Part shown: positions 1-40,397 of the stretch, one piece after another
Position numbering within the stretch: position 1 is the first letter of the stretch
Layout: each line of letters opens with the position of its first letter
From: a virus
Virus record (IMG/VR): IMGVR_UViG_3300040751_001900
Span: 1 to 40,397 of that record
Direction: 5' to 3' (one strand)
DNA length: 40,397 bases
Program-made: the position numbers and the translations under genes
The notes under the pieces: generated by a model
What the model was told of the DNA's origin: nothing
The model's database searches: none
The model's input: the letters and a program-made list of their open reading frames with translations, nothing else

Positions 1-20
1 TTGCTTAATTCTGTAGCCAT
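1..20 (-). CDS. Portal protein, 5' fragment only
   Basis: The first 20 bases are identical to the start of the complete portal gene at 35722-37260 and encode only its first six residues (MATELS). The gene is cut by the window edge. It lies 41 bases downstream of the TerL stop, as in the complete copy. Confidence 0.8.
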
Positions 21-61
21 TTTTAAAAGTCCGATACTATAATATTGTTCATTTTAACACC

Positions 62-1300
62 TTAGTTACGCATAGCAAATCTTCGAGAGTTGCCGCGAGC
101 GTGATATTTTTCAGTCGCATATCTAAGTGAATCCCAAAAATGATTGAAGTCATCAATAGGTTTGTTTGTCGGTTTGTTTGTTTTCTTGTCAATATCCCAT
201 GAGTAATTCAGAGCTTCGGTCATAAATTCAACTAGATGAGCATTTATTATTATTTCGTACTCTGTTAAGAAGTCGATACCAGCATTAATTGAGTCTTTGC
301 CTTTTTTGGCTGCCTCTATTCTTATTCCTTTGCTTTTCAAACTGTCGATTGATTTTGGTTCTGCGCTATCTGCTGTGGTCATATGCCTATGAACAAGCTT
401 CTCTTTCATCCGCTCCGCAATGCGCTCGTTGCTCATTCCTTTCTCATAGAATCCGTCATATACAAATAGGCGCTTATTCTTTCTGTCGATGTAGCTTAAA
501 TTAAACGATGTAGGGTCGTTAGTGTAACCAAAGTCTAAGCCCTGTATACAATCAAGCCCGATAAGCTCATCCTCTTTGATTAATCGCTGGGTAACATTAT
601 TGAATATAAGACCTTCTGCCGTACCCCAGTTACCCAAAGCATAAATGTTGTAATAGCGAGGATTTGACTTCTTCTTGTTCCCCATTACCAGTTTGTATTC
701 ATCATCAATAAATGAGTTGTCAAGGTAAGTTGTCTTGAGTGTAAACACATCATCAATTGGATCATCAAAGAATATTTTTTTAATCCAGTGTTGCTCGCTT
801 ATTGGGTTAAGAGTTAAGGTTATTTGCTTTAAACACCCATGCTCACCACGTAGGCGCAAATCAAGCTGCTCAAAGTCCTCTTGCAAAAGCTCGGTCGCTT
901 CTTCACACCAGATGCTCGTCACGCCCTCGATAGACTTTAGCTTTTCAACATCATCCAAGCCGCTAAACATAAACTGAGAGGCGCTTTCCTTCCATATCAT
1001 GGTGCGGTCAGTCTGGTTAAAGTGAAACTGGTCAGTTAGACCCCATTTGCTAATGATGTTTTTCATTAGCGTCCAGGTGGACTTTTTAATGGTGCGGTCA
1101 ACTTTACGAATAATTAGTATATTGTGCTTTACGTGTGACTCCTGCAGCATTCTATAAAGTAGCTTTCTAGCTACAATATGAGATTTACCGCTACCAGCAC
1201 CGCCCCACGCAACTTCGTACCTGTGCTTGTGAGTAAATAAAGGTACGAATGCCGGCGACTTGTCTTTTACGTGTTGCTGAAACTTGCGAAGGTCTACCAT
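62..1300 (-). CDS. terL: Terminase large subunit (copy 1)
   Basis: This is the ATPase-nuclease motor that pumps phage DNA into the prohead and cuts the concatemer; it is of the XtmB / Terminase_3 type. At 412 aa it has the usual family length. A Walker A motif GGAGSGKS lies at residues 33-40 and a Walker B-like IWCEEA at about 130-135. The C-terminal RNase H-like nuclease begins at GLDFGYTNDP (D256), with a second acidic site at TADSAEP (D311). It overlaps the end of TerS by a few bases, so the two are translationally coupled. It differs from the second copy (37302-38540) at about 8 residues despite many silent base changes, so both versions look functional. Confidence 0.95.
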   Translation of the reverse strand: MVDLRKFQQHVKDKSPAFVPLFTHKHRYEVAWGGAGSGKSHIVARKLLYRMLQESHVKHNILIIRKVDRTIKKSTWTLMKNIISKWGLTDQFHFNQTDRTMIWKESASQFMFSGLDDVEKLKSIEGVTSIWCEEATELLQEDFEQLDLRLRGEHGCLKQITLTLNPISEQHWIKKIFFDDPIDDVFTLKTTYLDNSFIDDEYKLVMGNKKKSNPRYYNIYALGNWGTAEGLIFNNVTQRLIKEDELIGLDCIQGLDFGYTNDPTSFNLSYIDRKNKRLFVYDGFYEKGMSNERIAERMKEKLVHRHMTTADSAEPKSIDSLKSKGIRIEAAKKGKDSINAGIDFLTEYEIIINAHLVEFMTEALNYSWDIDKKTNKPTNKPIDDFNHFWDSLRYATEKYHARGNSRRFAMRN

Positions 1301-1683
1301 TCAGTATCGTCAGCTGGGATAATCTTGTGCGTGTTTTCTGTTTGTGTTGGCGCATTATCACCCTGCATTAAGTTATGCTCTTTAATTGCAGCTATAACAG
1401 CCTGGGCGTTTAACATACCCTTTTCTTCGCTATCGTGTGAGCACTGAATAGCTACGCGCTCCAACATTTCCAGTTTCTTCTGCTTAGACCACGCGAAGTT
1501 TTCGTTTGATTTTTTTTGGTGTTCTTCTATTGCTTTCTTGATTTCAGGTTTGCTCAGGTTCTCATTACCTATAGAGTACGCGGTTTTTTCTGAATACCCT
1601 GCCTCTATAGCTGCCTGTGTTGCATTGAAACCATTTAGCAAATAAGCCTTAACAAAGGCGTCTTGCTTGTTGGTTAATTTCAT
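1294..1683 (-). CDS. terS: Terminase small subunit (copy 1)
   Basis: This is the DNA-recognition subunit of the packaging terminase (Terminase_2 / XtmA family). The N-terminal KQDAFVKAYL...NATQAAIEAGYS is the family's helix-turn-helix hallmark. Two tandem ATGs exist (1686 and 1683). Only the second is kept in the copy at 38534-38923, so 1683 is chosen, with AGGG upstream. The product is 129 aa and overlaps TerL. The C-terminal part (TENTHKIIPADDTEW) is identical in both copies and may contact TerL. Confidence 0.92.
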   Translation of the reverse strand: MKLTNKQDAFVKAYLLNGFNATQAAIEAGYSEKTAYSIGNENLSKPEIKKAIEEHQKKSNENFAWSKQKKLEMLERVAIQCSHDSEEKGMLNAQAVIAAIKEHNLMQGDNAPTQTENTHKIIPADDTEW

Positions 1684-1727
1684 CATCTAACCCTATTAGA
1701 AAATGTTTGAACTCAGTTCTTTTGTAT

Positions 1728-1756
1728 ATTTTAACATAGGCATAAAAAAAGCCCAA
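1728..1756 (-). promoter_or_regulatory. Candidate minus promoter for terS-terL
   Basis: On the minus strand, TTGGGC and TAAAAT are separated by 17 bases, placing a start site near 1721, about 40 bases before the terS ATG. All of it is identical in the second copy. The -35 box lies inside the terminator stem just upstream, so this may be coincidence. Confidence 0.3.
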
Positions 1757-1773
1757 CTTGTGAAAATTGGGCT
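1744..1773 (-). terminator. Intrinsic terminator upstream of terS
   Basis: AGCCCAA (1750-1756) pairs with TTGGGCT (1767-1773) around a 10-base loop. On the minus strand the stem is followed by seven T. It separates the 129-aa membrane-anchored gene from the terminase pair and is conserved in the second copy. Confidence 0.7.
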
Positions 1774-1785
1774 TCAAGGTGAATT

Positions 1786-1812
1786 ATGAATCAACAAAAA
1801 CAATTAGAGTGA
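1786..1812 (+). other. Eight-codon plus-strand mini-ORF with consensus ribosome site
   Basis: ATG at 1786 follows AAGGTGAATT, the ribosome-site pattern used by many real genes of this phage, and encodes MNQQKQLE before TGA. The codons are base-for-base identical in the second copy; one base of the ribosome site changes (A to G) and keeps its strength. It sits in an otherwise minus-strand region between two minus terminators, followed by a CTGTGT/ACACAG hairpin. It may be a leader peptide, a decayed gene start or chance. Confidence 0.25.
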
Positions 1813-1842
1813 ATTGCTGTGTAATCATATTAACACAGATAT

Positions 1843-1865
1843 AAAAAAAGCCAAACTAGTTGGCT
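1843..1865 (-). terminator. Intrinsic terminator after the 129-aa gene
   Basis: AGCCAA (1849-1854) pairs with TTGGCT (1860-1865) over a 5-base loop. The minus strand then has seven T (1843-1849). It lies about 20 bases past the stop of the gene ending at 1885. The stem is weaker in the second copy. Confidence 0.55.
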
Positions 1866-1884
1866 GTGGTCTTGTCGGGTTTAA

Positions 1885-2274
1885 TCACATAAATAATTTT
1901 AATACATCTGGTGCTTTAGCGCCTACCGCAATGCAAAATGCACAAACAACAGCTGTAATCGCTCTTTGCTTTGTAATGCTTCTACCATCAAAAAACTTCT
2001 TTGCTTCTGATAGTGTATCTTTGTACTTTTCGTTACTTGCCTTTGCCTGATCTAAGACTGGCTTGTATTCAAGTAAGAATTCGTTGAACTTTGCATCTGT
2101 ATTATTGTTAGCTTCATGCAAAACTTTAATCTCTTGCGTGTGGCTGTCTGTTACTTCTTTGTGGTATTTATAGCTTTCAACTAACTGAGTGATGCTTGTA
2201 GTTAAGTTAGCAATCTCTTTTGTTTGCTCTTTAATATCACTGCGAAGTTCTGTTATCTCGTTCTGGTTCGACAT
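1885..2274 (-). CDS. Coiled-coil protein with C-terminal membrane anchor (copy 1)
   Basis: A 129-aa protein of unknown function. The first ~95 residues are polar and heptad-like (MSNQNEITELRSDIKEQTKE...). A single hydrophobic segment at about 107-121 (AITAVVCAFCIAVGA) makes a tail anchor. This layout resembles the XhlA-type holin-associated family, but that is analogy only. The protein is fully identical to the second copy (39125-39514) despite several silent base changes, so it is under strong selection. It is followed by two terminators and precedes terS. Confidence 0.8.
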   Translation of the reverse strand: MSNQNEITELRSDIKEQTKEIANLTTSITQLVESYKYHKEVTDSHTQEIKVLHEANNNTDAKFNEFLLEYKPVLDQAKASNEKYKDTLSEAKKFFDGRSITKQRAITAVVCAFCIAVGAKAPDVLKLFM

Positions 2275-2494
2275 ATTTAAAAGTTAGCATTTGTCTGTAT
2301 CTTATACGATAGTATAGCAAATACAGCCCTTCAATCAATCTAAGTGCCACGTACACATGAACGCAGCCCCATGTAAGCTCTCTTGTATTCACGTCTAGAA
2401 AAAAAGGAAGCGCAGATAATACAATGAAGTAGGAATATAACCATCCAATAAGAATCGTGAAGTACATCGCTAAAGGATGATCCATAATTCTCAT
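2237..2494 (-). CDS. Small two-helix membrane protein overlapping the upstream gene (copy 1)
   Basis: An 85-aa frame starting at ATG 2494; an upstream GTG at 2545 is possible. It has two hydrophobic segments (YFTILIGWLYSYFIVLSAL and VHVYVALRLIEGLYLLYY) and a basic C-terminus. It overlaps the preceding 173-aa membrane gene by 155 bases in another frame and the following gene by 38. In the overlap, all six base differences between this and the second copy are silent here but change five residues of the other frame. That is direct evidence the frame is real and constrained. Function unknown; a lysis or exclusion role would be a guess. Confidence 0.75.
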   Translation of the reverse strand: MRIMDHPLAMYFTILIGWLYSYFIVLSALPFFLDVNTRELTWGCVHVYVALRLIEGLYLLYYRIRYRQMLTFKYVEPERDNRTSQ

Positions 2495-2861
2495 AATAGG
2501 CCGCTTCCCGTGACATTGTAAAAAGATATAACGCCATGATAGCACAAGCTATTGCTGTTTTTAAATTTAGCTTAGAATAGTAAAACATTGCTTGCACGTA
2601 AAACATTGTAGTTATTATGTAGTAGTTTGATTCTTTTTCATTGAGCATTAACGTATACGCAAGCTGGCAAAATAAAAGGGATAAAACTAACGGTAGGACT
2701 TTTGAAGGTTTTGCAGTTTCTATTTTAAACCTCGCCCCAATAGCCATTACTAGCACATAGAGCGAGTAAAATATTAAATCATCATTGATGATATTACTTT
2801 TTATCTTTGTCGCCTTCGTCGCGAGGACGCTGAGAGCCTGTGCCCATGCTTCAATCTCCAT
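2340..2861 (-). CDS. Multi-pass membrane protein (copy 1)
   Basis: A 173-aa hydrophobic protein with about four membrane segments (near 28-45, 52-70, 82-112 and 138-152) and a basic C-terminus. No family recognised. Its N-terminal ~75 residues differ strongly from the copy at 39580-40101, while residues ~76-150 are nearly identical. This suggests recombination within the gene. The last 52 codons overlap the constrained 85-aa frame, where this frame tolerates amino-acid changes. Confidence 0.75.
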   Translation of the reverse strand: MEIEAWAQALSVLATKATKIKSNIINDDLIFYSLYVLVMAIGARFKIETAKPSKVLPLVLSLLFCQLAYTLMLNEKESNYYIITTMFYVQAMFYYSKLNLKTAIACAIMALYLFTMSREAAYYENYGSSFSDVLHDSYWMVIFLLHCIICASFFSRREYKRAYMGLRSCVRGT

Positions 2862-2903
2862 TAGTTAAAATCCTCTTTATTATATATTAAAGTTAAAGCC
2901 TAG

Positions 2904-3110
2904 TTAATAGGATTTGTTTTGAAGTGAGTAAATAGTCTCGTTAAATTCTTCATACTCGCTTGTTTGTGGTTCATATGGGTTTTCCACAACCTTGCAATTA
3001 GCATAAATCAACTGTGCTAATTCACCTGCCGTATTGTAAGCAAATTTAAACCTTTCGTAATTGAATCTATATTTACATGGTTTGTTGTTGATTGAGATTC
3101 TATCGCTCAT
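2904..3110 (-). CDS. Hypothetical 68-aa protein, absent from the second copy
   Basis: Starts at ATG 3110 after AAGGTGAATATC and encodes MSDRISINNKPCKYRFNYER... with a tyrosine- and asparagine-rich composition. No domain recognised. The second copy has unrelated DNA here, so this is an optional gene of the variant population. Confidence 0.6.
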   Translation of the reverse strand: MSDRISINNKPCKYRFNYERFKFAYNTAGELAQLIYANCKVVENPYEPQTSEYEEFNETIYSLQNKSY

Positions 3111-3154
3111 GATATTCACCTTTTAAGTTAAACCCCCGTTAAGAGGCTTTTTCG

Positions 3155-3352
3155 CTACACTTGAAATGTGTGTTTATACGCTTCGCTAAGTTGCTTTTTA
3201 AGCTCTGCGTTTTCAGCTTGGAGTTTTTTGATTTCACACTCTAGCTCTAGCAATTTATCGTAAACAAAATCAGGATGAGCAATAAAGTCGTTATCAACAG
3301 TATTATCATCAAACAATCTATCAAGCTTTGGGCTTAATTCCACATCATTCAT
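3155..3352 (-). CDS. Hypothetical coiled-coil protein with variable tail (copy 1)
   Basis: A 65-aa protein. ATG 3352 is chosen because AGGTG lies 7 bases upstream and the upstream gene stops at the same point (TAATG). Residues ~34-52 form a short coiled coil (LECEIKKLQAENAELKK). After AELKK the second copy (40152-40397) switches to a wholly different, longer tail. Function unknown. Confidence 0.65.
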   Translation of the reverse strand: MNDVELSPKLDRLFDDNTVDNDFIAHPDFVYDKLLELECEIKKLQAENAELKKQLSEAYKHTFQV

Positions 3353-3621
3353 TACCATTCACCTCTTAAAATTACATATAGAGCATCAATAACATCAACT
3401 GCGTTATATCCATTCCATGAATTGCCATTAATTAAACTTAACACCTTCTGCTCACGCTTAGTTAGCTCTGCGTTAATCTCTATTAGGTCTTTAGCCATCT
3501 CAAGTAGTTCTTCCACTTGTGCGGTAACAATAGCTGGATTGTTTATATCGAATACAAATTCATTATCAAACCAATCAATAAGCTCTTGGTCTATTACTGT
3601 AATTGCGTTTTTAGTCATCAT
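3352..3621 (-). CDS. Hypothetical acidic protein
   Basis: An 89-aa protein starting at ATG 3621 or 3618, next to GGGTGGG. It is acidic and helical in the middle (VEELLEMAKDLIEINAEL), with no recognised family. It ends at the start of the coiled-coil gene (TAATG overlap), so the two are likely coupled. Confidence 0.6.
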   Translation of the reverse strand: MMTKNAITVIDQELIDWFDNEFVFDINNPAIVTAQVEELLEMAKDLIEINAELTKREQKVLSLINGNSWNGYNAVDVIDALYVILRGEW

Positions 3622-3657
3622 ACCCACCCATTAGTATGTTAGTTATTAGCCAGTTAA

Positions 3658-3840
3658 TCATAAATCACCTGATAAATCTTTAATTGTTTTTAATATGCAA
3701 GCATCTAATAGCTTGCGGTTTGTTTTGTACCAGTTAGCTACCGTTTGACGGCTCTTATCTACGCTATCAGCTACCATTTGTATAGTTACGTTAGCTTTTA
3801 GATGACTGGTTTTTGATTTTATGTATTGTGATGGTGTCAT
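3658..3840 (-). CDS. Small helix-turn-helix DNA-binding protein
   Basis: A 60-aa basic protein. Residues ~17-48 (VTIQMVADSVDKSRQTVANW...) fit a helix-turn-helix in which QMVADSV-DKSRQTVANW gives the two helices, so it is likely a Cro-like or regulator protein. It starts within the stop of the upstream gene (ATGA). Its position just before late membrane and packaging genes would suit a regulator, but no target is visible. Confidence 0.6.
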   Translation of the reverse strand: MTPSQYIKSKTSHLKANVTIQMVADSVDKSRQTVANWYKTNRKLLDACILKTIKDLSGDL

Positions 3841-4073
3841 AATAAAACAGGCTCAAAAGCACTATAAAAGTTGTTCTTGAATTGCAAAAATCTTTCCTCA
3901 GTCTTGAATTTATACTGAGTATTTAGGTAATCATCACCATCAAAGGAATCATAAAAAAACGTCACCCACCAGTACGGCTCACCTCTATTAGTTATGGGGG
4001 ATTGACAAAAAACAACGGATGTTACTTTTTCAAAGTTTACAACCTCATTACTTTCAGATACGGAAATCAACAT
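3837..4073 (-). CDS. Hypothetical 78-aa protein
   Basis: Starts at ATG 4073 behind AAGGTGATTT, the phage's consensus ribosome site. The sequence is rich in aromatic residues (GEPYWWVTFFYDSFDGDDYL) and looks like a small beta domain. No family recognised. First gene of a short run (to 2904) after a terminator. Confidence 0.65.
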   Translation of the reverse strand: MLISVSESNEVVNFEKVTSVVFCQSPITNRGEPYWWVTFFYDSFDGDDYLNTQYKFKTEERFLQFKNNFYSAFEPVLL

Positions 4074-4153
4074 AAATCACCTTGTTTGTTTGTTGTGTAT
4101 TTTTACTAAGTGTATACCTATATATTTAACATTGCAACTTTATTTTACGCAAT

Positions 4154-4179
4154 AAAAAAGCGCCTATTTAGCGCTTTTT
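4154..4179. terminator. Bidirectional-type terminator after the lysis genes
   Basis: AAAAAGCGC (4155-4163) pairs with GCGCTTTTT (4171-4179) around a 7-base loop, with A and T tracts on both sides. On the minus strand it ends the lysis cassette that finishes at 4207. Confidence 0.75.
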
Positions 4180-4206
4180 GTTTGATCAATCATAATTTTC
4201 AGGACA

Positions 4207-4383
4207 TCAACAGTCATCAATGGTGTTGATTACTTTGTATTTTACACATTCTATCGTACCAAGCAACTCAGCCACAGTCATATGCTCTGCGTATTGCCAA
4301 ATAACCTTTTCCATTTCTCGCTCAAAGTCTGCTACTGCACCAGTCTTTATGCCAAAGTCTACAATTTCTACGTTATCGCTCAT
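4207..4383 (-). CDS. Hypothetical 58-aa protein of the lysis cassette
   Basis: ATG 4383 overlaps the holin stop (ATGA). The product starts MSDNVEIVDF and is helical and acidic, with no membrane segment. Family not recognised. Last gene before the terminator at 4154-4179; the context suggests a late or lysis-associated role. Confidence 0.6.
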   Translation of the reverse strand: MSDNVEIVDFGIKTGAVADFEREMEKVIWQYAEHMTVAELLGTIECVKYKVINTIDDC

Positions 4384-4757
4384 TTTGAACTATTCCATTT
4401 CGCATTAATTATCCCCTCTATCGCTCCGCCTCCGAAGTATAAAGACATAATCAAGCTTACTGGTGTTCCAAGTGCCTCGTTATTTCTTTGGGCCAACATG
4501 TCAGAGCCTTGGATTAACTCACCATTACCAAGCACAGCGCCTACAATAAACATGATAGCACAAGCAATCCAAACTAATAGATATGTTCCACCAAACATAA
4601 CCGCCAGATAGCGCTGCATAAGTTTAAATGGCTCGTAAGCCTTTAGCAGTTTCAGTATGTAGTCTGACTTTTCCTCATCGGTGAATATAACCTTATCAAT
4701 GCCGCTTGCAGCTTTGTCGATTACATCACCTTTACCAAATACGCTAAACCAGTTCAT
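4380..4757 (-). CDS. Putative holin (3TM, gene-transfer-agent type)
   Basis: A 125-aa protein starting at ATG 4757 after GCGGGGTTAAAT. An N-terminal amphipathic part (MNWFSVFGKGDVIDKAASGI...) precedes two clear hydrophobic segments (about 54-77 and 98-115). The DVIDKAASGIDKVIFTDEEK pattern resembles the GTA_holin_3TM family. It lies next to the endolysin gene, as holins do. The role would be timing of membrane permeabilisation at lysis. The family call is from memory of the pattern, the location is direct. Confidence 0.65.
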   Translation of the reverse strand: MNWFSVFGKGDVIDKAASGIDKVIFTDEEKSDYILKLLKAYEPFKLMQRYLAVMFGGTYLLVWIACAIMFIVGAVLGNGELIQGSDMLAQRNNEALGTPVSLIMSLYFGGGAIEGIINAKWNSSK

Positions 4758-4759
4758 AT

Positions 4760-4882
4760 TTAACCCCGCATAAACCCAAATAAAACAACCAGGCTTGCAA
4801 CTACAAAAGCCGCGATGCAAAACAAAGTAAACTTAAACTTACTCTGCTTTGTCTTTTTGTTTCTGTGTTGCTTAACTAGCAT
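4760..4882 (-). CDS. Small single-helix membrane protein of the lysis cassette
   Basis: A 40-aa protein: a very basic N-terminus (MLVKQHRNKKTKQSKFK) followed by one membrane helix (about residues 19-37). It lies between the endolysin and the holin with almost no spacing. Possible roles are a second holin, antiholin or spanin fragment; the sequence cannot decide. Confidence 0.6.
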   Translation of the reverse strand: MLVKQHRNKKTKQSKFKFTLFCIAAFVVASLVVLFGFMRG

Positions 4883-4894
4883 TTTTCTCGCTCA

Positions 4895-5407
4895 TTATAC
4901 ATAACCACGTAGCTTGTAAAAAACTTCAAATACTTTGTGCTTTTCCATTTTTACCTGCCACTTTGCGAATGTGCTTTTGCCTAGCTCTGTATTGTATACG
5001 CGCTTGTAGTAGTCGTAAAAAGCTCGCTCGTCCGTTTTTCTGTCGCCTGTAACTTCCGGTAACCGATTTGAGTCCATGGCGTACTTCAATCTAGCCATGG
5101 CGCAAGCGTAGCGCGGCGACTCAACCAGGGCATCGTCACTAGCATATCCGCAAATAGCGTATATTTTACGGTTGAAAACGCTGTTATTTAGCGCATCACA
5201 ACTAACCCATATACCATCATGCGTCACAGGCTCCATTTGCCAAACACCCAAAGCTGGCCCGTTTACTTGCTTAATGTAATAACCGCAGTCAGACTCAATT
5301 GCCGCAGTACACAAGCTTAGTAAGTCAGCTGGATCGCTCTGATAGTTACCGCCCATGTATTTATGGGTAGGTGTGATAATTAGTTCTAGTAATTGCTCTG
5401 GATTCAT
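4895..5407 (-). CDS. Endolysin-like lysozyme / transglycosylase fold protein
   Basis: A 170-aa protein. ATG 5407 is chosen for AAGGGG seven bases upstream. AAIESDCGYY (E38 the likely catalytic glutamate) and GPALGVWQMEPVTHD (~50-64) match the phage family of lysozyme-like muramidases/transglycosylases that read ES..G then G..QMEP.T. It would cut peptidoglycan glycan strands at lysis. No signal peptide is seen, so release by the neighbouring holin fits. It starts inside the stop of the upstream gene (TAATG). Confidence 0.7.
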   Translation of the reverse strand: MNPEQLLELIITPTHKYMGGNYQSDPADLLSLCTAAIESDCGYYIKQVNGPALGVWQMEPVTHDGIWVSCDALNNSVFNRKIYAICGYASDDALVESPRYACAMARLKYAMDSNRLPEVTGDRKTDERAFYDYYKRVYNTELGKSTFAKWQVKMEKHKVFEVFYKLRGYV

Positions 5408-5718
5408 TACCAAGCCCCTTTTAAATGTTTAAATTGATTTTTATCTAATGGCTTTGGATTCCAATTAAACCCGCTCATAAAATCATTACCCCTAGTTTCT
5501 GGTTGCTCGCCAACAAAAAACCCGTATTCAATATACTTGCGTATAAATCTATTAACAGTGTTTTGATTGGTGAATACGTCAATACACTCTAGTCGATCTA
5601 TTATCTCAACTGCTGATAATCGCTCAGGGCGGTCAACGCATACATCAAAAACAAATTCAGCTATAAGCTTATTGCCTTTTTTGCCTGCCGCCTTTTTTAT
5701 TGCCTCTAAACGATTCAT
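5407..5718 (-). CDS. Hypothetical protein sharing a C-terminal peptide with its neighbour
   Basis: A 103-aa protein from ATG 5718. The middle (SAVEIIDRLECIDVFTNQNT) could be a winged-helix-like fold, which is inference. The C-terminus WNPKPLDKNQFKHLKGAW closely matches the end of the upstream 202-aa protein (WNPPSKLMPEQFKHLDNAW) although the rest is unrelated. Start and stop overlap both neighbours, so it belongs to the same operon as the endolysin. Confidence 0.65.
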   Translation of the reverse strand: MNRLEAIKKAAGKKGNKLIAEFVFDVCVDRPERLSAVEIIDRLECIDVFTNQNTVNRFIRKYIEYGFFVGEQPETRGNDFMSGFNWNPKPLDKNQFKHLKGAW

Positions 5719-5723
5719 AATTA

Positions 5724-6332
5724 TTACCACGCATTATCAAGGTGCTTAAATTGCTCTGGCATTAGCTTGCTAGGTGGATTCCAGCGAATAATACCGTCAT
5801 CAATAACTATTGTTTGATTAAACTTCATACCTTTTGTGCCGCCACCGCCGCCGCCAGTTCTTATGTATACAGGTTTAACTTTTGCACCCATATCAGTAAA
5901 TAAACCTTCTATTTTCTTAATTGTTTGCGGGTGCGCTCCCTCACCGATCATTGATGGCAATTTTCTATGCAGTGCATCAGCGGTAATTCTGTAAGGATGT
6001 ATCAAGTTATCATAAACTTTTAGTATTACCTGCTTACTTGCTCTAACCTGGCTTGTAACCTGCCCCACCATGTAGCGCTTGGTGGTCTTTTCATTTTTAG
6101 TTGGTGCAAGCTCAAAACCAAGCATTACTAAGGCGTCAATTTCGCGAGGGATGTATTTTCCGTTGAATTTTAAACCTGTAGCCTCTCGCATTACTGTGAA
6201 TGTCTTGCTGTTAATCGCTGGTCTATTTTCAACGTTGAAGAATGTGTCAAGCAAGCAATTAAGTTTTTCTTCTGTAAATTCTTTGTTTACTGTTTTTAAT
6301 TTTTCTACAATTTCTTGTTTTGTTAGTTTCAT
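5724..6332 (-). CDS. Hypothetical 202-aa protein with QFKHL C-terminal tag
   Basis: Starts at ATG 6332 after TAGGTGAATT. The N-terminal ~80 residues are basic and helical (MKLTKQEIVEKLKTVNKEF). A hexaglycine run lies at about 160-165. The C-terminus WNPPSKLMPEQFKHLDNAW is shared with the next gene product. No family recognised. It sits between the SSB and the endolysin, so a role in late DNA metabolism or regulation is possible but unproven. Confidence 0.65.
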   Translation of the reverse strand: MKLTKQEIVEKLKTVNKEFTEEKLNCLLDTFFNVENRPAINSKTFTVMREATGLKFNGKYIPREIDALVMLGFELAPTKNEKTTKRYMVGQVTSQVRASKQVILKVYDNLIHPYRITADALHRKLPSMIGEGAHPQTIKKIEGLFTDMGAKVKPVYIRTGGGGGGTKGMKFNQTIVIDDGIIRWNPPSKLMPEQFKHLDNAW

Positions 6333-6363
6333 AATTCACCTATTGCGCCCGAAGGCGCGTTAA

Positions 6364-6402
6364 TTAAAAAGGAATATCGTCATCAAAATCTATCGGCGGA
6401 TC
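6364..6402 (-). other. SSB acidic C-terminal tail displaced into the +1 frame
   Basis: Directly after the SSB's TGA, the +1 frame reads [12 protein letters not shown] then TAA. This is the signature C-terminal tip by which bacterial SSBs bind partner enzymes. Skipping one base at CAG-TGA would join it to the SSB and give 181 aa. It marks a frameshift: sequencing or assembly indel, mutation, or recoding. Confidence 0.85.
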
Positions 6403-6910
6403 ACTGATTGAATCCGCCTGATTGCTGTGGGGCGAAGCCGCCTTGTTGCTGTGGTGCAAAGCCTTGGCTTTGTTGTTGTGCAAATCCACCTTGCTGCTGA
6501 TGATTAAAGCCGCCCTGCTGAGGCTGTACATTATTAGCGCCTTGGCTAGCCTGTTCATTTTTACCGCCTAACATTTGCATGACGCCACTAAAGCCATCAA
6601 CGATAATTTCAGTTGTGTAGCGGTCTTGGCCTTGCTGGTCTTGCCATTTGCGAGTCTGCAACTTTCCTTCGATGTAAATTTGCGATCCCTTTCGGACATA
6701 CTCGCCTACAATTTCCGCCAGCTTGCCAAAGAATGAAACCTTGTGCCATTCGGTTTTATCAACTTGCTGTCCTGTGTTTTTATCTTTGTAGCTTTCACTT
6801 GTAGCAAGTGTTAAGTTTGCTACAGCTCCGCCATTTGGCATGTAGCGCACTTCTGGATCTTGCCCTACATTACCAACAAGTATAACCTTGTTAATTCCTC
6901 TTGATGCCAT
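6401..6910 (-). CDS. ssb: Single-stranded DNA-binding protein, tail out of frame
   Basis: Coats single-stranded DNA during replication and recombination. Residues 1-~110 form the OB fold ([20 protein letters not shown] start; [28 protein letters not shown]). A Q/G/F-rich linker of repeated QQQGGF units follows. As read, the frame stops at residue 169 without the acidic tip, which lies in the +1 frame (6364-6402). GAGG precedes the ATG. It lies with ninB, ninG and the P-like gene, consistent with a replication-recombination module. Confidence 0.92.
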
Positions 6911-6911
6911 T

Positions 6912-7337
6912 TTAAGCCTCTTGCTTATCTAAATTTTGTTTATATTCGCTATTCTCTGGCACCGGTAAAACTAAAAAGTGACCAGCCGCCCAGTTATGAA
7001 TTTGCGTCATGTAGTGACACATTTCGCCAACATCTAATAGCTTTGTGCTTTTAACTATTACATCTTTACCAGCTGGCATTGTGATTGATTTTGCAGGGCA
7101 AAAGTATTGTTTAAAATACTCGTGCCATACCTCATCCTTGTGCTGCTGGTCGTTAGTTTTAATCTCTTTGGATATAATGCCAAGCCATACCCACATAAGA
7201 GAATTTTGCGATAGACTTCTTTGCTCTCTCCACTCTTTAACATTAACCCTGTATGCTTTACCTGATGTTAATAATTCTTTTAATAGTCTTATTAACTCAG
7301 GTAACATAGCTGGTGTTAGTTTAAAGTCTTTAATCAC
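6912..7337 (-). CDS. ninB: NinB-family recombination protein
   Basis: A 141-aa protein with [20 protein letters not shown] (~33-52) and a WHEYFKQYF block, the pattern of lambda NinB/Orf, a recombination mediator that works with SSB-coated DNA. It begins with GTG overlapping the stop of the upstream gene (GTGA) and sits immediately upstream of ssb, which fits the known Orf-SSB link. Confidence 0.8.
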
Positions 7338-7558
7338 GGATTATCTATTTCGCCTTTAATTTCTTTGGAGGCTTTCCATTCATCGCACTTCCAAACGGTT
7401 ATAACCATTCTATTTCCCTTATCTTGGTACGTTCTAAACGTTGCCGTCCTTGCGTCATAGGTTGCATTTCCAGTGTAACCATCCTCGCCTGATCGTCTAC
7501 ACGCCACTTTTTGCTGGTCTTTTGGTGTGTAAATATAAATACTTTTCCAACCTTCCAT
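7334..7558 (-). CDS. Hypothetical 74-aa protein
   Basis: Starts at ATG 7558 behind TAGGTGAATGT. Basic and aromatic, with two cysteines (VACRRSGEDG and VWKCDEW). No family recognised. Its stop overlaps the GTG of ninB, so the two are coupled. Confidence 0.65.
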   Translation of the reverse strand: MEGWKSIYIYTPKDQQKVACRRSGEDGYTGNATYDARTATFRTYQDKGNRMVITVWKCDEWKASKEIKGEIDNP

Positions 7559-7633
7559 ACATTCACCTATTTATTTAATTAATAACATTTCGATTTTAAT
7601 GACGATTCGCGCAATAAAGCCTTTTGTTATACG

Positions 7634-7798
7634 CTATTCAATATCAACGTCTTCTAGCTTTGACATAGCCATTTCAATCATGGCTTTTCGTTCTTCTTCA
7701 GTAGCTACCGGTACGGGTATAAAATCTATTCCGGCATTTTTGAACAACTCAACCATTTCCAGACTTTTCCGTACATTTATAGGGCTTGCTCTTTTCAT
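7634..7798 (-). CDS. DUF1382-family small phage protein
   Basis: A 54-aa protein from ATG 7798 after GGAGAAATAGA. MKRASPINVRKSLEMVELFK followed by NAGIDFIPVPV is the DUF1382 pattern found in the nin/early regions of lambdoid phages. Function unknown. The neighbours (ninB, ninG) support the assignment. Confidence 0.7.
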   Translation of the reverse strand: MKRASPINVRKSLEMVELFKNAGIDFIPVPVATEEERKAMIEMAMSKLEDVDIE

Positions 7799-7875
7799 TC
7801 TATTTCTCCATTAATCAACAATGTGCAAAGCGCATAACAAACCATTCCACAGTACTTCGCAAGTGGATGGCAGAG

Positions 7876-8046
7876 TTATTTACCAACCGGACAACGTGAC
7901 CGGCATTTCTTGTTAAATCCAACGCCATTTTTACACAACTGGCGAACCGCTAAATTAAAGTTACCTTCTGTGTTTTCATCAGCGTAAAGCTGAATTGCTT
8001 TTACTAACTCAACGTCTAAGAAGTTTATTTCTTTCTTTGCTTTCAT
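7876..8046 (-). CDS. Small basic protein, possible ribbon-helix-helix
   Basis: A 56-aa protein starting at ATG 8046 with GGAGG six bases upstream. The order strand (KEINFLDVE), helix (LVKAIQLYADEN), helix (NFNLAVRQLCKNG) would suit a ribbon-helix-helix DNA binder, but this is by shape only. The C-terminus is cysteine- and arginine-rich. It lies next to ninG. Confidence 0.6.
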   Translation of the reverse strand: MKAKKEINFLDVELVKAIQLYADENTEGNFNLAVRQLCKNGVGFNKKCRSRCPVGK

Positions 8047-8076
8047 GTTACCTCCAATATGGAAAGCATAGTTTAT

Positions 8077-8706
8077 CTATATGTTAGAGTCAAGCGCTTT
8101 TTTAATTTTTCTTATTTCTTCATTGCAATTCTTTCTAATTGATTCGACCTCTTGCCAAGTCCATTTTTTATTAGGTCTGGTTTCAACGTATGCGATTATC
8201 TCGCTGGCTTTACTCTCTCCAAATCTATCTTTTAAACCTTGGATATATCCTCTTGTTGTTTTGTTTCCGTTAATATTTCCAGAAAGCCCCTTGTTGCAAT
8301 ATCTGTTACATTGTAGGTAAGTGTTAACCTCATCATATCTAAGCTCACCGTGAGCGCCTACGGTTCTTAAATGGCCGCAACACCAATCCATTTTTGTTTT
8401 GCCGCATGATATACATTCAGGCTCCAATCCTCTTTCTTTAAACCAAAGTAGCTCTTGCAGATTTCGCATCTTGTTGAATGATTTTTGTGTTTGCTTGTGC
8501 TGCCATGGCAATGAAGTTTTGTCTAGCTCCTTTAGCTTCTGGCGTACTCGCTTAACTTCATCATTCTTTGCTTTTGCTTCTTTCTTTTCACGTTCAGATA
8601 TTGCGTATTCGTTTGCGCATTTTTGACTGCAAACTTTTTGCAATGAATTTCTAGGTGTGAATAGCAAGTTACATTGCTTGCACTTCTTTTGCTTTGCTTG
8701 TTTCAT
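8077..8706 (-). CDS. ninG: NinG / Rap recombination nuclease
   Basis: A 209-aa protein of the NinG (Rap) family, a structure-specific endonuclease that resolves D-loops and Holliday-like junctions in phage recombination. An N-terminal zinc-binding cluster is seen (CKQCNLLFTPRNSLQKVC with a further C after S). A second Cys/His set lies mid-protein (CISCGKTKMDWCCGH and LQCNRYCNKG). Starts at ATG 8706 after AAGGTGAATT. Length is normal for the family. Confidence 0.88.
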   Translation of the reverse strand: MKQAKQKKCKQCNLLFTPRNSLQKVCSQKCANEYAISEREKKEAKAKNDEVKRVRQKLKELDKTSLPWQHKQTQKSFNKMRNLQELLWFKERGLEPECISCGKTKMDWCCGHLRTVGAHGELRYDEVNTYLQCNRYCNKGLSGNINGNKTTRGYIQGLKDRFGESKASEIIAYVETRPNKKWTWQEVESIRKNCNEEIRKIKKALDSNI

Positions 8707-8725
8707 AATTCACCTTATAGTTTAA

Positions 8726-9760
8726 TTAAAAATCGAATTCTTTTTGTGTTTCATCATTAAAAACCTCGCACGATTCACTGCATGAATTTGTATCAGTCAT
8801 TTTTGCGCCGCGAATTCTTGATTTAATTTCAGAACCAGTTGAACCATCAAACATTGCAACAACTTGCTGTAGTGATTTTTTCCCTCTATACATCTGTTCT
8901 TTAACTCCTGTTTTGTTGTCGATGCGAACCGATTCACCTTCTAGTATTTCTAAAAAGCTGTGATACATTTCTGGCTCATCCCTTTGTGCCGCCGCAAGTT
9001 TTAAATCTGATTTTTTAGGGCAAAAAACACAATTGCCTAACCATTCGTCAATTCCTAAATCAAATGGCATTTCTTTCCAAAAGCTTAAAACATCGCTTTT
9101 TTCAGATGAGGTTATCTCAGCCATATTGTGTAGTTTGTTTTTTTTACTTGCAGCAATTCTTTTATCTGTCATTTCGCATATTCGCTCAAGCGAGTAGTGA
9201 ATATGATTACTTGTAAACATCCCATCAAACGGGCAAGATTCCGGTGTATTTGACTGGTTCATGTATAGGGTGTAAATGTCATCATCATTCATGCCTGATT
9301 TTTTACATATTGAATACAATTCCTTTCCAACTAAACGCGCTGGCTCGTCAGCTCGAATGCCTAGCCATGTTTCATAGTTTCCAATACCATACTTTTCATC
9401 GCAATATTTTTTAAACGGCTTTAGCTTCATGCGGTCAGTGCAAAACATACCGCCAATGTATGGTACTCCATATTTAGCCATCATTTCACTGTAAGGTTTA
9501 AGGTCTGGTTTGCATTCGCTAATATCAACAACCTTATAGTTAACACCTTTACCGATTGGCAGCGTGAAGTCGCCGCGCAAGCAAGTTAAGTTTAAATTAA
9601 AATGCTCATTAACATTTTTTATAAACTCGTATGTTTTAGGATGCTCTGCACCTGTGTCCATGAAAACAAAATCAACATTTTCACGACCGAATTTTTCAAT
9701 CATTACTTTGCATAAATAAGCGCTGGTTCTTCCACCGCTAAAGCTAACCACTTGTTTCAT
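8726..9760 (-). CDS. PAPS-reductase-like PP-loop protein
   Basis: A 344-aa protein of the phosphoadenosine phosphosulfate reductase superfamily. The PP-loop SFSGGRTSAYL (residues 6-16) binds and activates with ATP/adenylyl groups. Cysteine motifs follow (MFCTDRMK, ESCPFDGMF, GNCVFCPKKS). The last may hold a metal or Fe-S cluster. ATG 9760 is preferred over GTG 9769, which falls inside the AGGTG ribosome site. Phage members of this family are common and mostly uncharacterised. Sulfur metabolism, DNA phosphorothioation-like modification or nucleotide chemistry are options the sequence cannot separate. Confidence 0.8.
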   Translation of the reverse strand: MKQVVSFSGGRTSAYLCKVMIEKFGRENVDFVFMDTGAEHPKTYEFIKNVNEHFNLNLTCLRGDFTLPIGKGVNYKVVDISECKPDLKPYSEMMAKYGVPYIGGMFCTDRMKLKPFKKYCDEKYGIGNYETWLGIRADEPARLVGKELYSICKKSGMNDDDIYTLYMNQSNTPESCPFDGMFTSNHIHYSLERICEMTDKRIAASKKNKLHNMAEITSSEKSDVLSFWKEMPFDLGIDEWLGNCVFCPKKSDLKLAAAQRDEPEMYHSFLEILEGESVRIDNKTGVKEQMYRGKKSLQQVVAMFDGSTGSEIKSRIRGAKMTDTNSCSESCEVFNDETQKEFDF

Positions 9761-9769
9761 CTTATTCAC

Positions 9770-10123
9770 CTATAAATCTATTGTTAAATGTTTTGGTCTA
9801 GTGCCGTTACCTTTGTAAGCTACTGAACTAGAGCTTTGCTTTACCTGTTTTTTAGTATCGGACATTTCAATCATTTGTTGCCTGTGCCTATCTAGCGCAT
9901 CTGGCGATCTTTCTTGTCGATACTTTTTTGCCAGTTCATGCAGATATTCATTTGCCTGCTTTCTACCACTTGCCATTGCAACAGGCTTTCCGTTGCAAAA
10001 TAACCTCTCATACTCATCAGATACAGATTGCTGTAAATCTTTTGGTATGTGTGACATTCTTGCCTTGATAAATTCCAAGTCGCTGCAATGGCCTCGATAA
10101 AAATACCATTTTGGTAAAATCAT
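9770..10123 (-). CDS. Hypothetical 117-aa protein after the P-like gene
   Basis: ATG 10123 overlaps the stop of the P-like gene (ATGA), with AGGCGG just upstream, so it is translationally coupled to replication genes. Basic and helical (ANEYLHELAKKYRQERSPDA) with a serine-rich stretch near residue 97. Family not recognised; the context suggests a replication accessory. Confidence 0.6.
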   Translation of the reverse strand: MILPKWYFYRGHCSDLEFIKARMSHIPKDLQQSVSDEYERLFCNGKPVAMASGRKQANEYLHELAKKYRQERSPDALDRHRQQMIEMSDTKKQVKQSSSSVAYKGNGTRPKHLTIDL

Positions 10124-10776
10124 TTTGACCGCCTAATTTTTTTTAGCCTTTGCATCATTTCAGCGCTTTGCCTGGTTGATGGTTTGAAGTTATCGCGCAT
10201 AGTATCAGTTGCCTTTGTTGAAACATGCTCGGTTAGCATTTTGGTTTCGCAAGCTTGTAATTTACCCCCTTTCATTTTCTGGTAATTTACTTTGTAATGC
10301 TGCGCCCATAGCTTCCTAGCTTTATCATCTGCCATAGACCGGCAGTTAAAACCAATTTCGCCTCGCGTTATTTTTTCAGATAAATCAGCTGCCGGTTCTC
10401 TTTTGATAAACCTGTCAAAACTTCCATCAACATCAATACCGGCGTTTTTGCACATACTAATAAACGTAATTGGAACTGGAGGCCATTCTTTGCCATTCTG
10501 AGCCTGCTTAATGCACTCACTAAAGCCCAACTTAATCTCCTTAGCTGAAAGCTTTCCTAGTAGCTGCTCAAGCGTTTCTGATGGCTCATCACCCCAGTCT
10601 CTAGTCCACTTTGTACGGTAAAGCTCCGCACCCGTTTTCCATAGCCAGTCCAATTTGTTCATTCCGCTGATTGTTTCGCTCGAACTCTCTGCGTTCAATC
10701 GCTGCGTTGACTCCTGCCATTGGGTCTGCGTTGCGCCCGTTTTGATAACCTGTTGCATTTTGCTTTTGAAGTCCAT
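10120..10776 (-). CDS. Replication protein P-like helicase loader
   Basis: A 218-aa protein. LDWLWKTGAELYRTKWTRDW...LEQLLGKLSAKEIKLGFSEC and WPPVPITFISMCK match the phage P family, which loads the host DnaB helicase at the origin. ATG 10776 is chosen for GGGGG at good spacing. The conserved domain starts only at about residue 40, so an internal ATG (MNKLDW) is an alternative. If 10776 is right, the gene overlaps the upstream O-like gene by 176 bases in another frame. Confidence 0.75.
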   Translation of the reverse strand: MDFKSKMQQVIKTGATQTQWQESTQRLNAESSSETISGMNKLDWLWKTGAELYRTKWTRDWGDEPSETLEQLLGKLSAKEIKLGFSECIKQAQNGKEWPPVPITFISMCKNAGIDVDGSFDRFIKREPAADLSEKITRGEIGFNCRSMADDKARKLWAQHYKVNYQKMKGGKLQACETKMLTEHVSTKATDTMRDNFKPSTRQSAEMMQRLKKIRRSK

Positions 10777-11173
10777 TTGAACCCCCGTTGTTTTGTGCTT
10801 TCTCTAACCATGAATTAATAAAACGCTTACAGCCGTTAACCGTCTTTCGTTTACTTTGGTTTGAGTGTAGCCACGCTTGGATCTTGTTTAGCTCAAAACC
10901 AATATCTACAGCAGGGTAAGCAGTTGACCATGTATCAATATCTTTTTGCGTAACTGGATACTGCCCGTTAGTACAATCAAGATAACCAATTGCATCTTCT
11001 TCAACTTTAGCAACATTAGCTGCTGGCTTTTTCTTTTCGTGCTTCTTGCGATAATCCCTCATGGCTTCGCGTATGCAGTAAGCCGCGTTTCTTTCATCCA
11101 GCGTCTTAGCGTGATTCATAAACCATTCATAATCATCATTGCATAAAAACACGTTTCTACGTGATAACCCCAT
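10601..11173 (-). CDS. O-like phage replication initiation protein
   Basis: A 190-aa protein, ATG 11173 after GGAG. The central part (YPVTQKDIDTWSTAYPAVDI then ELNKIQAWLHSN and GCKRFINSWLEKAQ) is a motif often seen in phage replication proteins that precede a P-like loader. The C-terminal ~58 residues are encoded over the P-like gene's start in a different frame. It probably binds the phage origin and recruits the loader; no iterons were spotted inside it. Confidence 0.65.
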   Translation of the reverse strand: MGLSRRNVFLCNDDYEWFMNHAKTLDERNAAYCIREAMRDYRKKHEKKKPAANVAKVEEDAIGYLDCTNGQYPVTQKDIDTWSTAYPAVDIGFELNKIQAWLHSNQSKRKTVNGCKRFINSWLEKAQNNGGSNGLQKQNATGYQNGRNADPMAGVNAAIERREFERNNQRNEQIGLAMENGCGALPYKVD

Positions 11174-11223
11174 TCTATATAGCTCCGTGTATTTAGTGTG
11201 TTGTCCGTGTGTATGTTAGTTTA

Positions 11224-11248
11224 AATAAAAAGAGCCGTCAAGACTCTT
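11224..11248 (-). terminator. Minus-strand terminator overlapping a gene end
   Basis: On the minus strand AAGAGTC (11248-11242) pairs with GGCTCTT (11236-11230), including one G-U pair, over a 5-base loop. It is followed by a T-rich tract. The stem contains the last codons of the gene ending at 11238. Confidence 0.55.
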
Positions 11249-11432
11249 TCAATTTTTCCAATTCATTAAATAGCAATTGCTGTTCTATCCTTAGCTTTTT
11301 ACTTTCAAGCCTCTCAAGCTCATCCTTAGCTTGGTTTATATCTTTCTGTGCTTTACTGTGTTTTAACTTCTGTTTTGCTCTTGCTATTTGTTTACTGGTT
11401 CTTATTAGTGTTTTGTTGAGTGTTTTACTCAT
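11238..11432 (-). CDS. Small basic coiled-coil protein
   Basis: A 64-aa protein from ATG 11432, which overlaps the upstream stop (ATGA); a GTG at 11456 is an alternative start. The N-terminus is very basic (MSKTLNKTLIRTSKQIARAK), then comes a charged coiled coil (KDELERLESKKLRIEQQLL). Function unknown; nucleic-acid binding is plausible from charge alone. Confidence 0.55.
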   Translation of the reverse strand: MSKTLNKTLIRTSKQIARAKQKLKHSKAQKDINQAKDELERLESKKLRIEQQLLFNELEKLKES

Positions 11433-11785
11433 AGTATTAAATGGTTTTTTAGGCACTCTTCTTTCATCTTGTTATAGCTATCAATATACTTTTTTGCGTC
11501 ATTTATATATTTAACGCTAGTTCCTCTCTTACCAATATCTCTAGCGCTACACTCTATTCTGTCGTCACATCTAGCTTCCCAATCTCTTAAACCGATTATC
11601 TTCCATCCGTTAAGCCCTTCAAAAATAGCCACCCTTGGCGGGAATACCCCACCTAAACCCCTAACATAATAACCAATTGTTGGCATCGAATTGAAATACT
11701 CAATATCATTTAAATTAGCTGACTCCAACTGCTTCACAATTGATTTACTTAGCTTTTTCTTTGTGGTTAAAACTTCAATATTCAT
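11429..11785 (-). CDS. Hypothetical first gene of the minus early operon
   Basis: A 118-aa protein. ATG 11785 has AAAGGAAAG at good spacing; a GTG at 11791 is less likely. It follows the structured leader (12251-11786), so its expression would be the first to feel attenuation there. Contains IGYYVRGLGGVFPPRVAIF and a basic C-terminus. No family recognised. Confidence 0.65.
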   Translation of the reverse strand: MNIEVLTTKKKLSKSIVKQLESANLNDIEYFNSMPTIGYYVRGLGGVFPPRVAIFEGLNGWKIIGLRDWEARCDDRIECSARDIGKRGTSVKYINDAKKYIDSYNKMKEECLKNHLIL

Positions 11786-12251
11786 AATCACTTTCCTTTA
11801 GATAATAAGAGTCTTTTTGAACACATAAGGGAAGATACCCTATAACTATTCAATACAAATAAATATTCAAAACAACTTTTAGATATGGCGGCATGTTTAA
11901 AGACTTCTCAGTCTAGGAAACCAATTAAGGCTATCTTCCCGTCTACCTATCCTTTATCCCCGTGTGAGGTTAAAAAGCTGTTAAGTTGTCTATGCGTTTA
12001 TATACCGTTGTGCATATACGGAAACCGTTTTGCGGTAAGTGGGATATTCTTAATCTGTGGAAACTTAGAAAGGGATTGTGTCTGTGCAACTCTGCTAAAT
12101 GTCCATAACGAAAAACAGACACAAAAAAAGGCTTATTAGTACAAGCCCAGTAACTCGGGGCGGTAAAGTATTTGTGGAAGTTTCCCACGAACACTAGACC
12201 TGTACTAATAAACCCTAAATTACTTTACCATTTAACGGCTTCCACACCGCA
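11786..12251 (-). ncRNA. Long structured leader RNA of the minus early operon
   Basis: About 466 bases without a convincing gene lie between a minus promoter and the first gene. The RNA would contain dense complementary segments. TGTGGAAG (12246-12239) pairs with 12180-12173, GGTAAAGTA (12229-12221) with 12170-12162, and TTATTAGTACA (12211-12201) with 12143-12133. Further down, TTGTGTCTGT (12124-12115) pairs with 12085-12076, and GGGAAGATA (11940-11932) with 11837-11829. A hairpin AGACT-GAGA-AGTCT (11914-11901) has a GNRA loop. The first three pairings cross one another, which suggests alternative folds rather than one static fold. No known RNA class recognised. Confidence 0.6.
12123..12147 (-). 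terminator. Candidate attenuator terminator in the leader
   Basis: On the minus strand GGCTT (12147-12143) pairs with AAGCC (12134-12130) over an 8-base loop and is followed by seven T. The loop and part of the stem are also the 3' half of the 11-bp long-range pairing with 12211-12201. GGGC (12148-12145) can instead pair with GCCC (12161-12158). Both alternatives would block the terminator. Confidence 0.55.
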
Positions 12252-12257
12252 TTAGTA

Positions 12258-12286
12258 ATTATCGTATATGTTGTTATTTTATGCAA
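12258..12286 (-). promoter_or_regulatory. Minus promoter of the early/replication operon
   Basis: On the minus strand TTGCAT and GATAAT are 17 bases apart, which is sigma70-like, with a start near 12251. It lies just before the structured leader and is the only good promoter seen for the genes from 11785 leftward. Confidence 0.55.
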
Positions 12287-12394
12287 GAGGTATATATAAA
12301 ATTAGCTTTGAAATATCTTGTTACAATTTACAAATAGTTGATTATTCCTATTGTTGGTAGAATATAACTTCAAATTGAAAGAGGGTATTTACAA

Positions 12395-12742
12395 ATGAAT
12401 TACGATAAAACCACAGCATATACACGATACGGTCTTGATGTTGATGCCGCACGAAAAGACTTAAAACATCATGGTTTTGATTTTGATTTGGCCGTAAAGA
12501 TAAGTGAAGAAATAAACTCAATTAGCAAAAAATTTGATGACACACCAGAGCTTGCTTTGGCTCTTATTGTCTCAGGTTGGAATGCAAAATGTATGGCTGA
12601 AATGGATCAAGATTTTGTTTACAGTACTGATGATAAGAACCCTGAAAGTTATAAAATTGGAAAGCTATTCCAAGTTGTTGACGCTCTAGCCAAGAAACAT
12701 GAAGATGATTTGTTTGAGGTTATTTATCAATGGAAAGAATAA
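12395..12742 (+). CDS. Hypothetical 115-aa acidic protein
   Basis: ATG 12395 follows GAGGGTATTTACAA. Acidic and helical, with no recognised family (start MNYDKTTAYTRYGLDVDAAR). It diverges from the minus early operon. A weak TTGATT / TATAAC pair (12338-12368, spacing 19) is the only promoter hint. It overlaps the next gene by 13 bases, giving a two-gene unit. Confidence 0.65.
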   Translation: MNYDKTTAYTRYGLDVDAARKDLKHHGFDFDLAVKISEEINSISKKFDDTPELALALIVSGWNAKCMAEMDQDFVYSTDDKNPESYKIGKLFQVVDALAKKHEDDLFEVIYQWKE

Positions 12743-13023
12743 ACTTTTTACTTGATAAGTATAAATCAGCATCGGACGATCTTTTAAGTTACCTTGGTAA
12801 TTTGTTTGGGTTTATTGATTTTAAAGGTGATGATTACCACAAAATACCTAAAAGAATTAAGGAGTCCGATTGTAATATAGACTTTAATTTTAATAAGAAA
12901 ATAGTAATTAGCGGTGTTATTGTTGGGGTTGTTAAGAAGTCACACAAAATTAGAGTTTACAACCCAAGATCGAAAAAGATGTATTTTGTTGATTGCTCTG
13001 ATGTGATTAAGGTATATAATTAA
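12730..13023 (+). CDS. Hypothetical 97-aa basic protein
   Basis: ATG 12730 lies inside the end of the upstream gene, so it is translationally coupled. The N-terminus is helical (LLDKYKSASDDLLSYLGNLF). The C-terminal half looks beta-rich and basic (KKIVISGVIVGVVKKSHKIRV), like a small SH3/OB-type domain; that is inference. The acidic-basic pair of small coupled proteins hints at partners. Confidence 0.6.
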   Translation: MERINFLLDKYKSASDDLLSYLGNLFGFIDFKGDDYHKIPKRIKESDCNIDFNFNKKIVISGVIVGVVKKSHKIRVYNPRSKKMYFVDCSDVIKVYN

Positions 13024-13184
13024 ATTTGCCAATAACGGCAATTCATAAGTGAATAGAATATTATTAGTTCTATATCAGAAATGAAGTTAGTTACTAAGGT
13101 TTAGGTGATTAAATCTCGGGCTACACCGTTAAGTAGCAAATACTGAGCTAATGTTGTGAAACATGAGTAAGGTGAACGGATAGT
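13024..13184 (+). ncRNA. Hairpin-rich 3' region, possible small RNA
   Basis: 161 bases without an ORF between the gene pair and a terminator. Three hairpins in plus-strand sense are seen: TTGCC/GGCAA (13026-13041), GCTAC/GTAGC (13120-13137) and ATGTT-GTGA-AACAT (13151-13164, GNRA loop). It could be a structured 3' UTR or a processed small RNA. No own promoter seen. Confidence 0.35.
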
Positions 13185-13217
13185 AAAAAGGCGCTGTTAT
13201 GCGCCTTTTGTTTTTTT
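13185..13217. terminator. Convergent terminator
   Basis: AAAAAGGCGC (13185-13194) pairs with GCGCCTTTT (13201-13209) over a 6-base loop, followed by a T-rich tract on the plus strand and five T on the minus strand. It separates converging plus (to 13023) and minus (to 13197) genes; the minus stop codon lies in the loop. Confidence 0.8.
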
Positions 13218-13292
13218 AAGCAAAAAGAATAAGCACCATTGAAAAATAAGCGATGATGCGAACCCAATTAACAAATAAATTAAAAACTCCAT
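13197..13292 (-). CDS. 31-aa single-helix membrane peptide
   Basis: ATG 13292 overlaps the upstream stop (TGATG). MEFLIYLLIGFASSLIFQWC leads into a short basic tail (LLKKTKGA), giving one membrane helix. Last gene before the convergent terminator. Function unknown. Confidence 0.5.
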   Translation of the reverse strand: MEFLIYLLIGFASSLIFQWCLFFLLKKTKGA

Positions 13293-13495
13293 CACTTAAC
13301 CTCCGCTATATAATTGCCACGTTCTGTGGTTCGTTTAATTAATACATCACATTCATGTTGAAAGTCCTTGCTGCGCTTATAAAGCTTTTTACCGCCTCTC
13401 GGTGTCTTTGTCTTAAATGATGCTTTAAATGCGCTTACGCAAGCTTGTAGCTCGAATAATGATAGTTTTTCAGCGCTTGGTATTGTTAGGTTCAT
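13292..13495 (-). CDS. Hypothetical 67-aa basic protein
   Basis: Starts at ATG 13495 just after the upstream stop (13499). Highly basic in the middle (FKTKTPRGGKKLYKRSKDF). No family recognised. Part of a coupled run of small minus-strand genes from 14563. Confidence 0.6.
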   Translation of the reverse strand: MNLTIPSAEKLSLFELQACVSAFKASFKTKTPRGGKKLYKRSKDFQHECDVLIKRTTERGNYIAEVK

Positions 13496-13498
13496 AAT

Positions 13499-13654
13499 TC
13501 AATCCAAATATATCCAGGTTATAAAAACATAAGCTAGCGAACTAATAGCGCCAGCGGTTAAGTTAAAGCTTGCTATGTTGCTGTATATAGTTAGCAATCC
13601 AATCCACCAGCATAGCATTGTGAAAGTGCCTGTTTCTAGTCCGTGTAAGTCCAT
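13499..13654 (-). CDS. 51-aa membrane protein
   Basis: ATG 13654 overlaps the DUF2591 gene stop. Two hydrophobic segments (TMLCWWIGLLTIY and ITWIYL-type end) make a small integral membrane protein. Function unknown. Confidence 0.55.
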   Translation of the reverse strand: MDLHGLETGTFTMLCWWIGLLTIYSNIASFNLTAGAISSLAYVFITWIYLD

Positions 13655-14010
13655 TAGTTGTCCTGCATCATTAGGTAAACTATCATTGCTGCGCGTAGTG
13701 GGTTTTTGTGGCCTGTGAATTTTGATAGCATCTCATCTGTGCCGTGTATTTCTTCAACACCTTCAAAATCAATTGAAGCTTCCCACTCCCCGCTACTTTC
13801 TAGTAGGCTTATCTTATTCTCAACAATAATAGGCCATGCGTCAGATGGGTTGTTGCAATAACTTTCTATCGGAAACGCAGAAAAACCATATGATTCAACC
13901 CAAAAGCAGCCATTTTCAAAGGTTACGTTTTTGCATTTTGGGCTTTTCCACGCCAAGCGTTCAGCTACAAGCTTATTAATCTCAAAATCACTTAACTTTG
14001 AATAATCCAT
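13654..14010 (-). CDS. NinX-like DUF2591 family protein
   Basis: A 118-aa protein; ATG 14010 overlaps the upstream stop (TGATG). MDYSKLSDFEINKLVAERL at the start, CNNPSDAWPIIVENKISLL in the middle and NPLRAAMIVYLMM at the end are the hallmarks of DUF2591/NinX phage proteins. The biochemical role is unknown. It supports a lambdoid early-gene ancestry. Confidence 0.85.
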   Translation of the reverse strand: MDYSKLSDFEINKLVAERLAWKSPKCKNVTFENGCFWVESYGFSAFPIESYCNNPSDAWPIIVENKISLLESSGEWEASIDFEGVEEIHGTDEMLSKFTGHKNPLRAAMIVYLMMQDN

Positions 14011-14297
14011 CACTTAACCCCTAACTTGTTGCCATTGGCATATAGCTCTGTTAAAACATTAACTGTGTGTGTTATTAAATGCTCTTTGTATTGCAACATA
14101 ACATTACCGCTTAACTTGTGTTTGGCCCAATCTCTCATAAATGCTCTACCCTTGTTGGTTTTAATCCACTCATCAACGGCGTCATCAACTTTGTATTCTC
14201 CACCATCGATCCATTCAGCCAACTTATGAAATTTAACAACCGCTCCAAAATTAACAACGTTGCATGCGTAATCGTATATTTTAGTTTTATCGTTCAT
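14010..14297 (-). CDS. Hypothetical 95-aa protein
   Basis: ATG 14297 follows TAGGTGAGTT. Helical with several tryptophans (KLAEWIDGGEYKVDDAVDEW, MRDWAKHKL). No family recognised. Coupled at both ends to neighbouring small genes (ATGA with the 89-aa gene). Confidence 0.65.
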   Translation of the reverse strand: MNDKTKIYDYACNVVNFGAVVKFHKLAEWIDGGEYKVDDAVDEWIKTNKGRAFMRDWAKHKLSGNVMLQYKEHLITHTVNVLTELYANGNKLGVK

Positions 14298-14563
14298 AAC
14301 TCACCTATTTTAAATAACTCTATAACTTGTCTTCTTATTTCTTGCTCACTCTTGATAGCGTGTAAACCATCACGGTAAAGCTCGCGGGTAAATCTTCTGT
14401 TTACTTCTCTATCAATGCGCTCTTGATCTTCCGCACTGATAATTAATTCTGGTTCTGGCGCTTTTTTAATTTCACCAAACAAAGCTGATTCGGCTTTTTT
14501 AGTTTGAGCTTTTAATTCTTCTTCTTTAATCCACTTTCTTACGTAATCAGTTGCTTTACTCAT
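14294..14563 (-). CDS. Hypothetical 89-aa charged helical protein
   Basis: ATG 14563 follows CAGGTGACTT. Almost wholly charged and helical (EEELKAQTKKAESAL, QERIDREVNRRFTREL). First gene of the minus run 14563-13197. A terminator hairpin ends directly at its ribosome site, so its transcription probably starts inside or past that hairpin or depends on read-through. Confidence 0.65.
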   Translation of the reverse strand: MSKATDYVRKWIKEEELKAQTKKAESALFGEIKKAPEPELIISAEDQERIDREVNRRFTRELYRDGLHAIKSEQEIRRQVIELFKIGEL

Positions 14564-14574
14564 AAGTCACCTGT

Positions 14575-14603
14575 AAAAAATGCCGCACTGTGTAAGCTGC
14601 GGC
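14575..14603 (-). terminator. Terminator abutting a ribosome site
   Basis: GCCGCA (14582-14587) pairs with TGCGGC (14598-14603) over 10 bases; on the minus strand six T follow (14580-14575). The ribosome site of the gene at 14563 begins a few bases later. Confidence 0.6.
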
Positions 14604-14710
14604 TAATCGACATAACAAAAACTAATTTGCTCTATTAGTTAATGTTCAACTGTTAATTTATACCAATACATAAAAACGGTCAAATATTATTTATGATTTT
14701 TATTAAAAAT

Positions 14711-14745
14711 AATTGTTGACAATTAATAAATTCAAATAATACAAT
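14711..14745 (+). promoter_or_regulatory. Plus early promoter with overlapping operator dyad
   Basis: TTGACA (14716-14721) and TACAAT (14740-14745) are 18 bases apart, a near-consensus sigma70 promoter for the plus genes at 14769-15665. A perfect dyad AATTGT-tg-ACAATT (14711-14724) covers the -35 box and could be a repressor operator. The surrounding 14604-14768 is very AT-rich and holds no gene. Confidence 0.75.
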
Positions 14746-14768
14746 ACAGAAAAATTAGAGGAAAAATT

Positions 14769-14972
14769 ATGTTAATTGAAGCTTTAAAAGAAGAATGCGC
14801 AAAGAAAAACATTAAAACAGCCGCCGGTTTGCATGATTGCATGAAGCGTGAGATTGATGCTAGGTATAGTTATTCAACTATCAATGATATGTGGAACAAT
14901 GGTAAAGGCAAACTTTCTACATTTAAAGATGCGCTTGCTAGTATAGGCATTACTTCGGTTAAATTTAAATAG
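14769..14972 (+). CDS. Small Cro-like putative regulator
   Basis: A 67-aa protein, ATG 14769 after GAGGAAAAATT, first gene behind the strong promoter. IKTAAGLHDCMKRE and YSYSTINDMWNNGKGKLST could form a helix-turn-helix of Cro/CI type. The position directly behind an operator-like dyad fits autoregulation. The DNA-binding call is inference. Confidence 0.55.
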   Translation: MLIEALKEECAKKNIKTAAGLHDCMKREIDARYSYSTINDMWNNGKGKLSTFKDALASIGITSVKFK

Positions 14973-14979
14973 GTGATTT

Positions 14980-15081
14980 ATGAGCGTAGGTGAATTATTA
15001 AAAGCATTGGAACAAGCAAAGCTGGATGGAAACGAATCGCTTGTCTATGAGATTGAGCAGATACTAAGTGCAAGGTGTTAA
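14980..15081 (+). CDS. 33-aa peptide upstream of the ERF gene
   Basis: ATG 14980 follows TAGGTGATTT, the exact phage ribosome consensus. MSVGELLKALEQAKLDGNES begins a short acidic helix; ends ILSARC. Its stop sits at the ERF ribosome site, so it may couple ERF translation. Confidence 0.55.
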   Translation: MSVGELLKALEQAKLDGNESLVYEIEQILSARC

Positions 15082-15083
15082 TT

Positions 15084-15665
15084 ATGAAAATGTCAGATCA
15101 AGTAAACGAATTGTTTGCAGCCTTAAGTAAATTTCAAGGTGAGTTAGAAAACGCACCAAAAGATAAGCCTGGCCACGGTTACAAATACGCAGATTTAGCT
15201 ATGTGCATTAACACGGCAAAGCCTGTTTTAGCTTCTAATGGTTTGGCTGTGTCTCAAATGATTGGCATGAATGAGCATGGAAAGCAAACCTTGATTACTA
15301 TTCTAACTCATTCAAGCGGTCAATATATAACTAGTGAGTTTGTTATGGTTGACGCAAACCTTATGGGTGGTGCAGGTAAAAACCCAGCTCAAGTGCTTGG
15401 TTCTGCTATCACTTATCAGCGCAGGTATGCTTACGCAGCAATTATCGGTCTAGCACAAGAGGATGATGACGCTAACGGCGTTTCTGGTAAGCCTAAAAAT
15501 CAGGATGACCAACTTGTTTGGTACAATGGTTTTGATGCTGACAGGGAGGGCATGATCGCATTTTTAAATGATGGTGGCACTCACCAAGGAATTTTCGATA
15601 ACTTAGCAAACCGAGGATTTAAGTTAAGCAAAGAGACGCGAGAAAAGATTAAAAGTTTAAAATAG
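15084..15665 (+). CDS. erf: ERF-family single-strand annealing protein
   Basis: A 193-aa recombinase of the ERF superfamily, which anneals complementary single strands and promotes phage recombination or circularisation. Family marks are GHGYKYADLAMCINTAKPVL (~29-48) and GSAITYQRRYAYAAIIGLAQ followed by EDDDAN. ATG 15084 is chosen, with AAGGTG upstream; a GTG at 15075 overlaps the previous gene. The C-terminal ~45 residues are a short helical extension. It ends before a convergent terminator. Confidence 0.9.
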   Translation: MKMSDQVNELFAALSKFQGELENAPKDKPGHGYKYADLAMCINTAKPVLASNGLAVSQMIGMNEHGKQTLITILTHSSGQYITSEFVMVDANLMGGAGKNPAQVLGSAITYQRRYAYAAIIGLAQEDDDANGVSGKPKNQDDQLVWYNGFDADREGMIAFLNDGGTHQGIFDNLANRGFKLSKETREKIKSLK

Positions 15666-15686
15666 CATGGATGCGGTATACCAAGC

Positions 15687-15707
15687 AAAGGGGCGAAAGC
15701 CCCTTTT
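15687..15707. terminator. Convergent terminator with GAAA loop
   Basis: GGGGC (15690-15694) and GCCCC (15699-15703) close a GAAA tetraloop, with AAA before and TTTT after. It ends both the plus early genes and the minus tail operon, which finishes at 15709. Confidence 0.85.
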
Positions 15708-15708
15708 A

Positions 15709-16692
15709 TCATTTAACAATATTTACAGTTCTGCCGCCTGGCGATACATTTTGGCTTGCAATGCTTAAATCTGTCTTTGAGTAAAAGATAATCTTTGCAT
15801 GATAATCTTTTGTAGTGTCAATTTGGCCTGCGTTTAATATGTCGCTCAATGTAACGTTTAAAGCGCTGTTTGGCATCATTTGAATATAATCAAACGCATA
15901 AGTTTCATATTGATGATTTCCGCCAACTATCGGAGTTAGCTTTACTTCAACTTTTAAATCAGCCGCAACATTTAGCTCGTTGTTTACCTTGAAAACACTT
16001 CTCCATTCAGAGCTATTGATATGATAAACATAATCAATACTGTATTTTTTATAATCTTTTGAGTTGTCATAAACAACATCATTTTCAATTGGAACTTGAA
16101 CACCGTTTACAGTTACTTTTAATAGTTGTGATTTGTAATTGAAATCATCACTAAGCTTCGGCATAAAATATGTGTCATTGTAATTGCCATATCTAACCTG
16201 ATTTGAGCGGTCACTAATTGTAAAATCTAGCGTTTTTTCATCTTTAGAAAAGTAATCGGCTTTAGAGTTAACTTCTAAATATCCATTCGATGCATTTGCG
16301 CTGATAGTATCAACACCTTTGATTTCAAGACTTGAGTCTAGGAATTCAAAAGCAATTTCATCAACGGTCAAGCTAATTGCGCTGTAAGTTACGTCACCAG
16401 TAATATATCCAGTAAACGTGATGTAAAAAGGCTCGTTAATACTTGCCTCTTTATCAAATTCAATCGTGATGATGTCTCGAATTGTATTAACATGGAATCC
16501 ATGGCTAAAGCTTATTGATAAGTCACTGTAATCAACACCATCAAGCTTAAAATTAAGTTGTGAGCCAATCTCAGCTTTGATTGGAATGCTTTTAGACATA
16601 GAATGCTGAACCTTAAACGGCAAGTCAAAACGCTCGTAAGTGTCAGCTATACTCATAAATGATATAAATAATAATGGCAGTATATATTTCAT
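15709..16692 (-). CDS. Secreted or periplasmic beta-rich protein with signal peptide
   Basis: A 327-aa protein that begins MKYILPLLFISFMSIADTYE, a typical Sec signal peptide with a likely cut near residues 16-18. The rest is beta-rich, with many alternating V/I/S strands and almost no cysteine. No family recognised. It is the last gene of the tail operon. A signal peptide is not expected on a virion part, so it may act at the host envelope (receptor masking, superinfection exclusion) or be acquired host DNA. Both are inference. Confidence 0.7.
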   Translation of the reverse strand: MKYILPLLFISFMSIADTYERFDLPFKVQHSMSKSIPIKAEIGSQLNFKLDGVDYSDLSISFSHGFHVNTIRDIITIEFDKEASINEPFYITFTGYITGDVTYSAISLTVDEIAFEFLDSSLEIKGVDTISANASNGYLEVNSKADYFSKDEKTLDFTISDRSNQVRYGNYNDTYFMPKLSDDFNYKSQLLKVTVNGVQVPIENDVVYDNSKDYKKYSIDYVYHINSSEWRSVFKVNNELNVAADLKVEVKLTPIVGGNHQYETYAFDYIQMMPNSALNVTLSDILNAGQIDTTKDYHAKIIFYSKTDLSIASQNVSPGGRTVNIVK

Positions 16693-16713
16693 TTTTAAAT
16701 GCTCCTGTGGCAG

Positions 16714-18021
16714 TTAATTTGATAAGTATTCAATTTCAACATCTGTTAAAAATTTATCGTACCATGTGAAGTTGTCAATGTTTACCCGTTTTTGCTCAGC
16801 AGCAAGTCCTGTTTCGCCTATCTTCATGTTCCCTGTAGATATATTGCTTATATCTGCTACTTGTGGCGCAAGCTGTGGCGCTCCGTTGATTACCGCGTCA
16901 ATATTGCCGCCTATTGTAGATCTAACTGCAACTCTGACAACTTCATTGTTTGGTATTGCTCCAGCACTTGCGATTGTCTTTGTTGTACCAGTCGAATCAA
17001 CCAAAAGAAGCGAGCCCGTTGATGTTACAAGCAATCTTGGATTGTTTGCGGCTGGTATCGGTTCAACGCCCCATATTGCAGCGTTTGACGTTCTATCATA
17101 AAGCTTTACGTTAGCAAAGAACGTCCATTCACCGTTAAAGGTTACATTGTTGTAAAACTGAACTTCAATATTGTCAGCGTTACGAGTTACAGATGCTGTC
17201 GTTGTTTTGATGTAGCTAGTGCATGATTTTTGTTCTTCAACTTGCGAGCCGAAAGAGTACATGCTTCCGCCAGCTAAAGAAAAGAATCTAGGCCTAAATG
17301 CTGTGCTTCCTGTTCCGTTTTCTGTTGCTGTTACGCATATTTTGTACCATCCGTTATCAAGCTTAACAACTTCCGTTGTGCAATTCGGATCTACTGAGCT
17401 AAAATCACCTGTCGAAAAGTCGAATACGTTAGAGTAATCTTGAGTAGTGCCGCCTGTTGTAATCCACCGCATTGTCACCAATCCGATACCATTGTCTTTA
17501 ACGAAAACGCTGTATGTTATGTTTTGACCAGATCCTGTAATTGATATTGCTTGGTCTATTGTTGCGCTTGCTCCGAATGAAAGTGTATCAGCATTTGTTG
17601 TTAAATCAGGCGCTGTAGCGCTGTTTGCTGCAACTGTTACGCCAGACTTACTCCAAGCAGCGTTGTCGTACTGCTCGCTATACAGACACTTATTAGTTGA
17701 AGCCATTTCTATCAGTGCGCCATCTTTTTCAATTGCAATTTCATTTGCCGCAGCTGTTCTCAAAACGCCGTAAAGATCAACGTAAGATTTTGTCGTTGCT
17801 CTAATGCAGACAACATCAGCATTACTATTGCCAGGCGCGACAACATCAGCGATTTGAGTTTTTTTGAAAATAGAAAGCATTGGGTTGATTATATCAACAA
17901 ACCTAATGTCGTTTAGGCCACTTCCGTTAGTGCCGTCTTGACCTGGCTCTCCGCGTCCGCCAACATACTTTACTTTGACTTCAATCGGATTGCCGGATGC
18001 GCTAGCTATTTGCGTTGTCAT
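16714..18021 (-). CDS. Tail adhesin-like protein with carbohydrate-binding and LamG-type modules
   Basis: A 435-aa protein. A short collagen-like segment (GGRGEPGQDGTNGSG, ~20-34) is followed by a module opening LYSEQYDNAAWSKSGVTV (~113) and closing with FGSQVEEQKSCTSYI and VTRNADNIEV. This is the layout of phage/bacterial carbohydrate-binding-like domains. The C-terminal ~160 residues look like a concanavalin/LamG fold (WTFFANVKLYDRTSNAAIWG). It overlaps the paralogous gene upstream by 20 bases. Likely role: host-surface binding at the tail tip. Confidence 0.7.
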   Translation of the reverse strand: MTTQIASASGNPIEVKVKYVGGRGEPGQDGTNGSGLNDIRFVDIINPMLSIFKKTQIADVVAPGNSNADVVCIRATTKSYVDLYGVLRTAAANEIAIEKDGALIEMASTNKCLYSEQYDNAAWSKSGVTVAANSATAPDLTTNADTLSFGASATIDQAISITGSGQNITYSVFVKDNGIGLVTMRWITTGGTTQDYSNVFDFSTGDFSSVDPNCTTEVVKLDNGWYKICVTATENGTGSTAFRPRFFSLAGGSMYSFGSQVEEQKSCTSYIKTTTASVTRNADNIEVQFYNNVTFNGEWTFFANVKLYDRTSNAAIWGVEPIPAANNPRLLVTSTGSLLLVDSTGTTKTIASAGAIPNNEVVRVAVRSTIGGNIDAVINGAPQLAPQVADISNISTGNMKIGETGLAAEQKRVNIDNFTWYDKFLTDVEIEYLSN

Positions 18022-19672
18022 AATCAGATCCTATAAATGCTCTAACCGAATTTATAAATGTTTCGGATGGGTAAAAATAAAAGTTTTTAACTCTAACGCT
18101 CAGATTATCAGAGCCGTTATTACTGCCTATGTAGATTGTATCATTAATAGTGTCTATTGATGACGCGAAGTTAAGGGATGAGCTTTCAGTGCGTGGAAAG
18201 TAAGTTACAGTCAAAGAGCCTGTAAATTCAGAAACCGACCACGAAAGAGATAAAAAATCACCATCAATAATAGCGTCGCGTGTTGTTTCTCCAACTTTAA
18301 CAAAAAGACTTCCATCAGATACAGAGACTGTAAATTCACTAGCTCCAGTTAATCCGTTTGTTAATATTGTTCCGCTAGCAGTTGCTAAGTTGCCACCGAA
18401 AGACATAATAACAGAGCCTTTATTTGCCAAGCTTTGCATGTTATTTAACACATCTATTGTCACAATATCTGCATCACGAGTTACAGGTGTTAGTGCTGTT
18501 GGTATGTAGCTTGATAGTGCGTCAAGCTCGCACTGAACCCCCCACACTAAAAACGATGAGTTATTATTGTTAGAAAATATTATGCTAAGCTCTTGGGCTG
18601 CACCAGCCTCAATTTCCGCGCTAAACCTTTGCCATTCAGATGTTATAACGCCTTCAACCTCAACGCTTGCAGAGCCTCCACATGTCGCGTTAATCGACTC
18701 TATATTACCGCTTAATAGTTTCGCAAAAAATGAAACTGTATATATTTGACCTTGCGTCACAGTAACGTCATTTTTAATTACTGGATTTTGACCGGTACTA
18801 TTAAGCTGTATATTTTGGTTTATATTGCCTAGTGGGTCAGCTCCGGTATAAGCAACTAAATCGGCGTCAGCAATGGCCCATGTTGATTGTGATAAATCCT
18901 CGCTCCATGGAGAAACATTTTCTTTTTCTAGCTCTATTAAGTAACCAAGCTCATTTGCCCTGTAAAATTGATCAGGGTTTGCAGCGCTGCCAACTGCGCC
19001 AGACGTTGATATATAATCCGTGAGTGCTGAGCCGGTATTTACCTGTGCGCCAAAAATATCAAATTTAGTTCCCGGTGCACCGCGTACATTTATGTAAAAA
19101 GTACCGCTAACATCCTCTACATATGGCAAACTTACTCGCTGCCAGCTTGTTGTAACTGTTACAGGTATAACTTGTATAGGCGAGCTACCATCTTTTTGAA
19201 TTGAAATCTCTGTTACTGTTCCTGAGTTTTCTCTAATCCAAAAAGAGCCGGTGTAACTTCCTGGCACCGGTACGTTGTAAGGTAGGCCCATAAATATTGA
19301 GCCAACATCTTGGTCTATATTTATTCTTGTAGCGTTTGAACCGCCAAGCGGGTCAGATATTCCAGTTGCAAATATGGTCCACGCCAAGGTAGGGTCTTGC
19401 CACTGGCTAAAATCTTCCGAATAAATCAATCTGTTGTCGATTGAGTCACCACCTACAGCATACAGATTGCCATATCTATCAGTATCGGTTGCAGGGCGCG
19501 TTCTGCTCCAGCTAACGGCTTTATCTATGTATTTAGCGATCTTGTTTGGCAAAAAATGCGCGCTCATTGGTGATGTCATTTGTAAATAATCAAAATCACT
19601 AACACTAACACCGCTTAAACCATTAACACCATCAGTGCCAAGCCTGCCTATTAATTTGTTAACAATCCGCAT
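18002..19672 (-). CDS. Tail adhesin-like protein with two tandem carbohydrate-binding modules
   Basis: A 556-aa protein. A G-rich start (GRLGTDGVNGLSG) precedes module one (LIYSEDFSQWQDPTLAW ... FDIFGAQVNTGSALTDYIST) and module two (VSPWSEDLSQSTWAIADAD ... FLVWGVQCELDALSSYIPT then VTRDADIVTI). A LamG-like C-terminus ends GSDYDNANS. It is a paralogue of the next gene with one more module, so duplication is likely. A role in receptor or capsule binding is inference from the folds and position. Confidence 0.7.
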   Translation of the reverse strand: MRIVNKLIGRLGTDGVNGLSGVSVSDFDYLQMTSPMSAHFLPNKIAKYIDKAVSWSRTRPATDTDRYGNLYAVGGDSIDNRLIYSEDFSQWQDPTLAWTIFATGISDPLGGSNATRINIDQDVGSIFMGLPYNVPVPGSYTGSFWIRENSGTVTEISIQKDGSSPIQVIPVTVTTSWQRVSLPYVEDVSGTFYINVRGAPGTKFDIFGAQVNTGSALTDYISTSGAVGSAANPDQFYRANELGYLIELEKENVSPWSEDLSQSTWAIADADLVAYTGADPLGNINQNIQLNSTGQNPVIKNDVTVTQGQIYTVSFFAKLLSGNIESINATCGGSASVEVEGVITSEWQRFSAEIEAGAAQELSIIFSNNNNSSFLVWGVQCELDALSSYIPTALTPVTRDADIVTIDVLNNMQSLANKGSVIMSFGGNLATASGTILTNGLTGASEFTVSVSDGSLFVKVGETTRDAIIDGDFLSLSWSVSEFTGSLTVTYFPRTESSSLNFASSIDTINDTIYIGSNNGSDNLSVRVKNFYFYPSETFINSVRAFIGSDYDNANS

Positions 19673-20031
19673 CAGTCTTTAACCTTTCTGGCTGTTAAAT
19701 TTACATTTAGTATAACTTCGCAAGTGCCGTCAAAGTAAGTGACAATGACATCACCTTCATAAGTGTAATCGCCTTCAATCGGAGTCATTAAGCCGCTTGT
19801 TGTTTTAGTCAAGTAAAATGGAATGTTACCCTGAGAATCCGGTGGGAATCTCAAATCAACAGGATAACCATCTAGCAATCCCGCTCCCTCTGGGAATTTT
19901 ATTGGCCTCAAAGTCAAAGCCACTGCTGAGCCGAATAAATCAACAGGATTTTCATCTGCGTCTAGTAGCTGCAAATCATAGTACCACTCGCAACCGCCAA
20001 TCATGCAGGGTGAATCAGTAGGTACGCACAT
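19672..20031 (-). CDS. Small tail-tip associated protein
   Basis: A 119-aa beta-rich protein (YYDLQLLDADENPVDLFGSA ... GDYTYEGDVIVTYFDGTCEV) with four cysteines near the N-terminus. It may be a small baseplate-upper-protein-like domain that seats the fibres. It overlaps both neighbours by start-stop coupling. The family is not certain. Confidence 0.6.
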   Translation of the reverse strand: MCVPTDSPCMIGGCEWYYDLQLLDADENPVDLFGSAVALTLRPIKFPEGAGLLDGYPVDLRFPPDSQGNIPFYLTKTTSGLMTPIEGDYTYEGDVIVTYFDGTCEVILNVNLTARKVKD

Positions 20032-22352
20032 TAATGATCTCCTGTACCATTTATATATCTAATCGAGTTAGAGCCAAAGAATTGGACTGTAGCTCCGTTA
20101 TCAATGACACCCTTACCAGCTATACCGCCTTGGGAATCATTATCTTTACCATTTTGCCCAAAGCTACCAGATAATCTATCACTTGTACCAGTTTTACCGT
20201 TAGAGCCAAACTTACCGCCTTGCTGAGATATTACCTGGCCATTTGCACCGCCAACACCAGGCGAGCTACCATCACCACCATCAGCACCATCAGCAGCAAT
20301 AACACCATCTAGTGAATCGCTTGTTAAATCTGGTATTGTGTTTTTAAATCCACCATCACCGCCGCTTGGAGCAATAATGTAGCCGTTAGCTGCTGGGTAG
20401 GCTGCGCTTGGCGTTGATCCGCTGAAATAAATATCTGTGTCAACTCCTTGGGCATCATAAACTGTGCCGCCATTTTCACCTGGCAACACTGGAGTTAAGC
20501 GCCAGTTATTAAACTCATAGTCATAGCTAGCTTTTTCGCCCTGAGCGCCGTTACCACCCTTTGACATTAACTCACTACCGTTAGCCATGATTATAATTAT
20601 TTTAGAGCCTGCGGCAAAATTGCCAGCAACAATAGATGGTGTCGATGTTGTGTTACTTGATGCTTTGACGTTATCAAATATAAATGTAATCGTTACAGCT
20701 CCGGCAGGCGCTCCAGCATACTGAGTGTAAAGGTTTATATTCGACACTGAGCCAGAGATAACTATTTCAGTATTGTCTGCAAATGATGGTTCATAGCTAA
20801 GCGCCTCAACTTGATATTCCCTGCCGAAATCGGAATATTTTGGTTTAATCTGTAATATTTGAGCGCGTGAAATTGTGCTTGGCAATCCGTTAAAATCAAC
20901 AATAGATTCAGTGTTTATTGTTGCCACGTCACCGACTTTGTAATTAAGCTTAACTTCCTGCGTTTTCCAAGTAAATCTACGTGGGTCAGAAAATCTGTTT
21001 GTTGTTCGGTTTACAAGTAAATCAGCAGCTGTATTGCTTATAATGTAATTAAAGCCAAAATCTTTTATTTTTGACTCACCAAAAGCGGAATCAAGCTCAA
21101 GCTCTGGTTTTATAAACGTCGAAGCATTTTTGTAGCTTGGTATTTCTTCTGGATCTGTTAAGTAATCCTTATTGTAAACAATTACTGAGCGTGTATTTCT
21201 AAGGTTTTCTTCGTCCTTTACCTTGATGCTTTCAAAGTCAATTTCATTTCCTTCTGTCAAAACAGCGTCAGATTCTTTCCAAACGTTAACAGCTGAAACT
21301 TTTACTTTTCTTTCAACTTCGTCATACCAAGTATTGAGCATATAAGGTTCTAAAAACATTTTTAAAGCAGCGTCAACGCTCATGCTTTCGTAAAATATTG
21401 TTTTTACAGTTACACCAGCAAGCCATGTGTCTATCTCTGCTTTCCACTCTAAAAGCGGCAGCCTTGAAGTAGGTATGCCAACGTCTGAAAGCACATTGTA
21501 AAGCAAGTCGCCTATGTGCTGGTTTTGCGCTACATAACATTTAAATATCTGGTCGCCTCCGCTGTGACTCTCGGCTCTTGTGCGCGAATACGTATCACCA
21601 GAAAACTGAATTGCTGAGCCTCTGCTCTGAACTGTAATTTCAGCTGTGCCAGTCCCGATATTTGATGTATTTGTAACCTTTAAAAGCTCATCACCAATGC
21701 GGATTACATCGTTAATCGAATATGACAAATCAGGATCAACTAATAAAGTTGTGGCTGTTTCGTCGATGTCTTGCCTTAAATACCCGTATTCTTCTTCGGG
21801 CCAAACAGCCTCGCCAATATCTACACGGCTTAGCTCGCTTTTTAGCTTTAGAGTCCATTTGCCCTTGCCGTCACTGTTAAACCCATCTGTCAAATAGTGT
21901 CGAGTTTCATAATGCCCATCAACCTCACAAAAATTGTGTATCTTTACTGGATTGTTTGCAAAGTAATTTCTTGCCTTTAGCTTTTGCAGGAAAGTTCCTT
22001 GCGCTGAAACTTTTTCATCTACATCTGGCGCGAACGGATTTGGATCACCAAAATTAACAGAGTCAACTAACTGAATAGAACCAGATCCGCGAATAGCTAG
22101 ACCTACTTCTGGCTGCAATTTTGTTGTATTTTCGCTGATACCAACAAGACACTTTTTAACTCCGCCAATCGGAATTTGCCCGGTATCGCTAATGCCCTCA
22201 ATAAAGCTTTTACGCATCGGCTTGTTGTAGTTTGTAAACATGTAAACATTTGTGCCAGACGCTGTTCCATTACCGCTTTTCGGCGTACCGAATCCGCTAT
22301 CTGATTTAGGCAGCTGTAATTCAACGATTGTATAATGTCTTTTTGCTGTCAT
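20031..22352 (-). CDS. Tail tip / hub protein with glycine-rich C-terminal domain
   Basis: A 773-aa protein. The first ~560 residues read like a tail-hub/tip protein (hub-like RHYTIVELQLP start; TDGFNSDGKGKWTLKLKSEL; repeated phage-tail beta domains). From about residue 594 a glycine-rich region begins (SKGGNGAQGEKA, PGENGGTV, PSGGDGGF, DGADGGDGSSPGVGGANGQ). It resembles the polyglycine-helix receptor-binding domains known from T-even gp38 adhesins. This end probably touches the host. ATG 22352 overlaps the upstream stop (ATGA). Confidence 0.75.
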   Translation of the reverse strand: MTAKRHYTIVELQLPKSDSGFGTPKSGNGTASGTNVYMFTNYNKPMRKSFIEGISDTGQIPIGGVKKCLVGISENTTKLQPEVGLAIRGSGSIQLVDSVNFGDPNPFAPDVDEKVSAQGTFLQKLKARNYFANNPVKIHNFCEVDGHYETRHYLTDGFNSDGKGKWTLKLKSELSRVDIGEAVWPEEEYGYLRQDIDETATTLLVDPDLSYSINDVIRIGDELLKVTNTSNIGTGTAEITVQSRGSAIQFSGDTYSRTRAESHSGGDQIFKCYVAQNQHIGDLLYNVLSDVGIPTSRLPLLEWKAEIDTWLAGVTVKTIFYESMSVDAALKMFLEPYMLNTWYDEVERKVKVSAVNVWKESDAVLTEGNEIDFESIKVKDEENLRNTRSVIVYNKDYLTDPEEIPSYKNASTFIKPELELDSAFGESKIKDFGFNYIISNTAADLLVNRTTNRFSDPRRFTWKTQEVKLNYKVGDVATINTESIVDFNGLPSTISRAQILQIKPKYSDFGREYQVEALSYEPSFADNTEIVISGSVSNINLYTQYAGAPAGAVTITFIFDNVKASSNTTSTPSIVAGNFAAGSKIIIIMANGSELMSKGGNGAQGEKASYDYEFNNWRLTPVLPGENGGTVYDAQGVDTDIYFSGSTPSAAYPAANGYIIAPSGGDGGFKNTIPDLTSDSLDGVIAADGADGGDGSSPGVGGANGQVISQQGGKFGSNGKTGTSDRLSGSFGQNGKDNDSQGGIAGKGVIDNGATVQFFGSNSIRYINGTGDH

Positions 22353-23116
22353 AAGCCGTTATAAACATCCCAGGTAGCGTTGATATTATTTAATGTGCGC
22401 GTTTGTGGGTGCGCTTTAACATCATTTCCTTTGAGATTGTAACACATATAAGCGGAGTTGTTTGAAAGGTCAGCCTCCGATGCCCGCTCTTGAACAAACC
22501 AGTAATTCCCAGCAGCAGCAAAATCTAAGAAATCTTGCCATACGCCAAATGTAAAGTCGTTTTTCATATTTGCAAGTGACAGTGATCCTTTTAACGGTAC
22601 AACTTTTGACAGGGTGCTTATTGGTGCTGCAATGCTGTTAACTGTTGTTCTTTGCTTAACTCCACGTCTATATGGTGCGCGTGAATAGCCAGCGTTTTCA
22701 CCACTGTTAGGTACTTCAAAAGACATACCAGCAGCGCAATATGTTACTAGCGGATTACCTATGCGTGATTCAAATTTGACTCGCAAGTCAGTAAACGAGC
22801 GAGCCTCAAATGTTAAGACGATAGGTCTATTTCGATTAAATTCTACACTAGCAACAAGATTGGCGCTTGATTCTGGCCCATCGAATACTCTAATAAAAGC
22901 ATTAGTGGTATCTGGTGATGCTAGCTCAATTCCTGCACAAGCAAAATAATTTATAGTGCCAGTCGAGCCAAAGCTGACTTGCATTGAATTTGGCGATGAT
23001 GCTTCGTATGTCGTACTAAAATCATCATTAGTCAGATTTTGCGGTAAATCAGTACCAGCCCCGACAACAACGCTTGGAGTTACGCCCTTTAAAACATTAG
23101 TGTAAGTTATAATCAT
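22349..23116 (-). CDS. Distal tail protein
   Basis: A 255-aa protein directly after the tape measure. Contains a galactose-binding-like N-terminal part (MQVSFGSTGTINYFACAGIEL) and a conserved-looking C-terminal half (APISTLSKVVPLKGSLSLAN, FGVWQDFLDFAAAGNYWF). Distal-tail proteins close the tail tube and hold the tip. Assigned mainly by gene order. Confidence 0.65.
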   Translation of the reverse strand: MIITYTNVLKGVTPSVVVGAGTDLPQNLTNDDFSTTYEASSPNSMQVSFGSTGTINYFACAGIELASPDTTNAFIRVFDGPESSANLVASVEFNRNRPIVLTFEARSFTDLRVKFESRIGNPLVTYCAAGMSFEVPNSGENAGYSRAPYRRGVKQRTTVNSIAAPISTLSKVVPLKGSLSLANMKNDFTFGVWQDFLDFAAAGNYWFVQERASEADLSNNSAYMCYNLKGNDVKAHPQTRTLNNINATWDVYNGL

Positions 23117-24999
23117 TATAAACCTCTTGCGCGTCTGGCTTCTGATCTTCGAATAAAGGCATCAAATATATCATCACCATCATCTGTACTAAGTATTAAG
23201 CGCTGAGTTACAACTCCTTCTCCCGCAACTTGCTCGGTTACATCAAGCGCACTGGTTTCTGGTTGAAAGTCCTGTTGCGGTGGTGCGCTTGCGCTAGGTG
23301 CGCTTGGTGCTCCGCCGCTACCTTTTTCAGCGCTCAATATTGATGATATTTGCACCGCTCCAGTTGCAGCAGTTATCGCCGCACCAGCATAGTTTTGTTC
23401 GGATAGCGCTTTTGTGACACCTTGCGCTGTATTTATGAAAGCTGTCGTTGCTGAGATTGCTTTGTTTTCCCCAAAAACGTAGTTTGCTAGCTGAATTGAT
23501 TGATTAGCCAAATCAGACTCTAGCTTTCCCTCGTCTTTTTTGTCCTTTTCTTTTTCCTTGCCTTCTTTTTTCTCTTTTTTGTTTTCTTTTTCTTTATTTT
23601 TGCGCCTATCTTCTAGCCGCTTTTTTTCTTCTTCATACTCTTTGTTTGCTAAATCAATTCTCGCTTGCGCGTCATTAGCGTAATTTTCTCTAGCTTCATT
23701 TGCTAACTCCTGCTCTAAAACAAACTTTTCTATTATTGCCTGTTTTTCTCTCTCAAGAGCTTGTATTTCGGCATCTGCTTTTTGGTCTCGCGCCTCTATC
23801 TCAACTTTCCATTTCTCTAGAGTAGCCTCAGCGCCAGCAACATCACCACCAATACCAATACTTTCCAAGCCTTGCTGCATTAAAACGTTTGCTTCTCCAA
23901 CCTTTATCATTATCTCATCAATAATGTCATTGAAGAATTCCACAGCCTGCATACCGGCTTTTTTCAATGTAATCGGTAGCGTTAGAGAGAAATTAAGCCA
24001 TATCTTAGCCATATCCTCAGCGAGTCCAGACCAGTCAACTTCTAAATCATTAAACATGCTGCCAGTATCGCCAAGGGCAACAGACCATGCGTTTGAGTAA
24101 GCATCAAGGAACGCGTTAAATCTTTGCGTAAAAGCGCCGCTTGCGAACTCGTCACCAATGAATTTTAAACCATCCTGAGTTGACTCAAGCATTAAGTTTA
24201 TTTCATCTTTGTACTCAACCGATATTTTGCCAAGCGTGCCTTTGAATGTTTGGTATACAGATGAAAAATTACCGCTCATTTCCTCAAGTGCGGTGACATC
24301 TGATTCGCTTAGAATTGTTGTGGTTTGTGCGATCTCGCTCTTTAAGCGATTCATTTCGCTAGCGCCGTTTGAAAGTAGTGGGATAAGCCTTGTAGTATCG
24401 CTCGCCATTCCCTCAAGAGCGTGGCTCATCTGCTCTGAGCTAACGCCGGCATCTTCCATTTGCCTAACCATTTCGGCTAACACATCATTACCAGACATAC
24501 CTTGAAATGTTTTTGCCATGTTAACAGCTTCACTTTCGGTTAGCTGCATAGCGTCAACAAAATCCATGAATCCGCCGCCACCAGTATTTAAGAAGTCACC
24601 TATCTTTTCGCTGGTATCTTTTGAAATATCACCCATCTTTTCGATGCTAAAGCCTACTGAGTTGTAAGCGCCGGCTAAAAGTTGAGTTTCCTCGATACTT
24701 GTTTTGGTAAGATCTGAATTTATTTTTAATTCTTTTGCATACTGCGAAGATGCAGCAGCAGCAGCCCCAACAGCAGCAGCTAACGCGGTTACAGCTTGAG
24801 CGCCAATCTTTGCTGCACTACCAATAGCGTTAACCCCTTTTGCTGCGGCATTTCCTGTCATGCTCAATGCTGTTAGTGATTTAGAGCCTTTGTTGGCTTT
24901 GTTTTCAAGCTGATCTAACTTGCTGTTTGTTGATTTTAACGCGGCTTCTAGCTTTTGAGACTTGGCGTCTAGCTCTACTATCAATCTTTCTGTAGCCAT
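23116..24999 (-). CDS. Tape measure protein
   Basis: A 627-aa protein that sets tail length; at ~0.15 nm per residue it predicts a tail near 90-100 nm. Begins MATERLIVELDAKSQKLEAA, a typical tape-measure start, then an Ala/Gly-rich hydrophobic segment (~60-90), helical repeats, and a strikingly K/E-rich coiled stretch at about 453-490. C-terminal hydrophobic segments (AGAAITAATGAVQISSIL) follow. It lies right after the frameshifted chaperone genes, as in other siphophages. Confidence 0.9.
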   Translation of the reverse strand: MATERLIVELDAKSQKLEAALKSTNSKLDQLENKANKGSKSLTALSMTGNAAAKGVNAIGSAAKIGAQAVTALAAAVGAAAAASSQYAKELKINSDLTKTSIEETQLLAGAYNSVGFSIEKMGDISKDTSEKIGDFLNTGGGGFMDFVDAMQLTESEAVNMAKTFQGMSGNDVLAEMVRQMEDAGVSSEQMSHALEGMASDTTRLIPLLSNGASEMNRLKSEIAQTTTILSESDVTALEEMSGNFSSVYQTFKGTLGKISVEYKDEINLMLESTQDGLKFIGDEFASGAFTQRFNAFLDAYSNAWSVALGDTGSMFNDLEVDWSGLAEDMAKIWLNFSLTLPITLKKAGMQAVEFFNDIIDEIMIKVGEANVLMQQGLESIGIGGDVAGAEATLEKWKVEIEARDQKADAEIQALEREKQAIIEKFVLEQELANEARENYANDAQARIDLANKEYEEEKKRLEDRRKNKEKENKKEKKEGKEKEKDKKDEGKLESDLANQSIQLANYVFGENKAISATTAFINTAQGVTKALSEQNYAGAAITAATGAVQISSILSAEKGSGGAPSAPSASAPPQQDFQPETSALDVTEQVAGEGVVTQRLILSTDDGDDIFDAFIRRSEARRARGL

Positions 25000-25228
25000 T
25001 CTTTGCTAGCTCCGTTTAGTTCTCGCTCAAAATTGAGCATGACTGTTATATCTATTTTACTCGCATCAAGTTCATCAAAAAGCATAGATACTTCTTTGTA
25101 ATCCATGCTCCAAAATTCAGATGGAGCAATCTTTAACTCTTTAACTAAATGCTTATAAAAAAACCAATAGTCGAATGAAAACTCTTTTAATTCACCGGCT
25201 ATTGATGCTTTGTATTGTCTTTTTTTTT
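24981..25228 (-). CDS. Tail chaperone -1 frameshift extension (gpT-like)
   Basis: No start codon of its own. Slipping back one base in the nine-A run (minus strand, 25228-25220) opens a frame that runs to TGA at 24983, adding 79 residues (RQYKASIAGELKEFSFDYWF...ELNGASKEWLQKD) to the 128 upstream. The 207-aa fusion is the analogue of lambda gpGT, which loads the tape measure. The otherwise empty 200 bases before the tape measure are thereby explained. Confidence 0.85.
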
Positions 25229-25603
25229 AGCTCCAGCACTAAACATCTTGTCAACGTCAAACGCTATTTTACAAATAACCAGAGGCCATGGCTCGCAAAA
25301 TTCATCTTGATCGTCTGACACTTTCCAGCCAACTCTAAACATCGCGTCCGCAATTTCATCAAGCGGTATTGTGTCCTCTTTTTTTATTAAGCAATGAATA
25401 AGCTTTGCAGCTGTGTCAAAGTCAATTAGAGAATACAAACTAACAAGCCTTGTTAAATCGTCCGACCCTTTAGTTTTGATGTAAACATCTGCAAACCTGA
25501 GCAACGTATACCACAAGTCTAGACCTGTTTGTTCATGAAATGAACGCATAGCGCCAAGCGTTAACTTGGCGTTATATGTTTTATAGCAGAGCTTGATTTC
25601 CAT
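25199..25603 (-). CDS. Tail assembly chaperone (gpG-like)
   Basis: A 134-aa protein between the tail tube and tape measure genes. TYNAKLTLGAMRSFHEQTG and the helical middle are typical of tail chaperones. Near its end GCT AAA AAA AAA GAC forms a slippery site; the zero-frame product ends GAKKKDNTKHQ. It starts in the stop of the tail tube gene (TAATG). Confidence 0.8.
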   Translation of the reverse strand: MEIKLCYKTYNAKLTLGAMRSFHEQTGLDLWYTLLRFADVYIKTKGSDDLTRLVSLYSLIDFDTAAKLIHCLIKKEDTIPLDEIADAMFRVGWKVSDDQDEFCEPWPLVICKIAFDVDKMFSAGAKKKDNTKHQ

Positions 25604-26007
25604 TACGATTTAGTCACAGCGCCAGATGAGCTTAATGTAAATGTTGCTGTAACCTTGTCACCGTGAGGTGATGCAATAGCTACGCCGCTAGGTGCAAATT
25701 TACCAGTAAATGTAACTGGCGTTGTGCCTGGGTATGTGATCGTGTAATCATCTTGAGTACAAGTTAATGACTCAGTAAGCATTGCTTGAAACTCAGTGTC
25801 ACTATTATAAACACAAGTGCCGCTAAACACATGCTGTTGAGATGAAACTTCGCCATCTAATAGAAGTATGTTGTCACCAGCTGATTTATTACTAATATCA
25901 ATCGGCGTTCCGCCAATAGTGTGCGTAATCTCTGCCTGACCAACAATCTCAGCTGCTGGTGAACCTTTTTGGATAATGACGCTTGTGCCGTTAATTTCGT
26001 CAGCCAT
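25603..26007 (-). CDS. Major tail (tube) protein
   Basis: A 134-aa beta-rich protein (MADEINGTSVIIQKGSPAAE...) with the INGTSV / ISNKSAGD / TFTLSSSGAV features of siphophage tail tube proteins. The order tail terminator - tube - chaperone - tape measure supports it. GAGG precedes the ATG. Confidence 0.8.
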   Translation of the reverse strand: MADEINGTSVIIQKGSPAAEIVGQAEITHTIGGTPIDISNKSAGDNILLLDGEVSSQQHVFSGTCVYNSDTEFQAMLTESLTCTQDDYTITYPGTTPVTFTGKFAPSGVAIASPHGDKVTATFTLSSSGAVTKS

Positions 26008-26009
26008 GT

Positions 26010-26456
26010 TTAAATCCTCGCTGTATATGCTATAAAATCAATTGTTACATCTTGTTTAATGTAAGAGTCGTCATACTGCATTTGGTTGGCTCTTACATCT
26101 GTTATGCTTACTTCCTGACCATTATAACTAATACTGTTAACTTGGTCGAATGTTGACTGTATTGAGTCGACTAAATCCAATAAATCATTGTCGTAATTAG
26201 TTACGCCGCCTGCTGAGTCGTTTCTCGCCGTGTAGCATGACACTTGAAAAAAACCCTCATTTTGCTTTGAGCTTTCAACGTTTTTTGCAGTTCTAGGCGC
26301 ATCAACTGGCGCATAGTAAAACGCAAGAAACTTAGATTTACCAAGCTGCGTATCAAGCGAGTCACCATCAAACACAACGTCTTGATCTGTTATTCCAACA
26401 GGCAAGTTAGTTAGTGCATGATTTAAAATTGTATCTCTAATCGCTTTATGGCTCAT
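26010..26456 (-). CDS. Tail terminator protein
   Basis: A 148-aa protein. MSHKAIRDTILNHALTNLPV followed by a strand-rich core (FFQVSCYTARNDSAG; DVRANQMQYDDSYIKQDVTI) matches the compact alpha/beta tail-terminator family (lambda gpU-like). Placed just before the tube gene, as usual. Overlaps upstream by ATGA. Confidence 0.65.
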   Translation of the reverse strand: MSHKAIRDTILNHALTNLPVGITDQDVVFDGDSLDTQLGKSKFLAFYYAPVDAPRTAKNVESSKQNEGFFQVSCYTARNDSAGGVTNYDNDLLDLVDSIQSTFDQVNSISYNGQEVSITDVRANQMQYDDSYIKQDVTIDFIAYTARI

Positions 26457-26887
26457 AATTGCTTAATCTTCATTTGTGCGCGTTTTAAGTTGACTCTTAC
26501 AAAGCCGTTTGGCGCTTGTTTGCTAAATCCGTTAGCAGAAAGTTTAACATAACTTTTATTTATCTTATCCCAACTACCTTTCTCTACAGGGCTAGGAAAA
26601 CCGCCATACTCAAGTTTATTAATGTATGGCGCGCTGTTAGTAAAGAATATTTTTTTGCCAAGTACATTTTTTGGCATCTTTGACAGCTGAGCAACGCCAC
26701 CACCAGCTAAGGCGCTTGATGGGTTTGCCACAGTCAAAAACCATCCCTGCCTCGCTCTGCCAGAGTCAACTGGTGTCGCTTCGACGATAGCTTTAAGTGC
26801 TTCAAAGTAAATAGACTTAACGCCAATATTAAGCGCATCTATACGCTCTTTTATTGCTGCATCTAGCCGCTTTCTACCCTTAAGCAT
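26453..26887 (-). CDS. HK97 gp10-like tail component
   Basis: A 144-aa protein starting at ATG 26887 (a GTG at 26893 is possible). IYFEALKAIVEATPVDSGRA followed by RQGWFL is the HK97 gp10 signature (TPVDTG.lr). It joins head and tail during neck assembly. Confidence 0.8.
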   Translation of the reverse strand: MLKGRKRLDAAIKERIDALNIGVKSIYFEALKAIVEATPVDSGRARQGWFLTVANPSSALAGGGVAQLSKMPKNVLGKKIFFTNSAPYINKLEYGGFPSPVEKGSWDKINKSYVKLSANGFSKQAPNGFVRVNLKRAQMKIKQL

Positions 26888-27260
26888 TGCCACTAACCCT
26901 GCATTGTGAGAAATAAATCAGAGTATCACTTGTTGGCGCTCGCTCATCAACGCTTATAACTAGGTAAGTTGTTGCGCCCTGTCTTATAACATCACCAGTT
27001 TTAATTGGCACGTCGTATTGTGATACAAGTTGCCTGTCACCCGTTTTGATGTTCGAGTCATTTAAATTTTTATCGTATGACTTAAATATTGCATCTTTTA
27101 GCAAAACATCATTTGATGTTACAGCTCCAGGTGATAAAGGATTACCAGCAGTAACAGTTTTTTGCACAAGATAAACAGGCTCGCTACTTGCAGAACCTGT
27201 TTTTGCTACTGCTTTTTTTAATCCTTTCGCAATCTTAGCGCGAATATCTCCGCTGGCCAT
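26880..27260 (-). CDS. Head-tail joining / head closure protein
   Basis: A 126-aa protein; ATG 27260 overlaps the upstream stop (TAATG) and is preferred to an upstream start inside the previous gene. VPIKTGDVIRQGATTYLVIS and a beta-rich C-terminus suit the small head-closure family; position between the head-completion gene and the gp10-like gene supports it. Confidence 0.6.
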   Translation of the reverse strand: MASGDIRAKIAKGLKKAVAKTGSASSEPVYLVQKTVTAGNPLSPGAVTSNDVLLKDAIFKSYDKNLNDSNIKTGDRQLVSQYDVPIKTGDVIRQGATTYLVISVDERAPTSDTLIYFSQCRVSGNA

Positions 27261-27799
27261 TACGGTAAATACCCCATGTTGCCGCGATATAAACCACCGC
27301 CAGAGCCAAATCCGCAAACTTTAGATAAGTAGCTTTTTGTTAGTGGATTTAGCGCATTAACAGCGCCCTTGATGCGAGTGTTGAAACTTGTGCTGGATGA
27401 TGTTTTGTATGACTCTTTGTAAACGCCAACAACTTCAAATGACTCTAGCTGGCTTCCGTCGCTGGTTTCATTTACATCTAAACCAGAGTTGATTGCGTCT
27501 GCGCTGTATAGCTGAGCTAGCTTAACCTCTTGCGGTATCACATCGCTGTCAATAAGAAAACAATTTGCGTAAGCATTTTGACGCGGATAAATACCTGTTT
27601 GCTCTGAGCTTACTCGCTGACCAGATAGCTGCGACTCTTGTGTCAATAAATAATTATAGCCAAGGCGCAGCTTAACTTCTGCGTCAGTGTCATCATCTGG
27701 CAGCGTGATTCCATAGTTTGCCGCTAGCGCTCTAGCGTCAACTAAAGATAAAAAACTATCTGCATTTGGAACAACTGTTCCATCTTCAATAATAAGCAT
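27260..27799 (-). CDS. Head completion / connector protein
   Basis: A 179-aa protein that opens MLIIEDGTVVPNADSFLSLV, the mark of the family often labelled DnaT-like but found as neck/head completion proteins. No ribosome site is visible: the ATG directly follows the T tract of a terminator. The downstream coupled genes all depend on this transcript. Confidence 0.7.
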   Translation of the reverse strand: MLIIEDGTVVPNADSFLSLVDARALAANYGITLPDDDTDAEVKLRLGYNYLLTQESQLSGQRVSSEQTGIYPRQNAYANCFLIDSDVIPQEVKLAQLYSADAINSGLDVNETSDGSQLESFEVVGVYKESYKTSSSTSFNTRIKGAVNALNPLTKSYLSKVCGFGSGGGLYRGNMGYLP

Positions 27800-27829
27800 A
27801 AAAAAAGCTAGTCGGTTGATACTAGCTTT
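27800..27829 (-). terminator. Terminator touching the connector start codon
   Basis: AAAGCTAGT (27804-27812) and ACTAGCTTT (27821-27829) form a perfect 9-bp stem over 8 bases. On the minus strand it is followed by seven T and then immediately ATG (27799). Confidence 0.8.
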
Positions 27830-27867
27830 GATTATACATTACTTTTGGGTTGTTTGAAATTTAGCTT

Positions 27868-27978
27868 TTAATAATTGATTTCTTCCCACTCATCATTATT
27901 GCGGTATTCTTCCGCTTCTGCTTGATATGGCGTTGTTATTACTTCGCCTGTTTGTTTATTTTTGAATTTAAACAACAA
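27868..27978 (-). CDS. 36-aa peptide with TTG start
   Basis: TTG 27978 (or 27975) lies nine bases after GAGGAGG, the strongest ribosome site in the window, and opens LLFKFKNKQTGEVITTPYQA ending DEWEEINY. Overlaps the end of the ParB-like gene. Composition is protein-like and acidic. Unknown function. Confidence 0.55.
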   Translation of the reverse strand: MLFKFKNKQTGEVITTPYQAEAEEYRNNDEWEEINY

Positions 27979-28717
27979 TTCTTTTAACCTCCTCATTGTT
28001 GTATGTCTTTAGAATCACATTAAGCGTCATTCTATGGGCTTTTTCTTGCAATCCGCCAGTGTTGTAGTTTTCATCCAGTAGCTTGTTTCTTAGTCTGACA
28101 GCGTTTACCATGATTGGTTTTGAATAAATACCCGTCATTAGCGTTTCGCAAAACTCCCTAAGAAATTCGTGATTTACGCCATAAACAACAGCCCTTGCAA
28201 CTCCAGACCTAACTGGAACTATAGTTATTCTTTTTGCACTACCGCCAAAAACATTAAAAGTAGTTTTTATTGTTGCTTCGTGCTTCTTTACTAGTTCAAA
28301 GCTCTGCTTGTGCGATAGCTTTTTTCGGTTTCCGCCAAATGAGTATTCAATACCTTTTGCTAAGGATATAGCTTTATTGCTAACTTCAACGCCAGAAATA
28401 AAGTTACTATCTATAACTGTTCTGGGTTTGCCACAGTCAACAGCTAAAACTGTATCAAGATCCCTCTTGACGCCAGTAACAACCATAAGCGATACGCTTT
28501 CACCGCTTTCTGATATTGCTGTCAGCCTGTGCTGCCCGTCAGCTAGCGTTCCATCCTCATAAAAGGCTATACCTTGATGGGTCAGCCTCCATTCTCCGTT
28601 TTTTATGGCACACACAAGCATATCAACCTGTCTGCGGTTTATTTTTCTATTGCCTAATTGCTTTGAGAGCATCTCAAAAGCCATCGCCGGCGTTACCTCT
28701 AATATTTCAGTTTTCAT
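27968..28717 (-). CDS. ParB/sulfiredoxin-like nuclease-fold protein
   Basis: A 249-aa protein with RKINRRQVDMLVCAIKNGEW, LTHQGIAFYEDGTLADGQHR then LTAISES, and LMVVTGV. DGQHR is the ParB/Srx N-terminal-domain motif. Phages carry many such proteins, with roles in DNA binding, CTP or nuclease activity; none can be picked here. The C-terminal half is helical with no clear helix-turn-helix. It starts after TAGGTGATTT and lies next to a repeat-rich divergent regulatory region. Confidence 0.75.
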   Translation of the reverse strand: MKTEILEVTPAMAFEMLSKQLGNRKINRRQVDMLVCAIKNGEWRLTHQGIAFYEDGTLADGQHRLTAISESGESVSLMVVTGVKRDLDTVLAVDCGKPRTVIDSNFISGVEVSNKAISLAKGIEYSFGGNRKKLSHKQSFELVKKHEATIKTTFNVFGGSAKRITIVPVRSGVARAVVYGVNHEFLREFCETLMTGIYSKPIMVNAVRLRNKLLDENYNTGGLQEKAHRMTLNVILKTYNNEEVKRIVV

Positions 28718-28725
28718 AAATCACC

Positions 28726-28825
28726 TATCTAAATTGTTTAATCTATTATTTCGCAAGCTTGAGAAAATATCTAATCGATTTTAACTATCTAACTTTTGAG
28801 TTCGTTCGATTTAATTCGTTAGATA
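28726..28825. promoter_or_regulatory. Divergent regulatory region with four TATCTAA sites
   Basis: TATCTAA occurs at 28726, 28768 and 28786, and inverted (TTAGATA) at 28819-28825. The last two extend to the 8-bp inverted pair TATCTAAC / GTTAGATA. The region lies between diverging genes (28717 minus, 28873 plus) and is likely an operator cluster. A weak plus promoter (TTAGAT / TATAGT, 18 apart) ends near 28850. Confidence 0.5.
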
Positions 28826-28872
28826 AATTATTTATACGTGGCTATAGTGGTAAAAAACAAACGAGGTGATTT

Positions 28873-29118
28873 ATGAAAAATAGAGATATGCCAGCAATGC
28901 CACAGGCAGCAAAAAGCGATGGTTACGGGTGTAATTATGGTGATGGTAATTCTCAAGTTCCCACAGGATTAACAAAGCGTGAAATGTTTGCTATGCACAT
29001 GATGGCGTCATGGATTAACCACCACGGCACTAGAGGTGATTATAGCTTCAATGCGGGGGATGCTGCCTTGTCAGCTATTGAATGCGCTGATGCTTTACTT
29101 GTGGAGCTTGAGAAATGA
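28873..29118 (+). CDS. Hypothetical 81-aa phage protein
   Basis: ATG 28873 follows GAGGTGATTT. MKNRDMPAMPQAAKSDGYGC then GLTKREMFAMHMMASWI resembles a widespread class of small phage proteins (GLTKRE.FA..A) of unknown function. First gene of the plus-strand cassette. Confidence 0.7.
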   Translation: MKNRDMPAMPQAAKSDGYGCNYGDGNSQVPTGLTKREMFAMHMMASWINHHGTRGDYSFNAGDAALSAIECADALLVELEK

Positions 29119-29186
29119 TTTACAGAGATAGGCGCGCTACACGTAATTGGTTTAACTTTTTATCTATGAGTAAATATTATGAGTAA
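29115..29186 (+). CDS. 23-aa basic peptide
   Basis: ATG 29115 overlaps the previous stop (ATGA), and its TAA overlaps the next ATG. MIYRDRRATRNWFNFLSMSK is basic and aromatic. Coupling on both sides supports translation; function unknown. Confidence 0.4.
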   Translation: MIYRDRRATRNWFNFLSMSKYYE

Positions 29187-29373
29187 CTCCAATCTAATAG
29201 CTAAATCAATGGCTAATTCGATGGAAAAGATTAGATGTCATGCAAAGCTTAGTTTACTGAAGGAGCTTTGTGATAGAGGATTTATTTCTAGTGATGATTT
29301 AAACTCTCTTACCAACGAGGTTAAAGCTAATAGCTTTGACTGCATTAATGAAATTGACAAAAACTTAGGGTAG
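29179..29373 (+). CDS. Hypothetical 64-aa helical protein
   Basis: Starts at ATG 29179 inside the end of the previous peptide. MSNSNLIAKSMANSMEKIRC and KANSFDCINEIDKNLG give an all-helical protein. No family recognised. Confidence 0.55.
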   Translation: MSNSNLIAKSMANSMEKIRCHAKLSLLKELCDRGFISSDDLNSLTNEVKANSFDCINEIDKNLG

Positions 29374-29380
29374 GTGATTT

Positions 29381-29548
29381 ATGGTAACTGAACAAGATCT
29401 AGAAATTGAGCGCAATAGAATCAATATAATTAAGCAGGCGCAAAAGGATTACGAAAAGGCAAAAGGCGAGCATTACGCAGAATTAAAAGCCAAACACGAA
29501 ATGCGGAAGCTTGAATCTGATACAGTAAAGGAGGCTTGGGATGATTAA
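29381..29548 (+). CDS. 55-aa charged coiled-coil protein
   Basis: ATG 29381 follows TAGGTGATTT. Strongly charged helix (LEIERNRINIIKQAQKDYEK onward) of coiled-coil type, ending VKEAWDD. Overlaps the next gene by 8 bases. Unknown function. Confidence 0.6.
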   Translation: MVTEQDLEIERNRINIIKQAQKDYEKAKGEHYAELKAKHEMRKLESDTVKEAWDD

Positions 29549-29672
29549 ATTTATTGACTTTGTTTTTGAGTGTGCAACTTATGTTATGTTGTGTTTGGTG
29601 ATTGGCTTTGCTGTTGGGTATGTTTTAGCTGGGCCAAAAGTTTTAGATATTATTATTAATTTGATATGGTGA
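29541..29672 (+). CDS. 43-aa single-helix membrane protein
   Basis: ATG 29541 lies inside the previous gene's end, with AAAGGAGG upstream. One membrane helix (MLCLVIGFAVGYVLAG). Directly followed by a two-helix membrane gene. Function unknown. Confidence 0.6.
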   Translation: MIKFIDFVFECATYVMLCLVIGFAVGYVLAGPKVLDIIINLIW

Positions 29673-29675
29673 TTT

Positions 29676-29888
29676 ATGAATAAAATTTTTACTCGCGTAT
29701 TTGTTATCGCTTGGGATTTGCTTTTGCTTGCTTATTTGGCGCTTGGAATTATTGGCGCGGTTGTTATGTATAGCTCAGGGTTTAATTTAATTTTTGTTGG
29801 TGGTTATTTTGGCGGAGTAGTTGCCCTTGGTATGCTTTCTTTGTTTGTGAGCATGTACGATAAAATTTGTGAAATAGCTAAGAAGTAG
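29676..29888 (+). CDS. 70-aa two-helix membrane protein
   Basis: ATG 29676 follows TGGTGATTT. Two hydrophobic stretches (AWDLLLLAYLALGIIGAVVM and FVGGYFGGVVALGMLSLFVS) separated by a short turn, with a basic C-terminus. Holin-like in shape, but far from the lysis genes, so no function is assigned. Confidence 0.6.
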   Translation: MNKIFTRVFVIAWDLLLLAYLALGIIGAVVMYSSGFNLIFVGGYFGGVVALGMLSLFVSMYDKICEIAKK

Positions 29889-29895
29889 GTGATTT

Positions 29896-30075
29896 ATGAT
29901 TAATAACGGTATAGCAGGCGGCTCAAACTTCGTGGGCGGTAATACAGGTATTAAAACAGATACTATCTGGAATATTGCAGCGCGTAACAATGCAAAAGAA
30001 AAGCAGGTAACTTATCGCATCAATGGCGAGCGAGTTAGTAAAACTGATTTTGATAAATTTAAGGCGGTAAAATGA
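29896..30075 (+). CDS. Hypothetical 59-aa protein
   Basis: ATG 29896 follows TAGGTGATTT. A glycine/asparagine-rich start (NNGIAGGSNFVGGNTG) is followed by a basic part (YRINGERVSKTDFDKFKAVK) that may be a small KTN/beta unit. No family recognised. Overlaps the next gene by ATGA. Confidence 0.55.
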   Translation: MINNGIAGGSNFVGGNTGIKTDTIWNIAARNNAKEKQVTYRINGERVSKTDFDKFKAVK

Positions 30076-30179
30076 GTGAAAGTGAATGTAAATTAGAGAA
30101 GATGCTAACGCACTTTGTTTTTTGCACTTTAGGATTCTCTCTTGCTGTGGTTGTTATCACGATTATCAGGCTGTGGTAA
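30072..30179 (+). CDS. 35-aa single-helix membrane peptide
   Basis: ATG 30072 overlaps the previous stop. MSESECKLEKMLTHFVFCTL then a membrane helix (GFSLAVVVITIIRLW). Last gene of the plus cassette, ending at the convergent terminator. Confidence 0.5.
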   Translation: MSESECKLEKMLTHFVFCTLGFSLAVVVITIIRLW

Positions 30180-30205
30180 AAAAGCCCCTTGACGGGGCTT
30201 TGTTT
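30178..30205. terminator. Convergent terminator between plus cassette and fibre gene
   Basis: AAAGCCCC (30181-30188) pairs with GGGGCTTT (30194-30201) over TTGAC, with A and T tracts on both sides. It ends the plus cassette (30179) and the minus fibre gene (30208). Confidence 0.85.
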
Positions 30206-30207
30206 CA

Positions 30208-31461
30208 CTATCTTTCTTCTACTAAGTAGTATCCGTCAGATTCAAATGTAACGTTGTTTGCGGCTGTGTTATTTGCAACTTGCAACTTTATATAGTCGTT
30301 TTGGTCTAGGGTAGCATTTATGTTTACATTAAAAAAAGCTACATCCCTTGCACCTGTAAAATTATTAACTGGCCTAACTTGATCCAAAACCGTCACAAAT
30401 GCTGATGCTGAGTTATCCCACTTTAACACCCTCAAAGTTAAAACGTTGTTCGCTGTTGATGATGCAGCCATTGACGCAACAACCTTGTATTCTCTTGGGT
30501 TTATGCCTATATGCCTTAACTGCCCGCCTACGGGGCTGTCAAAGTGCTGTAAGTCTGTTGTATTCCACGCCAAGGTGTTGACATCTTCAAATGTGTCAAC
30601 TGCGTTAATTGTGGTTTCAGCTTCGGCAGCAATCCCAGTAGCGCCACCCTCAAATGTGTTTGGCATACCGATGTTGTTAGACCAAGAGCATGCTAAATTT
30701 CCAGCGGTTATATTTGGCGTATAGTTTGTATCGGTTGCATCTTGTACGCCTTGCCTTGTTACTATCGCGCCATCAACCTGTACTGTTGAAGGGTTTGGAA
30801 AGTTTACCGGGGCAAAATCAAAGAATGACGCGCTAGCTGGTAAGTCCAAATTCATATTTGTCCTAAAGCGCGAAGCCATGCTAAATCCAGCGCCAGCCTT
30901 AAACAATGAGTAAGCACCATTATCAAGACTTCTAACAATTGAGGCATCTATGAAATAACCACCAACCCAAGTACCAGATAGTGTCAACTCAGGCTTACCT
31001 CCAAATCTACCAGTACCAGACTCAAAGCCTTGTCGGTATCCGTTAATTTCACCTAGAGACTCGCAGTTATTGTAATTTATCCTTGAAAACTCAAAAGCAT
31101 CAAACCCTGTAGCTGACGTTAAATCATACACCTTTGATGATGCTCCGCTTACCTCAACAGCGTAATCTTTGCCGATAACATTCCCGCTACCACCAATAGG
31201 CGATGTAAACATTGTGTAATTATCTGCGCTTGAAATTAATTTTGATGTATCGAAATTGTAGCCAGATAAATACAATCCACCAGCAGGCACCTCTATTGAT
31301 TGACTGCCCATATCAATAACACCATCAATAAAGTATTCTTTGGTTGAATCCAGCGCACCAGATAAATCAGCCGCGCTAGTTACATTAATTCGCCCGACTA
31401 ACCCAGAACCTGACTGTATTGCAGTTAATATTTGCTCTAGTAGTTCATTTCTCATAGACAT
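30208..31461 (-). CDS. Fibre- or spike-like beta-helix protein
   Basis: A 417-aa protein. The N-terminus MSMRNELLEQILTAIQSGSG carries the RNxLL motif seen in two neighbours. The middle is beta-helix-like (LYLSGYNFDTSKLISSADNY; serial S/N/G-rich strands), and the C-terminal ~120 residues form a jelly-roll-like domain (VLTLRVLKWDNSASAFVTVL). GGAG precedes ATG 31461; an ATG two codons on is equally possible. Likely a virion-surface or receptor-binding protein; its place between capsid and neck genes is unusual. Confidence 0.65.
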   Translation of the reverse strand: MSMRNELLEQILTAIQSGSGLVGRINVTSAADLSGALDSTKEYFIDGVIDMGSQSIEVPAGGLYLSGYNFDTSKLISSADNYTMFTSPIGGSGNVIGKDYAVEVSGASSKVYDLTSATGFDAFEFSRINYNNCESLGEINGYRQGFESGTGRFGGKPELTLSGTWVGGYFIDASIVRSLDNGAYSLFKAGAGFSMASRFRTNMNLDLPASASFFDFAPVNFPNPSTVQVDGAIVTRQGVQDATDTNYTPNITAGNLACSWSNNIGMPNTFEGGATGIAAEAETTINAVDTFEDVNTLAWNTTDLQHFDSPVGGQLRHIGINPREYKVVASMAASSTANNVLTLRVLKWDNSASAFVTVLDQVRPVNNFTGARDVAFFNVNINATLDQNDYIKLQVANNTAANNVTFESDGYYLVEER

Positions 31462-31464
31462 TTG

Positions 31465-31596
31465 TCATTTCTCCAATGTCAAATTATCTTGGCAGGCATG
31501 CTCATCCTTTGAGCATTTATCCTTGGTGATTGGCAGTTTTGGCAGTATTGGGTCGGGAGCGCTCCCTATTGCGGCCCTGCCAAGGCAACCGCAAAA
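31465..31596 (-). pseudogene. Protein-like open frame without a start, after a double stop
   Basis: In frame with the 57-aa gene upstream, directly after its TAA TGA, a frame of 43 codons runs to TGA four bases before the fibre ATG. It reads FCGCLGRAAIGSAPDPILPK, then LPITKDKCSKDEHACQDN and LTLEK. It has no ATG, GTG or TTG. The same DNA holds inverted repeats: CTTGGCAGG (31488) / CCTGCCAAG (31576), ATGCTCA/TGAGCAT, and the palindrome GGGAGCGCTCCC. It is either a gene remnant or a structured RNA/recombination site. Confidence 0.4.
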
Positions 31597-31599
31597 TCA

Positions 31600-31773
31600 T
31601 TATACAGTCAAAGCTAGTATCTGTCTAAGCTTGCCGTTCATTGTGATTTCTGGAGTTACAGCGCCGCCAGATAAGATGTTTATAATTCCGTCTAGCTCGC
31701 AATTCCGCCAACAGTCATCGTTTGTTAATCCGTATGCGATACCAATTAAGTTTAACAGTTCATTGCGTGTCAT
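31600..31773 (-). CDS. 57-aa protein with RNELL N-terminal motif
   Basis: ATG 31773 lies in the upstream gene's end. MTRNELLNLIGIAYGLTNDD ... GGAVTPEITMNGKLRQILAL. The first residues match the starts of the 417-aa and 230-aa neighbours. It ends TAA TGA. Possibly a stand-alone version of the virion-docking peptide; function unknown. Confidence 0.55.
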   Translation of the reverse strand: MTRNELLNLIGIAYGLTNDDCWRNCELDGIINILSGGAVTPEITMNGKLRQILALTV

Positions 31774-32060
31774 TGCTCAACACCCCCAAAATGAGAAGCG
31801 ACATCTCTAGCCACATCAATGTTACAGTTGTAAACCTTGTCAATGCCAGATTCGATTGCATCAATAATCATTTGTGCGTCAGTTAATGAGTGGTGAATAA
31901 ACTCTAAACCAGATTTATTAACAAGCTCTAGCATAGCAGTACTATCAACTGGTGAGGCGTATTGAACAACCTTCGAGTTACCATAACTTATAGCGTTTGG
32001 AAACACTGATTTAACAGACTCCCAAGCGCTAACTGGGATAAATGAATATCTTTCTATCAT
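31770..32060 (-). CDS. Hypothetical 96-aa protein
   Basis: ATG 32060 overlaps the stop of the LamG-like gene. A mixed alpha/beta protein (MIERYSFIPVSAWESVKSVF ... FIHHSLTDAQMIIDAIESGI). No family recognised. Coupled on both sides to putative virion-surface genes, so a chaperone or decoration role is possible. Confidence 0.6.
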   Translation of the reverse strand: MIERYSFIPVSAWESVKSVFPNAISYGNSKVVQYASPVDSTAMLELVNKSGLEFIHHSLTDAQMIIDAIESGIDKVYNCNIDVARDVASHFGGVEQ

Positions 32061-32749
32061 TGCTGTATCTCCAACCAGGCAGCTTCTGTCATGTTTATAA
32101 ACGTACCATCAGCGCCAGTACCTGCATTTCTCATTGTCGGATTGTTTGCCCATCCGTCATCCATTGGATAATTGTTACCGTTAGAGTCAGAGAAGTTATA
32201 AATCATTCCGCTCAAGAAAAAGTTAAGCGATGTGTCGTAAGTACCAAAAGCATTTATTGTGAAGTCATTAGTATTGACGGTTGTTCCAGATCCAACAAGT
32301 TGACCGTCAAACCTAAACTCGTAATCGTTACCAACAAATGAAACTGTTACAGTGTGTGTATCTGTAGAGCCAGCGAGGTTTGGAGGGAATGGAGCACCGT
32401 TAATGCTTCCTCCACGCGGCGTTCTAAATCTAAAGTTACCGCCACCGTTAGATGCTATTGATAAGCTTGTTGATGTGTCATTACCTATATAAACCGCAAT
32501 ATCATTCCCAAGACCTACGTTTGATTTTAATTTAAACTCCATTGAATAGTCACCAGAAACAACTATGTCTGATGGTTTTGCGTACTGACTGATACCATTA
32601 AAGTTTGGTGCAAATCTAGTTGCAGGCTGACCACCTCCAACAGCATCGCGCCAATCTTCTAGAAGCATATTCCTGTTTTCTGGATTTCTTACTGTGCCAC
32701 CTAGCGCAGTAATAATTTTTACTAATAGACCGTTTCTTGTATTACTCAT
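32057..32749 (-). CDS. LamG/concanavalin-like virion protein
   Basis: A 230-aa protein. N-terminal MSNTRNGLLVKIITALGGTV then NRNMLLEDWRDAVGGG is a phage-type docking segment. From residue ~45 a concanavalin/LamG sandwich follows (FNGISQYAKPSDIVVSGDYS; YEFRFDGQLVGSGTTVNTND). Probably a carbohydrate-binding decoration or fibre. It follows the capsid operon terminator. Confidence 0.65.
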   Translation of the reverse strand: MSNTRNGLLVKIITALGGTVRNPENRNMLLEDWRDAVGGGQPATRFAPNFNGISQYAKPSDIVVSGDYSMEFKLKSNVGLGNDIAVYIGNDTSTSLSIASNGGGNFRFRTPRGGSINGAPFPPNLAGSTDTHTVTVSFVGNDYEFRFDGQLVGSGTTVNTNDFTINAFGTYDTSLNFFLSGMIYNFSDSNGNNYPMDDGWANNPTMRNAGTGADGTFINMTEAAWLEIQQ

Positions 32750-32769
32750 GTTCTAATGTCCGCATAAGT

Positions 32770-32797
32770 AAAAAGCCACTATTTGGCGGCTTTTTTT
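32770..32797. terminator. Terminator after the capsid operon
   Basis: AAAAAGCC (32770-32777) pairs with GGCTTTTT (32788-32795) over 10 bases. A and T tracts lie on both flanks. It overlaps the end of the 50-aa gene and closes the head operon. Confidence 0.7.
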
Positions 32798-32931
32798 GGT
32801 TTACGTTTTGGTTTGTCTTGCTCTACTGGATCTGGATTGAAACGCTCATCTAAAACTCGATAGCCTTTTGCATTCCATTCCTTTTTAGTCTCAGTAGAGC
32901 ATGGATGAGGTAAATACTTTACTTTATCCAT
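32779..32931 (-). CDS. 50-aa small head-region protein
   Basis: ATG 32931 follows AGGTGACGC. MDKVKYLPHPCSTETKKEWN then a lysine-rich C-terminus (DKPKRKPKKAAK). Placed right after the capsid gene, as small head proteins often are. Unknown function. Confidence 0.6.
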   Translation of the reverse strand: MDKVKYLPHPCSTETKKEWNAKGYRVLDERFNPDPVEQDKPKRKPKKAAK

Positions 32932-32941
32932 GCGTCACCTC

Positions 32942-33922
32942 TTACTGGTCGATGTCAGCGATAGCAAGAGTGCCAGCAGTATGCTTAACGCTTGACATAA
33001 CCAGATCCCAATTAGAACCAGTAAACAGCTCAGCATCAAGTGGTGACTTACCACCGTTCGCAACATCCCAAGCATAGCCCTTGATTTTCACACCAAACGT
33101 GTAATCTGCCTGCCATGTTGTTTCAATTCGCTCATTACCGTTCGTGGTATCAAGGTTTGTCACAATGTCAGACGTGTTATCGACAACAATACCGCGATCA
33201 ACAAGTGATAGAACCTTTGTTTTGTTTGGCGTACCGGCAACTGAAAGTGCAGGAATATCCGAAACAACAAAGATTTTACCAAGGATTGATTGTACTGTTA
33301 CGTTAGTGCTTTCAAATAAGCGCTCACCATTAGCAAGGCCTTTTTCAAGCAACTTATGATACGCCGCACCAGTCATAATATCAGCGCGAAGCAAGCCGGA
33401 CATATCACCAAATTTAGCGTGTGAGCTGTTTAAAACAGACTGAGTTAACGCGCCCGCACCAGCAGTTAAGGCTGACACATCATTAACTAGAGCTGCCTGA
33501 TTTTCAACAGCAGCAACAGCCGAGCCTACCGAAGTATTTAGCTGATCTGCTAGCAACGCATCAGCAAAGCCCTGTGCAATTACATTGATTGCTTCTGCTG
33601 GGTTTGATTGCAAATAAGTCATTTGAGCTGGCTCAAAGATTACTGGGCCAAAGCCGCCAGCAACTTTAACGCCGACCATTTCAGACTCAGAAAGCGCTGT
33701 TGATGATGCTGCGCCATTTGCAGCGTATCGGTCGACGCGACGCTGAGCTGCCGCTAATGTGTTGTAAAATGACTCTTTTGAAAAGTCACCCATGAAACCA
33801 TCAGCGCTTAAAATGATAGTATTGCCAGATGCAGCGTTAAAAGCTTGCAATTGCTGGCCAATTAATTCAATAGTGCGTAATCGAATTTGCTCGTTATACA
33901 CTTGCATGTTAGCTAATGCCAT
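32942..33922 (-). CDS. Major capsid protein
   Basis: A 326-aa protein forming the icosahedral shell. MALANMQVYNEQIRLRTIEL start, a helix-rich spine (AAQRRVDRYAANGAASSTAL), and the C-terminal core (TTWQADYTFGVKIKGYAWDV) with P/A-domain features of HK97-fold capsids of the portal-DUF4055 phages. Directly downstream of the scaffold. GAGAG precedes the ATG. Confidence 0.85.
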   Translation of the reverse strand: MALANMQVYNEQIRLRTIELIGQQLQAFNAASGNTIILSADGFMGDFSKESFYNTLAAAQRRVDRYAANGAASSTALSESEMVGVKVAGGFGPVIFEPAQMTYLQSNPAEAINVIAQGFADALLADQLNTSVGSAVAAVENQAALVNDVSALTAGAGALTQSVLNSSHAKFGDMSGLLRADIMTGAAYHKLLEKGLANGERLFESTNVTVQSILGKIFVVSDIPALSVAGTPNKTKVLSLVDRGIVVDNTSDIVTNLDTTNGNERIETTWQADYTFGVKIKGYAWDVANGGKSPLDAELFTGSNWDLVMSSVKHTAGTLAIADIDQ

Positions 33923-33941
33923 AATAGTATCTCTCTTTTAT

Positions 33942-34589
33942 TTAAATTAAGCCTGCCTGCTTGAGGCGTAGCTCGTAAGCTGAATTTTCATTTGTAGCAC
34001 CAGCGCTACCGTTGGCGTTAGAAGAACCAGCTCCGCTAGAGTTAACACCATTCATAATGCGCTTAAATGAATCTTGTTCAGCAGCCCAGCCTTTGAACTC
34101 ATCAACGCTATTAGCGACAACATTACCATCTTTCATAAATTTTGTTAATGCTTCACCTTGTTCATTATAATCAATTTTAATCATTGAATCCAATAAAGCA
34201 CTTGACACGTCTTTAAAGTCATCGTGAATCAATGATAAAGCGCCATTTAAAGCCGTGCTTTTGTGGTATTTTTCAAGGTTTTCTTGTGCCATTTTAGCTT
34301 TACTTTCAGCTTCTGCAACAAGCTGCGCGCGCTCTTGCTCTCGTAATTCCTGGGCTTCTTTATACTTACCTTCCGCCAGCAGTTTATCTTCTTCCGCTTT
34401 CACTGCCGCTTGTCGAGCCTGCTCTAGTGCTTGGGCTTGTTCGCTAGCCGTTGCCTTGGCTGTCTTAGTTTCGCTTAACAGTTCTTGCGTCTTGCTGACC
34501 AATCCTTGTGTTTCTGTTTCGTGCATGGCTTTGATTGCTGCCTGCTGCTCTTCTGTTAAACCTTCAATTTTAGATAAATCAAATGTCAT
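33942..34589 (-). CDS. Capsid scaffolding protein
   Basis: A 215-aa protein. Long charged coiled coil over residues ~10-110 (KTAKATASEQAQALEQARQA and repeats), a short folded part, and a Ser/Gly/Asn linker (NSSGAGSSNANGSAG) before a C-terminal helix (AYELRLKQAGLI) likely to bind the capsid protein. This is the classical scaffold layout before the capsid gene. GAGGGT ribosome site. Confidence 0.85.
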   Translation of the reverse strand: MTFDLSKIEGLTEEQQAAIKAMHETETQGLVSKTQELLSETKTAKATASEQAQALEQARQAAVKAEEDKLLAEGKYKEAQELREQERAQLVAEAESKAKMAQENLEKYHKSTALNGALSLIHDDFKDVSSALLDSMIKIDYNEQGEALTKFMKDGNVVANSVDEFKGWAAEQDSFKRIMNGVNSSGAGSSNANGSAGATNENSAYELRLKQAGLI

Positions 34590-34616
34590 GGTGCTACCCT
34601 CGAGGTATTAAAAGGC

Positions 34617-35735
34617 TCAGCCTTTTTGTTGTTTAAGTATGCGACTAAGTTCATTGTCGCGCTTCTTTAATTCTGTAATGGTTAACGGATTGCCGAGTGA
34701 ATCAACCGTTAATTTTGCAAACTTATCTGGGTTATCTAGCTTTCTAAATGCATTTCCTAAAGTTGGTCCAAGTATCGCATCTTGGTCTTTAGCTGATAAC
34801 TTAGCCATGTAGTCATAGTAACGCTGACCACTTTTGACCGGTTTCGGATCTAGTTTACCATCAATTCGGAAATTCGATGAGCGCTGCAAATCTTCGTCAT
34901 CAAATTTGTACTTGTCTGCCACCTCGTAAACAAGTCTACTGCGGCAGTTAGGATGCAAAGGTGGAGTTATTGCGGCAAGTTTTGGGTCGTCAGCTTTAAA
35001 TGTTCTACCATCAAAACCTCTGCATTGCTGACTTGTTCTGGAGTCAAGAACAGCAACAAACTCATATCCAACTAACGCATCATCATTGGCATCAACAAAA
35101 GCTATTGTAGCTTGATTTGAGTAATGATTAATGCCAGTTATAGCAACCGCCCTTGCTGAGCGCCTAGCACGTGACAGAGCTGTTTTAGAAACCTCACCTT
35201 CTAACTGCATGGCCGTCATTACTCGCGCTTGAATATCTTGAATTGTACCGCCAGACAAGAAGCCCTGCTGCACAATAGCGTCAATTTCATCAGTCCACTT
35301 TTGCCAATAATTGCGCATCATCGTGTTATAAGTAATGAAATTGTTTTCACCTAACTTGATTGGGGATGCAATAGCTAAAGTATTAACCTGTGTAGCAGTC
35401 GGTACTACTGAGTTAAAATCATCTGACTCTATAATATCGTCAAGTGTTCGCGCTGCAAATTGCGCTTCATACTCACCAACGCCTTTAGTATCGGACTTTA
35501 GATTCTTGATATAATCTTGCAACTCAAGGCGAGTCAGCTCGTTAATCTGAGCTTTAATTCTTTCCTCGCGCTTTGGCGTTAAGTTCATTCCGCGGTAATG
35601 CTCGAATATATCATTTACACCAGATTGAATACGCTCGAGGTGCGGCACGGCATCATTGCCATATTTAGCCGCAACCTTTTGTAAATAGATTTGATGCTGC
35701 GAGTAAATCGCAACTAAATCATCATTCAGCGCCAT
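34617..35735 (-). CDS. Minor head protein, SPP1 gp7 / Mu gpF family
   Basis: A 372-aa protein. The C-terminal half carries RSARAVAITGINHYSNQATI, LDSRTSQQCRGFDGRTF and PPLHPNCRSRLVYE, the hallmark of phage head morphogenesis proteins (Phage_Mu_F). It enters the prohead with the portal. It overlaps the portal stop by 14 bases. Confidence 0.9.
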   Translation of the reverse strand: MALNDDLVAIYSQHQIYLQKVAAKYGNDAVPHLERIQSGVNDIFEHYRGMNLTPKREERIKAQINELTRLELQDYIKNLKSDTKGVGEYEAQFAARTLDDIIESDDFNSVVPTATQVNTLAIASPIKLGENNFITYNTMMRNYWQKWTDEIDAIVQQGFLSGGTIQDIQARVMTAMQLEGEVSKTALSRARRSARAVAITGINHYSNQATIAFVDANDDALVGYEFVAVLDSRTSQQCRGFDGRTFKADDPKLAAITPPLHPNCRSRLVYEVADKYKFDDEDLQRSSNFRIDGKLDPKPVKSGQRYYDYMAKLSAKDQDAILGPTLGNAFRKLDNPDKFAKLTVDSLGNPLTITELKKRDNELSRILKQQKG

Positions 35736-37260
35736 TTAATTGCTCGCGTAATGCTTCGTTTTCAGCTCGCAGCCTTGCAACTTCTTCTGACTCGCCATTC
35801 ATACCTAAATCAGATTCACGCGCTAAGTCTGCAATTTCTTGGTTATCAAGATTTGTTAACTCGGCCTTTCGTGCTGTCTCGTAAATGGTTTCAACTGGCA
35901 GTACACCGCCTTGAACAAGTGCAAAGTGTGCGTTAATCATTTCTGGCGTCATGTTATCAGTTACAAAATCAGTGTTTAATTTGTAAGTTGACTCGCCGCT
36001 CGAGCCCATAAATCTAGCGCACCAGTTAATTAAATTCTCGATACCTTTAGAGCAATTGTGGGTGATGCGCTTTAGTGTCGATACACTTGCGCCAAACTCC
36101 ATTTCTTTAGCGCCCAACGTTTGATTGGTGTTAGCTTCTTGCACTAACTGGCCACCAAGCATAATCATGCGCTTCTGGTCGCGCTCCATTTCTGCTGCGA
36201 TAGCTCCGGTAGAATCAATTTGAAGTATCTCTACTCTATCTTCTGAGTTAAGCTGATTCATTCCGCCTGGGCCGCAATCTAAACCGTTAGGATTTTTCTC
36301 AAAGAATTGCTGGTCATCCATGGAGCTATAAACATTAGTCATACCCGAGCCATGGTAATGCAAGTTAGCGCGGTTATCGGCATCTAATACATAGTGACCA
36401 ATATTACAGCTAGATAAATCGTATAAAGGAATCTTGCCATATTCGGGCGTGTTTTTATCAGCGCCAAAAAACTGAAACGGAATAAAGTTAAATGCAGAGT
36501 TGTTAGCCACTGGCACAACGTCAGAAATTAACTCATCTTTATCATTGAATAATCGGTTGTGATAAACGCCATCAATCATTACTAGCTGTCTAGTGTAGAT
36601 TACGCTTTCTGTATTTACACAGTAAGCAAGAGCGCCTTCGCCCATTGGCTTTTCTTTTTGGTGAATCTCAATAAGTCTAACTTCAACTAGATCACCATTT
36701 TTATCTGTGCGCGAGTGAACAATGTTTTCAGCCTTATACATGATAATTCTAGCTGCGTTCTCTCCGCTCTCCATTTGCTGCCTAGTTAGCGCACTTTGAT
36801 TCTCAGGCATATCAGCAAGAGCACCAAGTCTACCCAATGAAACACTTTCATCAGTAATGCACTGTGCAACATCACGCAATCCCATACCAGAGCCGTTTGC
36901 GTTTTTCTCAAGATAAGCAACGCTAGCATCAAGTTCGGCTTCTGGCTCTTGCGACCAAATCATTCCGCCAAGGGATTCAAATGTCCGCCCTGTAGCATTA
37001 AAGAATCTAGCTCGATTCCAGTACGCCTGGGCTTTCTTAACATTGATTTCCTGGCAATGGTTAGCAAACTCTCGCTGAGTCTCACTCATGTAAGGCGTGA
37101 TAATACCGCTTGAATAAAACGGCTGCGGAAGGCAATCTACCAGCTTATCTACTTCATACTTACCAGCAATACATGCCCTTACCTGCTTCCATAAATAAGA
37201 CTGTTCGCAATAATTTGAATCTGGCTCGCTTAGCTTGCCTTTGCTTAATTCTGTAGCCAT
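35722..37260 (-). CDS. Portal protein (DUF4055 type)
   Basis: A 512-aa dodecamer-forming portal at the DNA entry vertex. YWNRARFFNATGRTFESLGG then MIWSQEP (~78-105), and VSLGRLGALADMP, match the DUF4055 portal family. The C-terminus is a charged coil (EVARLRAENEALREQLNGAE). Position between terL and the gp7-like gene is standard. ATG 37260 lies 41 bases past terL. Confidence 0.85.
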   Translation of the reverse strand: MATELSKGKLSEPDSNYCEQSYLWKQVRACIAGKYEVDKLVDCLPQPFYSSGIITPYMSETQREFANHCQEINVKKAQAYWNRARFFNATGRTFESLGGMIWSQEPEAELDASVAYLEKNANGSGMGLRDVAQCITDESVSLGRLGALADMPENQSALTRQQMESGENAARIIMYKAENIVHSRTDKNGDLVEVRLIEIHQKEKPMGEGALAYCVNTESVIYTRQLVMIDGVYHNRLFNDKDELISDVVPVANNSAFNFIPFQFFGADKNTPEYGKIPLYDLSSCNIGHYVLDADNRANLHYHGSGMTNVYSSMDDQQFFEKNPNGLDCGPGGMNQLNSEDRVEILQIDSTGAIAAEMERDQKRMIMLGGQLVQEANTNQTLGAKEMEFGASVSTLKRITHNCSKGIENLINWCARFMGSSGESTYKLNTDFVTDNMTPEMINAHFALVQGGVLPVETIYETARKAELTNLDNQEIADLARESDLGMNGESEEVARLRAENEALREQLNGAE

Positions 37261-37301
37261 TTTTAAAAGTCCGATACTATAATATTGTTCATTTTAACAC
37301 C

Positions 37302-38540
37302 TTAGTTACGCATAGCAAACCTGCGAGTATTTCCGCGAGCGTGATACTTTTCGGTTGCATATCTAAGTGAATCCCAAAAATGGTTAAAGTCATCAACCGG
37401 TTTATTTGTTGGCTTATTGGTTTTCTTGTCAATATCCCAAGCATAGTTTAGAGCCTCGGTCATAAATTCAACCAGGTGAGCATTTATGATTATTTCGTAT
37501 TCAGTTAAGAAGTCGATACCGGTATTAATTGAGTCTTTTCCTTTTTTGGCAGCTTCAATTCTTATACCTTTACTCTTTAAGCTGTCGATTGATTTTGGCT
37601 CTGCGCTATCTGCCGTGGTCATGTGTCTATGAACAAGCTTTTCTTTCATTCTCTCGGCAATGCGCTCGTTACTCATTCCTTTTTCATAGAACCCGTCATA
37701 TACAAATAGGCGCTTATTCTTTCTGTCTATGTAGCTAAGATTGAATGATGTAGGGTCGTTAGTGTAACCAAAGTCCAAACCCTGTATACAGTCAAGCCCA
37801 ATAAGCTCATCTTCCTTTATTAATCGCTGTGTTACGTTGTTGAATATAAGACCTTCTGCCGTACCCCAGTTGCCAAGTGCATAAATATTGTAATACCGAG
37901 GATTTGACTTCTTTTTATTCTCCATTACCAGCTTGTACTCATCATCAATAAACGAGTTATCAAGGTAAGTGGTTTTAAGCGTAAAGACGTCATCAATTGG
38001 ATCATCAAAGAATATCTTTTTAATCCAGTGTTGTTCGCTTATCGGATTTAGCGTTAATGTTATTTGCTTTAAGCAGCCATGCTCGCCACGTAGACGTAAA
38101 TCAAGCTGCTCAAAATCTTCCTGCAAAAGCTCGGTAGCTTCTTCACACCAAATGCTAGTCACACCCTCAATTGATTTTAGTTTTTCAACATCATCCAAGC
38201 CGCTAAACATAAATTGAGAACCTGTCTCCTTCCATATCATTGTGCGGTCAGTTTGGTTAAATTGAAACTGGTCAGTTAAGCCCCATTTGCTAATTATATT
38301 TTTCATTAGCGTCCATGTGGACTTTTTGATAGTACGGTCAACTTTACGAATGATTAATATGTTGTGTTTTACGTGAGACTCTTGCAGCATTCTGTAAAGC
38401 AGCTTTCTAGCTACAATGTGAGATTTACCACTACCAGCACCACCCCAGGCCACCTCGTATCTGTGCTTATGAGTAAATAGCGGTACAAATGCTGGCGACT
38501 TGTCTTTTACGTGTTGCTGAAACTTGCGAAGGTCTACCAT
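37302..38540 (-). CDS. terL: Terminase large subunit (copy 2)
   Basis: Same 412-aa architecture as the copy at 62-1300, with intact Walker A (GGAGSGKS, 33-40), IWCEEA and nuclease residues. Differs at about 8 residues (for example QFQF for QFHF, KETGSQ for KESASQ, VMENKK for VMGNKK), none in visible motifs. This is the copy in its natural place upstream of the complete portal gene. Confidence 0.95.
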   Translation of the reverse strand: MVDLRKFQQHVKDKSPAFVPLFTHKHRYEVAWGGAGSGKSHIVARKLLYRMLQESHVKHNILIIRKVDRTIKKSTWTLMKNIISKWGLTDQFQFNQTDRTMIWKETGSQFMFSGLDDVEKLKSIEGVTSIWCEEATELLQEDFEQLDLRLRGEHGCLKQITLTLNPISEQHWIKKIFFDDPIDDVFTLKTTYLDNSFIDDEYKLVMENKKKSNPRYYNIYALGNWGTAEGLIFNNVTQRLIKEDELIGLDCIQGLDFGYTNDPTSFNLSYIDRKNKRLFVYDGFYEKGMSNERIAERMKEKLVHRHMTTADSAEPKSIDSLKSKGIRIEAAKKGKDSINTGIDFLTEYEIIINAHLVEFMTEALNYAWDIDKKTNKPTNKPVDDFNHFWDSLRYATEKYHARGNTRRFAMRN

Positions 38541-38923
38541 TCAGTATCATCAGCTGGGATAATTTTGTGCGTGTTTTCTGTTTGTGTTGGCGCGTTGTCA
38601 CCCTGCATTAAGTTATGCTCCTTAATTGCAGCTATAACAGCTTGGGCGTTTAACATGCCCTTTTCTTCGCTATCGTGTGAGCATTGAATGGCTACACGCT
38701 CAAGCATTTCCAGCTTCCTCTGCTTAGACCATACAAAGTTTTCGTTTGATTTTTTTTGGTGTTCTTCTATTGCTTTCTTGATTTCAGGTTTGCTCAGGTT
38801 TTCATTGCCTATAGAATAAGCGGTCTTTTCTGAATAACCCGCCTCTATAGCTGCCTGTGTTGCATTGAAACCATTTAGCAAATAAGCCTTAACAAAGGCA
38901 TCTTGCTTGTTGGTTAATTTCAT
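38534..38923 (-). CDS. terS: Terminase small subunit (copy 2)
   Basis: A 129-aa TerS with the NATQAAIEAGYS helix-turn-helix. Only two residues differ from copy 1 (FVWSKQRK against FAWSKQKK). A single ATG confirms the start used for copy 1. Overlaps terL. Confidence 0.92.
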   Translation of the reverse strand: MKLTNKQDAFVKAYLLNGFNATQAAIEAGYSEKTAYSIGNENLSKPEIKKAIEEHQKKSNENFVWSKQRKLEMLERVAIQCSHDSEEKGMLNAQAVIAAIKEHNLMQGDNAPTQTENTHKIIPADDTEW

Positions 38924-38983
38924 TATCTAACCCTATTAGAGAATGTTTGAACTCAGTTCTTTTGTATATTTTAACATAGGCAT

Positions 38984-39013
38984 AAAAAAAGCCCAACTTG
39001 TGAAAATTGGGCT
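38984..39013 (-). terminator. Terminator upstream of terS (copy 2)
   Basis: Same AGCCCAA / TTGGGCT stem and seven-T minus tract as at 1744-1773, with no base change in the stem. Confidence 0.7.
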
Positions 39014-39124
39014 TCGAGGTGAATTATGAATCAACAAAAACAATTAGAGTGAATTGCTGTGTAATCATATTAGCACAGATATAAAAAAAGCCAAACTAAT
39101 GGCCTTTGGTCTTGTCGGGTTTAA

Positions 39125-39514
39125 TTACATAAATAGTTTTAATACGTCTGGAGCTTTAGCGCCTACAGCAATGCAAAATGCACAAACAACGGCTGTAATT
39201 GCCCTTTGCTTTGTAATGCTTCTACCATCAAAAAACTTCTTTGCTTCTGATAGCGTATCTTTGTACTTTTCGTTGCTTGCTTTTGCTTGGTCTAAAACTG
39301 GCTTATATTCAAGTAAGAATTCATTAAACTTTGCATCAGTATTGTTATTAGCTTCATGCAAAACTTTAATCTCTTGCGTATGACTATCTGTGACTTCTTT
39401 GTGGTATTTATAACTCTCAACTAGCTGAGTGATGCTTGTGGTTAAGTTAGCAATCTCTTTTGTTTGCTCCTTAATATCACTTCGGAGTTCTGTTATCTCA
39501 TTCTGGTTCGACAT
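39125..39514 (-). CDS. Coiled-coil protein with C-terminal membrane anchor (copy 2)
   Basis: 129 aa, identical in sequence to the product of 1885-2274, although the DNA differs at many third positions. This shows strong protein-level constraint. It is followed by a weaker version of the terminator seen in copy 1. Confidence 0.8.
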   Translation of the reverse strand: MSNQNEITELRSDIKEQTKEIANLTTSITQLVESYKYHKEVTDSHTQEIKVLHEANNNTDAKFNEFLLEYKPVLDQAKASNEKYKDTLSEAKKFFDGRSITKQRAITAVVCAFCIAVGAKAPDVLKLFM

Positions 39515-39734
39515 ATTTAAAAGTTAGCATTTGTCTGTATCTTATACGGTAGTATAGCAAATACAGCCCTTCAATCAATCTAAGTGCGACGTACACATGA
39601 ACGCAGCCCCAGGTAAGCTCTCTTGTATTCACATCTAGAAAAAAAGGTAAGGCAGATAATACAATGAAGTAGGAATATAACCATCCAATAAGAATCGTGA
39701 AGTACATCGCTAAAGGATGATCCATAATTCTCAT
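39498..39734 (-). CDS. Small two-helix membrane protein overlapping the upstream gene (copy 2)
   Basis: A 78-aa version from ATG 39734. Every residue matches copy 1 up to FKYVEPE, where CGA has become TGA and the protein ends seven residues earlier. It overlaps the 173-aa gene in another frame. The identity under silent substitutions supports real coding. Confidence 0.75.
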   Translation of the reverse strand: MRIMDHPLAMYFTILIGWLYSYFIVLSALPFFLDVNTRELTWGCVHVYVALRLIEGLYLLYYRIRYRQMLTFKYVEPE

Positions 39735-40101
39735 AATAGGCCGCTTCCCTAGACATTGTAAAAAGATATAACGCCATGATAGCACAAGCTATTGCTGTTT
39801 TTAAATTTAGCTTAGAATAGTAAAACATTGCCTGTACGTAAAACATTGTGGTTATTATGTAGTAATTTGATTCTTTCTCGTTAAGCATTAGATGGTATGC
39901 AAGCGCCGAAAAGAAAAGAGTTAGAATTAGAGGTATTACTTTTGATGGTTTTGCGGATTCTATTTTAAAACTCACCCCAATTAACATTACTGCTGCATAG
40001 AGTGAGTAGAATAATAAGTCAGTGCCACTAATCGTCTTTATTTGTTTCGCCACCGTTATCACGATCGCGTTGCTCACCTGTACCCATGCTTCGTACTCCA
40101 T
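39580..40101 (-). CDS. Multi-pass membrane protein (copy 2)
   Basis: 173 aa, same length as copy 1. N-terminal ~75 residues are diverged (MEYEAWVQVSNAIVITVAKQ against MEIEAWAQALSVLATKATKI), while from LMLNEKESNYYIITTMFYVQ on it is nearly identical. About four membrane segments. Function unknown. Confidence 0.75.
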   Translation of the reverse strand: MEYEAWVQVSNAIVITVAKQIKTISGTDLLFYSLYAAVMLIGVSFKIESAKPSKVIPLILTLFFSALAYHLMLNEKESNYYIITTMFYVQAMFYYSKLNLKTAIACAIMALYLFTMSREAAYYENYGSSFSDVLHDSYWMVIFLLHCIICLTFFSRCEYKRAYLGLRSCVRRT

Positions 40102-40151
40102 TAGTTAAAATCCTCTTTATTATATATTAAAGTTAAAGCCCCGTTAAGGGC

Positions 40152-40397
40152 TTACTTAAACTCTTGAATCTTACTTAACACAATAGCTCTTACAAATGGC
40201 ATTACCTTTTTGCCTATTCTTGTGTCTTCTTCAAGTTCAAGACCTACTTCACCTAAAGCTTTTACTGTTAGCTTTTTAAGCTCTGCGTTTTCAGCTTGGA
40301 GTTTTTTGATTTCACACTCTAGCTCTAGCAATTTATCGTAAACAAAATCAGGATGAGCAATAAAGTCGTTATCAACAGTATTATCATCAAACAATCT
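40152..40397 (-). CDS. Coiled-coil protein with alternative tail (copy 2, 5' partial)
   Basis: The start is cut by the window edge. The visible N-terminal part (FDDNTVDNDFIAHPDFVYDK to AELKK) equals copy 1. After AELKK it continues with a different 39-residue tail (LTVKALGEVGLELEEDTRIG ... FVRAIVLSKIQEFK) in place of the 12-residue QLSEAYKHTFQV. Function unknown. Confidence 0.65.
   Translation of the reverse strand, partial: RLFDDNTVDNDFIAHPDFVYDKLLELECEIKKLQAENAELKKLTVKALGEVGLELEEDTRIGKKVMPFVRAIVLSKIQEFK

Follow-up and report, generated by a model that had tools for sequence, protein, structure and literature searches.

The window analysed here, a stretch of 40,397 nucleotides of viral DNA (IMG/VR record IMGVR_UViG_3300040751_001900), carries on its minus strand a promoter followed by a long noncoding region and then by an operon which begins with a gene of PHROG 7981 and continues with genes for PAPS reductase, NinG, NinB and SSB, those for TerS and TerL lying further along. 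The phage-encoded phosphoadenosine phosphosulfate reductase lies within the operon at 8726-9769, on the minus strand. On the plus strand, at 13024-13210, a noncoding tail of about 160 nt that follows a divergent two-gene unit ends in a strong terminator (AAAAGGCGC...GCGCCTTTT plus a T-run). The features of the promoter and the region downstream of it are as follows.

12258-12286, minus strand: promoter TTGCAT-17-GATAAT, with the -35 element TTGCAT at 12286-12281 and the -10 element GATAAT at 12263-12258
12235-12250, minus strand: hairpin P1 (GCGG/CCGU) at the 5′ end of the RNA, its loop being segment a
12239-12246, minus strand: 5′ strand of helix a in the P1 loop, UGUGGAAG (8-bp pair)
12221-12230, minus strand: 5′ strand of helix b, between P1 and the long hairpin, (U)GGUAAAGUA (9-10-bp pair)
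12213-12224, minus strand: segment d, AGUAAUUUAGGG, which overlaps b at its 3′ end and c at its base; an alternative pairing partner for d′
12192-12215, minus strand: 5′ arm of the long hairpin, c with its extension
12173-12180, minus strand: 3′ strand of helix a (a′), in the apical loop of the long hairpin, CUUCCACA
12161-12170, minus strand: 3′ strand of helix b (b′), UACUUUACC(G)
12149-12160, minus strand: segment d′, CCCCGAGUUACU, also the 5′ part and loop of a GCCC/GGGC hairpin
12130-12153, minus strand: 3′ arm of the long hairpin, c with its extension, directly before the U-run
12123-12129, minus strand: U-run of seven, the terminator-like tail of c/c′
12116-12122, minus strand: 5′ strand of an acceptor-like stem, GUGUCUG (tRNA slot)
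12078-12084, minus strand: 3′ strand of the acceptor-like stem, CAGACAC (7 of 7 pairs), enclosing a 31-nt insert in the window's phage
12064-12077, minus strand: conserved AAUCCCUUUCUAAG after the slot
11792-12063, minus strand: remaining noncoding region up to the next gene, where relatives have a conserved 3′ domain
11429-11791, minus strand: first downstream gene, at the head of the operon, 120 aa, PHROG 7981 (function unassigned)

The RNA encoded between the promoter and the operon is a member of a previously unlisted structured family, present at more than 50 loci in dozens of marine bacterial viruses that include Vibrio and Pseudoalteromonas phage isolates. Intergenic copies with 77-82% identity were detected by blastn in Vibrio phages NF and 1.122.A/B and in Pseudoalteromonas phage H105/1, which otherwise share little with the window by megablast, and further copies were obtained from pattern scans of IMG/VR followed by sorting by profile and by eye; the pattern matches L010, L017, L093, L094, L098, L100 and L103 were discarded as chance matches. 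A covariance model of the RNA, R1, recovers 43 of the 54 searched sources at E < 1e-4, together with the second NF copy and further isolates. A previous interpretation of the same DNA, made from its letters alone and referred to below as the sequence-only reading, had recognised no known RNA family, and the same result is obtained here, with no Rfam match at gathering and none over the 5′ domain at E <= 10. Pattern matches in bacterial genomes fell outside this RNA on inspection, no copies were found on plasmids, and in a search for prophage copies none of 330 genomes from the family to which G001 (the record titled Enterovibrio) belongs matched R1 under strict filters, which does not prove absence. 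A description of the RNA was not found in the open-access literature searched. An ORF-less gap of about 1 kb in phage ICP1 (80097-81107 of that genome; L105 12098-13108), reported to be the most abundant ICP1 transcript (PMC7567579), was considered as a candidate member and rejected, having no R1 match.

The genes that follow the RNA are not the same from phage to phage: the next gene can encode a phosphatase or a DNA methylase or can lack a known function. The first clearly placed downstream ORF nevertheless lies on the same strand, about 420-780 nt from the RNA start, at nearly all loci, with the exception of L007, in which the 5′ domain is kept and convergent genes lie about 255 nt from the RNA start. 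Phage NF carries two copies on opposite strands, both inside gene strings and not at their heads; the first precedes a serine/threonine phosphatase gene, and the second (NF 21747-21872, plus strand; L106 7748-7873) lies before a calcineurin-like phosphoesterase.

The promoter that had been claimed at 12286-12258 is present, and a promoter adjoins the RNA in most family members. An exact TATAAT occurs 2-20 nt upstream of the RNA in 30 of 55 family loci, compared with 0.5% of random windows, and a 5/6 match occurs in the same 2-20 nt range in 13 further loci of the 55, compared with 9.4% of random windows; over these loci the distance from TATAAT to the RNA is most often 5-7 nt. The promoter spacing in the window places the 5′ end of the RNA at or adjoining P1, with the minus-strand RNA starting at 12250/12251.

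The expectation that a structured RNA occupies this promoter-proximal place is borne out by both fold stability and covariation. The 137-nt RNA folds better than all of 200 shuffles (z -4.4), and the complementary pairs of 8, 9 and 11 bp described by the sequence-only reading are all found at this place, the 11-bp pair forming part of a 23-bp helix (12192-12214 / 12130-12152). In subfamily I the a/a′ helix is 7-10 bp long and the b/b′ helix 9-12 bp, c/c′ being the long hairpin, and in every subfamily I sequence examined a/a′ and b/b′ link the 5′ segment to the hairpin loop; in other members (for example L088, L095, L106, L110 and L111) b′ precedes a′, so that the order is swapped and both pairings are kept. 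When partners are permuted among 28 homologues, the pairing of cognate a/a′, b/b′ and c/c′ strands is reached in none of 2000 permutations. In an alignment of 16 sequences (A3), 98.2% of cells pair, compared with 87.7% in shuffled alignments and 40-49% in slid structures, and double changes are found in 17 pairs and 77 cells, compared with 11.9 and 26.0 in shuffles and at most 4 and at most 11 in slid structures. This level of covariation was reached in 0 of 500 shuffles, and all four helices contribute to it: P1 (98.4% of cells paired, with a G-C to A-U double change in 4 of 16 sequences), a/a′ (three A3 pairs with double changes), b/b′ (100% of A3 cells paired, five pairs with double changes), and the long hairpin with its extension (98%, eight pairs). 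The homologues were checked for uncompensated mutation of the paired segments, and the crossing helices show compensatory changes instead. The frequent G-U pairs indicate that the minus strand is the RNA strand.

At its 3′ end the domain defined by these covarying, crossing helices has a terminator-like hairpin followed by a U-run, and it is the identity of this hairpin that differs from the initial proposal. The short stem GGCTT/AAGCC that had been taken for the terminator is only 77.5% paired, shows no compensatory change and has one pair broken in 9 of 16 sequences, and it was rejected as a local terminator, not being conserved in those 16. As judged from the alignments, it is the c/c′ helix of 23-26 bp, with its U-run, that forms the conserved terminator-like hairpin. 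At least five T follow c′ in all but one of 50 loci, a count in which T6 was required in three collection scans and was not required in the first scan or for the blastn-derived isolates. The exception, Pseudoalteromonas phage HS5 (L112), has neither U-run nor slot and keeps the 5′ folds and the 3′ domain; it is the only member seen without both, which makes it a natural test case. The notion that the U-run is part of the tRNA slot only was dropped, since most slot-less members keep it (H105/1, L3, 1.115, 1.147, Pq0, 1.003 and 1.131). The conserved strand before the U-run is the last of the domain to be transcribed, the U-run following the end of b′ by 29-35 nt. The mean full-length minimum free energy is -44.7 kcal/mol, compared with -22.8 kcal/mol for a plus b, so that by duplex energy the terminator hairpin is favoured over a plus b at equilibrium.

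Segment d′ is of particular relevance to the question of alternative folds, because it is complementary to two partners, namely d, on the immediate 5′ side of c, and c itself in its upper part. The d/d′ pairing has 95.6% of cells paired and three pairs with double changes in A3, mainly in one clade, and the wider family was tested as well. A change of U to C at column 113 of d′ in L009, L016 and L018 is matched both by column 31 in d and by column 62 in the c extension, and other d′ variants which fit both partners occur in L084, L087, L090, L091 and L101. The case for d/d′, and for the pairing of d′ with the c extension, is less strong than the one for a, b and c: two control segment pairs (the extension with b′, and d with c′) also lie above all permutations. 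Since the GGG found at the base of c is also part of d, a complete c/c′ helix and d/d′ cannot coexist in one molecule, and b/b′ seems, by its length, to be strained beside a fully zipped hairpin of 23-26 bp. The incompatibility of the helices is a geometric argument, and the crossing of helices together with covariation does not in itself prove mutual exclusion. The GCCC/GGGC hairpin is pairable in 16 of 16 sequences and nearly invariant, and hence uninformative for covariation. The proposal of mutually exclusive folds therefore gains from the two exclusive, conserved partners of d′, while the idea of a simple leader attenuator is not supported, as the RNA continues past the U-run and HS5 keeps the folds without one.

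The limits 12123-12251 originally given for the feature are accordingly too narrow. A 7-bp stem follows the U-run in nearly all members, enclosing an insert of 15-99 nt, and its variants in relatives include GUAUCUG/CAGAUAC, GUACCUG/CAGGUAC, GUUUUUG/CAGAAAC and GUGUCUA/UAGACAC. Some of the inserts are tRNAs: that of L080 is tRNA-Val, and in three further phages annotated tRNA genes start at a distance of 0-3 nt past the U-run (those for Trp, Arg and Gly in Seahorse, for Met and Arg in vB_VaM_H2, and for Trp and Arg in 1.116.O). ARAGORN or Rfam calls a tRNA in the slot of these four, with no call for the window, where the insert is 31 nt, or for most others; tRNAs are found further downstream in L059 and L060. 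As tRNAs that begin 0-3 nt past the U-run leave no room for another promoter, polymerase must read through the U-run at least sometimes. L013, L061, L079 and L081 have another acceptor-like stem (GUCUGUAUA/UAUACAGA) past the first slot, together with more tRNA-like inserts, which suggests that some members have more than one slot. A possible pairing between AAAGGGUU in the 5′ part and AACCCUUU after the slot is suggestive by eye.

Beyond the slot, two types of 3′ domain were modelled, in which RNAalifold finds double changes in 4 of 20 and 10 of 24 pairs. Each type occurs with different 5′ domains, and phages of V. breoganii differ in type, 1.131.O having one and 1.115.A, 1.116.O and 1.147.O the other. 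The corresponding region of the window fits neither of these models, nor is its stability out of the ordinary (z -0.28), and it would be a 3′ domain by virtue of its position. The 5′ domain thus heads a larger modular phage RNA in which it is followed by a tRNA or tRNA-like slot, a 3′ domain and the operon.

The best explanation for these observations, with a probability of roughly 45%, is a pseudoknot-gated conditional terminator which heads the large modular RNA. The 5′ domain would then act as a conditional terminator of transcription in the following manner. Its segments would emerge in the order a, b/d, c, then a′, b′, d′, c′ and the U-run, so that the P1 loop could pair with a′, b with b′, and d with d′, before c′ leaves RNA polymerase. 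If these early pairings hold the c strand open, transcription would run on past the U-run, through the slot and the 3′ domain and into the genes; where they are absent or displaced, d′ would join the upper part of c and the hairpin of 23-26 bp would zip before the U-run, stopping transcription and yielding a short RNA of about 125 nt. With the hairpin favoured at equilibrium, read-through would need to be under kinetic control or assisted, and the balance might be tipped by kinetics, by a protein of the phage, by a factor of the host or by dimerisation of the RNA. The RNA may in this way decide between a short RNA and the whole long transcript. The gate is favoured by the covariation of P1, a, b and c, by the retention of both partners of d′, by the retention of the U-run also without the slot, by the read-through that the adjoining tRNA genes require, by the late transcription of the strand before the U-run, and by the location of the next sizeable ORF, which is nearly always on the same strand; against it stands HS5, which has the folds without the U-run.

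The alternative that survives best, although it is considered somewhat unlikely, is that the RNA is a large ornate RNA like GOLLD or ROOL, in which the helices that cross would be lasting contacts, either tertiary or between molecules (kissing loops), in an RNA that acts as an assembly, the tRNAs or tRNA-like arms would occupy a peripheral slot, and the U-run would be structural or would be the leader removed at tRNA excision. GOLLD and ROOL lie near phage tRNAs, the linkers of GOLLD sometimes hold tRNAs, and intermolecular kissing loops together with tRNA-containing linkers have been described in GOLLD and ROOL RNAs (PMC12286853). The present RNA resembles them in its length of about 400-650 nt, its elaborate pseudoknots, its phage origin, its modular covarying 3′ domains, the tRNAs inside it and the unrelated genes downstream. 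The covariance model of GOLLD (RF02032), however, matches none of 13 genomes at E <= 10, cmscan likewise giving no match at E <= 10, and that of ROOL (RF03087) gives no match, its control genomes being silent too, with none in a cmscan of all Rfam; most members also show no obvious terminator before the next gene, which gives the RNA the look of an mRNA leader, and the retention of the U-run in the absence of the slot is left unexplained. A reading which is less probable still, and which we regard as unlikely, is that the family represents a class of modular phage RNA with tRNAs as interchangeable parts, in which a self-knotted 5′ domain gates read-through, a docking slot holds 0-3 genuine tRNAs or the relic of an acceptor stem, and the 3′ domains that follow can be exchanged, copies possibly being assembled through the covarying loop pairs.

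It is improbable that the RNA is a processive antiterminator of the put type, in which the nascent RNA, once folded, would remain attached to RNA polymerase and suppress termination both here and at later terminators of the operon. Such a role would suit the promoter-proximal location before a long operon in the window, and the two opposite-strand copies in NF resemble putL and putR of HK022 (PMC9378689), but both of the NF copies lie within gene strings rather than at their heads, and put RNA, at about 70 nt with two stem-loops (PMC9378689) and without a terminator of its own, differs in sequence and size. More improbable again is a stand-alone, trans-acting small RNA of about 125 nt, the downstream conservation belonging to a separate element, for while the RNA has its own promoter and a terminator-like end, and in L007 the 5′ domain is kept ahead of convergent genes, about 255 nt from where the RNA begins, the 5′ domain and the segment beyond the U-run are conserved together in nearly all members and the tRNAs that follow have no promoter of their own.

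Large phage RNAs without known purpose are few, and this unlisted family, which occurs in cultured Vibrio and Pseudoalteromonas phages, brings one more structured RNA to their number. Because the isolates vary in the presence of tRNAs, in the presence of the U-run and in the 3′ domain, natural variants can be used to test each part. If the pseudoknot-gated terminator is correct, it would constitute an RNA-only gate ahead of phage tRNAs and operons; if assembly is correct, the RNA would be another of the GOLLD/ROOL kind, with tRNA as an internal part.

A similar layout of promoter, leader, terminator and operon is seen in the Q-controlled pR′/tR′ region of lambda, where a constitutive-looking promoter is followed by a short leader, an intrinsic terminator and then a phage operon, and where a short terminated RNA is produced; that system is not known to have a conserved covarying pseudoknot or a tRNA slot. 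Riboswitch and attenuator leaders likewise combine a terminator hairpin with alternative pairing of one of its strands, and the present RNA shares with intrinsic-terminator attenuators a conserved, covarying helix (c/c′) directly before a U-run and, on weaker evidence, a pairing of d′ with d that excludes its pairing with the c extension; it differs from such leaders in that the downstream genes are unrelated across phages, tRNAs can adjoin it, and it has no Rfam aptamer. HK022 put RNA is also a promoter-proximal phage RNA before an operon, and an effect on termination is proposed in both cases, whereas the 5′ domain described here is about 125 nt long, has four covarying helices, three of which cross, possesses its own terminator-like end and is followed by more structured RNA. 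GOLLD (RF02032) and ROOL (RF03087) are likewise large, elaborate, tRNA-associated phage RNAs, and the variable domain of GOLLD can contain tRNAs; being phage-borne and near or containing tRNAs is a trait that this RNA shares with GOLLD, which is not sufficient for membership. In contrast to both, it is the 3′ domain that varies here, the 5′ domain with its terminator-like hairpin is the best conserved part, and the tRNAs stand directly after the U-run.
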